Of a stretch of 64,000 nt of DNA, positions 1 through 64,000 are shown in pieces. Both the position numbers and the translations under genes were made by a program. Numbering within the stretch: position 1 is the first letter of the stretch; each line of letters opens with the position of its first letter. The notes beneath the pieces are model-generated. The model did no database searches. It saw only the letters and a list, made by a program, of their open reading frames with translations, and was not told the DNA's origin. The DNA is from Burkholderiales bacterium RIFCSPLOWO2_12_FULL_61_40 (lineage in GTDB: Bacteria > Pseudomonadota > Gammaproteobacteria > Burkholderiales > Burkholderiaceae_C): assembly GCA_001770935.1 (NCBI GenBank), contig MESI01000123.1, positions 1 through 64,000 on the forward strand. The letters are read 5' to 3'.

Positions 1-19
1 CATACCAAGCACGCTGGCA

Positions 20-115
20 GACTGGGGACGCAGTGGCGTTCAGCGCAGTGAGGTTAAGGAGGAGCCCGCAGGGCGGGGGACACGAACGGAGCTGAATGCC
101 ACTGCGTCCCCAGTC
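20..115. repeat. Large imperfect inverted repeat (25-nt arms)
   Basis: Arms at 20-44 and 91-115 are reverse complements at 24 of 25 positions. The 46-nt loop is G-rich and contains further short GC-rich self-complementary pieces. The arms carry the core GGGGACGCAGTGGC and its complement. No T-run follows, so it is not a simple intrinsic terminator. It could be a REP/MITE-like element or the end of a mobile element outside the window. No convincing coding frame covers it. Confidence 0.7.
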
Positions 116-251
116 CCGAAGTGCCAGAGCCCCGGTGTGCCGACCTTCATCTCACCGGTTCTGAAATTTGCCTTGGATATGGCTGCAATCAGTCTTTTAG
201 AGTCATTCCGTTGCCAAGGCAGGAATGCCAATTTGCCCCAATTTCTTTGAG

Positions 252-309
252 AAAAAACAGCCTCTAGCCCCCGTAGATACTGCGCAATCAGCTACTTAAT
301 TTATAGCAA
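252..309 (-). repeat. Dispersed repeat copy 1 (3'-end of hipA remnant)
   Basis: Read on the minus strand it follows the family pattern GCTAT-N8-GTAGCTG, then TTGCGCAGTATC, then GGGGGCTAGAGGC and a T-run. It matches copy 2 (15418-15476) closely along its length. It lies between the left-edge inverted repeat and the decayed hipA fragment. Together with that inverted repeat it accounts for most of the recognisable content of the gene-less stretch 1-426; I see nothing else there. Confidence 0.75.
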
Positions 310-426
310 TCGAAGGCGGGACGCAGGCAGGGCAATCGCATCTCAATGGATAGCACGCCGACCTGCAGCACCTTTTCCATAGACGCGGGGGTCCAGCACG
401 CGCGGTTGCGCTTGCACTGATGCGCG

Positions 427-897
427 TCATTGAGCCGAGTGTGGCTCCGTGCGGAAGAAACATTCCGGGAGGATGGCGCCGGAAACGTATTCGATGGATC
501 GCTCCTCCTCACGATGGAGGCCAAAGCTTGCGCAGTCCGACAGGAGGTTGTAGACGCTAGCCACGCGGCCATAGCGCCCGACCTCCAGTGCCAGGTCTCG
601 CCGCTCCAAGGAAATGAGCGGAACCGGCACGATGTCGTAGGCCGGGGACAGCCGCCAGCCGCCTGGGGTGCGGAGCATGGCGTGGTTGCGCGGGTGGTCA
701 TCGTTGTTGGTGACCATCGCATTGAAGACCATGCGGCGGAACAGCTCCAGCCTGTCAGCGTCGGGCTTGACTGTATTGGCAACGCCGTGCAGGGTGTCCA
801 GGAGCGCGAGTTTCCAGAGCACGCTCAGGAACGTGCCCAGGGCGATGCCGGGCTCGCCGGTCAATGCCGCAGGCCTGCGCCATATATGACCCGTTGA
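427..897 (-). pseudogene. HipA-family kinase remnant
   Basis: About 145 residues align by eye with the C-terminal half of HipA serine/threonine kinases. The motif FNAMVTNNDDHPRNHAML carries the catalytic-loop D-D-H-x-R-N-H, and LSPAYDIVP corresponds to the metal-binding Y-D-x-x-P. The N-terminal half (HipA-N, P-loop region) is absent: upstream of about 864 the frame reads a short non-HipA-like sequence. The C-terminus also stops early after the helix usually followed by a Trp-containing tail. The only in-frame initiator is a TTG at 864. No hipB-like gene is present next to it. It is best read as a decayed toxin gene, distinct from the intact hipBA at 19800-21457. Confidence 0.65.
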
Positions 898-938
898 ATT
901 GGATAGTGGGTTGTTTTAGGCAATATCACCCATATCCG

Positions 939-1460
939 TCAAACCCTCGCTAAAAGCCATAAGGCACCAAACTCCATACGGTGGCGCCCTGGACGCCCTT
1001 GTGCCGTGGTTGCCAATGCAGCTTGGCCGTCTTCAGGGGATCGGCACGGTGTCAGCAAGGTGATGGCGTTGTCGCTGGGGAGCCAGTGCGACAAGGCCTG
1101 GCAGCCCGTGACATTGCAAATCTCATAGTCCGCGGTGAACTCTGAGCGGGTCAATCGCAGCGCTGCAACCTCCGCGATTTGGGGCGTGTATTCATACCAG
1201 CCATTTTTCAGTACCGCATCGTCCGGGGGCTCCATGCCCGCCGCCGAACCCCGCACCCGGGCTTTCGTGGCCACGAGGCGAGGGGGCACGGCCGGGTCTG
1301 GGCTTGCTTGCACCAGATAGTCTTCTTCCCAGCGCACCTTTTCAATGGAGTGGGTCCAGGCCAGCGTGACACGCTCGCCTGGCACAAAGACCGGCGCAGG
1401 CGGCGGGTCTGCTTGAGCGGACACCGCCAGTGCCAGACAAATGCCGAGGAGGCTGCTCAC
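939..1460 (-). CDS. DUF1850 family protein, TRAP-operon accessory
   Basis: A 173-residue protein starting with GTG, beginning with a hydrophobic, signal-like segment (residues 1-17) followed by a proline-rich start to the mature part. The motif LAWTHSIEKVRWEEDYLV, an acidic Gly-Met-Glu region and a Trp-Tyr-Glu-Tyr segment fit the DUF1850 family. Genes of this family are commonly found directly beside fused TRAP permeases. Here the start lies 15 nt after the permease stop, so it should be co-transcribed and translationally linked. A periplasmic or envelope accessory role in TAXI-TRAP transport is inferred from context; the biochemical role is unknown to me. Confidence 0.75.
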   Translation of the reverse strand: MSSLLGICLALAVSAQADPPPAPVFVPGERVTLAWTHSIEKVRWEEDYLVQASPDPAVPPRLVATKARVRGSAAGMEPPDDAVLKNGWYEYTPQIAEVAALRLTRSEFTADYEICNVTGCQALSHWLPSDNAITLLTPCRSPEDGQAALATTAQGRPGRHRMEFGALWLLARV

Positions 1461-1475
1461 GCGGCGGCCCCAGTC

Positions 1476-3515
1476 TTAGCGGGCGGCGACCAGCGTGGCC
1501 TGCTGGCGGCTGCGCCAATAGTGCCAGGCCACAAAGGCGCCTACGCCGGCCAGACCCAGCTCGTCGGTCATGGGCAGTGCCACCACCAGCAAGCTGGCAG
1601 ACGCAATGGCCACCACGCGCTCGGCCCAGTTCAGGCGGGCAAACAGGAAGCCGATGGCACCAGCGCCCCACATGGCAATGGCGACGAGGGCCTTGAACAC
1701 AATCCACGTCGTGTCCATCCAGTCGCCGCTTTGCAGCATCAACGCCGGGCTGTACACCGCCATGAACGGCACGATAAAGCCCGCAATGGCGACACGAATC
1801 GCCTGCATGCTGATTTTCAAGCCGCTTTCACGCGCAATGGGGGCTGCCGCAAACGCGGCCAGCGCCACGGGGGGCGTCAGGTCGGCCATGATGCCGAAGT
1901 AGAAAACAAACATGTGCGAGACGATCAGCGGCACGCCCAGTTGCAGCAGCACAGGCGCTGCCAGCGAGCTGGTGATGATGTAGTTGGGAATGGTGGGAAT
2001 GCCCATGCCCAGCACCAGGCAGGTGACCATGGTGAGAAAGAGGGCCAAAAACAGGCTTTTTTCACCAATCGCAATGATGTGTCCGCCCAGCTCGGCGGCC
2101 ACGCCGGTCAGGTTGATCATGCCGATGATCACGCCCACCAGGGCGCAGGCAATGGCCACGGGCAGCGCGTGGCGTGCGCCGTCCACCAGCGCCGTCACGG
2201 CGAGTTGACGGGCATCGGCGCCCACGCGGCGGGCGTAGGTCAGGGCGATCAAGAGGGCCACCAGCACAAAGAAGGCGCCCACGCCAAACTGGAAGAAGCC
2301 CGAGCACGCCAGGCCCAGCAGCACCCAGAACAAGCCGCGCAAGGCCAGGCTCTTGACGCCGGTCAGCACCGCGGCACCAAAAATCAGGATGGCCGTCAGG
2401 CCCAGGCCCACCGTGCCCGAGAACAGCGGCGTGTAGCCTGAAAACAGCAGCGTCACCAATCCGGCCAGCGGGAGCAGCAGGTACCAGCGTTCGCGCACGG
2501 CGGTCCAGGGGTTCGGGCAGTCTTCCTTGGCCATGCCCAGCAGGCCTTTGTGGCCGGCTTCCAGGTGCACCATCCAGAAGGCGGTGACGAAATACAAAAT
2601 GGCGGGAATGACGGCCGCCTTGACGATCTCGATGTAAGGCACGTTGATGGTTTCCGCCATGATGAACGCCACGGCGCCCATGACCGGCGGCATGATTTGC
2701 CCGCCCATGCTGGCCGTGGCCTCCACGCCCCCTGCAAACGCAGAGCTGTAGCCAAAGCGTTTCATCAGTGGGATGGTGAACTGGCCCGTGGTGACCACAT
2801 TGGCCACGCCCGAACCGCTGATGGTGCCCATCAGGCCCGAGGAGATCACGGCCACCTTGGCCGGACCACCACGCGTATGGCCCACGGTGCCCAGCGCAAA
2901 GTCGGTGAAGAGCTTGATCATGCCGGCCTGCTCCAGAAAGGAGCCAAACAGGATGAACAAGAAGATGTAGGTGGACGACACATAGGTGGGTGTGCCGTAA
3001 ATGCCCTCGGTGCCAAAACCCAGGGTGCTGACAATCTGGTCCAACCCAAAACCGCGGTGCGCCAAGGCCCCCGGCAGGTACTGGCCCAACATGCCGTAGA
3101 GCAAAAAGCTGGCGCAAATCACCGGCAAGCCCCAGCCCATGGCGCGTCGGGCCGCCTCAAACACCAGCGCCACCGTGACCACGCCGATCACCCAGTCGGC
3201 GGTGGTGAGCTCACCCGCGCGCTGGGTCAGGTCGGCCTCAAACACCCATTGGTACAGGCCAAAGGCGAAGCCGGTCAGGCCCAACACCCAACCCAGGGCA
3301 CGCCAGAAGGCTGAGCGTCCGCCCATGGGCGGGTGGATGGCAAAAATCATCAGCAGCACAAAGCCGACGTGAATGGCGCGGATGACCAGGCTGGACAGCG
3401 GGTGAAACGCGGCCATCCAGAGTTGGTAGCTCGAAAACAGAATGGCGATCCAGAAAATAGCGCCTGTCAGTGGCGCGCGCGATGTCTCATCGGAACTGGT
3501 GTTGGGTTCGTTCAT
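1476..3515 (-). CDS. TRAP transporter permease, fused small and large subunits (TAXI type)
   Basis: A 679-residue, highly hydrophobic protein with about 18 predicted membrane segments. The N-terminal quarter corresponds to the small (DctQ-like) part and the rest to the DctM-like large subunit (4TM/12TM fusion). Typical DctM motifs include SSGLMGTISGSGVANVVTTG and GMGIPTIPNYII. It would couple substrate import to an ion gradient, receiving substrate from the TAXI binding protein encoded just upstream. The ATG at 3515 is preceded by AAGAGG. It lies 73 nt after the binding-protein stop, with a strong hairpin in the gap (3538-3567) that may adjust expression ratios. The DUF1850 gene follows. Confidence 0.92.
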   Translation of the reverse strand: MNEPNTSSDETSRAPLTGAIFWIAILFSSYQLWMAAFHPLSSLVIRAIHVGFVLLMIFAIHPPMGGRSAFWRALGWVLGLTGFAFGLYQWVFEADLTQRAGELTTADWVIGVVTVALVFEAARRAMGWGLPVICASFLLYGMLGQYLPGALAHRGFGLDQIVSTLGFGTEGIYGTPTYVSSTYIFLFILFGSFLEQAGMIKLFTDFALGTVGHTRGGPAKVAVISSGLMGTISGSGVANVVTTGQFTIPLMKRFGYSSAFAGGVEATASMGGQIMPPVMGAVAFIMAETINVPYIEIVKAAVIPAILYFVTAFWMVHLEAGHKGLLGMAKEDCPNPWTAVRERWYLLLPLAGLVTLLFSGYTPLFSGTVGLGLTAILIFGAAVLTGVKSLALRGLFWVLLGLACSGFFQFGVGAFFVLVALLIALTYARRVGADARQLAVTALVDGARHALPVAIACALVGVIIGMINLTGVAAELGGHIIAIGEKSLFLALFLTMVTCLVLGMGIPTIPNYIITSSLAAPVLLQLGVPLIVSHMFVFYFGIMADLTPPVALAAFAAAPIARESGLKISMQAIRVAIAGFIVPFMAVYSPALMLQSGDWMDTTWIVFKALVAIAMWGAGAIGFLFARLNWAERVVAIASASLLVVALPMTDELGLAGVGAFVAWHYWRSRQQATLVAAR

Positions 3516-3537
3516 GGGTGCCTCTTGATGAAGGGGG

Positions 3538-3567
3538 CGAACCGACCCCGCCGTGGGGGTCGGTTCG
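3538..3567. promoter_or_regulatory. Intercistronic hairpin between TAXI and permease genes
   Basis: Twelve-nucleotide perfect arms (CGAACCGACCCC and GGGGTCGGTTCG) separated by 6 nt lie between the binding-protein stop (3589) and the permease start (3515). No T-run follows on the transcribed (minus) strand, so it is more likely an RNA-stabilising or partial-attenuation structure. Higher levels of binding protein than permease are typical for such operons; that function here is inferred. Confidence 0.6.
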
Positions 3568-3588
3568 GAGGAAGGAGGTTAAGCGTGC

Positions 3589-4536
3589 TTACTTGACCAG
3601 GCCCACTTCTTTGTAATAGCGCTCGGCACCGGGGTGCAGGGGAATCGGCATGCCCTTGATGGCGTTCTCACGCTTGATGACCTTGGCCGAATTGTGGGCC
3701 GCGTACAGTGAGTTCAGGTTCTCGTACATGGACTTGGTCATCTGGTAAGCCAACTCGTCCGACACCCCCGAGTGGGTCACCAAAAAGTTGGGAATCGCGG
3801 CCGTGGCAATGTCCGTGGTCTGACCGGTGTACGTATTGGCCGGAATGACGGCGGTCTGGTAAGCCGCATCACCCACCTTGGCCACCACATCGGCGGGCAC
3901 CGGAATCACGATGATCTTCACCGCAGTGGCCAAATCACGGATCGACGCCACGCCCAGTCCGGCGGACTGCAAGGTCGCATCGAGCTGGCGGTTCTTCATC
4001 AACTCCACGGACTCGCCAAACGCCAGATACTCCACCTTGGCCAGGTCGGCGTAATTGATCCCAGCCGCTTTGAAAATGGCGCGGGCATTCAACTCGGTGC
4101 CCGATTTGGCCGCCCCCACGGAAATGCGCTTGCCCTTCAAATCAGCCAGCGTCTTGATGCCGGAATCCGCTCCGGCCACGATCTGGATGTAATTGCTGTA
4201 CGTGCCCGAGAGGCCACGCAGCTTGTCCAGTTTTGTCTTGAAGCCCGCTTCTTCTTTGCCCTGCCAGGCGTCAGACACCGAGTCGGCCAGCGCCAGCGCC
4301 AACTCACCGCGCCCGGCCTGCAGCAGGTTGAGGTTTTCCGCGGAGGCTTTGGTGACCTGTGCGGTGGAGCGCACATTGGGAATGGCCTTGGCATAGATCT
4401 GGGACAGGGCCACGCCCATGGGGTAATACACGCCGCTTTGGCCGCCCGTCAGCACGTTGACGAACTGTTGTTGGGCCAGGGCGTGGCTCGCTCCGGCGAC
4501 GATCAGGGCGCTGGCGAGTAGGTGTTTCAGTTTCAT
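3589..4536 (-). CDS. TAXI family TRAP transporter solute-binding subunit
   Basis: A 315-residue periplasmic binding protein with a clear Sec signal peptide (MKLKHLLASALIVAGASHALA). It has the TAXI-family motifs TGGQSGVYYPMG near the mature N-terminus, RSTAQVTKASAENLNLL, ISVGAAKSGTELNA and a C-terminal HPGAERYYKE. The start at 4536 is chosen because GGAG precedes it by 7 nt; the longer open frame upstream lacks a signal peptide. It is the first gene of the TRAP operon and has a sigma-54 promoter about 50-75 nt upstream. The substrate is unknown. The neighbouring hydroxyacid dehydrogenase and DctB/DctD-like regulators suggest an organic or hydroxy acid. Confidence 0.92.
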   Translation of the reverse strand: MKLKHLLASALIVAGASHALAQQQFVNVLTGGQSGVYYPMGVALSQIYAKAIPNVRSTAQVTKASAENLNLLQAGRGELALALADSVSDAWQGKEEAGFKTKLDKLRGLSGTYSNYIQIVAGADSGIKTLADLKGKRISVGAAKSGTELNARAIFKAAGINYADLAKVEYLAFGESVELMKNRQLDATLQSAGLGVASIRDLATAVKIIVIPVPADVVAKVGDAAYQTAVIPANTYTGQTTDIATAAIPNFLVTHSGVSDELAYQMTKSMYENLNSLYAAHNSAKVIKRENAIKGMPIPLHPGAERYYKEVGLVK

Positions 4537-4595
4537 TGTTGTCTCCATCAGGTTGTGTTTATGACGCCGTGTTGCGTTCACGGCAGCTTTGTCTA

Positions 4596-4612
4596 CGCAA
4601 TATGCTTGCCAA
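4596..4612 (-). promoter_or_regulatory. Sigma-54 (-24/-12) promoter of the TRAP operon
   Basis: On the minus strand the sequence TTGGCAAGCATATTGCG matches the RpoN consensus TTGGCACG-N4-TTGC with one mismatch outside the invariant GG and GC. Spacing between GG and GC is correct. It lies about 60 nt upstream of the TAXI start codon, leaving a short leader. A NtrC-family activator (6972-8315) with an intact GAFTGA sigma-54 contact motif is encoded in the same cluster, which supports function. Upstream activator sites are not clearly identifiable. Confidence 0.75.
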
Positions 4613-4726
4613 GGCGTGATCCGCGCCAAGTCATTGATTTCATTGGGCGCGCGGGCCGATGGTGTGCGGTTTTCCGGAATTCAGGCGCGGTCTTGGCTGG
4701 TCGCCCGCACGCGCTGGCTGTTGCAC

Positions 4727-5953
4727 TCATCGCGTCATCACCAGGCACTCGGGGGTGAGTTCGGCGCACCGGTTCACACCCAGCATGGCCATGTTGCGGT
4801 CCACCTCGTCGCGCAGCAGCGAGATGGCGTGCAGCACGCCGGCCGTGGACGCCACGGCGGCGGCGTAGTTGAAGGGGCGGCCCACAAAAACCATGCGCGC
4901 GCCCAGGGCCAGCGCCTTGAGCACGTCTGAGCCGCGGCGAAACCCGCTGTCAATCAGCACCGGCATGTCGCCCACGGCCTGCACCACCGGGGCCAGCAGA
5001 CGCAGCGGGGAAGCCGCACCGTCCAATTGACGCCCGCCATGGTTGGACAGGATGATGGCGTCGGCCCCGTGCGCCTGGGCCTTGCGCGCATCGGCCACGC
5101 TGAGAATGCCCTTGATGACCAGCGGCCCCGGCCATTGTCGGCGAATCTGCGCCAGATGGCCCCAATTCAGGTGATCCCGGGCCGAGAAATCGCGCTGCAC
5201 ATGCCTGGACACAATGGGCGCGCCACGGGTGGCAAACGAGTTTTCAAAATGCGGCATGCCGTGGTTCAGCCAGGTGCGCAGCAACGTGCCCACCAGCCAG
5301 GACGGGCGGGTGAGGCCGTCCCAGGCCAGGCGCAGACTGGGGTGCAACGGGGTGGAGAATCCGGTGCGCACATTGTTCTCCCGGTTGGCGGCCACGGGAA
5401 TGTCCACCGTGACGACCAGTGTCTTGAACCCCGCCTGCGCCACCCGGGCCACCAGGGCCTCGATGCGCGCCGGGTCGCCTGGCAGGTAGGCCTGAAACCA
5501 GGTGCTGGGGGCGGCCTGGGCCACGGTTTCCATGGGTATCAGGGAGGTGCCGCTCATGATCGAGACGATGCCCGCCTGGCTGGCGGCCTCCGCCAGCACC
5601 AAGTCGCCCCGGTAGGTGGACAAGGCATGAATGCCCATGGGCGCAATGCCAAAAGGGCTGCTGTAACGCTGGCCAAACAGCTCCACCGCCTGGCTGCGTT
5701 GGGACACATCCACCAGCGTGCGGGTGGTGAAGCCGTAGTCGTCAAATACGCTGCGGTTGTCCTGGAGCGAGCGGTTGTCTTCGGCGGCGCCGGCAATGTA
5801 GCCAAAAATCGGGCGCGGCAGCTGGCGGCGTGCCTTTGCCTCGAAGTCCGTCAGGCACAGCACATCGCGCAGCACGCGAGGCAGCCGCTGGCTGCGGGCA
5901 AGGCTGGGGGGCTGGGTCACATTCCGGGCGTGCGAGGGGGTTGAATCGGTCAT
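4727..5953 (-). CDS. FMN-dependent alpha-hydroxy acid dehydrogenase/oxidase (LldD family)
   Basis: A 408-residue member of the FMN-dependent hydroxyacid dehydrogenase family (L-lactate dehydrogenase, lactate 2-monooxygenase, mandelate dehydrogenase). It carries YIAGAAEDNRS near the N-terminus, the active-site SNHGGRQLDGA with the catalytic His, and the FMN-phosphate segment DSGFRRGSDVLKALALGARMVFVGRP. The start at 5953 fits the family N-terminus; the open frame extends further but runs into the divergent regulatory region. It lies upstream of the TRAP genes on the same strand and diverges from a LysR gene. The substrate cannot be read from sequence. Uptake by the TRAP system followed by oxidation to a 2-oxoacid is a reasonable inference. 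Confidence 0.88.
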   Translation of the reverse strand: MTDSTPSHARNVTQPPSLARSQRLPRVLRDVLCLTDFEAKARRQLPRPIFGYIAGAAEDNRSLQDNRSVFDDYGFTTRTLVDVSQRSQAVELFGQRYSSPFGIAPMGIHALSTYRGDLVLAEAASQAGIVSIMSGTSLIPMETVAQAAPSTWFQAYLPGDPARIEALVARVAQAGFKTLVVTVDIPVAANRENNVRTGFSTPLHPSLRLAWDGLTRPSWLVGTLLRTWLNHGMPHFENSFATRGAPIVSRHVQRDFSARDHLNWGHLAQIRRQWPGPLVIKGILSVADARKAQAHGADAIILSNHGGRQLDGAASPLRLLAPVVQAVGDMPVLIDSGFRRGSDVLKALALGARMVFVGRPFNYAAAVASTAGVLHAISLLRDEVDRNMAMLGVNRCAELTPECLVMTR

Positions 5954-6015
5954 GGGAGGGTGTGGCGCGTGAATGAAGTCACCGCACTGTAAAACCGCTT
6001 TTTGTTTCCACAAAG

Positions 6016-6037
6016 CGATATATTTGAAAGAATATCG
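6016..6037. promoter_or_regulatory. Probable LysR operator between divergent genes
   Basis: A dyad CGATAT-N10-ATATCG sits in the 106-nt gap between the hydroxyacid dehydrogenase start (5953) and the LysR start (6060). It contains a T-N11-A LysR-type core. It lies 23 nt upstream of the lysR ATG. Location and symmetry suggest autoregulation and control of the divergent gene. Confidence 0.6.
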
Positions 6038-6059
6038 TTCGACAAAAAGAAACAAGATC

Positions 6060-6965
6060 ATGACTCAGCCCACGCTCAAGCAACTCGAAGCGTTTTACAG
6101 CGCCGCCACCTGCGCCAACTTTGCCACGGCGGCTGAGCGCCTGCACCTGTCGGTGTCATCCTTGTCCAAACGGCTGGTAGAACTGGAACTGGCGTTGGGG
6201 CATACGCTGTTTGACCGCAGCGGCCACCGGGCGGTGTTGAGTGCCGCCGGCACCCGCTTGCTGGCCCCCGCCCTGTCGGTGCTGGACGCCGTGGCCGCCT
6301 TGCAGGGGACCTTCAGCGCGGCGGCGGGGCTCAGCGGCCGTTGTCGCTTCGGCGTGGGCGAGTTGTCGGCACTGACCTGGCTGCCTCGTTTTGTGGCCCG
6401 CATCCGAGAGCAGCACCCCGGCTTGTTGGTGGAACCTTGTGTGGATGTGGGGGCGGTGCTGGAGCGCCGGGTCGAAAAAGGCGAGCTGGACTTTGCCGTG
6501 ATTGCTGGTCGTTCATCAAGCAGCCAGATGCTGTCCCAGCCGGTGGGTGTGGCCAGGTTTGCCTGGATGGCCGCGCCGCAGGTGGCTGGTCCGGACGGCT
6601 GGCTCACCCCCGCACTGCTGCAGCGCTGGCCGCTGATCACGCTGCCGGCCGGGGCCGGAACCACCCGCATTCTGGATGACTGGATGCTGGCGCAGGGGTT
6701 CACGCTGGCGCCGCTCCAGCGCATTGAATGCAATCATTGGGCGGCCATTGCCGGCATGCTGCGCGAAGGTTTGGGGATTGGGTTTTTGCCGGAATGCTGG
6801 GCCAGCGCCCCGGCCAGCACGCGGCCGCTTCAGGTGCTGGCCAGCCAGCCGCCGCTGGCATCCTTGCACTATGCGTTCCAGTGGCGGCGGGATGATTGCC
6901 GTGAACTGATCCGGGTGATGCGCGAGTTGGTAAGCCCTTGCGTGGATTTCTCCGCCCCCGTGTGA
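6060..6965 (+). CDS. LysR family transcriptional regulator
   Basis: A 301-residue LysR regulator. The N-terminal winged HTH spans residues 1-60 (LKQLEAFYSAATCANFATAAERLHLSVSSLSKRLVELE) and is followed by a substrate-binding domain starting at about residue 90 (GRCRFGVGELSALTWLPRFV). The ATG at 6060 was chosen because the HTH begins right after it; the upstream open frame covers the operator. It is divergent from the FMN hydroxyacid dehydrogenase with a good dyad between them, so it probably responds to that enzyme's substrate or product. The 3' end converges on the response-regulator gene with a 6-nt gap. Confidence 0.9.
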   Translation: MTQPTLKQLEAFYSAATCANFATAAERLHLSVSSLSKRLVELELALGHTLFDRSGHRAVLSAAGTRLLAPALSVLDAVAALQGTFSAAAGLSGRCRFGVGELSALTWLPRFVARIREQHPGLLVEPCVDVGAVLERRVEKGELDFAVIAGRSSSSQMLSQPVGVARFAWMAAPQVAGPDGWLTPALLQRWPLITLPAGAGTTRILDDWMLAQGFTLAPLQRIECNHWAAIAGMLREGLGIGFLPECWASAPASTRPLQVLASQPPLASLHYAFQWRRDDCRELIRVMRELVSPCVDFSAPV

Positions 6966-6971
6966 GGCGCC

Positions 6972-8315
6972 TCAAGTCACGGGGCGATAGCGGGTGGGGT
7001 CAATGGCGTAGCGGGCGACTTTGTCGTACAGGGTTTTTCGTGGCAGCTTGAGGCGTTCAGCCGCCAGGGTGACACTGCCCGCGTGGGCCATCAGGGCCTG
7101 GACAATCAGGTGTTTTTCAAAAACCTCCAGCTGCAGCGACAAGGCCGGCGCATCGGTGATCCCGGTACTTGACGGGCTGACGTCGCCCTCAAGCCCCAGA
7201 CACAGGCGGTCTGCCACATTTTTCAGCTCTCGCACATTGCCGGGCCAGTCGTGGCCCTGCCAGGCGGCCATTTGCACCTCGCTCCAGCGCGGTGCGGGGA
7301 CGCCATAGCGGTTAGCGGCGTGGCGCACAAGGTGGGCCATCAGCAGGGGGATGTCCTCGCGCCGCTCTCGCACCGGGGGCAGGGTGATGCTGGCCACATG
7401 CAGCCGGTAATACAGGTCGGCACGAAAGCGGCCCAGCTCGGACTGGATTTTCAAGTCGTCCTTGGTGGCGGCGATCACCCGGCAGTCAATCGAAATCGAC
7501 TCGTTGCCGCCCAGCCGCTCCAGTCGGCGTTCCTGCAATACACGCAGCATCTTGACCTGCTGGGACAAGGGCAAGCTCTCGATTTCATCCAGAAACACCG
7601 TGCCACCCCGGGCGTGTTCCAGTTTGCCAATGCGCTTGCGGGCCGCACCGGTGAAGGCGCCCGCCTCATGGCCAAACATTTCGCTTTCAAAAATGGATTC
7701 CGGCAGTGCGCCGCAGTTAATGGCCACAAACGGCCCGCGCCGCCCCGAGGCTTTGTGCAGCGCATGCGCCACCACCTCTTTGCCGGTGCCGGTTTCGCCC
7801 TGAATCAAGACGTCCACCTGCGTGGGGCCCAGGGCGGCAATGCGGCGCTTGGCCTCTTTCATGGCCGGCGTCTGTCCAATCAGGTCACTGTCACTCTGGG
7901 CGGCGAGCAGGGCCTGCAAGCGCCGGTTCTCCAGCACCAGATGGCGCTTTTCAAGCGCCCGGCGAGTCACCTCGGTGAGCCGGTCCGACGAGAACGGCTT
8001 TTCCAGAAAATCATAGGCACCGTTGTGCATCGCGTCCACCGCCATGCGAATGTCGCCATGGCCGGTCATCAGAATCACGGGCACCTCGCTGTCCAGCGCC
8101 CGCACCTGGCGCAACAACTCGAAACCGTCGGCACCGGGCAGGCGGATGTCGCTGATCACGGTATCGGGCTGGTGGCTGGCCAGGCATTGCAGCGCCGCCT
8201 CGGCGTCTGTGGCGGTTAGCACGGTCATGCCGGCCAGACTCAGGGCCTGTTCGGCGCCCAGCAGCACCAGCGGATCATCTTCAACAAGCAACACAGTCAT
8301 GGCTGAATTATTCAT
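6972..8315 (-). CDS. dctD: Sigma-54-dependent response regulator, DctD/NtrC type
   Basis: A 447-residue NtrC-family activator with three domains. The receiver (residues 6-120) has an acidic pair after VLLVEDD, a phospho-acceptor Asp at about 56 in VISDIRLPGADG, and Lys in FLEKPF. The AAA+ domain (about 150-380) has Walker A GETGTGKE and the sigma-54 contact loop GAFTGA. A Fis-type HTH lies at the C-terminus (VTLAAERLKLPRKTLYDKV). The start at 8315 overlaps the kinase stop; an alternative Met at 8300 would also fit. Encoded directly after the DctB-like kinase, it is the likely activator of the sigma-54 promoter at 4596-4612. The symbol reflects architecture; the ligand may not be C4-dicarboxylate. 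Confidence 0.88.
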   Translation of the reverse strand: MNNSAMTVLLVEDDPLVLLGAEQALSLAGMTVLTATDAEAALQCLASHQPDTVISDIRLPGADGFELLRQVRALDSEVPVILMTGHGDIRMAVDAMHNGAYDFLEKPFSSDRLTEVTRRALEKRHLVLENRRLQALLAAQSDSDLIGQTPAMKEAKRRIAALGPTQVDVLIQGETGTGKEVVAHALHKASGRRGPFVAINCGALPESIFESEMFGHEAGAFTGAARKRIGKLEHARGGTVFLDEIESLPLSQQVKMLRVLQERRLERLGGNESISIDCRVIAATKDDLKIQSELGRFRADLYYRLHVASITLPPVRERREDIPLLMAHLVRHAANRYGVPAPRWSEVQMAAWQGHDWPGNVRELKNVADRLCLGLEGDVSPSSTGITDAPALSLQLEVFEKHLIVQALMAHAGSVTLAAERLKLPRKTLYDKVARYAIDPTRYRPVT

Positions 8316-10074
8316 GTTCAGGAGCCCGGCGCAAAGTCAGGTCGAAACGGGCGCCGGGCTCGGCGTTACAGGCGCTCAGGGTCGCCCCCATTTCATTCAC
8401 GATGGTTTGTGACAGGGCCAGGCCCAACCCCAGTCCTTTGCCGCTGGGCTTGGTGGTGAAAAACGGCTCAAACAGGTGGGCCCGCACCTGCGGGCTCAGG
8501 CCCGGGCCGTGGTCCCGAACCGACAGCGTGACCTCCGCCGCCGTGGCGCTGAGTTGAATGTCGAGCTGGCGCAGCGCTTGATCCTCCATGGCGTCAATGC
8601 CGTTGCGAATCAGGTTGAGCAGCACTTGCTCCAGGCGGATGGAGTCGCCAAAGACCCACAGCGACGTGCTGGGCGCGTGGATGCGCGCGCCGGCCGCGTG
8701 CCGGTGCGGCTCCACCAACATCAGGGCGCTGGAAATCACGCCTGACAGGGGCACCGGCTGCAGCCGCGCCGGTTCTTTGCGGGCAAAGGCCTTGAGTTCG
8801 CCCACGATGCTGCCCATGCGGTCGCACAGGCCCCCGATGAGTCTGAGGTTGCTGCTGGCGGCACCCGGGTTGTCACGGTTCAAAAAGGCGCCGGCGTTGT
8901 CTGCCAAGGTGCGCAGCGCAGCCAGGGGCTGGGAGATTTCATGGCTGATGCCCGCCGCCATTTGCCCCAGCAAGGCCAGCTTGCCTGTCTGAACGGCCGT
9001 GTCATTGGCTGCGGTTAACTCGGCCGTGCGGGTGGCAATGCGTTGCTCCAGTTCGGCCACCACCTGCGCCAGCTCGTGCCGGGCCGCAAGCCGCTCGGCG
9101 CGCCGACGCCGAAACTGCCAGCCCAACGCGGCCCCGGCCAGCGTCAGCGCCATCATCAGGCCCACCATGCCGGCAACCAGCAGGCCCTGGCTGACGGCGT
9201 GGCGTGGGTCCGAGAACAGCAGCAATTGCCAGCCCAAGCTGTCAATGGGGCGGCCCTGGACCAGGAATTCCTGTCGATCGGCCAGCAGGATTTGCCCCTG
9301 ACGCCCTGGCATTGGGCCCACAGGGGTGCGAAGCGGATGCTGCACAATGTCGCCATATTGCCGGGTGCGCTGCAACTCGGCCAGTGCCACGGCGGAGAGG
9401 GTGTCCAGACTGCGGTAGCGCCATAGCGGCTGGGCCGACAAAAAAAGCACGCCAAAGCGGTCCGCCAGAGCCAGGGGCGTGTTGCTGCGCACCCAGCTGT
9501 CCTCAATCGCGGTCAGGTCAATCTTGACGGCTACCACGCCCAGCACCTGGTTGCCCGACCGGATGGGCGCCGCAATGAACGCGCCCGGCTCGCCGGTGGT
9601 GACGCCAATGGCATAAAACACCCCGGTTTTGCCCGCCATCGCTTCCTGGAAATAGGGGCGAAACGCATAGTTGAATCCCACAAAACTATCGGGCCGCTGC
9701 CAGTTGCTGGCGGCCCGGGTCAGGCCCTGGGAATCAAGCAGGTAGGCAAAGCTCACACCGGTTCGGCCTTGGGCAAAGCTGAGGTAATGGTTGGCGGCAC
9801 GGAGGCGGGCGGGGGAGTCCGGTGATTGCAGCAGCGCCACCAGCGAGGCCTCGGCCCCGAGCAGGGCGGGCAGGTTGGTGAAGCGCGCCACTGCGTTCAA
9901 CAATTCACGGGTGTGGTATTCAATCTGGGCGGTGCCCTCGGTCTGCATCTCGTCCAGCGCACGCTGGTGGGCCACCGTATAACCCAGCCACGCCGCCGCC
10001 AGCACCAGCACGGCGGCGACCACCAAGGCGCGGGAGAGCGACAACACGCTGGAACGGGGGGTGCAGGCGGTCAT
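8308..10074 (-). CDS. dctB: Sensor histidine kinase, DctB type
   Basis: A 588-residue membrane kinase. One membrane segment lies near residues 13-33, followed by a periplasmic double-Cache sensor (about 45-290) with FNYAFRPYFQEAMAGKTGVFYAIG typical of DctB-like sensors. A second membrane segment is near 297-320, then a coiled coil. The HisKA box AAGISHEISQPLAALRTLADN has the phospho-His at about 378. The ATPase domain has N-box NLIRNGIDAM, DHGPGLSP and GKGLGLGLALSQ. It overlaps the response-regulator gene by 8 nt, forming an operon. It probably senses the organic acid handled by the TRAP and dehydrogenase genes. Confidence 0.9.
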   Translation of the reverse strand: MTACTPRSSVLSLSRALVVAAVLVLAAAWLGYTVAHQRALDEMQTEGTAQIEYHTRELLNAVARFTNLPALLGAEASLVALLQSPDSPARLRAANHYLSFAQGRTGVSFAYLLDSQGLTRAASNWQRPDSFVGFNYAFRPYFQEAMAGKTGVFYAIGVTTGEPGAFIAAPIRSGNQVLGVVAVKIDLTAIEDSWVRSNTPLALADRFGVLFLSAQPLWRYRSLDTLSAVALAELQRTRQYGDIVQHPLRTPVGPMPGRQGQILLADRQEFLVQGRPIDSLGWQLLLFSDPRHAVSQGLLVAGMVGLMMALTLAGAALGWQFRRRRAERLAARHELAQVVAELEQRIATRTAELTAANDTAVQTGKLALLGQMAAGISHEISQPLAALRTLADNAGAFLNRDNPGAASSNLRLIGGLCDRMGSIVGELKAFARKEPARLQPVPLSGVISSALMLVEPHRHAAGARIHAPSTSLWVFGDSIRLEQVLLNLIRNGIDAMEDQALRQLDIQLSATAAEVTLSVRDHGPGLSPQVRAHLFEPFFTTKPSGKGLGLGLALSQTIVNEMGATLSACNAEPGARFDLTLRRAPEHE

Positions 10075-10280
10075 GGGCAGCAGCCGGGGGCAAGAAGGGC
10101 AAGGGTGCCAGAGTCAAGCAGCACACGCTTCATTACGGGTTTGATTCGGGGGTGGATTTTAAAATTCGGTCGGAGCTTCTGGCAGGAGCAGGCATCCCCA
10201 ACACCTGTCATTAAGTATCACCGATTTGCCGAAGCCAGCCGGGGTCCAGGGGCAGAGGCGCGCTGGTTGTTCCCGATACC

Positions 10281-11273
10281 TCACCCTGCCTGGTCGGATG
10301 GCGCCTCAATTCCTTCTTCAAATCCGCCTGAAAATGCCTCTCGCAGGAAGCCGACAAAGGCGGTGACGGCGCGCGGCACATGCGGCGAATAGGGGCGGAT
10401 CGCGTAGAGCTGTTCGGCAAACGCGCCGACGGGTTTCCACTGCGGCAGTACCTGCATCAGTTTGCCCGCGCGCAAGCTGGCCTGGGCGCTGAAGTCGGGC
10501 AAGAGTGCAATGCCCAGCCCAGTCAGCGCCGCATCCCGCAGGGCCTCGCTGTTGTTGGCCGAGAGCGAGCCCGACACGGGAACGGTCACCCGCTGTGCGA
10601 CCTGATCGCCCGCTGCCTTGGCGGCTCTTGTGGGGTTGCGTTGCTCAAAGGTCCAGACCGGCGCATCGTGGGCGCGGGGGTAATGCAGGCAGTTGTGCGT
10701 GCGCAGATCCTGCGGAGATTGGGGCTCGCCATGGCGGCGCAGGTAGCTGCGCGTGGCCACCAGCACGGAGTGGGTGGCGCACAGGGTCCAGGCCACATGG
10801 GTGTCGGGCGGGGCGGCCGTGTGGCGTATGGCCAGATCAAAACCCTCGATCGTCATGGAGGCCAGCCGGTCGGACATGTCCAGCTCCAGGCGCACCTCCG
10901 GGTAGGCGCGCAAAAAGTCGGCCAGGCGCGGCACCAGTTGCTGGCGTGCCAGCGCCACGGGCGCCGTCACCCGCAGCAGGCCGCGCGGCGCACCGGCCAG
11001 GTCGCGCACCTCGGCAAAGCGCTGCGCGATGTGCTCGAACTGCATCTGGGTGTCGTCCACCAGGCGCTGGCCCGCTTCGGTGAGTTGCACGCTGCGCGTG
11101 GTGCGCCGCACCAGCGCCACGCCCGCGCTGCGTTCCAACTCGGCCATGTGCTGGCTCATGGCCGCCTTGCTCACGCCCAGCCGGGCCGCGGCGGCCGTGT
11201 AGCTGCCCTGCTGCGCCAGCACGGTGAGCCAATGCAAGTGGCTCCAGAGCGCGTTTGTCTTTGGTTCGTTCAT
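10281..11273 (-). CDS. LysR family regulator of mmsA
   Basis: A 330-residue LysR protein with N-terminal HTH (residues 12-65, GSYTAAAARLGVSKAAMSQHMAELERSAGVALVRRTTRSVQLTEAG) and a CrgA-like effector domain. The ATG at 11273 starts right before the first conserved residues. It is divergent from mmsA with a 102-nt gap containing a perfect 7-bp-arm dyad (11281-11302), 8 nt from its start codon. Control of mmsA and autoregulation are inferred. About 200 nt separate its 3' end from the dctB start; nothing recognisable lies there. Confidence 0.88.
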   Translation of the reverse strand: MNEPKTNALWSHLHWLTVLAQQGSYTAAAARLGVSKAAMSQHMAELERSAGVALVRRTTRSVQLTEAGQRLVDDTQMQFEHIAQRFAEVRDLAGAPRGLLRVTAPVALARQQLVPRLADFLRAYPEVRLELDMSDRLASMTIEGFDLAIRHTAAPPDTHVAWTLCATHSVLVATRSYLRRHGEPQSPQDLRTHNCLHYPRAHDAPVWTFEQRNPTRAAKAAGDQVAQRVTVPVSGSLSANNSEALRDAALTGLGIALLPDFSAQASLRAGKLMQVLPQWKPVGAFAEQLYAIRPYSPHVPRAVTAFVGFLREAFSGGFEEGIEAPSDQAG

Positions 11274-11280
11274 GGGCGCT

Positions 11281-11302
11281 ATTGTTCACCAATTTGAACA
11301 AT
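11281..11302. promoter_or_regulatory. Dyad operator between lysR and mmsA
   Basis: The perfect dyad ATTGTTC-N8-GAACAAT lies in the short divergent intergenic region, immediately upstream of the lysR start (11273) and about 75 nt upstream of mmsA (11376). Its symmetry and location suggest a LysR binding site, possibly overlapping both promoters. Confidence 0.65.
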
Positions 11303-11375
11303 CAATTCAAGTTGGCGGTCTTGTAGCGACTGGGTTGCATCCCTACACTGCGGGCTTCAACCACCGAGACACCCC

Positions 11376-12899
<1,524 letters not shown>

Positions 12900-12929
12900 T
12901 TGCCTGACGTTCGTGGGTCGGGAGGTTTG

Positions 12930-14762
12930 CTACAACGGCAGTGCTTGAGCGTATTTGTCCAGCGCTTGCAGGACGTTCCCTGGTTTTAGCATCTCCCGCG
13001 CCAACTTTTGCGCTGGATTGTTTTCCTCCGGTTGCATCAACTCGGACAACGCTTTTCGGTTGTTGGCTGCTTTATTTATTTCGGACGGGTCTATCGTGGC
13101 AGAAAGGCTGTACAGCGCATAAGCAAGCGCACGACTTGCAACGACGCCCAGGCCGTTGGCGTACATCACGCCGAGATTGCACTGGGCTGCGGCATTCCCC
13201 TGCGCGGCAGCCAGCCGGAACCACTTCACCGCTTCCTGGAAGTCCTGTGGCACGCCTTGGCCGTTGGCGTACATCAGGCCGAGGTTGGCGTGGGCGTTGG
13301 CATCCCCTTGCGCGGCAGCAAGCCAGTGCCACTTCACTGCTTCCTGGTAGTCCTGTGGTACGCCTTGGCCGTTGGCATACATCAGGCCGAGGTTGAACTG
13401 GGCGTCGGCATCCCCCTGCTTAGCAGCAAGCCGGTACCATTTCGCCGCTTCCTGGTAGTCCAATGGCACGCCTTGGCCGTTGGCGTACATCACACCGAGG
13501 TTGAACCGGGCGTCGGCCCGCCCCTGCTCAGCAGCCAACTGATACCACTTCACCGCTTCCTGGTAGTCCTGTTGCGCGCCTTGGCCGTTGGCGAGCATCA
13601 CACCGAGTTTGAACTGGGCGTCGGCGCGCCCCTGCTCGGCAGCCAGCCGGTGCCACCTCACCGCTTCTTTGGAGTCCTGTGGCACGCCTTGGCCGTTGGC
13701 GAGCATCACACCGAGGTTGAATTGGGCGGCGGCATTCCCCTGCGCGGCAGCCAGCCGGTGCCACTTCACCGCTTCTGGGTAGTCCTGTGGCACGCCTTGG
13801 CCGTTGGCGAGCATCACACCGAGGTTGGACTGGGCGTCGGCCCGCCCCCGCTCAGCGGCCGGCCGGTACCACTTCACGGCTTCCTGGTAGTCCTGTGGCA
13901 CGCCTTGGCCGTTGGCGTACATCACACCGAGGTTGAATTGGGCGGCGGCATGTCCCCGCTCAGCGGCCAGACGGTACCACTTCACCGCTTCTGGGTAGTC
14001 CTGTGGCACGCCTTGGCCGTTGGCGTACATCACCCCGAGGTTGGACTGGGCGGCGGCATTTCCCTGCTCAGCAGCCAGCCGGTACCACTTCACCGCTTCT
14101 TTGGAGTCCTGTGGCACGCCTTGGCCATCGTCGTACCTGCGTCCGAGGTTGAACTGGGCGGCGACATTTCCCTGCTCAGCAGCCAGCCGGTACCACTTCA
14201 CCGCTTCCTGGTAGTCCTGTGAAACACCTTGGCCGTTGGCGTATGTCACACCGATGTTGAACTGGGCGGCGGCATGCCCCTGCTCAGCCGCCAGCCGGTG
14301 CCACTTCACCGCTTCCTTGTAGTCCCGTGGCACACCTTGGCCGTTGGCGTATATCACCCCGAGGTTGAACTGGGCGTCGGCATCCCCCTGCTCGGCAGCC
14401 AGCCGGTACCACTTCGCCGCTCCTTTGTAGTCCTGTGAAACGCCTTCGCCGTTGGCGTACATCAGGCCGAGATTGAACTGGGCGTCGACATCCCCCTGCT
14501 CAGCCGCCAGCCGGTACCACTTCACCGCTTCCTGGTAGTCCCGTGGCACACCTTGGCCGTTGGCGTACATCACACCGAGGTAGGCCTGGGCCTGCGCCTG
14601 CCCCAGACTTGCAAATGGCTTGAATTCCTGCAAAGCCGTTGTGTAGTCCCTATTTGCATACGCTGCAACACCCTCGTCCAATCCTGCTGACGCGACTCCA
14701 GGGATCAACAAGGTGAGGCTTATGCCGAGTGCGATGCATTGGATGGGGAGTTGGAATTTCAT
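12930..14762 (-). CDS. Secreted Sel1-repeat protein
   Basis: A 610-residue protein with a Sec signal peptide (cleavage around residue 26, after GVASA). It then has 13 near-perfect 36-residue Sel1-like repeats and one degenerate last unit. Each repeat follows AQFNLGVMYANGQGVPQDYQ then EAVKWYRLAAEQG. Such repeats form TPR-like superhelices that bind proteins, often in envelope or regulatory contexts. The DNA repeat unit is 108 bp and neighbouring units are very similar, so copy number could change by slippage or recombination. The C-terminal part (about 545-610) is non-repetitive, alpha-helical in character and resembles the usual Sel1 cap. Function is not known; periplasmic location is inferred from the signal peptide. 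Confidence 0.88.
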   Translation of the reverse strand: MKFQLPIQCIALGISLTLLIPGVASAGLDEGVAAYANRDYTTALQEFKPFASLGQAQAQAYLGVMYANGQGVPRDYQEAVKWYRLAAEQGDVDAQFNLGLMYANGEGVSQDYKGAAKWYRLAAEQGDADAQFNLGVIYANGQGVPRDYKEAVKWHRLAAEQGHAAAQFNIGVTYANGQGVSQDYQEAVKWYRLAAEQGNVAAQFNLGRRYDDGQGVPQDSKEAVKWYRLAAEQGNAAAQSNLGVMYANGQGVPQDYPEAVKWYRLAAERGHAAAQFNLGVMYANGQGVPQDYQEAVKWYRPAAERGRADAQSNLGVMLANGQGVPQDYPEAVKWHRLAAAQGNAAAQFNLGVMLANGQGVPQDSKEAVRWHRLAAEQGRADAQFKLGVMLANGQGAQQDYQEAVKWYQLAAEQGRADARFNLGVMYANGQGVPLDYQEAAKWYRLAAKQGDADAQFNLGLMYANGQGVPQDYQEAVKWHWLAAAQGDANAHANLGLMYANGQGVPQDFQEAVKWFRLAAAQGNAAAQCNLGVMYANGLGVVASRALAYALYSLSATIDPSEINKAANNRKALSELMQPEENNPAQKLAREMLKPGNVLQALDKYAQALPL

Positions 14763-14877
14763 TTTTTATCTCGAAGGTATCAATCTATAACTTCAGATTA
14801 TTGATGCGACCGGGTCAAAATGAAAATCTCAAAATGGTCGATTAGTTGACTCCCCCCAACGTGGCATGTGAAGCAAA

Positions 14878-15294
14878 CTATCCAGCACTGCCAGGCATCA
14901 CAGCGACCCTGCGCTTCTTGACGATCACCACCGGAGCAGGGGTGTCTTTGCGAGCCGCCAGCCGGGTCGGGGACTCTCCTGAAAACTTTGGATCGAATGC
15001 CGCAGGCTCCTTGGGTGCATTGGCCACCGCCTTGGCGATCTCCCGGGTTTTCAAGGGCGTGATGTGGTCACCCACCACCTGCACATACTGGTTTTCAGCC
15101 GTAATGGCAAGCGCACCCACCTGCATGCCCTTGCTCACACTGCCAAGCAGTTTCAGCGCGTCACCTTGCGGGCGCTCATAGGTGTACCTGGACCAGGCCA
15201 ACCTGCCAAGGACAACCCTCCAGCCCGGCTTGCGCCGTTTCTGGGGTGATGGACTGTTGAGGGGATACGACTCCGGGGAACGCTGAACTGGCAT
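14878..15294 (-). CDS. Small hypothetical protein
   Basis: A 138-residue basic protein that I do not recognise. A segment GALAITAENQYVQVVGDHIT-PLKTREIAKAV looks folded, with alternating hydrophobic pattern, while the first 35 residues and the last 30 are low-complexity and rich in Arg, Lys and Pro. No signal peptide or membrane segment is evident. Upstream of the ATG at 15294 only a weak ribosome site is seen. It follows the LacI gene on the same strand, separated by dispersed repeat copy 2. A frame on the opposite strand (14846-15181) is less convincing. Coding status is moderately likely. Confidence 0.45.
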   Translation of the reverse strand: MPVQRSPESYPLNSPSPQKRRKPGWRVVLGRLAWSRYTYERPQGDALKLLGSVSKGMQVGALAITAENQYVQVVGDHITPLKTREIAKAVANAPKEPAAFDPKFSGESPTRLAARKDTPAPVVIVKKRRVAVMPGSAG

Positions 15295-15417
15295 CAGGGA
15301 AGTGATTTTGGTGGATGGATCAAAGGCATATTGTCGTGGATGCAGGCAAACAGCGTCTACGGAAAGTCGTGTGGCAACTGGCGTTGTACTGTTTCGGCCG
15401 GTGGGGTGTGCTACATG

Positions 15418-15476
15418 CTATTGATTTTGTAGCTACTTGCGCAGTATCCACGGGGGCTTGAGGCTATTTTAGCTTC
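15418..15476 (+). repeat. Dispersed repeat copy 2 (3' of lacI-type gene)
   Basis: Starts GCTATTGATTTTGTAGC, then TTGCGCAGTATCC and GGGGGCTTGAGGC, ending in T-rich sequence. It is nearly the same as copy 1 in inverted orientation. It lies immediately beyond the stop codon of the LacI-type regulator (15479), where it could also act as a transcript 3' structure. Confidence 0.75.
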
Positions 15477-15478
15477 CA

Positions 15479-16504
15479 TTACACATTGGACACGGTGTAC
15501 ATCGTGAACGGCAGCACATCCTGGCTTTTTCCCCGCCCCTTGCGGCCTTGCAGCACCTGGGTCATGGCTTCGCACAGGTGCCGGGCCATCCACTCGCGCG
15601 GGTGTGAGAGCACTACGGTGGCCTGGCCTTCCACCAGGGCCTGGCGGGTGATGTCTGTGAGGTCATGGCACACCGTCACCATGTCGGGAATGGCGGCCTC
15701 CTTGAGCGCTTCGATCACGCCTTCAATTCCCCCACCGGCCACATACACCCCCACCAGGTCCGGGTGGCAGTGCAGCAACTCTAGCGTGGCCGATTGCGCC
15801 AGCGCCACGTCTTCCAGGCTCACCAGGGTTTCCAGCACCTGAAAGTCCGGGGCGTTCTCGCGCAGGTACGAGCGAAAGCTGATCTCGCACTGTTCCTGGC
15901 ACAGGTAGCGGTGGCTGCCCAGAACCAGGCCGATCTTGCCGGGGCGCCTGCATAGCTTGGCCATGGACCAGGCGGCGGTGCTACCCATCTTGCGGTTGTC
16001 TATGCCGACATAGCCGGCCACGGAAGGCGCGGTCAGGTCGGTCACAAAAGCAAACACCGGCACCCCTTGGGCGCTCAGCGTTTCAATCGCCTGGTTGATG
16101 ACCGGGTGGTCCGCCGCCACCAGTGCCACCGCGTCCACGCTGCGGCCCATTGCGCCTAAGCGTTCTGCCACTTTGCGGGGGGTGAAGTCGTCCATGAACT
16201 CGACCACGGCGGAGTTCAAAGGCGCGGGCATGGCCTGCACCGCCTGGCGCAGGGCCTGGGCCAGTTCTTTGTAGAAGGGCGAGCGCTGGCTTTGCAGCAA
16301 AAAGCCCAGCTTGCGCGTGCGCTGCTGCTCGCTGATGCGCCGCTGGATCAGGCCCGCGCGGCGAAAGCCCACACGCTCGGCGGCGTCCAGCACGCGCTGC
16401 GCCGTGTCCGGCCGCACGGCAGCCCGGCGGTTGATGACACGGTCCACCGTGGCCACGCCTACGCCAGCGGCTTTGGCAACGTCTTCCATCGTGGGTTCAG
16501 CCAT
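15479..16504 (-). CDS. LacI family transcriptional regulator
   Basis: A 341-residue LacI regulator. The N-terminal HTH (residues 5-50, MEDVAKAAGVGVATVDRVINRRAAVRPDTAQRVLDAA) precedes a periplasmic-binding-protein-like effector domain of the sugar/polyol class. It lacks the usual YRPN hinge wording but keeps the linker. The ATG at 16504 is chosen because the HTH starts at once; a longer upstream frame would translate the operator. It is divergent from the epimerase/oxidoreductase operon. A perfect 16-bp palindrome lies 24 nt upstream of its start and a related one 27 nt before the divergent gene, so it likely represses both. Confidence 0.9.
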   Translation of the reverse strand: MAEPTMEDVAKAAGVGVATVDRVINRRAAVRPDTAQRVLDAAERVGFRRAGLIQRRISEQQRTRKLGFLLQSQRSPFYKELAQALRQAVQAMPAPLNSAVVEFMDDFTPRKVAERLGAMGRSVDAVALVAADHPVINQAIETLSAQGVPVFAFVTDLTAPSVAGYVGIDNRKMGSTAAWSMAKLCRRPGKIGLVLGSHRYLCQEQCEISFRSYLRENAPDFQVLETLVSLEDVALAQSATLELLHCHPDLVGVYVAGGGIEGVIEALKEAAIPDMVTVCHDLTDITRQALVEGQATVVLSHPREWMARHLCEAMTQVLQGRKGRGKSQDVLPFTMYTVSNV

Positions 16505-16527
16505 GGGGAAACTCCATTTGATTCTGT

Positions 16528-16543
16528 TTGATAGATCTATCAA
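16528..16543. promoter_or_regulatory. LacI-type operator O1 (perfect 16-bp palindrome)
   Basis: TTGATAGATCTATCAA is fully self-complementary and lies 24 nt upstream of the lacI-type start. The same TTGATAG half-site recurs at 16561-16567 and, in a second palindrome, at 16662-16678. It is a probable binding site of the adjacent LacI protein for autorepression. Confidence 0.75.
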
Positions 16544-16661
16544 TGAGTGCCAATACCAGCTTGATAGACGTGATACCGGGTGCAGCCAAATCATTGACCA
16601 TCTGCACCTGAAAAACAATAATTTGCCTGGCTCTTTGCAGTGCAATGGCTGATTCTAGTAG

Positions 16662-16678
16662 CTATCAAAATTTGATAG
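16662..16678. promoter_or_regulatory. LacI-type operator O2
   Basis: CTATCAAAATTTGATAG is a perfect palindrome around a central A, sharing TTGATAG half-sites with O1. It ends 26 nt before the epimerase ATG, covering the region where the operon promoter or early leader must lie. Repression relieved by a polyol- or sugar-type ligand is inferred. Confidence 0.75.
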
Positions 16679-16704
16679 ATCTTGTTCAACACCCGGAGAC
16701 TTCT

Positions 16705-17613
16705 ATGAAAATTGCACTCGATCCGTACATGATTCGCCACCTGACCTTGGCGGACCTGTGCCGTGCCACGGCCGAGCTGGGCTATGACCAGATCGAACTG
16801 TCACCCCGTTCTGATTTTCTGGACTGGTGGGTGATGCCGCGTGCCACCCAAGAGCGCATGGCCGCCTTCAAGGCCGCGATGAAAACCCACAGCGTGGGCC
16901 TGGCGAGCTTGCAGCCCATGTACCGCTGGGCCAGCCCTTTTGAAGACGAACGCCAGTGGGCCATGCGCTGCTGGAAGAAGGCCATCGAGGTGGCCGTGGA
17001 AATGGACTGCGGCCTGATGATCAGCGAGTTTGGCCGCGGTGCCTCGCCCGAGCGTTCGGTGGGGGAGCGCCCCGGTGCCAACACCAAGGAAATGTGCGAG
17101 GCCGCCTGGTTCCGTTCCATGGACGAGCTGCTGCCCATTCTGGAACGCGAAGGCATCACGCTGTCGGTGGAGCCGCATCCCGAGGACTGGATTGAGCAGA
17201 TGCAACCCGCCTGCGACATCGTGAAAAACATCGGATCGACGGCGCTGCGCCTGTCCTATATCGCCCCCCACACCTTCTACTACGGCGACGACATGGCCGC
17301 CATGCTGCGGGAGGCCGCGCCCCTGCTGGCCCATGTGCGCGTGGCCGATACCTTTAACCACAAGAAGAGCAGCCAGCTGCGCTACATCGTCAACCCGCCC
17401 GGCTCCAGCCAGACCCGCGTGCACCAGCACCTGGACATGGGGCAGGGCGAGATCGATTGGGAGCTGTTCTTCGCCACGCTGGGCGCGGTGGGCTTTGACG
17501 GTGTGATGTCCAGTTGCGTGTTCGCCTGGGAAGAGCGCGCCGAAGACTCCAGCCGCTTCATGCGCGCAGAGATGCAGCGCTACATCGACCGCCACTTCAA
17601 GCCCCGGGCCTGA
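16705..17613 (+). CDS. Sugar phosphate isomerase/epimerase (TIM barrel)
   Basis: A 302-residue member of the xylose-isomerase-like TIM-barrel (AP endonuclease 2) superfamily. Putative metal ligands are Glu in LMISEFGRG, Glu and His in LSVEPHPEDW, His in the SYIAPHTFYYG strand, HVRVAD, and the closing DMGQGEIDW. The start at 16705 has GGAGAC 4 nt upstream; the longer frame would start inside the operator region. It is the first gene of a three-gene operon with a second epimerase and a Gfo/Idh/MocA dehydrogenase, a combination used for polyol or keto-sugar conversion. The substrate is unknown. Confidence 0.88.
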   Translation: MKIALDPYMIRHLTLADLCRATAELGYDQIELSPRSDFLDWWVMPRATQERMAAFKAAMKTHSVGLASLQPMYRWASPFEDERQWAMRCWKKAIEVAVEMDCGLMISEFGRGASPERSVGERPGANTKEMCEAAWFRSMDELLPILEREGITLSVEPHPEDWIEQMQPACDIVKNIGSTALRLSYIAPHTFYYGDDMAAMLREAAPLLAHVRVADTFNHKKSSQLRYIVNPPGSSQTRVHQHLDMGQGEIDWELFFATLGAVGFDGVMSSCVFAWEERAEDSSRFMRAEMQRYIDRHFKPRA

Positions 17614-17649
17614 AGTGTCTCCACACATATTGCAATTGAAAGGAATCCC

Positions 17650-18576
17650 ATGGGAATGAATATTGGATGCGCCCCCTGCTGCTGGGGCGTGGATGACGTG
17701 AAGAACCCGCACCTGCCGGATTGGAAACTGGTGCTGCAAGAGGCCGCCGCCGCAGGCTACAAAGGCATTGAACTGGGCCCCTATGGCTACATTCCGCTGG
17801 AGGTGGACCTGGTGCGCCAGGAGCTGGGCAAGAGTGGTTTGAGCATCACGGCAGGCACCATCTTCGACGACCTGGTGTCCCCCGCCAACCTGCCCAGCCT
17901 GCTGAAACAAACGCGTGAAATCTGCGCGCTCATCAAGCAGCTACCGCAGTTGCCCACCGAGGCGGGCCAGCGCTTTGCCGTGCCCTATCTGGTGGTGATG
18001 GACTGGGGCCACACCGAGCGCGACTATGCCGCGGGCCACTCTGACCGGGCACCGCGTTTGTCCGCGCCGCAATGGGCGGCCATGGTCTCGCACATCCGCC
18101 AGATCGCCACGCTGGCGTGGGCAGAGTTTGGCGTGCGTGCGGTGATCCATCCCCATGCCGGGGGTTACATCGAATTCGCCGACGAGATCGACCAGATCGT
18201 GGCCGACATTCCGCAGGAGGTTGCGGGCCTGTGCCTGGACACCGGCCACCTCTACTACGCCGGCATGGACCCGGTGGAGTGGCTGACCAAACATGCGAGC
18301 CGCCTGGACTATGTGCACTTCAAGGACATTGATGCGCAGGTGTTCCAGCAGGTGCTGGGCGAGCACATTGCCTTCTTCGCGGCGTGCGCGCGCGGCGTGA
18401 TGTGCCCCATCGGCAAGGGGGTGATCGACTATGCGCGGGTGCGCCAGGCGCTGCTGGACATAGGCTACAGCGGCTACATCACGGTCGAGCAGGAGCGCGA
18501 CCCGCGCCATGCCGACACCAGTTTGCGCGACGTGGCCGCCAGCCGCGCCTTTTTGCAGTCCACCGGCTTCCACTGA
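17650..18576 (+). CDS. Sugar phosphate isomerase/epimerase, IolE-like
   Basis: A 308-residue TIM-barrel protein with features resembling 2-keto-myo-inositol dehydratase (IolE) and relatives: CAPCCWGVDD at the N-terminus, VIHPHAGGYIE, CLDTGHLYYAGMDP, YVHFKDID, CPIGKGVIDY and VEQERDP. His, Asp, His and Glu in these motifs form the usual metal site. It starts 36 nt after the first epimerase with AAAGGAA before the ATG. The specific reaction cannot be assigned. The neighbouring Gfo/Idh/MocA enzyme and the LacI regulator fit inositol-like or rare-sugar catabolism. Confidence 0.85.
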   Translation: MGMNIGCAPCCWGVDDVKNPHLPDWKLVLQEAAAAGYKGIELGPYGYIPLEVDLVRQELGKSGLSITAGTIFDDLVSPANLPSLLKQTREICALIKQLPQLPTEAGQRFAVPYLVVMDWGHTERDYAAGHSDRAPRLSAPQWAAMVSHIRQIATLAWAEFGVRAVIHPHAGGYIEFADEIDQIVADIPQEVAGLCLDTGHLYYAGMDPVEWLTKHASRLDYVHFKDIDAQVFQQVLGEHIAFFAACARGVMCPIGKGVIDYARVRQALLDIGYSGYITVEQERDPRHADTSLRDVAASRAFLQSTGFH

Positions 18577-18595
18577 ACCACACAGGAGACACACA

Positions 18596-19768
18596 ATGAT
18601 CACAGGAGCTTCTATGCGTTCGGGCCCCATTCCCTGGGCCATGGTGGGTGGCGGCGCCGGAAGCCAGATTGGCTACATCCACCGCTCGGCGGCGCTGCGC
18701 GACGGCACCTTCCAACTCGTGGCGGGCGCGTTTGACATCGACCCCGAGCGCGGCCGCACCTTCGGCCAGAGCCTGGGCCTGCCGCCTGAGCGCTGCTACA
18801 GCGACTACAGCGCCATGTTCGCCGCAGAGGCCCAGCGGCCGGACGGCATTCGCGCGGTGTCCATTGCCACTCCCAATGGCACCCACTTCGCCATCTGCAA
18901 GGCCGCGATGGAAGCAGGCATCCATGTGGTGTGCGAAAAACCGCTGTGCTTCACCACCGCAGAAGCCGAGGAGCTGCTGGCACTGTCGCGCCAACACCGG
19001 CGCATCGTCGGTGTGACCTATGGCTATGCCGGCCACCAACTGATTGAGCAGGCGCGCGAAATGATTGCGCGCGGTGACCTGGGCGACATTCGCATCGTGC
19101 AGATGCAGTTTGCCCACGGCTTCCACAACGAGGCCGTCGAGGCCGCCAATCCGGCTGCGCGCTGGCGCATGGACCCCAAGTTCGCAGGCCCCAGCTACGT
19201 GCTGGGCGACATCGGCACGCACCCGCTGTACCTCTCGGAAGTGATGCTGCCAGAGCTGAAGATAGAGCGCCTGATGTGCTCGCGCCAAAGCTTCGTGAAA
19301 AGCCGTGCGCCGCTGGAAGACAACGCCTTCACCCTCATGCAGTACCAGGGCGGTGCCGTGGGCTACGTGTGGTCCTGCGCGGTCAATGCGGGTTCCATGC
19401 ACGGCCAGAAGATCCGCGTGATCGGCTCCAAGGCCAGCCTGGAATGGTGGGACGAGCGCCCCAACCAGATGCGCTTTGAAATCCAGGGCCAGCCCGTGCA
19501 GATTCTGGAACGCGGTATGGGCTACCTCCATGCCAATGCGCTGCAGGACGACCGCATTGGCGGAGGCCACCCCGAGGGTCTGTTCGAAGCCTGGTCCAAT
19601 CTGTACTACCGTTTTGGCATGGCCATGGAAGCCACGGACCGCGGTGACGTGGACCTGCTGGCGACGCTGCGTTATCCCGATATCCATGCTGGTATAGAAG
19701 GCGTGCGGTGGGTAGAAAACTGCGTGCGCTCCGCCGATGCAGGCGCCGTCTGGGTGGACTACGTGTGA
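18596..19768 (+). CDS. Gfo/Idh/MocA family oxidoreductase
   Basis: A 390-residue NAD(P)-dependent dehydrogenase. The N-terminal Rossmann fold starts with PWAMVGGGAGSQIGYIHRSA, and ATPNGTHFAICKAAMEAGIHVVCEKPL carries the EKP catalytic Lys. The C-terminal alpha/beta domain follows, with GDIGTHPLYLSE (His). The start at 18596 has CAGGAGAC 8-10 nt upstream and lies 19 nt after the preceding stop. It probably oxidises a hydroxyl of a cyclic polyol or sugar to a ketone, whose product is rearranged by the two epimerases. No transporter gene is linked. Confidence 0.9.
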   Translation: MITGASMRSGPIPWAMVGGGAGSQIGYIHRSAALRDGTFQLVAGAFDIDPERGRTFGQSLGLPPERCYSDYSAMFAAEAQRPDGIRAVSIATPNGTHFAICKAAMEAGIHVVCEKPLCFTTAEAEELLALSRQHRRIVGVTYGYAGHQLIEQAREMIARGDLGDIRIVQMQFAHGFHNEAVEAANPAARWRMDPKFAGPSYVLGDIGTHPLYLSEVMLPELKIERLMCSRQSFVKSRAPLEDNAFTLMQYQGGAVGYVWSCAVNAGSMHGQKIRVIGSKASLEWWDERPNQMRFEIQGQPVQILERGMGYLHANALQDDRIGGGHPEGLFEAWSNLYYRFGMAMEATDRGDVDLLATLRYPDIHAGIEGVRWVENCVRSADAGAVWVDYV

Positions 19769-19799
19769 GTTCGACCCGTCCCCGCGTCCATCACCTCAA

Positions 19800-21188
19800 C
19801 TAACACCCTCTGGCCTCCTCCAGAAACAAGGTGGCTTGAGATTTGACGCCAATGTGCACCGCCTCCCAAATCTGGACCGGAAAGTCCGGCGGCAGGATGG
19901 CCTGCACACGGCTCAGGGCTGCGTTCACCGCTTCGGTCATCGCCAGCATTTTTTGCCACACGCCGCCTGCACCGCAACTTTGTGCCAGGGTGAGCCAGTG
20001 CCGCGCCTGGATTTCGCGCATTTTGTAATGTGCATTTTTTGAACGTATAGCCATGGCCAGCTTGGCTTTGTGAATCGATACCAGATTGGGCCCGTGTCCG
20101 ATGATGGGCCAGGCGGAGAGCACGTCATACAAAGGCGTCAGGCTGTAATTGCCCCCCGCATGGTGGAAGATAGAAAAGTTCTTGGCATGGCCGTCGGTGG
20201 CGGCCAGCAGCCAGAACGCCAGTTGCGTGAGGGCAAAGCAGGTCCGGTCTTGGTCGGCCTGCTGGCTGCCAGCCAAATGGTCCAGGCAGGCGCGCATGGA
20301 CGGACCACCGTCCTGTTCGTATTTTTTGCCGGGTGCGGTGCCCGTCACTTGACAGAAATCCTCTTGGGGCAAGCGGGCAATCCACATCTCCTCGGCCGGG
20401 GTGAATCCCGCGTCGTTCTGAGTGCCAGGCGCAATGCTTTGCCAGCGCCGGTCAAAGCGCTCGACGACCAGCACCTTTTGCGTCCCGAAGGTGACCATCT
20501 CGGTCCTTGCCGTTGGCAGCCCGAGTTCCCGCAGAATTTGCGCACACAGCCATTCGTTTTCGACTGAGAGGCCCATGTCCGCGCGCATATTGCCGACCCG
20601 TCCGAGTGGCAACTTCAGGATGTGCGTGGTGGGCGTCGCGCCTTGGGGTAAATACCATTGGCCACCGTACTTGAGCAAGGCCGTTTTCTCCTGCGCCCCG
20701 GCAATCGAGATGCGGAAATCATCCAGAAAATCCAGGCCGTCGTGACGTTGGCCCAAGGGAACGTTCGTGGAGGTTGAAATCAGGATGCGCTCGACTTGGT
20801 CATCCGCAAGGGGCAACGCGTCAATGCGGTCCCAGCCATCGGGCTGCTTGCCAACCGGCAACAACTGGACTGCACCGACACAGTCGCGCCCAATCGCTTG
20901 CAACAGGTCAAATGCCTCGGTGGACCTGGTTTTGAAGCGTGAACGCAAGCGGGAGCGGATCTCCTGGCTGTCGGGCAGAAGGTTGTCAAAGTAGTGGGCT
21001 ACCTTGTCACCCCGGTGTTCGCTGGCGCCTGCCGTGATGGGCAAGGACAAAGACAAGGCGCGCCGGTAGGGCAGGCGCGTCCACTGCGGGTCATATTTGA
21101 AGGTGGGAACCGCATTGCGCGAGCTGCTCCACTCACCGACAAATTGGCCATTCATCCACACGTTGAGGGTGGCTGCCATGGTTACCAC
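19800..21188 (-). CDS. hipA: HipA family serine/threonine kinase toxin
   Basis: A 462-residue complete HipA. The HipA-N1 domain (LNVWMNGQFVGEWSSSRNAVPTFKYDP) is at the start. ATP-binding elements lie around KLPLGRVGNMRADMGLSVENEWLCAQILRELG, the catalytic loop is ATDGHAKNFSIF (D-x-H-x-x-N), and the metal site is LTPLYDVLSAWP. HipA toxins phosphorylate a target such as glutamyl-tRNA synthetase and arrest translation. The target here is unverified. It overlaps hipB by 7 nt, so the two are translationally coupled; Met4 is an alternative start. Its 3' end converges on the Gfo/Idh/MocA gene. Confidence 0.92.
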   Translation of the reverse strand: MVTMAATLNVWMNGQFVGEWSSSRNAVPTFKYDPQWTRLPYRRALSLSLPITAGASEHRGDKVAHYFDNLLPDSQEIRSRLRSRFKTRSTEAFDLLQAIGRDCVGAVQLLPVGKQPDGWDRIDALPLADDQVERILISTSTNVPLGQRHDGLDFLDDFRISIAGAQEKTALLKYGGQWYLPQGATPTTHILKLPLGRVGNMRADMGLSVENEWLCAQILRELGLPTARTEMVTFGTQKVLVVERFDRRWQSIAPGTQNDAGFTPAEEMWIARLPQEDFCQVTGTAPGKKYEQDGGPSMRACLDHLAGSQQADQDRTCFALTQLAFWLLAATDGHAKNFSIFHHAGGNYSLTPLYDVLSAWPIIGHGPNLVSIHKAKLAMAIRSKNAHYKMREIQARHWLTLAQSCGAGGVWQKMLAMTEAVNAALSRVQAILPPDFPVQIWEAVHIGVKSQATLFLEEARGC

Positions 21189-21457
21189 TCCCCTTGGGGT
21201 GTGGGCGGCCTGACGGCGGTCTGCGTGTCTGGGGCGCTGCCGGTGACCGGTTCCAGGCTGATGCGCAAGCCCAAAGCAGAAACGAGTAACAAGAATTGCC
21301 TGACGCTGATGGACAGGGGGTCCGCTTCAATCCGGGCGATCCGGGCCTGACTCAGCCCCAGCAGGACGCCCAATGCAGCCTGACTCAAGCCGCGCTCGGT
21401 GCGAAACGCGCGCAGATGGCTCGCCAGTTGTGTGGGGGTTTGGATTGGATAAGACAT
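21182..21457 (-). CDS. hipB: HipB-type HTH antitoxin
   Basis: A 91-residue XRE-family repressor with the HTH at residues 12-65 (LASHLRAFRTERGLSQAALGVLLGLSQARIARIEADPLSISVRQFL). It lies upstream of hipA and overlaps it, the standard antitoxin-first order. The start codon at 21457 sits at the inner edge of a 9-bp-arm inverted repeat (21449-21476), expected for an autoregulated hipBA promoter. It would bind HipA and neutralise it. Confidence 0.92.
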   Translation of the reverse strand: MSYPIQTPTQLASHLRAFRTERGLSQAALGVLLGLSQARIARIEADPLSISVRQFLLLVSALGLRISLEPVTGSAPDTQTAVRPPTPQGEW

Positions 21458-21476
21458 GCTGCACTTTATGTCTTAT
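21449..21476. promoter_or_regulatory. hipBA operator (inverted repeat)
   Basis: Arms ATAAGACAT and ATGTCTTAT are perfect reverse complements separated by 10 nt. The arm nearest the gene contains the hipB start codon, so bound HipB would block both transcription and early elongation. No other copy was seen in the window. Confidence 0.75.
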
Positions 21477-21614
21477 TTGGCATATGTGCAACTTATTACC
21501 TATTCGGCATGCGGCACCGCATATCTGATGCCTGCTGTTTGATTTCACGCCTCATTTTCTGGCACTAGCGTCCCGCCCGTTGTACAGTCGCAACTTCGAC
21601 AAAGAAGGTACGTT

Positions 21615-22316
21615 ATGGTCAAAACTTGGCAAGAATCCACCGTGGTGTACGGTACCGAAGATATTCTCACCAGCCTGTGCAATTCGGTGACACGGGTGCT
21701 GGCGGTGGCGACCCAGTGCGATATTCACTATTCCGGCATGGTGCAGCGCATCACCAAGACCTGTCTCAAGCCCGATATCGGCTGCTTTGTGTTGTTTGAT
21801 GGCGGGTTTTCGGGTCTGGTGGTGCTCAATTTCTCGGCCGCAACGGCGATGGAACTCTACGAAAGCTACATGCTGAACATGGGCATGCCCAAAAGTGAGT
21901 TGGCAAGTGCCCACACCTCCGACGAGGTGAGCAACATCATGGGTGAGCTCATGAACCAGATCGTGGGGGATTTCACGGGCAAGGTGCGGCGTGAATTGCA
22001 AACCCACATCACCCAGAACCAGCCCAAGATGCTGGTGCTCAACAAGCAGGTGGTGCTGAGTGTGGACACCCAGTTGGACAAGCCCGAGTCCCGGCGGGTG
22101 ACTTTCTACACCGGCAAAAACAATATCTTTTACCTGGAACTGGCGATCGACCGCACCGAGTTCATCAAGCTGCACGACTTTGAGGTCAACGAAGCACTCA
22201 ATCCGGACGAAGTGATTGCGCAGGTCGATGCCGACCGCAATGTCGTTGCGCCCGCACCAGCGCCCGCACCGGAAATTACCGACAACGACGAGCTTTTGAA
22301 ATCCCTGGGGATGTAA
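21615..22316 (+). CDS. DUF3334 / CheX-like protein
   Basis: A 233-residue soluble protein resembling the DUF3334 family, which has a CheC/CheX-like fold. The segment SDEVSNIMGELMNQIVGDFTGKV is the typical E-x-x-N-x-x-x-x-x helix of that fold, and residues 50-75 form a strand-rich core. The C-terminal tail is Ala/Pro-rich and ends in DNDELLKSLGM. Possible roles are phosphatase-like or adaptor activity in chemotaxis or signalling, inferred only from fold. It is monocistronic, with a good intrinsic terminator 75 nt downstream, and is divergent from hipB. Confidence 0.7.
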   Translation: MVKTWQESTVVYGTEDILTSLCNSVTRVLAVATQCDIHYSGMVQRITKTCLKPDIGCFVLFDGGFSGLVVLNFSAATAMELYESYMLNMGMPKSELASAHTSDEVSNIMGELMNQIVGDFTGKVRRELQTHITQNQPKMLVLNKQVVLSVDTQLDKPESRRVTFYTGKNNIFYLELAIDRTEFIKLHDFEVNEALNPDEVIAQVDADRNVVAPAPAPAPEITDNDELLKSLGM

Positions 22317-22389
22317 GCCCCCGGCACTGTGCTCCCAGCGGCCAAACCAGCGGATCTTGGGCGCAGCACAAGGCCGTGTGAAATGTGCG

Positions 22390-22420
22390 GGCAAGCGTGG
22401 TCGACATGCTTGCCTTTTTT
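22390..22420 (+). terminator. Intrinsic terminator after the DUF3334 gene
   Basis: A stem GGCAAGC / GCTTGCC with an 11-nt loop is followed directly by six T residues. It lies between the DUF3334 stop (22316) and the permease start (22443), separating the two transcription units. Confidence 0.85.
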
Positions 22421-22442
22421 GCGTTTACGCTAAGGTAGCGCC

Positions 22443-24980
22443 ATGAACCTCTCTTTTTGGCGCCTGGGCTGGCGCACCCTGTGGCGTGATCTACGGTCCG
22501 GTGATTTGCGGCTGGTGATCGTGGCGGTCACCCTGGCCGTGGCGGCACTGACCGCCGTGGGCTTTTTTGCGGACCGGCTCAAGGGCGGCCTGCAGCGTGA
22601 TGCGCGCCAGTTGCTGGGCGGCGACGCGGTGGTGTCCAGCGACAACCCCACGCCCGAGGCTTTTGAGGCCAAGGCGCGGGCCCTGGGCCTGTCGGTGGTG
22701 CAGACCATGGGTTTTCCCACCATGGCGCGCGCCAGCGACGCACAGGGCGGGGCGGCCAAGCTGGTGGCCCTGAAAGTGGTGGAGCCGGGTTACCCCTTGC
22801 GCGGTGCACTGCGGGTGACCAGCAGCCCTGAAGCGCCAGACACCCTGACCCATAACATCCCCGCGCCGGGGCAGGCCTGGGTGGATGCATCGCTGCTGGA
22901 CGCCCTTGGTCTGAAAGTGGGCGACGTGCTGCTCTTGGGCGACAGCCGGTTCACCCTGGGTGCCATCATCGTGAACGAGCCAGACCGGGGCGCGGGCTTC
23001 ATGAACTTTGCCCCTCGGGTGATGGTGCACCGCGCCGACATTGCCGCCACCGGGCTGATCCAGCCCGCCAGCCGCCTGAACTACCGCATGGCCGTGGCCG
23101 GTGAGGACGTTGCGGTGAAAGTGTTTGTGGACTGGGCGGATGGGCAAATCAAGGCCAATGCCAGCCTGGGTGATCGTGCGGTGCGCGGGGTGCGGGTGGA
23201 GTCGCTGCAAAGTGGCCGCCCCGAGATGAGCCAGACGCTGGAGCGTGCCGAAAAATTCCTGAGCCTGGTGGCCCTGCTGGCGGCCTTGCTCAGCGCGGTG
23301 GCGGTGGCCCTGGCGGCGCGGGCCTTTGCCGCCAGCCATCTGGACGACTGCGCCATGCTGCGGGTGCTGGGCCTGAGCCAGCGCACCATTGCCTCGGCGT
23401 ACGCCTATGAGTTTGCACTGGTGGGGGTGTTTTCCAGCGGCCTGGGTGTGTTGATCGGCTACGCGGTGCACTATATTTTTGTGCTTTTGCTGGCGGGCCT
23501 GGTGGATTCGGCCCTGCCTGCGGCCACGGTGTGGCCGGTGCTGCTGGGCATGGGCATGGGCATGACCCTGCTGTTGGCCTTTGGCCTGCCGCCGGTGCTG
23601 CAACTGGCGCAGGTGCCGCCCTTGCGGGTGATTCGCCGCGACGTGGGCAACCTGCGGCCCGCCTCCCTGGGCGTGCTGGCGCTGGGCGTGGCCGGTTTTG
23701 CGGCCTTGCTGCTGGCCGCCAGCAGCGATCTGCAACTGGGCCTGATTGCGGTGGGTGGTTTTGCCGGTGCGGTGGTGGTGTTTGCTGCTTTGAGTTGGGT
23801 GGCGGTGAAGCTGTTGCGCAAGAGCGTGAACGAGAGCACGGCGCCGCGCTGGCTGGTGCTGGCCACGCGGCAAATGTCTGCCCGCCCGGCCTACACCGTG
23901 GTGCAGGTGAGTGCCCTGTCGGTGGGCCTGCTGGCCCTGGTGCTGCTGGTGTTGCTGCGCACCGATTTGATCAGCAGCTGGCGCAAAGCCACGCCGCCCG
24001 ATGCCCCCAACCGCTTTGTGATCAATGTCATGCCGGAACAGTCGCAGGCCTTTCAAAAGGCACTGACCCAGGGTGGTGTGGCCAAGTTCGATTGGTACCC
24101 CATGATCCGTGGCCGGCTGGTGGCCATCAACGGGCGCACTGTCACGCCGGACGACTATGAAGAAGACCGTGCCAAGCGCCTGGTGGACCGGGAGTTCAAC
24201 CTCTCGCACAGCGCCGTCCAACCCGACAACAACGCCATCGTGGCGGGCCGCTGGACGCAGGAAGAGCAGGGCGCCATCAGCGTGGAGGAGGGCATCGCCA
24301 ATACGCTCAAGCTGAAGCTGGGCGACACCCTGCGCTTTGACATCGGCGGCATGCAGACCGAGTCGCACATCAGCTCCTTGCGCAAGGTGGACTGGGGCTC
24401 CATGCGGGCCAACTTCTTCGTGATGTACCCGGTGAGCCGCCTGGAGAACGTGCCCACCACCTTCATGGGCGCCTTCAAAGCGCCCGCGACCCAGGGTTTT
24501 GACAATGCGCTGGTGCACCAGTTCCCCAATGTCACCAATGTGGACATGAGCAGCACCATCGGCCAGATCCAGCGGGTGCTGGACCAGGTGATCCGGGCGG
24601 TGGAGTTTTTGTTTGGCTTCACCCTGGCCGCGGGCCTGGTGGTGCTATTCGCGGCGGTCACGGCCACGCGGGATGAGCGCGCGCGTGAATTCGCCATCAT
24701 GCGGGCCGTGGGCGCGCGGGGCAGCCTGTTGCGCCAGGTGCAGCGCGCCGAGCTGGCGGGTGTGGGGCTGCTGGCCGGATTTTTGGCCTCGGTGGTGGCG
24801 GCGGCGGTGGGCTGGGCGCTGGCGCGTTATGTGTTCGAGTTTGAATGGGCGGTGTCGTTGTGGGTGCCCCTGCTGGGTGCGCTGGCCGGGGCCATGTTGG
24901 CGCTGGCGGCGGGCTGGTGGGGTTTGCGCGATGTGCTGCGCCGCCCGGTGGTGGAAACTCTGCGCCGTGCGGCATCATGA
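22443..24980 (+). CDS. ABC transporter permease, YbbP/FtsX family
   Basis: An 845-residue permease with a membrane segment near residues 22-45, a large periplasmic domain, three further segments (about 270-390), two central segments, a second periplasmic domain and four C-terminal segments. This duplicated FtsX layout is typical of YbbP. The N-terminal FWRLGWRTLWRDLRSGDLRLVI and C-terminal ATRDERAREFAIMRAVGARGSLLRQVQRAEL are characteristic. Homologues act with an ATPase (YbbA) in lipoprotein or esterase-linked export. No ATPase gene is adjacent here, so its partner must be encoded elsewhere. The start lies just after the terminator; the gene is probably independently transcribed. Confidence 0.88.
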   Translation: MNLSFWRLGWRTLWRDLRSGDLRLVIVAVTLAVAALTAVGFFADRLKGGLQRDARQLLGGDAVVSSDNPTPEAFEAKARALGLSVVQTMGFPTMARASDAQGGAAKLVALKVVEPGYPLRGALRVTSSPEAPDTLTHNIPAPGQAWVDASLLDALGLKVGDVLLLGDSRFTLGAIIVNEPDRGAGFMNFAPRVMVHRADIAATGLIQPASRLNYRMAVAGEDVAVKVFVDWADGQIKANASLGDRAVRGVRVESLQSGRPEMSQTLERAEKFLSLVALLAALLSAVAVALAARAFAASHLDDCAMLRVLGLSQRTIASAYAYEFALVGVFSSGLGVLIGYAVHYIFVLLLAGLVDSALPAATVWPVLLGMGMGMTLLLAFGLPPVLQLAQVPPLRVIRRDVGNLRPASLGVLALGVAGFAALLLAASSDLQLGLIAVGGFAGAVVVFAALSWVAVKLLRKSVNESTAPRWLVLATRQMSARPAYTVVQVSALSVGLLALVLLVLLRTDLISSWRKATPPDAPNRFVINVMPEQSQAFQKALTQGGVAKFDWYPMIRGRLVAINGRTVTPDDYEEDRAKRLVDREFNLSHSAVQPDNNAIVAGRWTQEEQGAISVEEGIANTLKLKLGDTLRFDIGGMQTESHISSLRKVDWGSMRANFFVMYPVSRLENVPTTFMGAFKAPATQGFDNALVHQFPNVTNVDMSSTIGQIQRVLDQVIRAVEFLFGFTLAAGLVVLFAAVTATRDERAREFAIMRAVGARGSLLRQVQRAELAGVGLLAGFLASVVAAAVGWALARYVFEFEWAVSLWVPLLGALAGAMLALAAGWWGLRDVLRRPVVETLRRAAS

Positions 24981-25028
24981 TCCATTGCTACACTTGCCCG
25001 TAACTCACCTACCAACCCTACGTTGAAC

Positions 25029-25520
25029 ATGTCGGACACAACCCAAGAACCCGCTGCAGAGTCGAGTAGCGGTGGCAGCGAATCCCTCAAGGCTTTTCGT
25101 GCCATTTTGGCGGCAGAAGCTGCAGCGGGAATCGTGCATGCCAAACCTGTGGAGAACGTCGTCTACCCGGTGCCAGAGGGGGCGCCCCTGGCGAAGGTCG
25201 GTGTTGAGGCGCGGGCCGCCGAGCGCAAACTGGTGAGCGGACGCGCCAGGGTCACGCTGGGGGGCGGGACGGTGATCATGGGAAAAATGCTGGATGTGTC
25301 CAAGCTGGGGGCCTCGCTGATGCTGGAAGACTTGCTGGCGGTCAAGAAAACCTGCACCCTGGACTGCGACATCTTTCACAACGGCAAGCGTTATGTGTTT
25401 TCCGTGCCTGCTTTGTCGGTGCATGCGGTGCTGGTCAGTGGCAAGGGGTTCAAGGTGGGTTTCCAGTTTGGGCCGCGCGCACCCGCCGCAACCCAAACCC
25501 TGGATGACCTTTTGAAGTAA
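25029..25520 (+). CDS. PilZ-like domain protein
   Basis: A 163-residue protein. The first 60 residues are Ala/Glu/Ser-rich and probably flexible. The rest resembles a PilZ barrel, with basic residues in RKLVSGRARV, then MLDVSKLGASLML (D-x-S-x-x-G) and FKVGFQFG. The Arg motif is not a clean RxxxR, so c-di-GMP binding is uncertain. The C-terminus ends LDDLLK, similar to the tail of the DUF3334 protein. It follows the permease by 48 nt and converges on the phosphofructokinase. An alternative Met lies 6 nt upstream. Confidence 0.6.
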   Translation: MSDTTQEPAAESSSGGSESLKAFRAILAAEAAAGIVHAKPVENVVYPVPEGAPLAKVGVEARAAERKLVSGRARVTLGGGTVIMGKMLDVSKLGASLMLEDLLAVKKTCTLDCDIFHNGKRYVFSVPALSVHAVLVSGKGFKVGFQFGPRAPAATQTLDDLLK

Positions 25521-25547
25521 TCCTGCAAGGACGGTTGGCGGGTGGGC

Positions 25548-26768
25548 CTACCGCCCCGTATTCAGCACCTTGGCCACCGGGTTGTGGCGCAGCCGGAACG
25601 CATCCGGCATACCCGAACCCAGCAGCGGGCGCAAATACATCCGGAATGCGTCCGTCACGTCGGTGCCGCTGGCGGCAATGAATTCGTCTTCCATCACCCG
25701 CGTCTTGCCCGCCACGGCGTCCAGCGGCAGCAGTTCGTAGTCGGCGGAGTAAAAGCCGGTGCGCTTGATGGCCACCGATCCGTCCTTGCCGCCCCACATG
25801 GCGTATTGCACGGCTTTTTCGCCTACTTCGCGGGCTTCGCGCTGGTCCACGTCGGACACGCAGCCGATAAAAGAGCGCTGCAGGTAACCAAAGGTGTCGC
25901 CCCGCACCCGCTTGATCTGGAGCCTGGCCTTGATTTCTTCGCACAGCAGATCGGCCAGCGCGCCGTTGCCCGAGAGCTGCACATTGCCATGGGCGTCGTG
26001 TTCCAGGTCTTTGGCCAGCAGGCTGGCAATGGGGGTGCCACTGGCATCGTGCACGCCTTCGGAGACCGCAATCACGCAGCGGCCATACCGCGCATAGGTG
26101 TCCTTCACATCGGCCAGGAATTTATCCAGCACAAAGGTGCGCTCGGGCAGGTAAATCAGGTGCGGGCCGTCGTCGGGAAACTTCTTGCCCAGGGCTGCGC
26201 TAGCGGTCAAAAAACCGGCATGGCGGCCCATCACCACGCCCACATAGACGCCGGGCAGGGCGGCGTTGTCCAGGTTGGCCCCGGCAAAGGCCTGGGCCAC
26301 AAAACGCGCCGCCGACGGGTAGCCGGGCGTATGGTCGTTGCCCACCAGGTCGTTGTCGATGGTCTTGGGTATGTGGATGGCGCGCAGCGGGTAGGCGGCC
26401 TTGCGTGCCTCTTCGCTCACGATGCGCACCGTGTCCGACGAGTCATTGCCGCCGATGTAAAAAAAATGCTCGATTCTATGCGCCTGCAGCACCCGAAAAA
26501 TCTCCTGGCAGTAGGGTAAATCGGGCTTGTCGCGTGTGGAGCCCAGGGCCGAGGAGGGCGTGTTGGCCACCAGCTCCAGGTTGTGGCGGGTTTCCTGGGT
26601 GAGGTCCACAAAGTCTTCGTTCACGATGCCGCGCACGCCGTGGCAAGCGCCGTAGATGCGCTCGATTGCGCCAAAGCGCCGCGCCTCCAGCGCCACGCCG
26701 ACCAGCGATTGGTTGATGACTGCGGTGGGGCCGCCGCCTTGGGCGACCAATATTTTTCCTGATGCCAC
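25548..26768 (-). CDS. pfp: 6-phosphofructokinase, pyrophosphate-dependent type
   Basis: A 406-residue phosphofructokinase. GILVAQGGG-like phosphate-binding residues open the protein (KILVAQGGGPTAVINQSL). The key loop reads YIGGNDSSDT, with Asp where ATP-dependent enzymes have Gly, followed by IPKTIDNDL with Lys at the second selectivity position. Both point to PPi as phosphoryl donor. MGRHAGFLTA and PERTF complete the active site. I chose a GTG start at 26768 because GAGGAAA lies at proper spacing and it begins one residue before the conserved strand; the open frame upstream is GC-rich non-coding. It would act reversibly in glycolysis. Confidence 0.88.
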   Translation of the reverse strand: MASGKILVAQGGGPTAVINQSLVGVALEARRFGAIERIYGACHGVRGIVNEDFVDLTQETRHNLELVANTPSSALGSTRDKPDLPYCQEIFRVLQAHRIEHFFYIGGNDSSDTVRIVSEEARKAAYPLRAIHIPKTIDNDLVGNDHTPGYPSAARFVAQAFAGANLDNAALPGVYVGVVMGRHAGFLTASAALGKKFPDDGPHLIYLPERTFVLDKFLADVKDTYARYGRCVIAVSEGVHDASGTPIASLLAKDLEHDAHGNVQLSGNGALADLLCEEIKARLQIKRVRGDTFGYLQRSFIGCVSDVDQREAREVGEKAVQYAMWGGKDGSVAIKRTGFYSADYELLPLDAVAGKTRVMEDEFIAASGTDVTDAFRMYLRPLLGSGMPDAFRLRHNPVAKVLNTGR

Positions 26769-27356
26769 GGCGTGTTTCCTCAAGTCGGATTGGGTTGGAC
26801 GATGGTTGGGGTCATCGATTGTGCCTTTGCTTTGGGGGCTGTGCCTGTGGCAATCCGCAAGGCTATGCACCCGTTCACTGTTGAAACCTGGGTTTCCCCT
26901 GCTCCCTCTTGTTCTTTTGCCAGGGCATGGCCTGCATGCCCCACGCGCGCCCACCACGCCCCTGGGCAGGTGGATCGGGTGTCCCTTCGGCGGCCCCATT
27001 CGCGGTCGCCACAAAAGCAGGCGCACCGCCAGCGGTGTTCACGCAATAACGAAGGCACACCGGAAACACCGGTCCGCGAGCGTGGGCCAGAGAAGGGATT
27101 CCCGGTTCGCCTGCCCCGCCCATCCGCAGGTCCGCAAGGCCCCGCAAACCAATACAGCCGCTATCAAAAAAATAGCCATCTGCGCTTATTCCACAAGGTC
27201 CAAAGGCCTATTCCATGATCAATCCTGAAAAAAACAGGGTCTGCCCAGCGGCAAGCGGAAACCCTCTGCCTGGCGCAGACCAAAGTTCAACAGCCAACGG
27301 GTACATAGCCATCCGCAATGCCATGCCCCGCACATCGGCGGTGTGATACTTGGCGC
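26769..27356. other. 588-bp gene-less region between pfp and tupB
   Basis: No convincing gene is visible; the frames here lack protein-like composition. It contains dispersed repeat copy 3 (27160-27220) and an imperfect 25-nt inverted repeat. One arm is at 26861-26885 and the other at 27286-27310, matching at 22 of 25 positions. It is the shared upstream region of the divergent pfp and tupBCA units. No known riboswitch was recognised, including the molybdenum/tungsten-cofactor type. Confidence 0.7.
27160..27220 (+). repeat. Dispersed repeat copy 3
   Basis: Begins GCTATCAAAAAAATAGCC, then CTGCGCTTATTCC, then a degenerate version of the GGGCTAGAGGCC segment (GGTCCAAAGGCC) and a T-poor end. It is the only copy standing in a long intergenic region, about 140 nt upstream of tupB. 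Confidence 0.7.
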
Positions 27357-28109
27357 ATGACCGTTTTGACAACAAGTTTTGGCGCTGCATGGCAACTGCT
27401 GGCGTCGCTGGACCCCGGCCTGTGGGCCATTGTGGGGCGCTCGCTGGCGCTCAGTGCCACGGCCTGCCTGCTGGCGTGTTCATTGGGCCTGGTGCTGGGT
27501 GCCTGGCTCGGGGTGGCGCGCTTTGCCGGGCGGGGTGCGGTGCTGGTGCTGCTCAACACTTTTTTGGCCTTGCCTTCGGTGGTGGTGGGGCTGGCGGTGT
27601 ACCTGCTGCTGTCGCGCTCGGGGCCTTTGGGCTTTTTGGGCTGGCTGTTCAGCTTCAAGGCCATGGTGCTGGCGCAAACCCTGCTGGTATTGCCGGTGGT
27701 CACCGCCTTGGCCCGCCAGGCGGTGGACGATGCCGATGCCCTGCATGGCGAGCAACTGCGTTCGCTGGGCGCGGGGCCGCTCTTGCGCAGCCTGCTGCTG
27801 GCCTGGGATGAGCGCTACACCCTGCTGACCGTGGTGATCGCCGCCTTTGGACGCGCCATCTCGGAGGTGGGGGCGGTGATGGTGGTGGGCGGCAATATGG
27901 ACGGCTTCACCCGCGTCATGACCACCGCCATCGCCCTGGAAACCAGCAAGGGTGATTTGCCGCTGGCCCTGGGTCTGGGTCTGGTGCTGCTGGGGGTGGT
28001 GCTGGTGCTCCATGGGCTGTTGGGGCTGCTGCGCCGCTGGCGTGAGCGGGTGGATGGCGGCCAATATGCAGCGCGCACCATGGTGGCGCTGCCGGGGAGT
28101 GCGGTATGA
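27357..28109 (+). CDS. tupB: Tungstate ABC transporter permease
   Basis: A 250-residue binding-protein-dependent permease with about five or six membrane segments. The EAA-type loop contains EQLRSLGAGPLLRSLLLAWDE and the motif GRAISEVGAVMVVGGNMDG found in TupB/ModB-like proteins. The start at 27357 is chosen since MTVLTTSFGAAWQLLASLDPG fits the family; the upstream part of the frame does not. It overlaps tupC by 4 nt (ATGA). With TupC and TupA it imports tungstate for molybdo/tungsto-enzymes. The order B-C-A differs from the common A-B-C. Confidence 0.85.
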   Translation: MTVLTTSFGAAWQLLASLDPGLWAIVGRSLALSATACLLACSLGLVLGAWLGVARFAGRGAVLVLLNTFLALPSVVVGLAVYLLLSRSGPLGFLGWLFSFKAMVLAQTLLVLPVVTALARQAVDDADALHGEQLRSLGAGPLLRSLLLAWDERYTLLTVVIAAFGRAISEVGAVMVVGGNMDGFTRVMTTAIALETSKGDLPLALGLGLVLLGVVLVLHGLLGLLRRWRERVDGGQYAARTMVALPGSAV

Positions 28110-28816
28110 GCCCGGTGTTTCAATTGACCGAAGCCAGCGTGCGCTTGGGCCAGGGGGGTGTGCAGGCCCTGTGCGAGGTGAGTTTGACCATCCAGCCGGG
28201 GGAGCGGGTGGCCCTGGTGGGTGCCAACGGCAGCGGCAAAAGCAGCCTGCTGCGCCTGCTGCATGGCCTGTTGAAGCCTGCAGCCGACCAGTTGCAGGTC
28301 GATGCAGCGCAGCGCCAGGCCATGCTGTTTCAGCGGCCTTACCTCTTGCGCCTGTCGGTGCTGCGCAATGTGGCGCTGGGCCTGTGGCTCGGCGGCGTGC
28401 CGTGGGCGGCGGCCAAGGCGCGGGCCCTGCAAGCGCTGGCGCAGGCGGGGCTGGCCGATCTGGCCCAGCGCAATGCACGGGAACTGTCGGTGGGGCAGGT
28501 GCAGCGGGTCGCCTTGGTCCGGGCCTTGGCCGCCAGGCCCCAGGTGCTGCTGCTGGACGAACCCAGCGCCAGCCTGGACCCGCACGCCAAGCGTGAAGTG
28601 GAGGCGCTGCTGGGCCGCCTGGCCGCCCAGCCGGACATGACCCTGGTGTTTGCCAGCCACAACCTGGGCCAGGTCAAACGCCTGGCCAGCCGGGTGATTT
28701 ACCTGGAGCACGGACGGGTGCTGGCCGATCTGCCGGTGGCCGAATTTTTTTCCGGACCGGCGCTGCCATCGCGCTACCCGCAAGCCCATGCGTTTCTCAA
28801 AGGAGAACTGGTTTGA
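28106..28816 (+). CDS. tupC: Tungstate ABC transporter ATP-binding protein
   Basis: A 236-residue ABC ATPase. Walker A is GANGSGKSS, Q-loop LFQRPYL, Walker B VLLLDEPSASLD and H-loop FASHN. The signature motif reads LSVGQ instead of LSGGQ, a variation seen in some oxyanion importers. The start overlaps the tupB stop and the stop overlaps the tupA ATG (TGATG), so the three genes are translationally coupled. Confidence 0.88.
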   Translation: MSPVFQLTEASVRLGQGGVQALCEVSLTIQPGERVALVGANGSGKSSLLRLLHGLLKPAADQLQVDAAQRQAMLFQRPYLLRLSVLRNVALGLWLGGVPWAAAKARALQALAQAGLADLAQRNARELSVGQVQRVALVRALAARPQVLLLDEPSASLDPHAKREVEALLGRLAAQPDMTLVFASHNLGQVKRLASRVIYLEHGRVLADLPVAEFFSGPALPSRYPQAHAFLKGELV

Positions 28817-29649
28817 TGCATTTTTTAAAGCCTTTTAGGCCTCTAGCCCTTATAAAATGTGCGCAAGCAGCTATGTTTTTCATAGCAATGGTGCCGGTGT
28901 ATGCCCAGTCCATCGTCATGGCGTCCACCACCTCCACCGAGCAATCGGGCCTGTTTGGCCACATCCTGCCCGCGTTCAAAAAGGCCACCGGCATTGACGT
29001 GAAGGTGGTGGCCGTGGGCACTGGCCAGGCGCTGGACATGGGGCGCCGGGGTGACGCCGATGTGCTGCTGGTGCACGACACGGCGGCCGAAGAAAAGCTG
29101 GTGGCCGAAGGCTTTGCCCTGAAGCGCTACCCGGTGATGGTCAACGACTTTGTGCTGATTGGCCCGGCCGCCGACCCGGCGCACGCCAAGGGCCATGACA
29201 TTGGGCAGGCCCTGGCCAGGGTGGCAGCCACCCAGGCCGCCTTCATTTCACGGGGTGACAAAAGTGGCACCCACGCCGCCGAACTGCGCTACTGGAAGCT
29301 CACCCCGGCACCCGATGCCCATGGCATGGGCTACCGGGCGTGCGGCTGCGGCATGGGCCCGGCGCTCAACATCGCCTCCAGCACGGGAGCCTATGTGCTG
29401 GCCGACCGGGGCACCTGGCTCAGCTTCAAAAACCGGGGTGGTCTGGCGGTGCTGGTAGAGGGCGACAAGCGCCTGTTCAACCCCTACGGTGTGATGGTGG
29501 TCAACCCGGCCAAACACCCGCATGTGCAGGCGGCGCAGGCGCAAAAGTTGGTGGACTGGCTGGTGTCGCCCTCCGGGCAGGCGGTGATTGCCAGCTACAA
29601 AATTGGGGGTGAACCCTTGTTTTTCCCCCACGCGCCGCCAGCGCGCTGA
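28813..29649 (+). CDS. tupA: Tungstate ABC transporter substrate-binding protein
   Basis: A 278-residue (or 277 from the ATG at 28816) periplasmic binding protein. After the signal peptide the mature part begins near SIVMASTTSTEQSGLF. The anion-binding motifs STTST and SRGDKSGTH are those of TupA proteins. A TTG at 28813 has AGGAG at 7 nt, and the ATG at 28816 has it at 10 nt; either could be used. Residues 2-24 of the signal peptide (FLKPFRPLALIKCAQAAMFF region) are encoded by dispersed repeat copy 4. The gene therefore uses a repeat as secretion signal. Confidence 0.88.
   Translation: MMHFLKPFRPLALIKCAQAAMFFIAMVPVYAQSIVMASTTSTEQSGLFGHILPAFKKATGIDVKVVAVGTGQALDMGRRGDADVLLVHDTAAEEKLVAEGFALKRYPVMVNDFVLIGPAADPAHAKGHDIGQALARVAATQAAFISRGDKSGTHAAELRYWKLTPAPDAHGMGYRACGCGMGPALNIASSTGAYVLADRGTWLSFKNRGGLAVLVEGDKRLFNPYGVMVVNPAKHPHVQAAQAQKLVDWLVSPSGQAVIASYKIGGEPLFFPHAPPAR
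28821..28887 (-). repeat. Dispersed repeat copy 4, translated as the TupA signal peptide
   Basis: Read on the minus strand: GCTATGAAAAACATAGCTG, CTTGCGCAC, then GGGCTAGAGGCC and T-rich sequence, a close family match. On the plus strand it is in frame with tupA and encodes residues 2-24 of its signal peptide. A positively charged start and a hydrophobic core are supplied by the repeat; the AQ cleavage region follows it. Confidence 0.8.
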
Positions 29650-29676
29650 GGGGGTGGAGTGCCAGGGCGGGGCCGC

Positions 29677-30891
29677 TCAGGCACCGCTGGCCGGGCAGGC
29701 CCGCCCAAGGGCGCGGGGCGTGTGCTGGGGCACATGGTGGGCGAACAGGGCCAAGGCGCTGCCGGCCACCACCACCAGGCCCATGGCGGCGGTGAGCGAC
29801 AGGTGGTGCGCAATTGCGCCCACCAGTGGCGGCCCCACCATGAAGCCGCAGTAGCCGATGCAGGACACGGCGGCAATGGCCGCCGCCGGGGTGGTGCCCG
29901 GCACCTGGCTGGCCGCGCGGTACAAAATGGGGACCACCATGGCCAGGCCGGCACCGATCAGGGCGTACCCGGCAACCGAGCCCCAGGGGCTGCCGCCCAG
30001 CAACACCAGCGCCATGGCGCAGGCCGCCGAGGCGCCACTGGCACGTAGCAGCAGACGTTCCGGCCAGCGGGCCCGCAGGGTGTCGGCGGCAAAACGTGTC
30101 AGGGCCATGGCCCCGGAAAATGCGGCATACCCGATAGCCGCCTGGTCCTGCGGCATGTGCACTTCCTGCTGCAGGTAGAGCACACACCAGTCGTACATCA
30201 CGCCTTCGGCGCTCATGCCGACAAAAATCAGCAGGCCTATCACCAGGAGCACGCCGCGCGGCCAGGCAAAGTGCACCGAGGACTGACCGCTCTGGGGCTG
30301 GGCCGGGCGCTCGGTGGGCAGCATCCAGCGCGAAGCCAGCAGCACCCACAGGGCCACCCCCAGGCCCACTGCCGCCAGCTGGTCATCTGCGCTCACCTGC
30401 ACGCGCAGCAGGCCAGACGCCAGGGCCGCCCCGGCCATGCCACCCACGCTGAACATACCGTGCAGCCCGCCCATGATGGCACGCCGACCCGCAATCTCCA
30501 GGGCCGAGCCCTCCGTGTTGATGGCCACGTCGTACACGCTGAGCGAGGAGCCAAACACCACCATGGACAGCAGGAGCAGGCCCACACTGGGCCAGTGCAG
30601 GGCCATGCCCAAGGAGAAGGCCATCACCAGCGCGCACAGCGCGGCGGCATGGCGCGCACCCAGGCGGCCAATCACCCGCCCGGCAAACAACAGCGCCAGC
30701 ACCGCGCCGCTGGCCGCCGCCACCAGCACCAGCGACAGAGCGGCTTCCCCCAGGCCGTAGTGCGCTTTGACCGAAGGAATGTGCACGCCCCAGGCCGCAC
30801 TCACCACGCCCAGCGCGGCAAACAGCGTGCGGGTGGCCCAGGTGGCCTGGCGGATCTGGCGGGGGCTGCCATGGACTGCGAGCGGGCTCAT
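29677..30891 (-). CDS. MFS transporter (YbjJ-like)
   Basis: A 404-residue major facilitator with 12 membrane segments. ATRTLFAALGVVSAAWGVHIPSVKAHYGLGEAALSL at the N-terminus and the intracellular loop GRVIGRLGARHAA are characteristic of the YbjJ group. The start at 30891 is taken because the region upstream (to 31221) is the divergent regulatory region and the start of an AraC gene. Substrate unknown. It is divergent from that AraC regulator, which probably controls it, and converges on tupA. Confidence 0.82.
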   Translation of the reverse strand: MSPLAVHGSPRQIRQATWATRTLFAALGVVSAAWGVHIPSVKAHYGLGEAALSLVLVAAASGAVLALLFAGRVIGRLGARHAAALCALVMAFSLGMALHWPSVGLLLLSMVVFGSSLSVYDVAINTEGSALEIAGRRAIMGGLHGMFSVGGMAGAALASGLLRVQVSADDQLAAVGLGVALWVLLASRWMLPTERPAQPQSGQSSVHFAWPRGVLLVIGLLIFVGMSAEGVMYDWCVLYLQQEVHMPQDQAAIGYAAFSGAMALTRFAADTLRARWPERLLLRASGASAACAMALVLLGGSPWGSVAGYALIGAGLAMVVPILYRAASQVPGTTPAAAIAAVSCIGYCGFMVGPPLVGAIAHHLSLTAAMGLVVVAGSALALFAHHVPQHTPRALGRACPASGA

Positions 30892-30951
30892 GCCGCCCCC
30901 ATAATCAGGTTTATCTTGTGTTGCATCGTGAATTATTTTTGGTGCTGAACG

Positions 30952-30964
30952 CAACAAATTGTTG
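30952..30964. promoter_or_regulatory. Palindrome between MFS and AraC genes
   Basis: CAACAAATTGTTG is a perfect 13-nt palindrome in the AT-rich, 139-nt divergent gap. It is followed by a second GTTG-type half-site. A regulator-binding site is likely; AraC proteins usually prefer direct repeats, so the cognate protein is uncertain. Confidence 0.45.
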
Positions 30965-31030
30965 ATTGTTATCGTTGTGCAAGCGTAAGTTTTTGTGCCA
31001 CCCATGGCAATCGCAACCCGTACCAGAGAA

Positions 31031-32014
31031 ATGTCAAAAGTAGCAAAATTCCTGGATCGCACCCTGGCACGGGAGTGTTGTGTGGCGGCCATCTCGCCCG
31101 ACGATCCTTCGGCGCCCCTGCACGCCCGGCGCATGCGCTGGGGCCTGGGCGACTTCATCACCCGTGCGGCCCAGGGCAGCTTGCGCCTGCTGTCGCCCCC
31201 GGCGCAGCCGGGCTGGTCCACCCGTGGGGCGGGCCATTTGCACCTGAGCGCCGAGCTGTTTTTGCAGCTGCAGGGCTACACCGAATTTCACTTTCCCCAG
31301 GGCCAGCTCACCCTGCGGGCGGGCGAGGCGCTGGTGATGCCCCCGAAGCTGCTGCACGACGAGTGGGTGGGAAATGAGGGCGCGCAGGCGTTTGCGAACC
31401 TGGTGGTCTATGCCGACCGCCAAACCCTGTCCTGCCACCTGGCGAACGAGGCCAAACCGGGGCGCCCCGGCAACCTGTACCTGGAGGTGTGCCAGCATGT
31501 GGACGCCCTGCGCATCGAGCACTGGCTGGCCGATGCGGCCCGTCCGCCGGACCAGGATGTGCATGGCCTGTGGGTGCTGCAGCAGCGCGCTCTGGTGCTG
31601 ACGGCGCTGACGGCGGTGGCGCGCTTGCTGGACGCGCCGCAAAAAACACAGTCCAACGAACCCACCTTGCTGGCCCGCTTGCGCGTGCTGGTGCAAAACC
31701 GCCTGGGCGAGGTGGACCTGACCGTAGCCAGCCTGGCCCAGGACCTGGGCTGCACGGCGGACTACCTGTCGCACCTGTACAGCAGCAGCACGGGCGAGCA
31801 TTTGTGGCAGGTCATCCTGCGCCAGCGCCTGGCACGCGCCGCACGCCTGCTGGCTGAGAGCGACTCGGCCGTCAAAGAAATCGCCTGGTGCTGTGGCTTT
31901 GCCAGTGCCAGCTACTTCATTCGCAGCTTCAAGCAGCAGTTCGGGGCCACGCCCAAGGTGTACCGCGCCCTGGCCGCGCCGCAGGGGCAGCCGCGCCCCC
32001 CGCGTTTGTCCTAG
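31031..32014 (+). CDS. AraC family transcriptional regulator
   Basis: A 327-residue regulator. The N-terminal half is cupin-like (LFLQLQGYTEFHFPQGQLTLRAGEALVMPPKLLHDEW). The C-terminal double HTH lies at about 222-320 (VASLAQDLGCTADYLSHLYSSSTGEHLWQVI and AVKEIAWCCGFASASYFIRSFKQQFGATPKVYR). The start is uncertain: ATGs at 31004 and 31031 are in frame, neither with a strong ribosome site. It is divergent from the MFS transporter and probably regulates it. Confidence 0.85.
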   Translation: MSKVAKFLDRTLARECCVAAISPDDPSAPLHARRMRWGLGDFITRAAQGSLRLLSPPAQPGWSTRGAGHLHLSAELFLQLQGYTEFHFPQGQLTLRAGEALVMPPKLLHDEWVGNEGAQAFANLVVYADRQTLSCHLANEAKPGRPGNLYLEVCQHVDALRIEHWLADAARPPDQDVHGLWVLQQRALVLTALTAVARLLDAPQKTQSNEPTLLARLRVLVQNRLGEVDLTVASLAQDLGCTADYLSHLYSSSTGEHLWQVILRQRLARAARLLAESDSAVKEIAWCCGFASASYFIRSFKQQFGATPKVYRALAAPQGQPRPPRLS

Positions 32015-32054
32015 GTCATAGGCGTTTGCCGCGCTGCATGCCATGCTGCGGACC

Positions 32055-33536
32055 ATGGACGAGACGCTGCCTCCCTTGATTCAGGCCTTGCTGGAGCCCC
32101 GGCGTTATCCCCATGCGGTGGCGCAGGTGGAGCTGGTGCAGACGCATATCTCCTGGGTGCTGTTGGCGGGGGAGTTTGCCTACAAGGTCAAAAAGCCTTT
32201 GAAGCTGCCCTTCCTGGACTTCAGCACCTTGGCGCGGCGCCACGCCTGCTGCCAGGACGAACTGCGCCTGAACCGCCGTTTTTCGCCGGAGATTTACCTG
32301 GACGTGGTCGGCATTTTTGAGACCCCGCAGGGGCCGGTCTGGAGCGGCGGGGGCGAGCCTGTCGAATACGCGGTCAAGATGCGGCGCTTCGATAACACGA
32401 TGCGGCTGGACCGGGTCTGCGCCCGAGGGGCTTTGCAGCCGCGGCACCTGTCGGACCTGGCAGAGACGCTGGTGGCCTTCCACGCCGCGACGGCGCAGGC
32501 GCCGCAGGCATCGCGTTTTGGCGCGGCCCGCGAGACCATCACCCCGGCGCGGGACAACTTCCATGATCTGTTTCAGCTGCTGCCCCAGGCTGCGGCGCAC
32601 CGCAGCCTGGCCGCTTTGCAGGCCTGGACCGAAGCGCAGTTTCAGTTGCTTTCCCCCTTGATGGAGGCACGCAAGCAGGCCGGGCGGGTGCGCGAATGCC
32701 ACGGCGACCTGCATCTGGCCAACCTGGTGTTGGTGGGTGACAGGGTGCGCATGTTCGACTGCATCGAGTTCAACGAAGACCTGCGCTGGATCGATGTCGC
32801 CAATGAGATCGCCTTCACTTATGTTGACCTGCTGGCCCACGAGCAGCCGGGGCTGGCCACCTGGTTTGTCAACGAAGTTTTGAGCCGCAGTGGGGACTAT
32901 GAGGCGGTGCCACTGCTGCGCTTTTATGCGGTGTACCGGGCGCTGGTGCGCGCCAAGGTGGCGGCCATTCGTGCGACGCAGACGCACGCAGACACGCAGG
33001 AGGCGCTGGCAGATATCGCACTGGCCGAGCGCCTGGTGGCACCGCCGCCCGCGCGGCTGGTGATCACGCACGGCGTGTCCGGCTGCGGCAAGACCGTGGC
33101 GTCGAATGCACTGTTGCAAAGCGATGTGCATGCGTCGACGATCCGGGTGCGCTCCGATGTGGAGCGCAAGCGCCTGCACGGACTGGCGGCCACACAGCAC
33201 AGTGGTTCAACCCTGGACGCAGGGATGTATGCGGCCGATGCCCATGGGCACACCTACACCCACCTGCATGGTTTGGCCGGCATGTTGCTGCGCGCGGGCT
33301 GGTCGGTGGTGGTGGACGCGACTTTTTTGAAGCGGTCGGATCGCGACGCCTTTCGTGCGCTGGCCTGGGACCTTGGCGCGGCGTTTGCCATCCTGGCACC
33401 GCAGGCCACCGCGGCGCAATTGCGCGAGCGCGTCCAAACGCGCAGCGCCGTAGGGGCGGACGCGTCCGAGGCCACGCTGGAGGTGCTGGAGCAGCAAATG
33501 CGAACCCTAGAGCCGCTGGAGCCGGACGAATATTGA
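32055..33536 (+). CDS. APH-like kinase fused to an AAA-type P-loop ATPase
   Basis: A 493-residue protein. The N-terminal part (1-320) has an aminoglycoside-phosphotransferase-like fold with GEFAYKVKKPLKLPFLDFST and the catalytic HGDLHLANLVL followed by FDCIEFNEDLRWIDVANEIAF. The C-terminal part (about 335-490) is an AAA_33-type kinase with Walker A GVSGCGKTVA and RVRSDVERKRL. Such bifunctional proteins are widespread in proteobacteria; the small-molecule substrate is not known. An alternative in-frame ATG lies at 32043. It is transcribed with the AraC gene direction, 40 nt downstream. Confidence 0.85.
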   Translation: MDETLPPLIQALLEPRRYPHAVAQVELVQTHISWVLLAGEFAYKVKKPLKLPFLDFSTLARRHACCQDELRLNRRFSPEIYLDVVGIFETPQGPVWSGGGEPVEYAVKMRRFDNTMRLDRVCARGALQPRHLSDLAETLVAFHAATAQAPQASRFGAARETITPARDNFHDLFQLLPQAAAHRSLAALQAWTEAQFQLLSPLMEARKQAGRVRECHGDLHLANLVLVGDRVRMFDCIEFNEDLRWIDVANEIAFTYVDLLAHEQPGLATWFVNEVLSRSGDYEAVPLLRFYAVYRALVRAKVAAIRATQTHADTQEALADIALAERLVAPPPARLVITHGVSGCGKTVASNALLQSDVHASTIRVRSDVERKRLHGLAATQHSGSTLDAGMYAADAHGHTYTHLHGLAGMLLRAGWSVVVDATFLKRSDRDAFRALAWDLGAAFAILAPQATAAQLRERVQTRSAVGADASEATLEVLEQQMRTLEPLEPDEY

Positions 33537-33581
33537 GTCTTTGACAAAATACAAAGATCGCCGCACCCACGACCGTGCACC

Positions 33582-34240
33582 ATGGATATCCACCAACTCT
33601 CCACCAGCGATGCCCCTGGCAGCGTGTTCAGCACACCGCAGGGTTTGAAGGCGGTGACGGCTGCCGCACGGCTTGCTGAGTACGGCCCCAACCGGGTGGA
33701 GGAGTTGGCACATGCGCATTGGCTGCCCCGCCTGCTGAAGGAGTTCACCCACCTGTTTTCCGTCATCCTGTGGCTGGCGGCAGGCTTGGCGTTTCTGGCG
33801 GACTGGTACGACCCCACGCAGGACATGGCGCGCGTGGGCGTGGCCGTCATTGTGGTGATCGTCGTCAGTGGTATTTTTCCTTTTGGCAGGAGGTGCGCGT
33901 GGAGCGCACGCTGGCGGCTCTGCAAGGCATGCTGCCCCGCCAGGTCACGGTGTTGCCCGCCGAGGATTTGGTACCCGGCGATGTGATTGTGGTGAGCCAG
34001 GGGGACAACGTGCCTGCGGATTGCCGCCTGATCGAGGCGCGCGGAGTGCGTGTCAACCGGGCCACCGTCACCGGAGAGTCCCACCCGCAGAGTTGCGACG
34101 CGGCGCCCTCGACCACCGCAAACTGCTTTGAGAGCCGCAACGTCCTGTTGGCAGGGCAGGGGCGGGCCGTGGTGTTTGCGACTGGCGCCCACACTGAATT
34201 CGGAAAAATTGCGCATTTGACCCAATTGGGCAGTCAGCCG
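33582..34240 (+). pseudogene. Truncated, frameshifted cation-transporting P-type ATPase
   Basis: The frame from 33582 encodes a cation-ATPase N-terminal domain (LAEYGPNRVEELAHAHWLPRLLKEF) and the first membrane hairpin. At the T-tract 33874-33878 the reading frame shifts by one base; adding one T restores VVSGIF-SFWQEVRVERTLAALQG. The second frame continues through the actuator domain (LVPGDVIVVSQGDNVPADCRLIEARG and the TGES motif) to EFGKIAHLTQ near 34235. There it stops abruptly, losing the DKTGT phosphorylation domain and the rest. The 3' part has been replaced by the convergent acid phosphatase gene. The fragment cannot be a functional pump. Confidence 0.8.
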
Positions 34241-35083
34241 TTATTTTGCCAGCGCAGCGGACTCTGCCTTGCAGTCGCCGGAAGCGTGCAAGCTCTTGCC
34301 GCGTGCGTTGGCTACTTCGGCTTTGGCAGCTGCCAGTTGCGCGGTGAAGGTCGGGTCAGCATGCAGGGCCGCCACTGTGGCAGCGCCCATCATGCGGCCC
34401 GCATCCACGTCGCTTTGCCAGTGCACTCCGCAGATCACCCGGCTTTGTCCAAAGGCAAGTCCACGCGCCAGGATTGCATTGGCGCGCTCGGGCGCGACTT
34501 CGCTCAGAATCAGCGCCCAGGCCCAGCCCAGGGCGGAATGTCCCGATGGGTAAGAGCCGTCTTTGTTCAAAGCAGCTTCTTCCTTGGGGGCACAGGTGAG
34601 GTCACCTCTGAGCAGAAATGGGCGCTTGCGGATGTAGCTGTCCTTGGCGGCGTAGGTAGACAGCCCCGCATCAAGCAGGGTGCGCCGCAGCAGCATGTTC
34701 AGGTGCGGTGTTTGCTCCTGGGAGATGGGCAGGTCCATGGTGCAGGCAAAGGTGGATGCAGCGTTTGGGAATTTGAGATTGGCATCCTGGGCCGCCATGT
34801 TCCAGCGCGCAGTGCCACGCAGATCACGCGTGGCGATGTACACCGCCATGTCCGCCGCCAGCTCAGGTGAACCGTCGGCCGGGGGCTTGGGCAGCAAGGC
34901 CAGACTGTTGGGCAGTGCCTTGCGGTCCAGGTAGCCTCGCAAATAACCTGAACCGACCTTGACCTCTCCCACCAGCTCGGGAGACGTTGGCGGTAGCGGA
35001 GGTGCGCTTTGGCATCCTGCCAGAATGGCGCTTGCCAGGACGGCCGCAAAAATCTCATTGGGGCGGAACGAAGGTGATTTCAT
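34241..35083 (-). CDS. PAP2-family / class A acid phosphatase lipoprotein
   Basis: A 280-residue phosphatase with a lipoprotein signal (ILAGC lipobox at about residue 23). The signature K-x6-R-P (KDSYIRKRPF), PSGHSALGW and SRVICGVHWQSDVDAG (S-R-x5-H-x3-D) are all intact, so it should be active on phosphomonoesters in the periplasm. The start at 35083 has AGGAGACAAC upstream and overlaps the stop of the preceding gene by 4 nt. It is the last gene of the seven-gene minus-strand operon beginning at 41667. Confidence 0.88.
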   Translation of the reverse strand: MKSPSFRPNEIFAAVLASAILAGCQSAPPLPPTSPELVGEVKVGSGYLRGYLDRKALPNSLALLPKPPADGSPELAADMAVYIATRDLRGTARWNMAAQDANLKFPNAASTFACTMDLPISQEQTPHLNMLLRRTLLDAGLSTYAAKDSYIRKRPFLLRGDLTCAPKEEAALNKDGSYPSGHSALGWAWALILSEVAPERANAILARGLAFGQSRVICGVHWQSDVDAGRMMGAATVAALHADPTFTAQLAAAKAEVANARGKSLHASGDCKAESAALAK

Positions 35084-35937
35084 GTTGTCTCCTGCTGATA
35101 TTGGAAAGGGAAGGTCGTACAAATGGACAAAATGGGGAACGACCGCCGCTGCCCCCGAGCCTCGGTGGACATGGTGTTGACGCCCACGGGCAGCGGAAAT
35201 TGGAGCCGGTACAGGTCGCCTTGCGGCTTGCTGCGGTACAGCGCCGGGAGGAAGTGCTGCAACATGCCCACTTCTTCGATTTGATGCCGCGTCCATTCCT
35301 TGAGCATGGGTTCCGAGTACATGGTGCGGCGTATGAGTGCGTTCACCAGCCCGCCAATCAGGGGCCACTCCACGCCAATGATGCTGACCACCCGGTACTG
35401 CGTACCCTCGGCGGTGGTTTCAAAAACATGCCGAATTTCACCAAACCGCAGTCCCGCCACTTCCGGCACCACGGTCATGCCAGCGGCGGAAAATTGCACA
35501 ATCCGCCCGGCCCCCTTGCTGTCAAACGGGCCAAACCATTCTTCGCGCTCCACCAACGCTCCCACCCCCATGCCGGGAGCGCCATCGCTGGCCTGCTCCA
35601 CCACACGGATGCGGCCGTGCTCGGTCGGATGGAACAGATGGTAGAAGGGATACTGCACCCCGCTGACCTCCACCGCTGACACTGGTAGTTTTTGGTACCA
35701 CCAGGCCAGCATCTCGGGGCGAATGCCGATGAGAGGGAGATGCGTGATCTCGATCAGAATACGGCCGTCCGGGAGCACCCGATGTGTGCTTGTCGCGGGC
35801 CGGTAGTCGGGCACAGCCCACGGCAAGTGGCGTGGTGCGTCATGCAGCAGGCCTTTGCCGGGTTTGAGCCACCATATCGCCACTCCGGCCAGCAAGGCCA
35901 GCATGACGATCACAAGGGTGTGTTTTTTACTGCGCAT
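35080..35937 (-). CDS. DAPG-hydrolase (PhlG)-like protein
   Basis: A 285-residue protein with an N-terminal membrane anchor (residues 6-24). The mature part resembles PhlG, the Zn-dependent hydrolase that cleaves the C-C bond of 2,4-diacetylphloroglucinol. YPFYHLFHPTEHGRI offers clustered His residues, REEWFGPF follows, and the C-terminal HQIEEVGMLQHFLPALY resembles the family's closing helix with Glu and His. Assignment rests on remembered family patterns and is moderate. The start at 35937 lies 30 nt after the MFS stop; the stop overlaps the phosphatase start. Its substrate could be an acylated ring or beta-diketone compound. Confidence 0.6.
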   Translation of the reverse strand: MRSKKHTLVIVMLALLAGVAIWWLKPGKGLLHDAPRHLPWAVPDYRPATSTHRVLPDGRILIEITHLPLIGIRPEMLAWWYQKLPVSAVEVSGVQYPFYHLFHPTEHGRIRVVEQASDGAPGMGVGALVEREEWFGPFDSKGAGRIVQFSAAGMTVVPEVAGLRFGEIRHVFETTAEGTQYRVVSIIGVEWPLIGGLVNALIRRTMYSEPMLKEWTRHQIEEVGMLQHFLPALYRSKPQGDLYRLQFPLPVGVNTMSTEARGQRRSFPILSICTTFPFQYQQETT

Positions 35938-35966
35938 CAACAAAAGGGGGCGTTGGGCGGTGGATT

Positions 35967-37142
35967 TCACGCTTTGGTGTGACGCAACTGCGGCATCAGG
36001 CTGGCCCCCAGCAGCGCCAGGCAAGCCAGGCCCACTCCCGCCATGAAAATGGCCGAGGTGATGCCCGCTGACCGCACCAAGGCCCCGGCGGCCACGCCCG
36101 AGGCGGCAGGCACCACCTGCGAGATGATGGAGTAGATGCCCATGATGCGGCCCCGCGTCGCCTCGGGCGCCTGGCCCTGAATGCCCGCAATGATGAAGCT
36201 GATCACCATGCCCCCCAGCAGACCCATGCCGCCCAGCGCGGTGGCCGACACGGCCGCACTGGTCCAGTAACCCAGGGAGGCAAACAGCAGGCTGGCGGTG
36301 ATGGTGCCGACAAAGATGGCTGCGCCATGGTGTAAGTGCTTGCCCAGCAGCAAGGCAGAAATGCCACCGGCGATCAGCGTCAGGGCCATCCAACCCAGGT
36401 AGCCGCCACGCTGCAGTTCCGTCAAACCCAGCACTTCACGCGCCAGCTTGGGCAGCAGGATTTGCATGGGTCCGGTCATGGCGTAGGCCAGAATGGCCGC
36501 CAAAATCAGCTGCACCAGCAGGGGGTTGGCGCGCACCGCCGCAAAACCTTCCAACAGCTCCCGCCGCACGCCACGGCTGGGCTGCGCACTGCCACGGGTG
36601 CGGGTCCCCAGCAGCAACAGCGAGGACGCAACAAACAGCCCCATGCCGGTGGCGAACACCGCCGGCCAACCGGCACGGCTGCGCACCAGCCCAATGACCA
36701 CCGGCGCCAGGCCAAAGCCCAGCAGCACCTGCAAATTGAAAATGATGGTGGCGGGGCGCAGTTTGTCCGGTGGCGCGATTTGCCCCAGAGTGGCCAAACG
36801 CGCCGGGCCGACGAAGGACCATGCCAGCCCGCCCAAGAAAGCGGAGAACAGGGTCCAGCCCACGCGGGAGGCATCGGTGGCGCCGGCGTCGGTCCACCAC
36901 AGGCCCGCCAGGCACAGCAAAAACAAGGCTTGCGCCGCATGGATGACCCGCGCGGGTGAGATACGGTCACACAGCACCCCGGCAAACCAGCCAAACACAA
37001 TCGAGGTGCCAAACGACAGCCCAAAACCAATGCCCGACAGCAGGTCCGAGCCCACCTTTTCCTGCAAGTACAGGATCACGGTGTAGTTGACCATGTGCCC
37101 GCCGGTGAACGCCAGCAGGCACGACAGGTAGAAGCGGGTCAT
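35967..37142 (-). CDS. MFS transporter
   Basis: A 391-residue major facilitator with 12 membrane segments. The loop motif GVLCDRISPARVIHAAQ follows segment 2, and the second half has LGKHLHHGAAIFVG. Residues RGRIMGIYSIISQVVPAASGVAAGALV lie in the last quarter, as in EntS/multidrug-like members. It overlaps the upstream propeller-protein gene by 4 nt. In operon context it may import or export the substrate handled by the PhlG-like and dehydrogenase proteins. Confidence 0.85.
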   Translation of the reverse strand: MTRFYLSCLLAFTGGHMVNYTVILYLQEKVGSDLLSGIGFGLSFGTSIVFGWFAGVLCDRISPARVIHAAQALFLLCLAGLWWTDAGATDASRVGWTLFSAFLGGLAWSFVGPARLATLGQIAPPDKLRPATIIFNLQVLLGFGLAPVVIGLVRSRAGWPAVFATGMGLFVASSLLLLGTRTRGSAQPSRGVRRELLEGFAAVRANPLLVQLILAAILAYAMTGPMQILLPKLAREVLGLTELQRGGYLGWMALTLIAGGISALLLGKHLHHGAAIFVGTITASLLFASLGYWTSAAVSATALGGMGLLGGMVISFIIAGIQGQAPEATRGRIMGIYSIISQVVPAASGVAAGALVRSAGITSAIFMAGVGLACLALLGASLMPQLRHTKA

Positions 37143-38932
37143 GGCGTGATTTCGATCAGCGTGGGCTGCGCGTCTTCAATGTGCCAGCTGGGGAACGATG
37201 CGCTGGTGACATACACCTGACCCTGGGGCGAAATTTCCACATCGCGGGTGAAGGTGACATGGCGCTGCATGGGAATCATGGTCCAGGCCTGGGTGGCAAT
37301 GTCCAGCCGGTACACCGAGTCGGAATTGGTGCCATTCACCCATACCTGGTGTTTGGCGACGTCCACATTGAGCGCATACGGTGTGTCGCTGCCTTTGGGC
37401 ACCACGGGTAAATCGAACCGGGTGAATACACCGGTTTGGGGGACATAGCGGGCAATTTGCGATTCATTGAACGCCACAATCCACAGGTTGCCGTCGCGGT
37501 CCGCACGCAGGCGCCGGGGTGCCTTGAAAGGGGTTTTGACCATGGTCACCGTGCCGGTCTCGGGGTCCACCGAGGCGATCTCGTCGGTGTGCAGCCGGGC
37601 AATCCAGGCCTTGCCGTCGGGCGTGATGTCAATGCCATAGGGCAGGGGCACGCCGGTGGAGACATGGTCCACTTTGACGTAGTTGGCCACCGAAATGCCC
37701 CAGCCCAGCAGCTTGAAGATAAAAGGGGTCAGCTTGACGGTGATGCGCTCCATCAGGCTGCGAAACGGCAGGTCGTACAAGGTGTATTTCTGCGTGGCAC
37801 GGTCAAACATGCCCACCTGGTTACTGAGCGCCAAGGTAAACCAGACCCGGTCCTTTTTGTCGAATCGCACGGTGTGCGGATAGAAGCCGCGGTCCATGGG
37901 GTGCACGCTGAAGGCCTTGGTCTCGGGGTTGAATTCAATCAGCCTGCGCTGGTACGACGGGGTGATGAAGATGTGCTGGTCTTTGGGCGACTCGGCCAGC
38001 GAGTGGATGCCTTGGTAGGTCTCGTGTTTGGGGAAGTCGTGCAAGCGTCCGGCCAGCAGCCCGCCCAGCTGGTCACCCGGTTGCGGCGGAATTTTGTAGA
38101 CGGTGTATTTGCCGCTGGCCGGGTCAATTTCGTACACCCGGTCCTGCAGGTTGTCGCCCACATACACCATGCCGTTGGAATGCAGCAGCAGGTCGTGCAT
38201 TTGCGACATGCTGTCGCCAATCGGCATCTCGCGGATGGTGGTGTTTGCCAAACCGGGTGCCCAGGGTGTGCCCTGCGGCACCAGCGCCGGGGTGGCGTGG
38301 ATTTTTTTCCAGTGCGCCTCCAGCAGGGCCGGAATCTTGCCTTGGGCTTCGGTCGACAGCCGCGAACCGTAGCGCGTCATGCGCTGGATGGTGGCGGTCC
38401 ACTCCTCGGTTGAGCGCTCCCGGCGCAGCAGGGCGCTGCCTTGCTGGTGGCAAAAATTGCACTGCAGCAGAAACTCTTTTTTCATGTCTGCATCACCAAA
38501 ATCGATGGTGGCGGCCCAGGCATTGGCCGGTTGCTGTGCGGCAAGTAGCGCGGGGTCTTTCTCTGGTGTCATGACCAAGGGTTGGCCCAAAGCGCTGGCG
38601 GGTACAACGCGGTCCTGGTAACCCGGCTTGCGCAGGCGGATTTGCCAGGAGTGGGCGGCGGCGGGGATATCGACCCGACCGGATGCATCGGTAAAACGGG
38701 CCAGCTCAAAGAACGCCTGCTGCGGCTTGCCGCTGGCGGGGTAGCCGTTGTCGGAGGTGTCCACTGCGGCGGCTTTGACCGGCTGGCGGCTCACCATCAC
38801 CGTGGCCAGCGGTTTGCCGCTGGCATCCAGAACGCTGAGGGGCACCGCCGCCGCACTAGCAGCAAAAAGAACCGCACCCAGGCCTGCAGCCAGGGCCGCG
38901 CAGTGCTGGCTAAGGGGTGTCAAAAAATGCAT
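37139..38932 (-). CDS. Secreted cytochrome c / beta-propeller fusion (streptogramin-lyase-like)
   Basis: A 597-residue exported protein with a Sec signal peptide (about 1-29). Residues 30-130 look like a carboxypeptidase-regulatory-type beta domain. Residues 145-215 hold a single haem-binding CNFCH (158-162) and helices typical of a small cytochrome c. The remainder (about 230-590) is a repeated-blade propeller like virginiamycin B lyase (Vgb)/SMP-30, with blades such as LPYGIDITPDGKAWIARLHTDEIASVDP. The start at 38932 has GAGGAGACTTGAGC upstream. It sits between SDR and MFS genes in the operon and may be a periplasmic oxidoreductase feeding electrons to the respiratory chain. This reaction is inferred. 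Confidence 0.75.
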   Translation of the reverse strand: MHFLTPLSQHCAALAAGLGAVLFAASAAAVPLSVLDASGKPLATVMVSRQPVKAAAVDTSDNGYPASGKPQQAFFELARFTDASGRVDIPAAAHSWQIRLRKPGYQDRVVPASALGQPLVMTPEKDPALLAAQQPANAWAATIDFGDADMKKEFLLQCNFCHQQGSALLRRERSTEEWTATIQRMTRYGSRLSTEAQGKIPALLEAHWKKIHATPALVPQGTPWAPGLANTTIREMPIGDSMSQMHDLLLHSNGMVYVGDNLQDRVYEIDPASGKYTVYKIPPQPGDQLGGLLAGRLHDFPKHETYQGIHSLAESPKDQHIFITPSYQRRLIEFNPETKAFSVHPMDRGFYPHTVRFDKKDRVWFTLALSNQVGMFDRATQKYTLYDLPFRSLMERITVKLTPFIFKLLGWGISVANYVKVDHVSTGVPLPYGIDITPDGKAWIARLHTDEIASVDPETGTVTMVKTPFKAPRRLRADRDGNLWIVAFNESQIARYVPQTGVFTRFDLPVVPKGSDTPYALNVDVAKHQVWVNGTNSDSVYRLDIATQAWTMIPMQRHVTFTRDVEISPQGQVYVTSASFPSWHIEDAQPTLIEITP

Positions 38933-38945
38933 GCTCAAGTCTCCT

Positions 38946-39764
38946 CTAACGGGTTTGAAATTCGGCGCTGACACGGCGCTTCATGGTGCGGGCGTAAACA
39001 CCGGGCATCAGCTTGTTGACCCACCACGCCAGGCGCGAAGTGCGGTCGGGCAGCAACAGGTTTTGGCCGCGTGTTATCGCGTCAAAAATGCGCTGCGCAA
39101 TGTCTTCGGGGCTGGACTCGCCACCGGTCGTGATCCGTGCGCCACCCGGCGCACCCCCTTGGCCGCCCAGCGCGGCGCCGCCGATGCCGGTGGCGATGAA
39201 GGAGGGGCAAATCAGGGTCACGCCAACGCCCTGGTCCTGCACCTCTGTGCGCAACGTGTCAAAAAATCCGTGCAACGCGTGTTTGCTGGCGCAGTAGCCG
39301 GTACGCCCCAGCAGCGGCGCATAGCCCGCCACGCTGGAGATGGCCGCCACCATGCCACGGCTGGCAAGCAGCGGGGGCAGGGCGGCATGGGTCATGTGCA
39401 GGGCGCCAAAGAAATTCACTTCCATCACCCGGCGAATGACGGCAGGGTCGGTGTCTTGCAGCAGGCTGCGGTGCGAGATACCGGCGTTGTTGATCAGAGC
39501 ATCCAGCGTGCCAAAGTGCGCCACGGTTTTGCCCACCGCCAACCGGCACGCGGCGGGCTGGGTGATGTCGCCAGCCTCTGCGCCCCCGATGGCCAAGGTG
39601 CCCGTCGGCAGCGTGGCCACCAATTCGCCGAGTCTGGCCTGGTCCCGGTCCATCGCCGCGATGCGCGCGCCAGCCGCGGCGTAACGGCGGCACAGTGCCG
39701 CACCCAAGCCACCGGCCGCGCCGGTGACCAACACCACTTTGCCAGACCAGTTGCTGCGCTTCAT
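38946..39764 (-). CDS. SDR family NAD(P)-dependent oxidoreductase
   Basis: A 272-residue classical short-chain dehydrogenase. The cofactor motif is TGAAGGLG, followed by NNAG (INNAGISHRS), catalytic Ser in ISSVAGYAP and YCASKHAL (Y-x-x-x-K). The C-terminal extension (LLLPDRTSRLAWWVNKLMPGVYARTMKRR) resembles the membrane-associated tail of lipid- or steroid-oriented SDRs. It overlaps the upstream epimerase gene by 4 nt. Confidence 0.9.
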   Translation of the reverse strand: MKRSNWSGKVVLVTGAAGGLGAALCRRYAAAGARIAAMDRDQARLGELVATLPTGTLAIGGAEAGDITQPAACRLAVGKTVAHFGTLDALINNAGISHRSLLQDTDPAVIRRVMEVNFFGALHMTHAALPPLLASRGMVAAISSVAGYAPLLGRTGYCASKHALHGFFDTLRTEVQDQGVGVTLICPSFIATGIGGAALGGQGGAPGGARITTGGESSPEDIAQRIFDAITRGQNLLLPDRTSRLAWWVNKLMPGVYARTMKRRVSAEFQTR

Positions 39765-40726
39765 GGCTGGGCGTGTGGTTGGGATTGGCGGGACTGCCGG
39801 TACAACTCAAACACCTGTGCCGAGTTGAGCTTGGGCACATAGCCAAACTCTTTCTTGAGCCGGGTGTTGAGCAGCACCGGGCGGTAGCGTAAAAAGTCGA
39901 TCTGCTCGGGGCCGTATTGCGTGAGGTGCAGTTTTTTCAACAGCCACAGTCCCGCCTGCACCACGCTGGCGGGCAGCACACGGCAGTCTTTGCCCAGCCG
40001 CTGGGCGATTTCAAAAATGGTCAATTTGCCGTCGCCCGCCACGTTGAAAATGCCGGTCCTGGCCGAGTCGATGCCGTGCACGATGGCGCCGATCACGTCC
40101 TGGTCGTGGATGAAGACGAAGGGGCTGTCCGAGCCGGCAATGGCGATCAGCTTGGGTTTCTCAAACAGGTCGGTGATCTGGTTCCTGACCGTGGCGCCCA
40201 GAATGGTGCCGATGCGAAAAACAATTTGCTCCAGCTGCGGGTGGCTGTGGCGGTACTCCAGCAGCATTTCCTCCACCAGCCGCTTGTGGCAGGAGTAGGC
40301 AAACACCTTGTTGCCGCGAATGGCATCGGATTCCACCAGCCACTCCGGGCTGTCGGCGTAATAGCCATAGGCGGCACCCGACGAGGAGACGATGATGCGT
40401 TTGACGCCATGCTTCACACAGGCCTGCAACAGGTTGCGCGTGCCGTTCACATCCACGTCGTATTCGAAGGCGCGGTTGCTGTTCTTCCCCGGTGTGACGA
40501 TGGAGGCCAGATGCACCACCACCTCGGGGGCGTTGCGGGCCACGATGGCGTCCACTTCGGGGGCGCGGATATCGGCCACCGCATAGACCACACCGGGAAT
40601 GCGGGTGCTGGGTTCACGCACATCCAGGGCAACGACCAGCAGATCGGGGCGTTTCGACAAAGCGGCCACGGTTTGGCTGCCCAGGTAGCCGGAGCTGCCG
40701 GTGACGAGAATTGTTTTGCGGCGCAT
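39761..40726 (-). CDS. NAD-dependent epimerase/dehydratase family protein
   Basis: A 321-residue extended SDR. The Rossmann motif TGSSGYLGSQ starts the protein and the active site has SSSGAAYGYYADSPEWLVESD with YSCHKRLVEEML (Y-x-x-x-K equivalent at C-H-K). Start at 40726 is chosen because the motif begins directly after it. It lies 5 nt after the symporter stop. Substrate unknown; sterol-, lipid- or sugar-linked substrates occur in this family. Confidence 0.85.
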   Translation of the reverse strand: MRRKTILVTGSSGYLGSQTVAALSKRPDLLVVALDVREPSTRIPGVVYAVADIRAPEVDAIVARNAPEVVVHLASIVTPGKNSNRAFEYDVDVNGTRNLLQACVKHGVKRIIVSSSGAAYGYYADSPEWLVESDAIRGNKVFAYSCHKRLVEEMLLEYRHSHPQLEQIVFRIGTILGATVRNQITDLFEKPKLIAIAGSDSPFVFIHDQDVIGAIVHGIDSARTGIFNVAGDGKLTIFEIAQRLGKDCRVLPASVVQAGLWLLKKLHLTQYGPEQIDFLRYRPVLLNTRLKKEFGYVPKLNSAQVFELYRQSRQSQPHAQP

Positions 40727-40731
40727 AGGTT

Positions 40732-41667
40732 TTACTTGGCGATGGAAGAAGAAGCGGCGGCGCGCGAGGCAGCTGGGTCGCGTTTGCTCCAGAACGTGGC
40801 CAGCGCCAGCCCCGAAACAATGTGCCAGATGCCCCACCAGGCGGTGATGATGGCCATGCCACCCAGCCCGTTGAACAGGTTGAAAATCAGGATCAGGCCC
40901 AGGCCCGAGTTCTGGATGCCCATCTCAAACGTGACGGCACGGCGGTCCCGTTCGCTCAAGCCCAGCAGCGTGGACAGTGAAAAACCGGTCACCAGCGCCA
41001 GGCCGTTGTGGATGAACACCACCACCACCACAAACTGGATGTACTCCATGAACTGCCGGAAGTTGGCCGCCAGCGCGCCCACCACAAACAGCGAAAACAC
41101 CACCATCGAAAAGCGCTTCATCGGCTTTTCGGCGCGGGCCGCAAATTTGGGGAACTGGTGTGACACCCACATGCCCAGCACCAGCGGCAGGCCCAGCAAA
41201 ATCACGATGTCCTTGAGCATCACCCACGGGTCCAGCGAGATGGTGCGCATCAGGTCATGGGTGACAGGGTGCAGGTTGCCCCAGAAGTTGAAGTTCAAGG
41301 GCGTCATGACAATCGCCAGGGCGGTCGAAACCGCGCTGGCGCTCACACTCAGCGCCGCATTGCCGCGGGACAGGTGCGTCAGAAAGTTGGACAGATGGCC
41401 CGCCGGGCAGGACGACACCAGAATCATGCCCAAGGCAATGCTGGGCATCGGATTGATGATCCAGATCAGCACGTAGGTCATGGCCGGAAAAATAAGGTGG
41501 TGGCCCACCGTGGCCAGCACCAGCCCCTTGGGGGACTTGAGCGCCAGGCGGAAGTCCGCCACCTTCAGGTCCAGCGCAATGCCGAACATCACCAGTCCGA
41601 GGATGGCGTTGAGCGCGGCAAGGGCGGCCGGGTTGAAATGCAGTTGTACCTGGTCGATGGGTAGCAT
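40732..41667 (-). CDS. Bile acid:sodium symporter (BASS) family transporter
   Basis: A 311-residue transporter with 9-10 membrane segments. The cross-over motif ILVSSCPAGHLSNFLTHLSRGNAALS and the C-terminal FEMGIQNSGLGLILIF are the two sodium/substrate-site motifs of the BASS family. The ATG at 41667 has GGAG at 7 nt. It is the first gene of the seven-gene operon and divergent from an AraC regulator. Typical substrates are organic anions such as bile acids, keto acids or sulfated steroids; here unknown. Confidence 0.87.
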   Translation of the reverse strand: MLPIDQVQLHFNPAALAALNAILGLVMFGIALDLKVADFRLALKSPKGLVLATVGHHLIFPAMTYVLIWIINPMPSIALGMILVSSCPAGHLSNFLTHLSRGNAALSVSASAVSTALAIVMTPLNFNFWGNLHPVTHDLMRTISLDPWVMLKDIVILLGLPLVLGMWVSHQFPKFAARAEKPMKRFSMVVFSLFVVGALAANFRQFMEYIQFVVVVVFIHNGLALVTGFSLSTLLGLSERDRRAVTFEMGIQNSGLGLILIFNLFNGLGGMAIITAWWGIWHIVSGLALATFWSKRDPAASRAAASSSIAK

Positions 41668-41781
41668 GTCTGTCTCCTCATTTTTATAGGTGTCCTTTGG
41701 ATGGACCCTTGGGTAAGACCTGATCGTAGGCCCTTGCCTTGAATTCGCAGTTGTCCCAGAATCCATCTTTTTTGCCAATTC

Positions 41782-41795
41782 GCGCCAATCGGCGC
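41782..41795. promoter_or_regulatory. Candidate AraC site upstream of the BASS operon
   Basis: GCGCC-AATC-GGCGC is a perfect dyad and overlaps two direct GCCAATCG-like elements at 41774-41791. It lies 13 nt before the AraC gene start, in the 141-nt divergent gap. Direct repeats suit an AraC-family activator. Confidence 0.45.
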
Positions 41796-41808
41796 AAAGG
41801 ATGCCGCC

Positions 41809-42825
41809 GTGGAGCAAACAAGCAGTGTGGGTGCGGGCTATGTGTCGGGCTTGATGGATGTTGCGGCCCGTGCCGGTGTGGGCCGCGATGCGCTGCTCAG
41901 CCACGCCGGGCTGCCGGGTCAGGAAGAGAGCCAGGCCCGCATGCCCATGGCCGATGTGATCCGGCTGTTCCAGTCGGCAGTGGCGCTGACCCAACGCCCG
42001 GACCTGGGGCTGGAGTTTGCCCGCCATGTGCGCCCCGGCACCTTCCATGTGCTGGGTTATGCACTGATGACCTGCAAAACGCTGGGCGAGGCGATTGCGC
42101 TGGTGCCGCACTACCGCCGCCTGGTGTTTGACATCGGCTACAGCGAGATGCGTTTTGTGCGCCAGGACGAAGAGGCGCGGCTGGGCTGGCACGTGGTCTC
42201 CCAGGCCTTGCCTTATTGCAACAGTCTGGCCGAGTCACTGATCGCAAGCTGGTACCAGTTTGGCCGCTGGATGGCCGGTGTGGAGCTGCCGCTCAAAGAG
42301 GTGTTGTTCGCACATGCGGCCCCTGCGGACACGCGCGCCTATGCCGCGTTTTTCGAATGCCCGGTGCGGTTTGGTGCGGGCGAAAACACCCTGGTGTTTT
42401 CCCAATCTTTGTTGGACATGCCCTTGTTGCAGGCCGACGAGACTTTGCACCTGGCCATGCGCGAGCAGGCCCAGGCCGCGATGGAGAAAGCCTTCAGCGA
42501 AACCGATCTGGCGCACCGCCTGCGCCAGGCGCTGATTCCGTTGATGCCCAAATGCGAGGCCACGCTGGAGAAGGCGTCGGCTGTGCTGCACATGGCTCCC
42601 CGCTCCCTGCAGCGCCGTCTGGGCGAGGTAGACCTCAGGTTTCAGGGGGTGCTGGATGCGGTGCGCAAGGACATGGCCGTGATCTATCTGCGTGATCCGG
42701 GCCTGAGTATTTTGGACGTGGCCTTGTTGCTGGGGTATGCCGAGCAGAGTTCCTTTACCCGGGCTTTTCGCGTCTGGTTTGCCTGCAGTCCGTCGGCATG
42801 GCGCCGCGCGCCGCCTCAGCGCTGA
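41809..42825 (+). CDS. AraC family regulator (Arabinose_bd type)
   Basis: A 338-residue regulator with a GTG start (41809) preceded by AAAGGA at good spacing. The N-terminal 200 residues resemble the ligand domain of the OruR/ArgR-type AraC group (RPDLGLEFARHVRPGTFHVLGYALMTCKTLGEAI). The C-terminal HTH region includes DVALLLGYAEQSSFTRAFRVWFACSPSAWRR. It is divergent from the BASS symporter operon and most likely its activator. Relatives often respond to hydrophobic acids. Confidence 0.88.
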   Translation: MEQTSSVGAGYVSGLMDVAARAGVGRDALLSHAGLPGQEESQARMPMADVIRLFQSAVALTQRPDLGLEFARHVRPGTFHVLGYALMTCKTLGEAIALVPHYRRLVFDIGYSEMRFVRQDEEARLGWHVVSQALPYCNSLAESLIASWYQFGRWMAGVELPLKEVLFAHAAPADTRAYAAFFECPVRFGAGENTLVFSQSLLDMPLLQADETLHLAMREQAQAAMEKAFSETDLAHRLRQALIPLMPKCEATLEKASAVLHMAPRSLQRRLGEVDLRFQGVLDAVRKDMAVIYLRDPGLSILDVALLLGYAEQSSFTRAFRVWFACSPSAWRRAPPQR

Positions 42826-43475
42826 CGCAAGGGCTGCAGCAACACCACCAGGGCACCCGCGCCGCCCTGCGCACGCGGCGCTTGCACAAAGGCCAGCACC
42901 TCGGACTTTTGCACCAGCCAGCGGTGCACCTTGTCTTTGAGCACCGGTGTCTTGCTGGGCGAGCCCAGGCCTTTGCCGTGCACCACCCGCACGCAGCGTA
43001 TGCCTTGTTGGTGCGACTCGCGGATGAAGCCGCCCAGGGCTTCGCGCGCCTCGTCGCTGCGCAGACCGTGCAGGTCCACCTGGCGCTGGATGGACCATTC
43101 ACCCCGGCGCAGCCTGCGCGCCACATCCATGCCGACACCGGGGCGGCGAAAGCTCAGGTGTTCATCGGTGTCCAGCAGGGTGCTGACATCCACTTCGTCA
43201 CTCAGGGCCTCGCGCAAGGCGGCTTCTTCGTCCAGCAGGCGCTGCATGGGCTCGGGCTCGGGTGGTGTGGGTTTGAGGTCGGCGGTGGGGGCGTGGCGCA
43301 AGCGGGTGACGGCTCCGGCAGCCATCTGGAACAGGTTGTGCTGGGCTGCCAGACGCTTGGCCTCCAGGGCGCGTGTGGCCACCATCAGCGCTTCGCGCTG
43401 TGCGCGTGCCCGCATTTCCTGCTGCACCAGTTTCAGGTCGGCCAGGCAACGCAGGCGCAAGGGCTGGGAGGTCAT
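42816..43475 (-). CDS. Smr domain protein
   Basis: A 219-residue protein with a long charged N-terminal helix region and a C-terminal Smr (small MutS-related) domain. The motifs [16 protein letters not shown] and [11 protein letters not shown] are those of endonuclease-type Smr domains. It overlaps radC by 4 nt on the same strand and the AraC 3' end by 10 nt. Nucleic-acid nicking activity is known for the family; the role here is unproven. Confidence 0.88.
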
Positions 43476-44188
43476 ATCAGGCCTGTTTCCGCCATGGACA
43501 GGGCCTGCCCCTGGCCGACGATGACATGGTCCAGCACCCGCACGTCCACCAGGGCCAAGGCGGCCTTGAGGGTCTGGGTCAGCGCTTCGTCAGCGCGCGA
43601 GGGCTGCACCGTGCCGCTGGGGTGGTTGTGCGCCAGCACCACTGCGCTGGCCTGGTGGTGCAGCGCCTTGATGACCACCTCACGGGGGTAGACCGAGGTT
43701 TGCGTCAAGGTGCCGTGAAACAACTCTTCCATGGCCAGCAGCCTGTTTTGCACGTCCAGAAACAGCACCGCAAACACCTCGTGGCTGCGGGCCGCCAGGT
43801 GCAGTTGCAGGTAGTGCTTGACGGCGTTGGGGTCGGCAAACACGGTGCGTTCCTGCAATTGCTGGGCCATGGCGCGGCGCGCCAACTCCAGCACCGCCAC
43901 GATTTCGGCCCGTTTGGCCGGGCCCAGGCCTTTGATGCGCTTGAGGTCATCGGCGGTGGCGTGCAGCAGGCCGGCAAGGCCATCGAATCCATCGGTGTCA
44001 CTTTCGGTTTTTTTGAGCTCCAGCAGTTCGCGCGCCATGTGCAGAACGCCCTTGCCGTGGATGCCGGTGCGCAGCAGAACGGCCAGCAGCTCCACGTCGC
44101 TGAGGGCGCCAGGGCCACGCGCCAGCAGCTTTTCGCGCGGACGGGCGTCGGGGGGCAGGTCTTTGAGGGGCATGGGCGCGGTACACAT
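43472..44188 (-). CDS. radC: RadC family JAB-domain protein
   Basis: A 238-residue RadC-like protein. An N-terminal UPF0758 HhH part ([28 protein letters not shown], and [24 protein letters not shown]) precedes the MPN/JAB domain with the metal motif [15 protein letters not shown]. Start codons at 44188 and 44173 are both plausible; neither has a strong ribosome site. It is co-transcribed with the Smr gene. Despite the name, a direct DNA-repair role is doubtful for the family. Confidence 0.88.
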
Positions 44189-44303
44189 CAAATCATTGAA
44201 CTTTGTCAAAGTTAACACATCGATGGCTTGCTGTTTTTAACAGCAGCGGGTGGTGGCGTCTTGACAATGGGAGTGGCCTGAATACCTTTTAGACAGGATT
44301 GAT

Positions 44304-46220
44304 ATGCCATTGCCGTTGGATGCAGATTCTGAGCCGCCCAATACCTTTTCAAGGCGATCCAGGCGGCCGTGGTCGGTGCGAACCCTGCTGGTCTGGCTGG
44401 TGCTGGCCTGTTTTCTGCCCGGCCTGGCGGGCACCGTCTTTCTGCTTTTGCAGGAGTACCAGGAAGGACGTGCACAACTCCAGAGAAATACGCTCCAGAC
44501 AACGCGTGCACTGGTCCAGACCGTAGATGCCCAACTGCATTTGGCCCAAAACGCCGCGCAAGCACTCGCCACGTCCGAGTCATTGGCCCGGCAGGACTTT
44601 GCAGCGTTCTATCGGCGGGCACAGGCGCTGTTGCACGCCAGCGATATCGGCCAATATGTCGTCATCAGTACCGAAAACGGGGAGCCGCTGGTCAACACCT
44701 TGCGCCCTTTGGGGGCGCCAGTGTCTGCGCATGCCAACCTGGAGCAACTCCGGCGCGTGTTTGCCACCGGGCGGCCTGTGGTCTCGGATGTCTTTCTTTC
44801 GTCCTTTACCGGCAGCCCCGTCGTCAGCATTGAAGTCCCTGTTCGCTCCGGTGGCAAAGTGGTTTTTGCCTTGAGCATGGTTATCCCCGTGCAGTCCTTG
44901 AGCGATATTTTGAGCCGCCAAAACTTGCCACGGGATTGGGTGGCCGTGGTGTTTGACAGCACGGGCACCATTGCCGCGCGCACCCATTTGTCCGAACGGT
45001 TTGTCGGGCAAATGGGTGTCCCCGAGCTGCTTCAACAATTGCAGAAGGCTTTCGACGGTACTTTTGAAGTGACCTTGAAAGAAGGTGTTCCGACCTTGGC
45101 GTCCTTTAGCCGGTCGAGGATGTCCGGCTGGAGTGTGGTGATCGGCACTCCTCGCCAGAGTCTGGAGGCGCAGTTGGTACGTACCGTGGCCTTGCTCAGC
45201 TTGGGCGCGGTCCTGGTTTTTGGTCTGAGTATCGGCCTGGCGTGGTTCGTGGGAGGGCGAATTGCCAGATCGGTTCGGGCCTTGAGCGCGTTTGCCCGCG
45301 CCCTGGCGGCTGACGGTGAGCGGGTGGCGATGCCGCGGGTGCATCTGCGTGAAACCCAACAGGTCGCCCAAGCCATGGCACAGGCCTCTGCCTTGTCGAA
45401 TGAGCGCAAGGCGGCGCTGCTGGTGTTGAACGAAAACCTGCGCCTGGCCCAGGCCGACCTTCAGGACAAAGTGGAAGTGGCCGAGGCCGCCATCCGCGCC
45501 AAACGCGTATTTCTTGACGTCATGTCCCATGAATTGCGAACACCACTGAATGCCATCATCGGGTTTTCGGGCACTCTGCTGATGCGCATATCCGGCCCAC
45601 TCACGCCGACCCAGGAAAAACAACTCGACCACATCAAAATGAGCGGAAAACACCTGCTCGCGATTGTCAATGACGTCCTGGACTTCTCCAGGATTGAATC
45701 CGGCAGGTTTGAATTGATCCCGGCCGCGTTCGAGCCGCACCAGTTTCTGGAGGAATGCGCAGCCCAATTTGCCCCAGCGGCCCAGGCCAAAGGTCTGGAA
45801 CTCACGGTGGACTGGCGGGGGCCGAAGGGCCAGCGGTACTGGGCCGACCTCAATGGTTTGCGCCAAGCCCTGTCCAACCTCGTCAACAACGCCCTCAAAT
45901 TCACGGAGCGGGGCTTTGTGCGGGTGGAAGCCTGTGAAGTCGAACGCCATGACAAGGCATCGGTGCTGGAATTTGCTGTCACGGACAGCGGCATCGGTAT
46001 CCCGGCTGACAAGCAGACACTGTTGTTTCAGCCCTTTTTGCAGGTGGACAGCTCCAGCACCCGTGCCTATGGGGGGACCGGTCTGGGGCTTTGCATCGTG
46101 CGCAGCCTTGCGAATTTGATGGGGGGAGAGGTCGGCGTGGAAAGTGCCGCAGGACAGGGATCGCGCTTCTGGTTCCGTATCCGGGCCGATCTCCAGCCAG
46201 AGCTTCAAGGCGAACGGTAA
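44304..46220 (+). CDS. Orphan membrane histidine kinase with Cache sensor
   Basis: A 638-residue kinase. Membrane segments are near 27-49 and 293-317, flanking a periplasmic dCache-like domain (ISTENGEPLVNTL, SSFTGSPVVSIEVPV). A HAMP-like linker and coiled coil follow. HisKA has MSHELRTPLNAIIGFSG (phospho-His about 412), and the ATPase domain has NLVNNALKFT, DSGIGIP, FQPF and GGTGLGLCI. No receiver domain is fused and no response regulator is adjacent. An AGGA ribosome site precedes the ATG at 44304. Confidence 0.9.
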   Translation: MPLPLDADSEPPNTFSRRSRRPWSVRTLLVWLVLACFLPGLAGTVFLLLQEYQEGRAQLQRNTLQTTRALVQTVDAQLHLAQNAAQALATSESLARQDFAAFYRRAQALLHASDIGQYVVISTENGEPLVNTLRPLGAPVSAHANLEQLRRVFATGRPVVSDVFLSSFTGSPVVSIEVPVRSGGKVVFALSMVIPVQSLSDILSRQNLPRDWVAVVFDSTGTIAARTHLSERFVGQMGVPELLQQLQKAFDGTFEVTLKEGVPTLASFSRSRMSGWSVVIGTPRQSLEAQLVRTVALLSLGAVLVFGLSIGLAWFVGGRIARSVRALSAFARALAADGERVAMPRVHLRETQQVAQAMAQASALSNERKAALLVLNENLRLAQADLQDKVEVAEAAIRAKRVFLDVMSHELRTPLNAIIGFSGTLLMRISGPLTPTQEKQLDHIKMSGKHLLAIVNDVLDFSRIESGRFELIPAAFEPHQFLEECAAQFAPAAQAKGLELTVDWRGPKGQRYWADLNGLRQALSNLVNNALKFTERGFVRVEACEVERHDKASVLEFAVTDSGIGIPADKQTLLFQPFLQVDSSSTRAYGGTGLGLCIVRSLANLMGGEVGVESAAGQGSRFWFRIRADLQPELQGER

Positions 46221-46270
46221 GCACCTTCGCCCATGGTTTCTACAATAGAGGCCAGTTTATCGGGACTTTT

Positions 46271-46744
46271 ATGACTACAACGCTTCCCCTGGTCCAGTCG
46301 GACTCCTTTTTGACCTTGCATTACCGTTTGGGCGGGCCCGCCGGAAACGCCATCAACACCTTCGACGGCAAGCCTGCCACGCTGACCCTGGGCACGGGTG
46401 AGTTGTCTCCCGCGCTGGAGGCGTATCTGGTGGGGCTGGAGGAGGGCGCCCGCGCCACCTTTGAGGTGCCTGCGGGCGCTGCTTTTGGCGAGCGCAACCC
46501 GGCCATGCAGCAGTGGCTGGATGCCAAGGTGCTGCGCGAGATGGGCGACCCGCAGGAATCTTTCCGCGTCGGCGACGTGGTCGAATTTCCCACCCCGGAT
46601 GGACAAGGCAAATTCGCCGGCGCGGTGATGCAGGTGCGTTACTCCTTCGGCAAAGACGACCTGGAAGCCGTGCTGTTTGACTTCAACCACCCCTTGGCGG
46701 GCCAGCCGGTGACGTTTGAAGTGCATGTGATTGGGGTGCTGTGA
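46271..46744 (+). CDS. slpA: FKBP-type peptidyl-prolyl isomerase (SlpA)
   Basis: A 157-residue SlpA/SlyD-type FKBP. The catalytic FKBP part has LHYRLGGPAGNAINTFDGKPATLTLGTGELSPALEAYLVGLEEG, with the IF-like chaperone insert in the middle. The ATG at 46271 is chosen because it begins the fold; the frame upstream overlaps the kinase. Its stop overlaps the ispH GTG start, the same slpA-ispH pairing seen in many proteobacteria. Confidence 0.9.
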   Translation: MTTTLPLVQSDSFLTLHYRLGGPAGNAINTFDGKPATLTLGTGELSPALEAYLVGLEEGARATFEVPAGAAFGERNPAMQQWLDAKVLREMGDPQESFRVGDVVEFPTPDGQGKFAGAVMQVRYSFGKDDLEAVLFDFNHPLAGQPVTFEVHVIGVL

Positions 46745-47697
46745 ACGATTCTGTTGTGCCCCAGGAAGTGCTTTTAGCGGAGCCGCGCGGTTTTTGCGCC
46801 GGGGTGGACCGCGCCATTGAAATCGTGGACCGCGCGCTGCAAAAGTTCGGCCGCCCCATCTACGTGCGCCACGAAATCGTGCACAACACCTATGTGGTGA
46901 ACGACCTCAAGAACCGGGGCGCCATTTTTATTGAAGAGCTGGACGACGTGCCGCCCGGCGCCACCCTGGTGTTCTCGGCCCACGGTGTCAGCCAGGCCAT
47001 TCAGCGCGAAGCCCTGGCGCGCGGTTTTCGCATCTTTGATGCCACCTGCCCCCTGGTCACCAAGGTGCATGTGGAAGTAGCCAAGCTGCACAAGGAAGGT
47101 TTTGAATTCATCATGATCGGCCACAAGGGCCACCCCGAGGTGGAAGGCACCATGGGCCAGCTGGACAGCGGTATCCACCTGGTGGAAGACGTGGCCGATG
47201 TGGCCCGCGTGGCCCCCGGCCAGACCGAAAAACTGGCAGTGGTGACCCAGACCACGCTGAGTGTGGACGACGCGGCGGAAATTGCAGCCGCCGTCAAGGC
47301 CCGCTTTCCCTGGGTGCGCGAGCCCAAGCAGCAAGACATTTGCTACGCCACGCAAAACCGCCAGGATGCGGTCAAGGTCATGAGCCCGCAGGTGGACATT
47401 GTGATCGTGGTGGGCAGCCCCACCAGTTCCAACAGCAACCGCCTGCGTGAAGTGGCGCGCAAGCTGGGCACCGAGAGCTATATGGTGGACAGTGCCGACG
47501 AGTTGCGGCCCGAGTGGTTTGAAGGCCGCCAGCGCGTGGGCCTGACCGCCGGCGCCTCGGCCCCCGAGATTTTGGTGAAAGCCGTGATCGACCGCATCAA
47601 GGCCCTGGGCGCGGTGTCGGTGCGCAAGATGGACGGCATCGAAGAGACCGTGAAGTTCCCCTTGCCCAAAGGACTCAGATTGGATAATGCTATCTAA
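46741..47697 (+). CDS. ispH: 4-hydroxy-3-methylbut-2-enyl diphosphate reductase
   Basis: A 318-residue IspH, the last enzyme of the MEP isoprenoid pathway, forming IPP and DMAPP. The three [4Fe-4S] Cys are in EPRGFCAGVDRAIEIV, DATCPLVTKVH and DICYATQNRQDAV, with the catalytic Glu/Thr region QTTLSVDD. Initiation is at GTG overlapping the slpA stop (GTGA). The last residues (N-A-I) and the stop codon are formed by dispersed repeat copy 5. Confidence 0.95.
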   Translation: MNDSVVPQEVLLAEPRGFCAGVDRAIEIVDRALQKFGRPIYVRHEIVHNTYVVNDLKNRGAIFIEELDDVPPGATLVFSAHGVSQAIQREALARGFRIFDATCPLVTKVHVEVAKLHKEGFEFIMIGHKGHPEVEGTMGQLDSGIHLVEDVADVARVAPGQTEKLAVVTQTTLSVDDAAEIAAAVKARFPWVREPKQQDICYATQNRQDAVKVMSPQVDIVIVVGSPTSSNSNRLREVARKLGTESYMVDSADELRPEWFEGRQRVGLTAGASAPEILVKAVIDRIKALGAVSVRKMDGIEETVKFPLPKGLRLDNAI

Positions 47698-47746
47698 TTG
47701 ATAGCTGTCTGCGCAATAAAATAGAGGGCTAGAGGCCTTTTTGATA
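47689..47746 (+). repeat. Dispersed repeat copy 5, overlapping the ispH stop
   Basis: GCTATCTAATTGATAGC, TGTCTGCGC, then GAGGGCTAGAGGCC and TTTTTG. The GCTATCTAA start encodes Ala-Ile-stop of ispH. It is a full-length, consensus-like copy and its dyad plus T-run could act as a transcript end before serS. Confidence 0.85.
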
Positions 47747-47756
47747 CTTAAACTAA

Positions 47757-49091
<1,335 letters not shown>

Positions 49092-49126
49092 TAGAATCCA
49101 GCCTTCGTCCAAAACGATGCAAACCA

Positions 49127-49214
49127 GGAGTGGTGGCAGAGTGGCCGAATGTACCTGACTCGAAATCAGGCGTACCGCAAGGTACCGTGGGTTCGAATCC
49201 CACCCACTCCGCCA
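49127..49214 (+). tRNA. tRNA-Ser (anticodon CGA)
   Basis: An 88-nt class II tRNA with CCA encoded. The acceptor GGAGTGG pairs with CCACTCC. The anticodon stem CTGA/TCAG encloses loop CTCGAAA, giving CGA for codon UCG. The long variable arm GTACC-GCAA-GGTAC is typical of serine tRNAs, and the T-arm has GTTCGAATC. It sits directly downstream of serS. Confidence 0.95.
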
Positions 49215-49221
49215 AGCTACA

Positions 49222-49265
49222 TAAGCGTCTAGTGCTATCAAAAATATAGCCTAGGCGCTTTTTGG
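49222..49265 (+). repeat. Dispersed repeat copy 6 / probable tRNA terminator
   Basis: A shortened, more perfect hairpin version: AAGCG-T-CTAG ... GCTAT-CAAAAAT-ATAGC ... CTAG-GCGCTT followed by T residues. It starts 8 nt after the tRNA 3' end, so it probably terminates the tRNA transcript. The rest of 49266-49463 shows nothing recognisable. Confidence 0.7.
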
Positions 49266-49463
49266 TTTCAGGCGCTCTCATTCCATTTCCATACCAAGGC
49301 GATATGTCGTTGCCCCTTCTTGCCGTGCTTAAGCACTGCCTGCGTCGGTGCGTCTCTCGCCCTGATCTGAAAACGGAAATCAGACGCTGAGTGAATTTCC
49401 TTTCCGCAACAGGCGCTTTGTGCTTAAATCTTCGCTGCTACAAACGCTGGATTGGGATTTAAC

Positions 49464-49763
49464 ATGGCTTCCACATCGTCCATCGCCGCCTCGGGCATGC
49501 ACACCGCCCAAACGCGCTTGAATTCCACGGCACACAACATCGCCAATGTGAGCACCGACGGCTTTCGCCGACAGGAAGTGACCTCAACGGAGCAGCCAGG
49601 TGGTGGTGCGGCGCCCGCACTCAACCGGTCCAGTGTGGTCGGAGCGGCCCTGGAAACGGATGTGGTGACCCAGCTGCAGGCCAAAAATGCCTTTTTGGCC
49701 AATCTGGCGGTATTCAAAACCAGTAACCAGATGGCCGGAGCGCTGCTGGACAAAACGGCTTAG
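49464..49763 (+). CDS. Orphan FlgB/FlgC-like small protein
   Basis: A 99-residue protein resembling the N-terminal helix of flagellar rod and hook proteins. IAASGMHTAQTRLNSTAHNIANVSTDGFRRQEV fits the N-terminal rod motif with its ANVSTDGF signature, and the C-terminal ETDVVTQLQAKNAFLANLAVFKTSNQMAGALLD resembles the C-terminal helix. The middle domain is nearly absent. No other flagellar gene is linked. It could be a small stand-alone rod-like protein of unknown role. Confidence 0.75.
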   Translation: MASTSSIAASGMHTAQTRLNSTAHNIANVSTDGFRRQEVTSTEQPGGGAAPALNRSSVVGAALETDVVTQLQAKNAFLANLAVFKTSNQMAGALLDKTA

Positions 49764-49783
49764 CCGCCGAGTGCGCCCTGCTG

Positions 49784-51022
49784 CTACCGATTGGCCGCTT
49801 GCTGCGCAAATGTAAGTGCCCATGGCGCAATGCTGCTTGCGGGCATGGGCCGTGCATAGTGGTAGCCCTGTGCATAGGTGCATCCCATGCTGGCGAGCGC
49901 CACCCCCGTGGCTGCATCCTCAATGCCTTCGGCCACTGTCGTGATATCCAATAGCCGTGACAGTTCCAGGGCCGATTTGACAATTTGGAAGCTGCGCGCC
50001 GAAGTGTGCATTTGTTGCACAAAGGTTTTGTCTATTTTGATACACGAAAACGGCAGCGTCTGGAGGTAACTCAAGCCCGCGTAACCAGTTCCGAAGTCGT
50101 CCAGGGCAATACCGACCCCCAGCGCGCGCAAGCGGTGCAGCGCCGTGGACACGATGTTCACATTGCTGATGACGATGGTTTCGGTCAGTTCGATGCGCAG
50201 CTCCTGGGGCGGCATGTGGTGCTCTTGCATACAGGCCTGAATGCTCTCGACAATGCCGGGGCTGCAAAGCTCAGGGGCCGAGAGGTTGACGCTCATGAAG
50301 GGGGTGTGGATGGGGCCTGAAACGCACGGCGAGCGCAGTGTCCGCCAATCAGCTGCGGCTTGGTGCAGCACCCACTGCCCAATCCGGTGAATCAACCCTG
50401 TTTTTTCGGCAAGCGGAATGAATTCCTCTGGGCTGACCATGCCCAACTGGGGATGACGCCAGCGGATCAGCGCTTCAAAACCGACGAGGGCCGTAGTGCC
50501 GTACAAAATAATGGGTTGGTAAAACAGCTCCAGCTGGCTGTCATCGATGGCGTCTGACAGGTCATGCGCCAGCGAGAGCGTGCGCACGGCCGCTGCATGC
50601 AGGTCCACCGTCGGCAGCGCCGCGGTGGCTGTGGTTGGGTCTTGTATCGCCGGGGGTTCCGTGCCAGCGGGTTCACCGCTGGAGTTGCGAAAACGCTCCA
50701 GCATCAAACGCAAGAGGTATTGGATCACTGGATCGGCGCGCCCCAGCAGTTCTTCGACATGGGCCCGGTCGATACGCACCAGACTGGTGGGCACCAAAGT
50801 CCGCACCGTGGCTGTGCGGGGCTGGCGGTCCAGCAGGGCCACCTCGCCAAACATGGCCCCCGCCGCCAGCACCGCCACCCGCCGCTGATCGGCGCCTGTT
50901 AACACTTCAACACAGCCGCTCTCGATGACATAGGCGGCATCGCCAGAATCCCCATTTTTGAAAACGGTCATCTGACCTTCGAACCGCTCGCGTTTGAAGC
51001 CGTTGGCAATTTTTATCATCAT
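49784..51022 (-). CDS. cNMP-binding/EAL domain c-di-GMP phosphodiesterase
   Basis: A 412-residue soluble protein. Residues 10-115 form a cyclic-nucleotide-binding-like domain (KNGDSGDAAYVIESGCVEVLTG, AGAMFGEVALLDRQPRTATVR). The EAL domain (about 165-405) has FYQPIILYGTTALVGFEALIRW, ELTETIV, LDDFGTGYAGLSYLQTLPFSCIKIDK and AEGIED, so catalytic residues look intact. It should degrade c-di-GMP, possibly gated by a nucleotide. AGGGGGTA precedes the ATG. It is divergent from the iron-type operon. Confidence 0.9.
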   Translation of the reverse strand: MMIKIANGFKRERFEGQMTVFKNGDSGDAAYVIESGCVEVLTGADQRRVAVLAAGAMFGEVALLDRQPRTATVRTLVPTSLVRIDRAHVEELLGRADPVIQYLLRLMLERFRNSSGEPAGTEPPAIQDPTTATAALPTVDLHAAAVRTLSLAHDLSDAIDDSQLELFYQPIILYGTTALVGFEALIRWRHPQLGMVSPEEFIPLAEKTGLIHRIGQWVLHQAAADWRTLRSPCVSGPIHTPFMSVNLSAPELCSPGIVESIQACMQEHHMPPQELRIELTETIVISNVNIVSTALHRLRALGVGIALDDFGTGYAGLSYLQTLPFSCIKIDKTFVQQMHTSARSFQIVKSALELSRLLDITTVAEGIEDAATGVALASMGCTYAQGYHYARPMPASSIAPWALTFAQQAANR

Positions 51023-51147
51023 TACCCCCTAGTTCGTCCAGCGCGCATTGTGACTTGGATTCTGGTTTGCCACTGAATAGGGCAGTTCATTCGGCCCAAC
51101 TGGCAAGCACCCGCTGCCAAATGTTGCCTGGTTTTTATACAAATTGG

Positions 51148-51177
51148 TTGCAAACAAGAATGATTCGCATTTATACT
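51148..51177 (+). promoter_or_regulatory. Promoter with Fur-box-like operator
   Basis: TTGCAA (-35, 51148-51153) and TATACT (-10, 51172-51177) are 18 nt apart. Between them lies AATGATTCGCATT, a dyad AATG-N5-CATT matching the core of the Fur consensus. Repressor bound here would occlude sigma-70. The predicted transcript start (about 51184) nearly coincides with the first ATG of the small gene downstream. Confidence 0.6.
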
Positions 51178-51183
51178 GACAAA

Positions 51184-51456
51184 ATGAAACATTCTTCCCA
51201 ATCCAATTCTTGTAAGCATGTTGGCCTTGCCCACAGCCATGTAGGTGAAGTCTCCATGTGTCCAGACTGCGGCGTGGTCCATATTTCGCTGCAGTATTTT
51301 TCCGTGCGTTTTGATCTGGAGGCGTTTCGTGCCTTGGCCCAAATGCTGGGTGTTGCCCAAGCCCGGATTGAGCGATCTGCGCAAACGATGTCGCCACTGG
51401 CGGAGGCACCCGATGTGCTGAGTTTGGATGGATCGCCCCAAGGGCTGGTTCACTGA
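51184..51456 (+). CDS. Small Cys/His-rich protein upstream of DUF2325 gene
   Basis: A 90-residue protein with CKHVGLAHSHVGEVSMCPDCGVVHISLQ, a Cys/His pattern ending in CPDCG that could bind zinc or iron. A helical segment follows (LEAFRALAQMLGVAQARIERSAQ). If the ATG at 51184 is used the mRNA would be nearly leaderless; an ATG at 51256, with AGGTGA upstream, would give a 66-residue form lacking the first Cys. I do not recognise a named family. It precedes DUF2325 and ferritin-like genes, forming a probable iron-regulated operon. Confidence 0.65.
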   Translation: MKHSSQSNSCKHVGLAHSHVGEVSMCPDCGVVHISLQYFSVRFDLEAFRALAQMLGVAQARIERSAQTMSPLAEAPDVLSLDGSPQGLVH

Positions 51457-51492
51457 ACGTTTCGCTGGATCAAATCACTGGAGGACCTACCG

Positions 51493-52779
51493 ATGTGTGA
51501 CCATGCAACCGACCAGCCGCTGGCATATTCTGGCCCACCCAAATTGCAGGGGGGCGCCACGCCTTCAACGGGGTCCCGCAGGCGAAGGTTATGGGATTTG
51601 GATCACCAATGCCATTGCCCCGTCGTCGGGGTCTGCTTGCCGCTGGACACCCTGCGGCGGCTGGTGAACAAAGCCCTGGGGGGCAAGGCTTTTGCGGATG
51701 ACTACGAAGTGCATGTGGGCGCGGTGGCCGAATGTGGCCACAGAAACCGCCTCTCCGAGCTGCTGCAAAATGAACTGGAGAGGCGTTATACCCGCGAAGT
51801 ACTGCAATTCCGCCAGGCCAAGACGACCAGAGACGTTGCCGACTTGTGGGCAGGTGCCATCCGCCAGGGGGATGTAACGGGGGCGTTTTGGGCCGCCTTG
51901 ACCCATGCGCGCTGCGATGATGTGCTGCAAGAGGTGCTGTGCCGCGACATGCACATGCTGCAACACCAGGCCGGGGCCACGGCGCGTATCGACATTGCCC
52001 GCTTCAATGCCCTGCTGGGCGAGAACCTTGTCCTTACCAAGGAGCTGGGCAAGGTACAGGAGCGCAGTACGCGCCTCATATCGGAGAAGTCCGGTGAGAT
52101 TGAGCGGTTGGGTGCACAACTGGTGCGCCTGCGGGCTGAAAGCATGGGCAAGGACAGCCGCATTGCTTTCCTGTGTGAGGATGTGGCTGCCATCAAAGCG
52201 TCACAACCGCAGTTTGACCTGAACGTGCGTTTGCAAAAGAAGGTGGAGCAGATGGCGTTGCGCCAGCAGGAACTCGAAAACCAGTGTGCCGAATTGCGGC
52301 AAAAGCTGGCATCCGCCACCAAATCGCTGGAAGGAATGGAGCACGAGGCGCTACGTGCCGAAACCAGGGACGTGGTGGAGCCGACGGAGCCGCGCACATC
52401 GCCTGTGACGGTCTATTTGCAGCATAAAACCGTGTTGTGCGTGGGCGGGCGTAGCGGCAGTATTGCGAGCTACCGTGATGTCGTTGAACGTGTTGGCGGA
52501 CGTTTTGCGCACCACGACGGCGGACTGGAGGACAGCCATAGCATTCTTGACTCCAACCTGGCTGCTGCAGATTTGGTGATATGCCAAACGGGCTGCATCA
52601 GCCACAACGCCTACTGGAAGGTGAAGGATTTTTGCAAGCGTACCGGCAAACGCTGCGTGTTTGTCGAAAACCCAAGCGCATCCTCCCTGGTGCGTGGGCT
52701 GGAATTGATATCCAGCAAAGATACACAAGCCAATCAGGTGGAGACTTCTGAAGTGTCGCTGGACGAAGCAAAGGGCTGA
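51493..52779 (+). CDS. DUF2325 domain protein
   Basis: A 428-residue protein. The N-terminal part (30-160) has conserved Cys and His: LWDLDHQCHCPVVGVCL, AECGHRN, THARCDDVLQEVLCRDMHMLQHQAG. A coiled coil spans about 175-290. The C-terminal DUF2325 domain (about 310-405) starts TVLCVGGRSGSIASYRDVVE and includes HHDGGLEDS and the Cys-containing DLVICQTGCISHNAYWKVK. It may be a metal- or redox-responsive factor; no enzymatic function is known to me. It lies 36 nt after the small Cys-rich gene and 44 nt before the ferritin-like gene. Confidence 0.8.
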   Translation: MCDHATDQPLAYSGPPKLQGGATPSTGSRRRRLWDLDHQCHCPVVGVCLPLDTLRRLVNKALGGKAFADDYEVHVGAVAECGHRNRLSELLQNELERRYTREVLQFRQAKTTRDVADLWAGAIRQGDVTGAFWAALTHARCDDVLQEVLCRDMHMLQHQAGATARIDIARFNALLGENLVLTKELGKVQERSTRLISEKSGEIERLGAQLVRLRAESMGKDSRIAFLCEDVAAIKASQPQFDLNVRLQKKVEQMALRQQELENQCAELRQKLASATKSLEGMEHEALRAETRDVVEPTEPRTSPVTVYLQHKTVLCVGGRSGSIASYRDVVERVGGRFAHHDGGLEDSHSILDSNLAAADLVICQTGCISHNAYWKVKDFCKRTGKRCVFVENPSASSLVRGLELISSKDTQANQVETSEVSLDEAKG

Positions 52780-52823
52780 GCGCACATATTTTCAGGTACC
52801 TGTATCCACCCAAGGAGCGCAAT

Positions 52824-53279
52824 ATGGACGAAGTCAAGAATCAGCTTGCGATTGACGCATTGAACCGCATCATGGAATTGGAGTTGGCCGGGGTCGTGCG
52901 GTACACGCATTACTCACTCATGGTGTATGGCTATAACCGCATTCCCATCGTGTCTTGGCTCAAAGACAATGCACAGGAAGGGCTTGGCCACGCCCACAGG
53001 GCCGGTGAACTGGTGACCCTGCTGGGCGGGCACCCCTCTTTGAAAATAGGTGCTCTGCTGGAAACCGCAAAGCACGACATCGGGGACATCCTTCGGGAAA
53101 GCCTGGAGCACGAAAAGAACGCACTCGCGGCCTACTACGCGCTATTGAAAATTGCCGAAGGAACTTCGGTGTTGCTGGAAGACTACGCCCGCGACATGAT
53201 CGTCCAGGAAGAAATGCATCTGGACGAGGTGAACAAAATGCTGCGTCGACCCGGCGACATGGCCCCTTTCAACGAGTAG
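52824..53279 (+). CDS. Bacterioferritin-like ferritin-superfamily protein
   Basis: A 151-residue four-helix protein. Ferritin-type ligands appear as Glu in MELELAGVVRYTHYS, Glu and His in NAQEGLGHAHRAGEL, Glu in RESLEHEKNALAAYYALL, and Glu and His in IVQEEMHLDEVNKML. The Met that binds haem in classical bacterioferritin is not evident. It would store or detoxify iron. AAGGAGCG precedes the ATG. It closes the operon with the Cys-rich and DUF2325 genes. Confidence 0.85.
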   Translation: MDEVKNQLAIDALNRIMELELAGVVRYTHYSLMVYGYNRIPIVSWLKDNAQEGLGHAHRAGELVTLLGGHPSLKIGALLETAKHDIGDILRESLEHEKNALAAYYALLKIAEGTSVLLEDYARDMIVQEEMHLDEVNKMLRRPGDMAPFNE

Positions 53280-53317
53280 TGCTGCAAGCGGCCGCGCAGT
53301 GCCGTTGAGTGCTCTGA

Positions 53318-53842
53318 TCAGAGTTGCCCTTCGCTGAGGGTATGCAACTGGAACTGCCCGCTTTTATGCCATAGCCAGGTGTCGGTGTAGGTGAGTTTTC
53401 CCAGCCTGGCAGGCACCGGAAAGGGTGAGGCAAGGCGGATCGTGCGCTCTATTTCTGCCATGACCTCGGGTGCGTGGGTGGGCGCGCGCATCCAGCGCAC
53501 ACCGGTCACAAAACCCCGCGCGTCAATGTTCGTCTCCAGTACACCTACCGCATACAGCAAGGGCGGAAGTTTGCCTGTGTATATACGGTCCCCGTTATTT
53601 TTGTATAAGTGCCTGGCGGCATCGGGTCTATAGTCTTGCACGCTGGCCGCGCGTGAAATATTGGGCGGCAGCACCGGGGTCTGCACTACCGGTGGAAGCA
53701 TCGAAGCGGGCGGTGCCGCGGGTATCGGTGGCGCAGTGGGCGGGCGCGAAGCGCACCCGGCCACCAAGGTGGCGATGCAAGCCCAGAGGCTGGCCCATGG
53801 CCATGGACGGTGTGAAGAGTTTCCAACGGAGTGCTGTGGCAT
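53318..53842 (-). CDS. TonB-C-like lipoprotein
   Basis: A 174-residue protein with a lipoprotein signal (LVAGC lipobox about residue 29) and a Pro/Ala-rich stretch (35-65) as a periplasmic spacer. The C-terminal domain (about 100-170) resembles a TonB C-terminal fold (VGVLETNIDARGFVTGVRWMRAPTHAPEVMAEIERTIRLASPFP). The start at 53842 is chosen for the signal. It is divergent from xdhC with a 93-nt gap. Function not recognised. Confidence 0.65.
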   Translation of the reverse strand: MPQHSVGNSSHRPWPWASLWACIATLVAGCASRPPTAPPIPAAPPASMLPPVVQTPVLPPNISRAASVQDYRPDAARHLYKNNGDRIYTGKLPPLLYAVGVLETNIDARGFVTGVRWMRAPTHAPEVMAEIERTIRLASPFPVPARLGKLTYTDTWLWHKSGQFQLHTLSEGQL

Positions 53843-53935
53843 GCAAGTCTCGATCTTCGGTAGTGGCGGGCAAGCATACTGTGCCCGAATTTTCCCCGGC
53901 CGGGACGAAACCAACACTAAAAAGGGTATCTGATT

Positions 53936-54760
53936 GTGACTTTGACCTCCCGGTTTTTGGACCTCCTGGCACGGGAAGACGCGGTGCTGGTCACGGTGCA
54001 TTCCACGCGCGGCTCGGTGCCGCGCGAAACCGGCGCGTGGATGGCGGTTTTTGCGCACACCACGGTAGCCACGGTGGGGGGCGGGCGCCTGGAGCTGGAT
54101 GCCATTGGCCATGCGCGTGCAGGCCTTGTACATGGCACCTTGGCCACCGGGCAGGGGGTGGAAACGGTGCGCTACGCGCTCGGCCCCAGCCTGGGGCAGT
54201 GCTGCGGCGGTGAGGTGCACCTGCGGTATGAGCGGGTGACCGCGCGCGATGCCGCCCGGCTCATCCCGCATTTGGCCCGTGCGCCGGTGCCGGTGGCCTT
54301 GTTTGGCGGCGGCCACGTCGGCCGGGCCGTGATTGCGGTGCTGGGCACCTTGCCCATGGCAGTGCGCTGGATCGACAGCCGCGACGAGATTTTTCCGGAC
54401 CAGGTTCCCGCCCATGTGCAGTGCGAGCACTCCGACCCGGTGCAGGCAGCGGTGGCCGATTTACCTGCCGGTTCCCGGGTGTTGATCATGAGTTTCAGCC
54501 ATGCCGAAGACCTGGACGTGGTGGCGGCTTGTCTGGCACGCCAGCGCGCACACGGGGATTTACCCTATGTGGGCCTGATTGGCAGCCAAACCAAATGGGC
54601 TTCGTTCCGCCAGCGTTTGCAGGCCCGGGGTTTCAGCCAGGCCGAGATGGCGCACATCACCTGCCCGATCGGGGTGCCGGGTATTGCGGACAAACGCCCC
54701 GAGGCCATTGCGGTGGCGGTGGCTGCGCAATTGCTGCAAGTGTCGGCGGATCAGGGTTAA
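53936..54760 (+). CDS. xdhC: Xanthine dehydrogenase accessory protein XdhC
   Basis: A 274-residue XdhC with GTG start. The CoxI-type N-terminal domain has VHSTRGSVPRETGAWMAV, and the Rossmann-like domain includes LFGGGHVGRAVIAVLG and CPIGVPGIADKRPEAIAVAVAAQLL. It inserts the sulfurated molybdenum cofactor into xanthine dehydrogenase. The xdhA/B genes are not in the window, so this copy is separated from them. It stands next to puuD, consistent with purine to urate oxidation. Confidence 0.92.
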   Translation: MTLTSRFLDLLAREDAVLVTVHSTRGSVPRETGAWMAVFAHTTVATVGGGRLELDAIGHARAGLVHGTLATGQGVETVRYALGPSLGQCCGGEVHLRYERVTARDAARLIPHLARAPVPVALFGGGHVGRAVIAVLGTLPMAVRWIDSRDEIFPDQVPAHVQCEHSDPVQAAVADLPAGSRVLIMSFSHAEDLDVVAACLARQRAHGDLPYVGLIGSQTKWASFRQRLQARGFSQAEMAHITCPIGVPGIADKRPEAIAVAVAAQLLQVSADQG

Positions 54761-54940
54761 CACCGATCCATTCGCTGGCGCAAGAGTCTGCAAAACTGTA
54801 TACACTTTGTATCCAGGTCGCAGCGGAGCGGGGCATTGCACAATGCCTGTGTTCGTGACCCCTACTGCTTACAGCGCCCGCAGTGGTGAGCAGACGCGCA
54901 TGGGCGGGCTCCATTGCCCGCAACAATTGAGATCGAATCT

Positions 54941-56176
54941 ATGGAAAGCTACCTTCTGGACTGGGCGAACCTGCTGCTGCGCTGGGTTCACGTCATCACC
55001 GCCATCGCCTGGGTGGGCTCCTCGTTCTACTTTGTTTTTCTGGACAGCAGCCTCACTCCGCCGACGGATGAAGACCTCAAACGCCAGGGCGTCAGCGGTG
55101 AGCTGTGGGCCGTACACGGCGGCGGTTTCTACCACCCGGTCAAATTTGCGGGAGCGCCGCCGCTGTTGCCTGCCCATTTGCACTGGTTTTACTGGGAGAG
55201 CTACAGCACCTGGCTAACCGGGTTCGCGCTGTTCACCGTGTCCTACCTGTGGAATGCGGGCACTTACCTGATCGACAAGTCGGTGCTGGACTGGGCGCCG
55301 TCCTCGGCCATTGCCGTGGCGCTGGCTTTTCTGGTGCTGTTCTGGCTGGCCTACGACGGCATTTGCCGCGTCTTTGGACAGCGTAAAAACGGTGACGCCA
55401 TCGTCGGCGCGCTGGTGGCACTGCTGGTGTGCGGGGCGGCCTGGCTGGCCTGCCACTGGTTTGCCGGGCGGGCGGCCTTTTTGCTGATCGGCGCCATGGT
55501 CGCCACCAGCATGAGCGCCAATGTGTTTTTCTGGATCATTCCCGGCCAAAAGACCATGGTGGCGGACATCCAAGCCGGTCGGCCGGTGGACCCCATCCAC
55601 GGCAAACGTGGCAAACAGCGCAGTGTGCACAACACCTATTTCACGCTGCCGGTGCTGTTTGCCATGCTGAGCAACCACTACAGCTTCACTTACAGCCATC
55701 CAAATAACTGGCTGGTGCTGATTCTGATGATGCTGGCCGGTGCCGCCATTCGCCAGTTTTTCGTGCTGCGCCATGGCTACAAGCTGGGCCGCAATGGCCA
55801 CCCCTGGCGTTATGCGCTGGTGGGTGTGGTCGTGATTGTGGGGGTTCTGGTGTGGCTGAAGCCGGTGCCGCAAGCCAATGCTGTTGCTATGAATTCAGTA
55901 GCTGTTCACGCTGATTCCACGGGGGCTGGAGCACAAATTGACTATCAAAAACTGCAGCCCTTGCTGGCCCAGCGTTGTTATACATGCCATGGCGAAACCG
56001 TGCAGATGAAAAATGTCCGCCTGGACTCCCCGCAGGGGGTGAAAAGCCACGCCCAGGCCATGTACCTGCAGGTGGTGCTGAACCGCGCCATGCCCTTGAA
56101 CAATGCCACCGGCATCACCGAGGCAGAGCGTTTGCTGGTCAAACAATGGTTTGAAAGCGGTGCCAGCGTCAACTAA
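54941..56176 (+). CDS. puuD: Membrane urate oxidase with cytochrome c domain (PuuD type)
   Basis: A 411-residue protein. The N-terminal part is the urate-oxidase domain with about eight membrane segments (LRWVHVITAIAWVGSSFYFVFLDSSL, HWFYWESYSTWLTGF, VHNTYFTLPVLFAMLSNHYSFTY). The C-terminal 80 residues carry a haem site CYTCHGE. It oxidises urate to 5-hydroxyisourate and passes electrons to the respiratory chain. The start at 54941 is the ATG before the first conserved helix. The linker between the two domains (residues 316-332) is encoded by dispersed repeat copy 7. Confidence 0.9.
   Translation: MESYLLDWANLLLRWVHVITAIAWVGSSFYFVFLDSSLTPPTDEDLKRQGVSGELWAVHGGGFYHPVKFAGAPPLLPAHLHWFYWESYSTWLTGFALFTVSYLWNAGTYLIDKSVLDWAPSSAIAVALAFLVLFWLAYDGICRVFGQRKNGDAIVGALVALLVCGAAWLACHWFAGRAAFLLIGAMVATSMSANVFFWIIPGQKTMVADIQAGRPVDPIHGKRGKQRSVHNTYFTLPVLFAMLSNHYSFTYSHPNNWLVLILMMLAGAAIRQFFVLRHGYKLGRNGHPWRYALVGVVVIVGVLVWLKPVPQANAVAMNSVAVHADSTGAGAQIDYQKLQPLLAQRCYTCHGETVQMKNVRLDSPQGVKSHAQAMYLQVVLNRAMPLNNATGITEAERLLVKQWFESGASVN
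55886..55940 (+). repeat. Dispersed repeat copy 7, inside puuD coding sequence
   Basis: GCTATGAATTCAGTAGCTG, then CACGCTGATTCC and ACGGGGGCTGGAGC match the family pattern. It is translated in frame as AMNSVAVHADSTGAGAQ, the linker between the membrane and cytochrome domains. The reading frame has stayed open across it. Confidence 0.75.
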
Positions 56177-56188
56177 AGCAGCTGTGTT

Positions 56189-56824
56189 TCAGCGTTGGGC
56201 CGTGGCCAAACGCAGTGCCAAGCCCACAAACACCACACTGGCGACGCGGTTCAACCAGCGCTGGGCACGCAAGGAGCGCTGGAAGGCCTGGCCGAAGCTG
56301 GCGGCAAAGCAGGCGATGGCGCCGAAGGTCAGCAGCGCCGCCAGGATAAAAACCATGCCCAATACCAAAATTTGCACCGCCATACTGCCCCGCGCCGGGT
56401 CGGCAAACTGGGGCAAGAACGCCAAAAAGAAAATGGCGACCTTGGGGTTGGTGAGGTTCATCAGTACGCCCCGGCCATAGGTTTTTCCGGCCGACATGGC
56501 GGGGCTGTCCGCGCTGTTGGCAAACCCAACACCCACCACCGGCGCCCGCCAGGCGCCCCAGGCCAGCCACACCAGATAAGCTGCGCCGCAGAGCTTGAGT
56601 ACGGTAAACGCGGTGCTGGACGCCGCAAAAATAGCCGCCAGGCCCAGTGCCACCGCTGCGGTGTGGAACAGCAGCCCGGAACACAGGCCCAGCACCACCA
56701 GCAGGCCCGCGCGTCTGCCATGCACGGCCGAATGCAGCAGCACAAATACGTTGTCGGGGCCGGGGGCCAGGGCCAGCAAGACCGAGGTGGCGAAGAAGGT
56801 GAGGGTGGTGTCAAAAGTAGGCAT
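56189..56824 (-). CDS. LysE/RhtB family translocator
   Basis: A 211-residue exporter with six membrane segments. The N-terminal LALAPGPDNVFVLLHSAVHGRRAGLLVVLGLCSG is the LysE-family signature, and GVLMNLTNPKVAIFFLAFLPQF is the second one. It would export amino acids or analogues. It lies 24 nt downstream of a DUF1304 gene on the same strand, probably in one operon under the divergent TetR regulator. Confidence 0.9.
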   Translation of the reverse strand: MPTFDTTLTFFATSVLLALAPGPDNVFVLLHSAVHGRRAGLLVVLGLCSGLLFHTAAVALGLAAIFAASSTAFTVLKLCGAAYLVWLAWGAWRAPVVGVGFANSADSPAMSAGKTYGRGVLMNLTNPKVAIFFLAFLPQFADPARGSMAVQILVLGMVFILAALLTFGAIACFAASFGQAFQRSLRAQRWLNRVASVVFVGLALRLATAQR

Positions 56825-56848
56825 GGTGCCTGGCAGTTTAAGTGCAGT

Positions 56849-57208
56849 TCAGGCCAGGTACAGCGCGGCCAGGGCCAAAACAGCGGGTACGGTTTGTACA
56901 AACAAAATGCGGATTTGCACCGTAGCGGCGCCCCAGATGCCAGCCACCGCGACACAGACCAAACCGTAGACCGTGAAGGCGTGGGCGGTTGCAGCCTCTG
57001 GCAGCACAAAGCCACAGGCCAGCGCCGCCGCCAGAAAACCGTTGTAGGCGCCCTGGTTGGACATGGCGGGGGCCATGGTGTCCGCTTGTTCCTTGCTCAG
57101 GCCAAACACCTTGCGGCCCCGGCTCTTGAATAACACGGTTTCCAGCAAGAAAATGTACACATGAATCAAAAGAACCAGGGCGGCGAGAACTTGGGCGGCG
57201 ATCAACAT
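56849..57208 (-). CDS. DUF1304 family membrane protein
   Basis: A 119-residue protein with four membrane segments. LVLLIHVYIFLLETVLFKSRGRKVFGL and NQGAYNGFLAAALACGF are typical of DUF1304. Function unknown. Divergent from a TetR gene with an operator-like palindrome between them. Confidence 0.88.
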   Translation of the reverse strand: MLIAAQVLAALVLLIHVYIFLLETVLFKSRGRKVFGLSKEQADTMAPAMSNQGAYNGFLAAALACGFVLPEAATAHAFTVYGLVCVAVAGIWGAATVQIRILFVQTVPAVLALAALYLA

Positions 57209-57275
57209 AGGTGTCCTTCAATAGAGTGGGTAAGGGCCATGAACCGGCAGCAAGGCTGTCAGATGCCGCTAGAAT

Positions 57276-57287
57276 ACATAATTATGT
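57276..57287. promoter_or_regulatory. Palindrome between DUF1304 and TetR genes
   Basis: ACATAATTATGT is a perfect 12-bp dyad in the 89-nt divergent gap, immediately upstream of the tetR start codons. It is a likely TetR operator controlling both directions. Confidence 0.55.
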
Positions 57288-57297
57288 TATGCGATAT

Positions 57298-57945
57298 ATG
57301 TCTCCGATGAGACACTCTGAAACCAAGCCCGTGGTGGATGGCCGCAAAGCCAACGCCGAGTCCACCCAGGTCGCCCTACGTGCGGCGGGTCGCCAGTTGT
57401 TTGGTCAACTGGGTTATGAAGCCACCTCGCTGGGGGCCATTTGTGCCCAGGCGGGCGTCACCACCGGCGCGCTGTACCACCACTTCGGTGACAAAAAGGG
57501 ACTGTTTGCTGCTGTGGCCGAGGAGTTGGATGCGGGGCTGGTGCGGCTGGCTTCCCGCGCCCGCACCCAAGCGCTAGAGCGGGGTGCCAATGCCTGGGGC
57601 GGGTTTCTGGCTGCGATGGATGTTTTTCTGCAAGCCGGGCTCAACCCCGAAGGTCGGCGCATCGGCCTGACCGACGCCCCCGCCGTGCTGGGCACCCAAG
57701 GTTGGCTGGAGATACGGGAGCGCCAGGGCCTGGGTGCGATGGTGCAGACGGTGGTGGCCCTGCAGGCACAGGGCTTGCTGCAAGCCGGCGACCCCGGCTT
57801 GCGGGCCCGGCTCATTCTGGGGCTGCTTTACGGCGCGGTGGAAGCCCTGGCGCACGACCCCCAGGCCGCCGACGCAGCGCTGCCCGACGCCCGCCAATTG
57901 CTGCATGCCATGCTGGAAGGTATGCGGCCCTCAAAAAGTCCGTGA
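57298..57945 (+). CDS. TetR family transcriptional regulator
   Basis: A 215-residue TetR. The HTH is at about 20-70 (AAGRQLFGQLGYEATSLGAICAQAGVTTGALYHHFGDKKGLFAAVAEEL) and an alpha-helical ligand domain follows. Start codons at 57289, 57298 and 57307 are in frame; I chose the middle one without a clear ribosome site. It is divergent from DUF1304-lysE and likely represses them. Confidence 0.88.
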   Translation: MSPMRHSETKPVVDGRKANAESTQVALRAAGRQLFGQLGYEATSLGAICAQAGVTTGALYHHFGDKKGLFAAVAEELDAGLVRLASRARTQALERGANAWGGFLAAMDVFLQAGLNPEGRRIGLTDAPAVLGTQGWLEIRERQGLGAMVQTVVALQAQGLLQAGDPGLRARLILGLLYGAVEALAHDPQAADAALPDARQLLHAMLEGMRPSKSP

Positions 57946-57970
57946 AAACGGGCCGTCCTGTCAGGAGGCG

Positions 57971-58267
57971 CTACGGGGGGATCTCTGGCCAATCGGCAAA
58001 CGGGAAGGGCACCTCTTCCGTCGCAAAACTCTCAAATTCTGCAATCTGGCGCAGGTATTGCCCCAAGTGTTGCCCAAAAGTGCGAAGCCGCGCGTTGGGT
58101 GTACCGCTCACCAGTGTGAGCACAAACTGAACCACCGCCAGCACGCCCAGCAAGGTGCTGGCCAACTGGAAGGCCAGGGCCATCACCACCATCAAGAGGC
58201 CGCGCACCCAGATTTTGCGCGGTTTCGAGGCGAATTCCGGTTCGGTGGAGCCGGGGGTGTCAGGCAT
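57971..58267 (-). CDS. DUF4389 domain protein
   Basis: A 98-residue protein with one strong membrane segment (about 22-45) and a second hydrophobic stretch. The C-terminal end FGQHLGQYLRQIAEFESFATEEVPFPFADWP is characteristic of DUF4389. Function unknown. It converges on the tetR gene. The 242-nt stretch up to the next gene (58268-58509) holds nothing recognisable. Confidence 0.85.
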   Translation of the reverse strand: MPDTPGSTEPEFASKPRKIWVRGLLMVVMALAFQLASTLLGVLAVVQFVLTLVSGTPNARLRTFGQHLGQYLRQIAEFESFATEEVPFPFADWPEIPP

Positions 58268-58509
58268 GGCGAACTCCTGTGGGCGTTACAAAATCCCATT
58301 CTCAACGAAAGCCGGAGGGCCGTATTTGCGCCAACGCAAGCTGCTTGGCTGCCAGCGCTGGTCCGTGAAACCGGTCACTAACCGTGTACCGAAAAGCGGT
58401 CCGGTGGTGGATTCTGACGATGGGCGCTGCCCCCTACTTGCTGGGCAAGGGGAAAACAGACAGGGGAGGGCTGCCACAATGGCGGCTTCGCCAATTGCTT
58501 GTAAATTCC

Positions 58510-59934
58510 ATGACCCTGGATTCATTGAATCGCCGTTTTCATTCCCGTTTTGACCTTCGGCCGGACCAGGCCGAGGTTGCCGAGATAGATGCAACATTTC
58601 GCAGTGGTGTCGAGTTTCGTGGCACCAACCTGTGGGTGCTGATTTTTGCGATTTTCATCGCCTCGATTGGCTTGAACGTCAACTCCACAGCGGTCATCAT
58701 TGGAGCCATGTTGATTTCACCCTTGATGGGGCCCATCATGGCGCTGGGCTATGGTGCAGGCATCAACGATTCGGCCTTGATGCGCTCGTCCTTGTTCAAT
58801 CTGGGCCTGGCTGCGTTGATCAGTTTGTTGGTCTCCACCGTGTATTTTTGGGTAAGCCCTCTGACGCTGGCGCATTCAGAACTGCTGGCGCGCACCACGC
58901 CGTCGATCTGGGATGTACTGATTGCGCTGTTTGGAGGTTTGGCGGGGGTGATTGGAGCCACCCGGCGGATCAAGTCCAACCTGATTCCAGGCGTGGCGAT
59001 TGCCACGGCCTTGATGCCGCCCCTGTGCACAGCGGGTTATGGCCTGGCCGCTGGCAACTTGTCGTATTTTTGGGGTGCGTTTTACCTGTTTTCCATCAAC
59101 TGTGTGTTCATTGCCATGGCCACCTTGATGATGGTGCGGGTCATGCGCCTGCCGAGTGTGAAGCTGCTGGAGGACCGCTCGCTCATCAAACGGCGCACCG
59201 TGATTGGCCTGGTGGTCGTTATGACCATGGTGCCCAGCCTTTTTTTGGCCATCAATCTGGTGCAGAAAGAGTGGTTTGATACCAATGCGGCGCGTTTTGT
59301 GCAGCAGGTGCTGCGTGCCAAAACCAATGTGATGGTGGTGTCGCAGGAGCCAGACTTCCATGCCAGGCAACTGCGCGTTAATGTGGTGGGTGATCGCCTG
59401 CTGGATGCCGATATCAAAGCGATGGAACTGCGACTGCCTGAATTTGGGCTTGACGGTGCCCAGCTTGCACTAACACAGTCGGGTCAGGTGATGCCGGATA
59501 TGAATGCGGTGAAACGGGACCTGCTTAACGATTTTCTGCAAACCAACCGGGCTGATATTGCCGAGCGTGACGCGCGCATCGCCTCGCTGCAAGGTGAATT
59601 GCAAAATTTGCGCCAATCGGTTGCCGCGCAACTGCCGTTGAAAGACATCTACAACGAGGTGCGATCACAGTTTCCACAAGCCCTGCAAGTCCGTGTGGCA
59701 TCTGGATTCAGGACGGAAGCTGAAAAAGTCCAGGCTCCGTCCGCTCCAGGCGGTGAGCGCCCGCTGCTGCTGGTGCAACTGAAATTGCGTGGACCCCTGA
59801 GTGCGGGCGAGCAGGAGCGTCTGCGCCTTGGACTGCGCACCCGGGCCGGGTTGACCGACTTGGAGGACGTGCGGCTGGAAGTGTCGGTGCTGTCACCGGT
59901 CAAAGTTGCGGTCGGCAAAAAGCACGCGCGTTGA
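58510..59934 (+). CDS. DUF389 family membrane protein
   Basis: A 474-residue protein. The DUF389 core (about 45-200) has repeated membrane segments with NVNSTAVIIGAMLISPLMGPIMALGYG and GGLAGVIGATRRIKSNLIPGVAIATALMPPLCTAGYG. The C-terminal 200 residues are soluble and include a coiled coil (about 335-370). Start at 58510 is the ATG before the conserved region; the frame extends upstream without support. Transport or membrane-stress roles are not established. Confidence 0.88.
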   Translation: MTLDSLNRRFHSRFDLRPDQAEVAEIDATFRSGVEFRGTNLWVLIFAIFIASIGLNVNSTAVIIGAMLISPLMGPIMALGYGAGINDSALMRSSLFNLGLAALISLLVSTVYFWVSPLTLAHSELLARTTPSIWDVLIALFGGLAGVIGATRRIKSNLIPGVAIATALMPPLCTAGYGLAAGNLSYFWGAFYLFSINCVFIAMATLMMVRVMRLPSVKLLEDRSLIKRRTVIGLVVVMTMVPSLFLAINLVQKEWFDTNAARFVQQVLRAKTNVMVVSQEPDFHARQLRVNVVGDRLLDADIKAMELRLPEFGLDGAQLALTQSGQVMPDMNAVKRDLLNDFLQTNRADIAERDARIASLQGELQNLRQSVAAQLPLKDIYNEVRSQFPQALQVRVASGFRTEAEKVQAPSAPGGERPLLLVQLKLRGPLSAGEQERLRLGLRTRAGLTDLEDVRLEVSVLSPVKVAVGKKHAR

Positions 59935-59956
59935 GGGCGCGGCGAAAAGAAGCCAC

Positions 59957-60205
59957 TTACCGATAAAACGCTTCGACTTTGCCCTTCAATTTGATCAGCA
60001 GTGGTTGGCCCTTGCGGTCCACGGTCTTGCCTGCGGGCACCTTGACCCATCCCTCGCTGATGCAGTACTCCTCGACATTCGAATGCTCCTTGCCATTCAG
60101 GCGGATACCCACGTCATGTTCGAACACGGCGGCAACATGGTGGGGGCTGCGCGGGTTGACTGACAGATGGTCGGGCAAAGGGGGGAGTTGGGTGGTTTCG
60201 GTCAT
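59957..60205 (-). CDS. DUF3297 family protein
   Basis: An 82-residue protein matching DUF3297: PPLPDHLSVNPRSPHHVAAVFEHDVGIRLNGKE then NVEEYCISEGWVKV and a C-terminal KGKVEAFYR. It is a small, probably cytoplasmic protein of unknown function, convergent with the DUF389 gene. Confidence 0.9.
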   Translation of the reverse strand: MTETTQLPPLPDHLSVNPRSPHHVAAVFEHDVGIRLNGKEHSNVEEYCISEGWVKVPAGKTVDRKGQPLLIKLKGKVEAFYR

Positions 60206-60268
60206 GGACGGCTGTTTTCGTTAAGGTGAATTCAGGCCTATTTTCCATGATTTGGCGCCAGCCTCATC

Positions 60269-61168
60269 TCAGGCGCGCACTGTAGTTGGCGCGGGCAAGA
60301 CACGCCGACTGCTCCACCAGCCCTCCAGGCTGTAGACCAGCAGCGCGGTCCAGATCAAGCCAAAGCCGATAAAGCGGGAGGCTTGCAGCGGCTCGCCAAA
60401 CAGCCACACCCCCAGCGCAAACTGCAAGGTCGGCGAAATGTATTGCAAGATGCCCAGCGTCGTCATCGGAATGCGGCGCGCACCCGCCGCGAACAGGAGC
60501 AAAGGCACGGCCGTCAACGGGCCGGCGAGAAGCAGCCACCCCAGGGTGGACGCATCGCCCTGGACCAGTACACCTTGTCCCTGAACGCCCCAAAACGCCA
60601 ACACCGCCATGGCCAGGGGTGCGAGCATCATGGTCTCCAGTGCCAATCCTTCCAGGGCGCCCAGCACCGCCACCTTGCGCAGCAGGCCGTAAAAGCCAAA
60701 GGTCAGTGCCAGCAGCAAGGCAATCCAGGGCAAATGGCCGGCTTGCACGGTCAACCACAACACGCCCGCCGCGGCCACACCCACCGCCAGCCATTGGCCG
60801 CTGCGGGGGCGTTCGCCCAAAAAGGCAAAACCCAGCGCCACGTTGACCAGGGGCAAGATGAAATAGCCCAGGCTGGAATCCAGCACGTGCTGGTTTTGCA
60901 CCGCCCACACGTACACCAGCCAATTGCTCGACAGCAGCAGGGCAGACAGCGCAAAGGCACCCAGCACCCTGGGCTGGCGCAGCAGGTCGCGCATCCAGGC
61001 CCAGCGCTTGAGCACCAGCAAAACGCCCAGCACAAACAGCAGGGACCACACGGTGCGGTGCATGACCACTTCGAACGCGGGCACATGGGCCACCTGCTTG
61101 AAGTAGATCGGAAACAAACCCCAGCCCGCGTAGGCCAGGGTGGCGTAAACAATGCCTGGATTCATCAA
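60269..61168 (-). CDS. rarD: EamA family transporter RarD
   Basis: A 299-residue protein with ten membrane segments. The N-terminal GIVYATLAYAGWGLFPIYFKQVAHVPAFEVVMHRTVWSLLF and LGYFILPLVNVALGFAFLGERPR are characteristic of RarD. It is a drug/metabolite-type transporter with unassigned substrate. It is divergent from the GcvA-like regulator. Confidence 0.9.
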   Translation of the reverse strand: MMNPGIVYATLAYAGWGLFPIYFKQVAHVPAFEVVMHRTVWSLLFVLGVLLVLKRWAWMRDLLRQPRVLGAFALSALLLSSNWLVYVWAVQNQHVLDSSLGYFILPLVNVALGFAFLGERPRSGQWLAVGVAAAGVLWLTVQAGHLPWIALLLALTFGFYGLLRKVAVLGALEGLALETMMLAPLAMAVLAFWGVQGQGVLVQGDASTLGWLLLAGPLTAVPLLLFAAGARRIPMTTLGILQYISPTLQFALGVWLFGEPLQASRFIGFGLIWTALLVYSLEGWWSSRRVLPAPTTVRA

Positions 61169-61285
61169 TAACCTCGGTTCATGACCAAAAAATCATGGAT
61201 TGAGTTTAAGGAGCGCACACGGATTGGCAAAACGATATATCTTTGACGTCCTTGCTAAACTGGTTCACATAGGAAATGCATTCCA

Positions 61286-62200
61286 ATGACGATAGATTTG
61301 CGTCGATTGCCCAATCTGGCGGCTTTGCGTGCCTTTGAAGCCGCGGCCAGACACCAAAATTTTTCACACGCGGCGCAAGAGGTGCATGTCACCCATGGCG
61401 CTATCAGCCACCAGGTGCGTGCTCTGGAGCAGGAGTTGGGTGTAGCCCTGTTTACCCGCCACGGCAAGCGCTTGGCCATCACCCCGCAGGGAGAACGTTT
61501 TGCGCAGGTGGTGCGCAACGCTTTGCAGGAAATTGTGGGGGCTGCCGAGGTGCTGCGTGCCGACACGCGGCAAAAGCGGCTGACAGTGTCGTCCATTCCG
61601 TCGTTTGCCGCACGCTGGCTGGCGCCGCGCCTGGGCCGTTTCATCGACCAGCACCCGGACACCGAGCTGGTGCTGCAGTCCAGCGGCCAGTTGCACGACC
61701 TGGTGCGCGACTCCATCGATGTGGGCATCCGTTTTGGCAGCGGCAAGTATCCCGGCTTGGTGGTGGAAAAACTGATGGGGGATGCCTACTACCCGGTGGT
61801 GAGCCCTACGTACAACGGGGCGTGTTTGCCGACCTCGGTGCTGCAACTCAAGCCCGAGCAGTTGCTGCGCTCCGATGAGCCCTGGTTGCCCTGGTTTCAG
61901 GCGGCGGGCCTGCCTTTGGCGGAGCCCACCGGCGGGGTGCGGTTTCAGGATTTGTCGCTCTTGATTCGTTCGGCGATGGACGGTGACGGCATTGCGCTGG
62001 TGCGCCATGTGGTCGCCACCCAGGAAATTGCGGCGGGGGAACTGGTGCGCCTGTTTGATGTGGCGGTGAAAAGCCCGAACGACTATTACCTGGCCTGCCC
62101 CCCGGAGGCCTTGCGCAAGCCGCAGGTACAGGCCTTTCGGGACTGGCTGCTGGCCGAGGTGGCCAAATTCAGGGAGCACGCCGGGGTGTTTGTTGCGTGA
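61286..62200 (+). CDS. LysR family regulator, GcvA-like
   Basis: A 304-residue LysR protein of the GcvA group. It opens LRRLPNLAALRAFEAAARHQNFSHAAQEVHVTHGAISHQVRALEQELGVALFTRHGK, and the effector domain has SIPSFAARWLAPRLGRFIDQHPDTELVLQSS. It could act on the divergent rarD gene; no glycine-cleavage genes are present, so the name indicates similarity only. Confidence 0.88.
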   Translation: MTIDLRRLPNLAALRAFEAAARHQNFSHAAQEVHVTHGAISHQVRALEQELGVALFTRHGKRLAITPQGERFAQVVRNALQEIVGAAEVLRADTRQKRLTVSSIPSFAARWLAPRLGRFIDQHPDTELVLQSSGQLHDLVRDSIDVGIRFGSGKYPGLVVEKLMGDAYYPVVSPTYNGACLPTSVLQLKPEQLLRSDEPWLPWFQAAGLPLAEPTGGVRFQDLSLLIRSAMDGDGIALVRHVVATQEIAAGELVRLFDVAVKSPNDYYLACPPEALRKPQVQAFRDWLLAEVAKFREHAGVFVA

Positions 62201-62211
62201 CTTATATGTCA

Positions 62212-62265
62212 AATAGGTGCTAAGCCCGCACTGAATAAGCGTAAGCAGCTACTCTTTTTATAGCG
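62212..62265 (-). repeat. Dispersed repeat copy 8, at the end of the deaminase gene
   Basis: Minus strand: CGCTATAAAAAGAGTAGCTG, CTTACGCTTATTC, then GCGGGCTTAGCACC and T-rich sequence. Its first bases CTATAA give the last Leu and the stop codon of the deaminase gene (end at 62258). It lies between two convergent genes. Confidence 0.75.
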
Positions 62266-63694
62266 AAAGTCCGGCCAATTGAACTGCCAGTGCGTTGTGA
62301 CGCTCCACCAGGGGGCCCAGATCCACGGTGGTCAATTGGCCTTGGCGCACCACCACGCGGCCGTTGACGATGGTGTAGTCGGCTTGCGGGCTGGCGCACA
62401 GCAGCAGGGCGCCGATGGGGTCGTGCACCGCGCCTCCGGCAAAGCCCAGGGTGTTGAGGTCAAACAGGGCCAGATCAGCGCACATGCCCATGGCCAGGTG
62501 GCCGATGTCGCTGCGCCCCAGCACCTGCGCACCGCCCCGGGTGGCGACGCCCAGGGCGTCGCGCACCGTCATCTCGGCCGGCCCCAGGTCGCAGCCGAAG
62601 AAGGTGCGTCCTTCCCGCTGTTCGGGTGGCTGCATGGCCCGGCCCACGCGCGCCAGCAGCAGGGCTTGGCGCGCTTCGTTCACCAGGTGCGCGGCGTCGT
62701 TGCTGGCGCAGCCGTCCACGCCCAGGCCCACCGGCACGCCCGCATTGAGCATGCGGCGAATCGGGGCGATGCCGCTGGCCAGGCGCATATTGCTGCACGG
62801 GCAGTGGGCCACGCCGGTGCGGGTGGCAGCAAACAGGCTGATGCCTGCATCGTCCAGCTTCACGCAGTGGGCGTGCCATACGTCATGCCCCAGCCAGCCT
62901 AAGTCTTGCGCGTATTGGGAGGGGGTGCAGTTGAACTTTTCGCGCGAGTAGGCCAGGTCGTGGTCGTTCTCGGCCAGGTGGGTGTGCAGGCGCGCACCCA
63001 GTGACCGTGCCAGCAGGGCCGATTCACGCATCAGGTCACGGCTCACGCTAAAAGGAGAGCAGGGCGCCACCGCCACGTTGACCATCGCGCCATGCCCGGT
63101 GCCGTGGTAGGTCTCAATCAGCCTTTGGGTGTCCTGGAGGATGAAGTCTTCCTGTTCCACCACCCGGTCCGGCGGCAATCCACCCTGGGATTGGCCCACA
63201 CTCATGCTGCCGCGCGTGGCCACAAAACGCATGCCGATTTCGTGCGCCGCTTCAATGCTGTCATCCAGCCGCACGCCATTGGGGTAGATGTAGAGGTGGT
63301 CGCTGCTGGTGGTGCAGCCGCTCAAGAGCAACTCGGCCATGGCCACTTGGGTGCTGATCCGCACCATCTCGGGTGTCAACCCCGCCCAGATCGGGTACAG
63401 GCCGCGCAGCCAGCTGAACAACTCGGCGTTTTGCACCTGGGGAATGGCCCGGGTGAGGCTTTGGTACATATGGTGGTGGGTGTTGACCAGGCCCGGCGTC
63501 ACCAGATGGTTGCGGGCGTCAATGACTTCATCGGCATTTACTGCTTCCTGGGGAAGGTCGGCAGCGGAGCCGATATAGGCAATGCAGTTGTTGCGGATGA
63601 AGAGGGATGCATCCCGCAGTTCACGTGCGTGGCTGGGGTCGGCATGGTCAAAGGTCGCCACACAACGGGCATTTTGAATCAACAGGGTAGACAT
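62258..63694 (-). CDS. 8-oxoguanine deaminase (amidohydrolase superfamily)
   Basis: A 478-residue amidohydrolase. Metal ligands and motifs: LVTPGLVNTHHHMYQSLTRA, GARLHTHLAEND, WHAHCVKLDDAG, HCPCSNMRLASGIAPIRRM and GLGVDGCASNDAAHLVNEAR. These resemble 8-oxoguanine deaminases and hydroxyatrazine-type ATZ/TRZ enzymes. It would deaminate 8-oxoguanine to urate, feeding PuuD and thus linking to xdhC/puuD at 54-56 kb. Guanine-related or s-triazine substrates are alternatives. Start at 63694 (Met before the first strand). Confidence 0.85.
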   Translation of the reverse strand: MSTLLIQNARCVATFDHADPSHARELRDASLFIRNNCIAYIGSAADLPQEAVNADEVIDARNHLVTPGLVNTHHHMYQSLTRAIPQVQNAELFSWLRGLYPIWAGLTPEMVRISTQVAMAELLLSGCTTSSDHLYIYPNGVRLDDSIEAAHEIGMRFVATRGSMSVGQSQGGLPPDRVVEQEDFILQDTQRLIETYHGTGHGAMVNVAVAPCSPFSVSRDLMRESALLARSLGARLHTHLAENDHDLAYSREKFNCTPSQYAQDLGWLGHDVWHAHCVKLDDAGISLFAATRTGVAHCPCSNMRLASGIAPIRRMLNAGVPVGLGVDGCASNDAAHLVNEARQALLLARVGRAMQPPEQREGRTFFGCDLGPAEMTVRDALGVATRGGAQVLGRSDIGHLAMGMCADLALFDLNTLGFAGGAVHDPIGALLLCASPQADYTIVNGRVVVRQGQLTTVDLGPLVERHNALAVQLAGLSL

Positions 63695-63934
63695 CTCGGG
63701 CCTTGGCAAACAGAAAGCGAAGCGGGGGGCAAACGCGTGTGTTGTGATGATCGTACGAATTTCTGTTCCAACCCTGAGCCTTTTTGCATAATGTCTATAC
63801 AGAAGCCATGCATCCGGGAAAATAGGTGTAAAGTTTCAGGGTTAACCCGTATTCCAAGCTTGCGCACAGGCTTGTAGTGGTGATGTTTGATCTTGCTCAA
63901 AGCAATTTTGAGCGGGAGGCGTCAAAGTCTCCCC

Positions 63935-64000
63935 ATGTTTGTCAACCAATCTCTTCTTTCTTCTTACCCTGCCAAAACAATGGAGGCGGGGTCCTTGCTG
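63935..64000 (+). CDS. Possible gene start, cut by the window edge
   Basis: The ATG at 63935 opens a frame that stays open to the last base (22 codons, starting MFVNQSLLSSYPAKTMEAG). GGGAGG lies 15 nt upstream, a little far. A perfect 7-bp hairpin (GCTCAAA ... TTTGAGC, 63895-63913) precedes it. Too short to identify. Confidence 0.35.
   Translation, partial: MFVNQSLLSSYPAKTMEAGSLL

Follow-up and report, generated by a model that had tools for sequence, protein, structure and literature searches.

A dispersed repeat as a likely part of the predicted TupA signal peptide in Rhodoferax and some relatives

The tup genes and the repeat at the start of tupA

The window, by which we mean the whole 64,000-nt stretch of DNA analysed here, carries tupB-, tupC- and tupA-like genes in succession on the plus strand (Table 1). 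The best NCBIfam match of the tupA product is NF041772 TupA at 213.9 bits, which is under the cut-off of 400, and the protein is therefore called TupA-like; the precursor matches a tungstate-binding protein of known structure (PDB 3lr1) at E 5.1e-65. The tupB product matches NF038017 ABC_perm1 at 220.8 bits, over the cut-off of 100, and NF041773 TupB at 163.3 bits, under the cut-off of 320. The stop codon of tupC (TGA, 28814-28816) overlaps the start codon of tupA (ATG, 28816-28818) by one base.

Table 1. Features of the tup locus, copies of the dispersed repeat and other repeats in the window
Feature	Position	Strand	Basis
Inverted repeat, 30 nt, arms 90% complementary and 36 nt apart	20..115		
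Repeat copy	248..311	-	R1 70.9 bits, training-set member
Exported-looking protein, 610 aa, with tandem 108-nt units	12930..14762	-	
Repeat copy	15413..15476	+	R1 65.7 bits, training-set member
Eroded repeat copy, upstream of tupB	27156..27219	+	R1 35.7 bits, E 1.2e-5
tupB-like permease gene, start possibly 27360	27318..28109	+	ORF; NCBIfam
tupC-like ABC ATPase gene	28106..28816	+	ORF; ABC ATPase families, none over its own cut-off among the 25 matches listed
Shine-Dalgarno-like AAAGGAG (GGAG 28802-28805)	28799..28805	+	sequence; within the 3' end of the tupC frame
tupA-like gene, periplasmic tungstate/oxyanion-binding protein precursor, 277 aa	28816..29649	+	translation; NCBIfam; PDB
Predicted Sec signal peptide, residues 1-30	28816..28905	+	sequence; solved relatives from residue 30-32; hydropathy
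Dispersed 64-nt repeat, tupA copy	28827..28890	- (canonical strand = minus)	R1 cmsearch 74.1 bits, E 4.1e-14, outside the training set
Repeat copy	47685..47748	+	R1 58.8 bits, training-set member
Repeat copy	55882..55945	+	R1 60.8 bits, training-set member
Weaker repeat copy	62205..62268	-	R1 43.9 bits, E 1.9e-7

The TupA leader reads MHFLKPFRPLALIKCAQAAMFFIAMVPVYA followed by QS. By sequence and hydropathy it has the features of a Sec signal peptide, namely a basic n-region, a hydrophobic core at residues 15-26 (CAQAAMFFIAMV) and an A-x-A-type cleavage site, much as the preliminary description of this DNA had it. The solved relatives 3lr1, 5my5, 3muq and 3kn3 align from residue 30-32 of the precursor, and a fifth, the weak match 3cvg, aligns from residue 70. 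Cleavage sites are placed by the -3/-1 rule, and cleavage after residue 30, between VYA and QS, is plausible. We infer that this leader drives export and is cleaved at that site; nothing favouring a downstream tupA start was found.

The complete codons of residues 5-25 (KPFRPLALIKCAQAAMFFIAM), read on the plus strand, coincide with a match to a 64-nt repeat that is dispersed through the genome. The span proposed earlier, residues 2-24 at 28816-28887, starts 11 bases before the match does and stops 3 bases short of its end. The repeat makes up part of the basic start and most of the hydrophobic core of the leader, and the start codon, the ribosome-binding site and the cleavage site all lie outside it. 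A start codon lying within the repeat, and made by its insertion, is therefore rejected.

When positions 28806-28896 were compared by BLAST with the genome to which they belong (4.99 Mb, 132 contigs), 40 places were listed, the tupA copy among them. A model of the repeat, R1, was built from an alignment of 23 other copies, with the tupA copy left out, and comprises 64 positions and nine base pairs, which form a short predicted internal stem. It finds at least 150 matches in the genome; the tupA copy ranks 14 among the 150 listed, is close to the family consensus and, by its score against a model of other copies, belongs to the family, so that a repeat copy does lie at the 5' end of tupA, as had been claimed. 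With an E limit of 1, R1 has eight matches in the window; seven are below 1e-4, and four of these seven are training-set copies. The GC content of the copies examined is 38-59%, and a search of positions 28700-29000 with the Rfam covariance models gave no match at E up to 10. Frame B of the repeat, which is read against its canonical strand, gives roughly KPNRPLAPVEYAQAAIKFIAK, with basic residues first and a nearly hydrophobic stretch after them.

The window holds repeats of other kinds as well, among them the inverted repeat near its left end and the tandem units of the 610-aa protein, which we take to be a Sel1-like repeat protein. These units are present in 13 in-register copies, 12 of which stand at 79-100% and one at 64% against the reference copy.

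Repeat leaders among TupA orthologues

Within the genus, which by record names is Rhodoferax, 75 of 103 genomes have a TupA match, at 78 places in all; eight places were left out because of contig ends or a missing N-terminus, and the leader regions of the other 70 were read. At 25 of these 70 loci R1 places a repeat copy on the leader, always on the opposite strand from tupA, with scores from 74.1 down to 13.7 bits (22 of the 25 at E <0.01, the weakest at E 2.1). At the leaders of the other 45, which differ, it gives no match at E up to 10; at locus L045 there is an additional match located away from the leader. The nearest TupA locus, L223, belongs to Rhodoferax sp. C4_metabat.bin.82 (88%). 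To this set were added 80 named TupA loci, the best of 532 candidates that encoded a relative, and R1 also finds the repeat at leaders of these added loci, with high and low scores.

The 150 loci (70 congeneric and 80 named) gave 127 distinct leaders after the removal of two with too little upstream sequence and of 21 duplicates. Each leader was scored with a weight matrix of 86 distinct copies from the genome under study, without the tupA copy, and compared with 400 synonymous shuffles of its own peptide. Fifty-five leaders beat all 400 shuffles with z >=3.6 and a score >-20, cuts that were chosen after the table had been seen. These 55 repeat leaders comprise 25 of the 68 congeneric and 30 of the 59 named leaders, and they occur in records of Rhodoferax, Polaromonas, Acidovorax, Paracidovorax and Comamonas, among others. 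The other 72, which include the Pigmentiphaga outgroup, have no DNA similarity to the repeat beyond the demand of their amino acids. The shuffle test alone is imperfectly specific, since L102 (z 3.8, score -61.0) and L252 (z 5.0, score -68.7) beat all 400 shuffles yet fall outside the 55; both were excluded as repeat leaders, as were L268 (z 3.5, score -57.6) and L104 (1/400 shuffles). In at least five leaders (L233, L254, L267, L224 and L239, Polaromonas sp. JS666) the peptide pattern is kept, as judged by eye, and the DNA resemblance is gone (z -0.3 to 1.5), so that a leader without the repeat is not always separable from one in which the repeat has eroded.

The 65 best-scoring leaders are all in one phase. 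The common frame is the best one for 101 of the 127 leaders, including 46 of the 72 non-repeat ones, and composition thus has a share in it; in the opposite orientation the best score over all 127 leaders is -9.8. The offset to the mature part is -94 in 27 of the 55 repeat leaders, -106 in 15, -82 in eight and takes other values in five. A GGAG-type site like that of tupA precedes the in-frame start in 48 of the 55 repeat leaders and 65 of the 72 others. The orthologue comparison called for in the preliminary description favours its reading: in repeat-bearing orthologues the repeat agrees in place, orientation and frame, and the remaining orthologues read have other leader DNA and mostly other leader peptides, with none that is repeat-free and has the same leader DNA. 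In three congeners (L047, L083 and L088), CATTGCGAGCGCAGCGAAGCAATCC stands just ahead of the tupA leader and has the look of a second dispersed repeat invading the start of this gene.

The repeat leaders of TupA differ in residues from other copies of the repeat. An acidic residue occupies repeat position 10 in three of the 55 leaders and in 54 of the 86 other copies, and a charged residue occurs within positions 12-20 in six of the 55 leaders and in 47 of the 69 copies that are free of stop codons; the mean hydropathy of positions 12-20 is 2.19 in the leaders and 0.92 in the other copies. The best 10-residue hydropathy of the repeat leaders (2.49) is close to that of the other 72 leaders (2.42, p 0.17), and the 69 stop-free copies, put into the TupA leader context, reach a mean of 1.44. 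The tenth percentile of the other leaders is reached by 89% of repeat leaders and 12% of stop-free copies. All 86 copies used for comparison belong to a single genome, with an excess of copies open in frame B, and there is kinship among the 55 leaders; p-values from such non-independent samples are too small. The loss of the acidic residue and of the core charges is what selection for a signal peptide would predict. In 13 close pairs, pooled, pS is 0.27 and pN 0.19 in the repeat part, and pS is 0.39 and pN 0.03 in the mature part. The pooled leader pN/pS of 0.72 points to weak constraint and is also compatible with relaxation; weak constraint is common for signal peptides.

In-frame copies in other proteins and related elements

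The frame-B peptide profile recurs at no fewer than 150 places in the genome under study. Among the matches listed, 55 frame-B places besides tupA that lie in stop-free frames of >=150 aa were examined, and 20 of them were tested with NCBIfam. In 10 of the 20 proteins a single NCBIfam match spans the repeat peptide; these are PurL, Pgi, PgeF, NadE, DapF, CoaBC, guanine deaminase, ProA, HpnE and, with a match under cut-off, enoyl-CoA hydratase (loci L157, L180, L190, L191, L194, L178, L185, L203, L192 and L159). In six others the repeat lies at the edge of or between family matches or is spanned only by weak families, and four have no NCBIfam family at the threshold used. When DapF is compared with solved structures, the alignment is poor over the repeat stretch, which has about 10 residues more.

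Because its peptide is spanned by family matches in half of the proteins tested, the repeat behaves like the Rickettsia palindromic elements, inserting in frame within conserved protein genes. Those elements were reportedly described by Ogata in 2000 and 2002. According to a review (PMC10969869), they are about 150 bp long, occur in Rickettsia and likewise place a repeat peptide in frame in unrelated protein genes, metabolic enzymes included; by that description they differ from the present repeat, which is about 64 nt long, has a short predicted stem and occurs in Comamonadaceae. In the literature searched we saw no description of such insertion into enzymes by this repeat family. The tupA leader seems to be a case in which an in-frame repeat peptide became useful.

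No second clear N-terminal exported leader was recognized by eye at the 55 listed frame-B places of the genome under study. At one locus of this genome (L183:1707-2444), the repeat lies right behind an ordinary, perhaps Tat-like leader, at the border between leader and mature part of a thioredoxin-like protein (Pfam E 0.0021, under cut-off).

A search of 399 genomes of the family for a ribosome-binding site and an ATG followed by CTCTAGCCC matched 41 of them; 30 loci were taken from this search and 17 added, 47 in all. R1 was run on 46, apart from L124 of the genome under study, whose frame soon reaches a stop. At E up to 1 it matched 23 of the 46; frame B was translated for 22 of these and is in most of them short or no leader. 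At six loci, frame B begins a long frame as a leader. The R1 scores at these loci are inflated, as the loci were picked by part of the repeat itself: L132 (46.5 bits) encodes an SH3-like protein (Pfam E 0.0018, under cut-off), L220 (37.4 bits) a small lipoprotein with no family matched, L136 (26.8 bits) a branched-chain-type binding protein (Peripla_BP_6), L207 (26.8 bits) a DUF2147 protein, L131 (25.9 bits) a family 5 binding protein (SBP_bac_5) and L206 (21.5 bits, E 0.037) an outer membrane efflux lipoprotein of the NodT type. The motifs MAGC in L220 and VAGC in L206 are presumably lipoboxes. At all six loci none of 4000 shuffles reaches the observed score, whether the codons of CTCTAGCCC are left free or held. 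L131 beats its shuffles at an absolute matrix score near zero and was left out of the count. Five other exported-looking proteins of the family thus begin with the repeat in frame B (L132, L136, L206, L207 and L220). We lean slightly towards the view that the repeat carries a proto-signal peptide in one frame on which Comamonadaceae have drawn repeatedly, for TupA in several genera and for unrelated exported proteins or lipoproteins, at least five in number, so that it would form a standing source of secretion signals.

Short dispersed repeats have been described in related bacteria. In Polaromonas naphthalenivorans CJ2, the motif ATAGCT(N)22CAAAAG has 125 copies, of which 101 are intergenic, 18 lie in genes and six lie across a gene start or end (PMC5217627). 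Its ATAGCT and the place of its second hexamer coincide with those of the present repeat; the second hexamer itself is CAAAAG there and CTAGAG here, and the available part of that paper gives the motif no coding role. The CJ2 motif may be a relative of this repeat. BRE, a betaproteobacterial repeat element with four copies in R. ferrireducens, is likewise short and dispersed, with some copies within genes, but as an identity for the present repeat it is ruled out, on the available account, by its size (about 90 bp against 64 nt) and its GC content (a mean of 69% in Bordetella against 38-59%) (PMC3110155).

A repeat-derived signal has a precedent. The repeat RU-2, or Yersinia palindromic sequence, forms part of the predicted signal of YPO1552, and related proteins have unrelated signals, according to Delihas 2007 (PMC2759123); RU-2 in YPO1552 appears also in a second Delihas paper (PMC2229807). 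Among the available portions of PMC2755013, PMC5217627, PMC3733652, PMC10969869, PMC3110155, PMC2759123 and PMC2229807, only the last two contain a repeat-derived signal. The preliminary description had called such a route to a secretion signal unusual, and in the sense of rare this stands, whereas in the sense of unprecedented it does not. RU-2 is a different sequence of 168 bp, found in Yersinia in a putative exported protein; here a transporter component in many species is concerned, and, unlike the RU-2 case, there is codon- and residue-level evidence together with further proteins that have the same leader. In a search of the open-licence literature, with full texts covered in part and subscription papers outside its scope, we noticed no account in which this repeat serves as a signal peptide, no paper containing both 'Rickettsia palindromic element' and 'signal peptide', and no occurrence of the repeat's core letters. 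That a repeat-derived signal was already known from RU-2, and that what is new is this repeat as the leader of TupA, is well supported.

Interpretation and history of the repeat leader

Taken as a whole, the comparisons support the earlier proposal that the repeat encodes part of the TupA signal peptide, with export inferred. In our preferred reading, to which we assign a probability of about 0.86, the copy that follows directly on the tupA start codon provides a portion of the n-region and the greater part of the h-region of a Sec signal peptide. A frame-B proto-leader would have ended up behind an inherited ribosome-binding site and start codon and ahead of an inherited cleavage region, taking the place of an ordinary leader, presumably by insertion with loss of the old one. 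Substitutions would then have removed the acidic residue and the core charge, and the peptide would have been kept while the resemblance of the DNA faded.

The leaders might instead have converged on the repeat, resembling it only through the richness of signal peptides in Ala, Leu and Ile. Convergence could draw on the five leaders that have similar peptides without DNA resemblance, on the best score of most leaders being in the same frame, and on L102 and L252, which beat all shuffles at very low absolute scores. We nevertheless regard it as extremely improbable, because the tupA copy scores 74 bits over 64 nt, synonymous positions included, and because the DNA of 55 of the 127 distinct leaders beats each of its 400 synonymous shuffles, which makes an origin in amino-acid make-up unlikely. 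Moreover, 53 of the 55 leaders encode residue 15 by GCT and 53 encode residue 19 by GTA or ATA, codons that are rare in the mature part; the 55 are a sample chosen by DNA score. These codons form an inverted motif, GCTA...TAGC, that is intact in 46 of the 55 leaders and 61 of the 86 other copies; its persistence, with rare codons kept and their neighbours changed, would fit a repeat retained for its DNA or RNA structure, as in translation coupling between tupC and tupA or a protein-binding site, with the peptide as a by-product. However, the DNA score by which the 55 were picked favours this very motif, which weakens the argument and leaves the codon retention suggestive. A DNA or RNA role is unlikely: the predicted local RNA fold of the tupA copy is no stronger than that of shuffled sequences (z 0.37), the differences from other copies fall on residues unfavourable to a signal core, and in five leaders the peptide pattern persists where the DNA resemblance does not. 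That the tupA copy travels in frame as a passenger of the ordinary kind, like those within PurL and Pgi, with export achieved by the rest of the leader or absent, is also hardly credible. In-frame passengers are common in this genome, but relatives are periplasmic binding proteins by annotation, and without residues 5-25 only MHFL and VPVYA would be left, which is too short for a core.

A further alternative concerns the history of the signal peptide rather than its function: the repeat may have been inserted independently at the same site, or renewed by gene conversion, instead of descending from one old insertion. A tree was made of 124 mature TupA proteins and rooted with four Pigmentiphaga rows, all four without the repeat; on it the repeat state changes 18 times (12 without eight ambiguous rows), compared with a mean of about 41 when states are shuffled, and none of 500 shuffles is as low. 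A concatenated TupB-TupC-TupA tree of 84 rows requires 15 changes (10 without ambiguous rows; shuffled mean 28, 0/500 as low). The repeat leader is common to closely related groups, and its orientation and frame are identical in all repeat leaders, which argues against several insertions, but the many changes of state, the closeness of this genome's tupA copy to the family consensus and the varying distance from leader to mature part favour them, or conversion. On the TupA trees, L021 and L022, which are this genome and its sister, fall outside the main repeat clade; on the concatenated tree they branch at an open fork. Within the genus, one clade for all repeat rows is not rejected by the AU test (p 0.37 with L095 and L102, 0.35 without), and a careful genus tree without these two rows needs two changes, which again speaks against several insertions. 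The repeat may have entered once, long ago, with losses since, or it may have entered several times, with recurrent insertion or conversion the more doubtful; the number and order of events would be a reconstruction from such trees.

The origin of signal peptides is an open question that is argued mostly from random-sequence experiments. The repeat offers a natural series, from at least 150 copies in one genome and passengers within enzymes to orthologous leaders whose DNA ranges from close to the consensus to past recognition while the peptide pattern persists, and this series displays the residues that separate the raw repeat from a working-looking signal. The use of repeat DNA as the TupA secretion signal in Rhodoferax and some relatives is likely to be an evolutionary co-option of selfish-looking DNA, and the tupA leader would provide a concrete, testable case in which such DNA has been turned into part of a protein.
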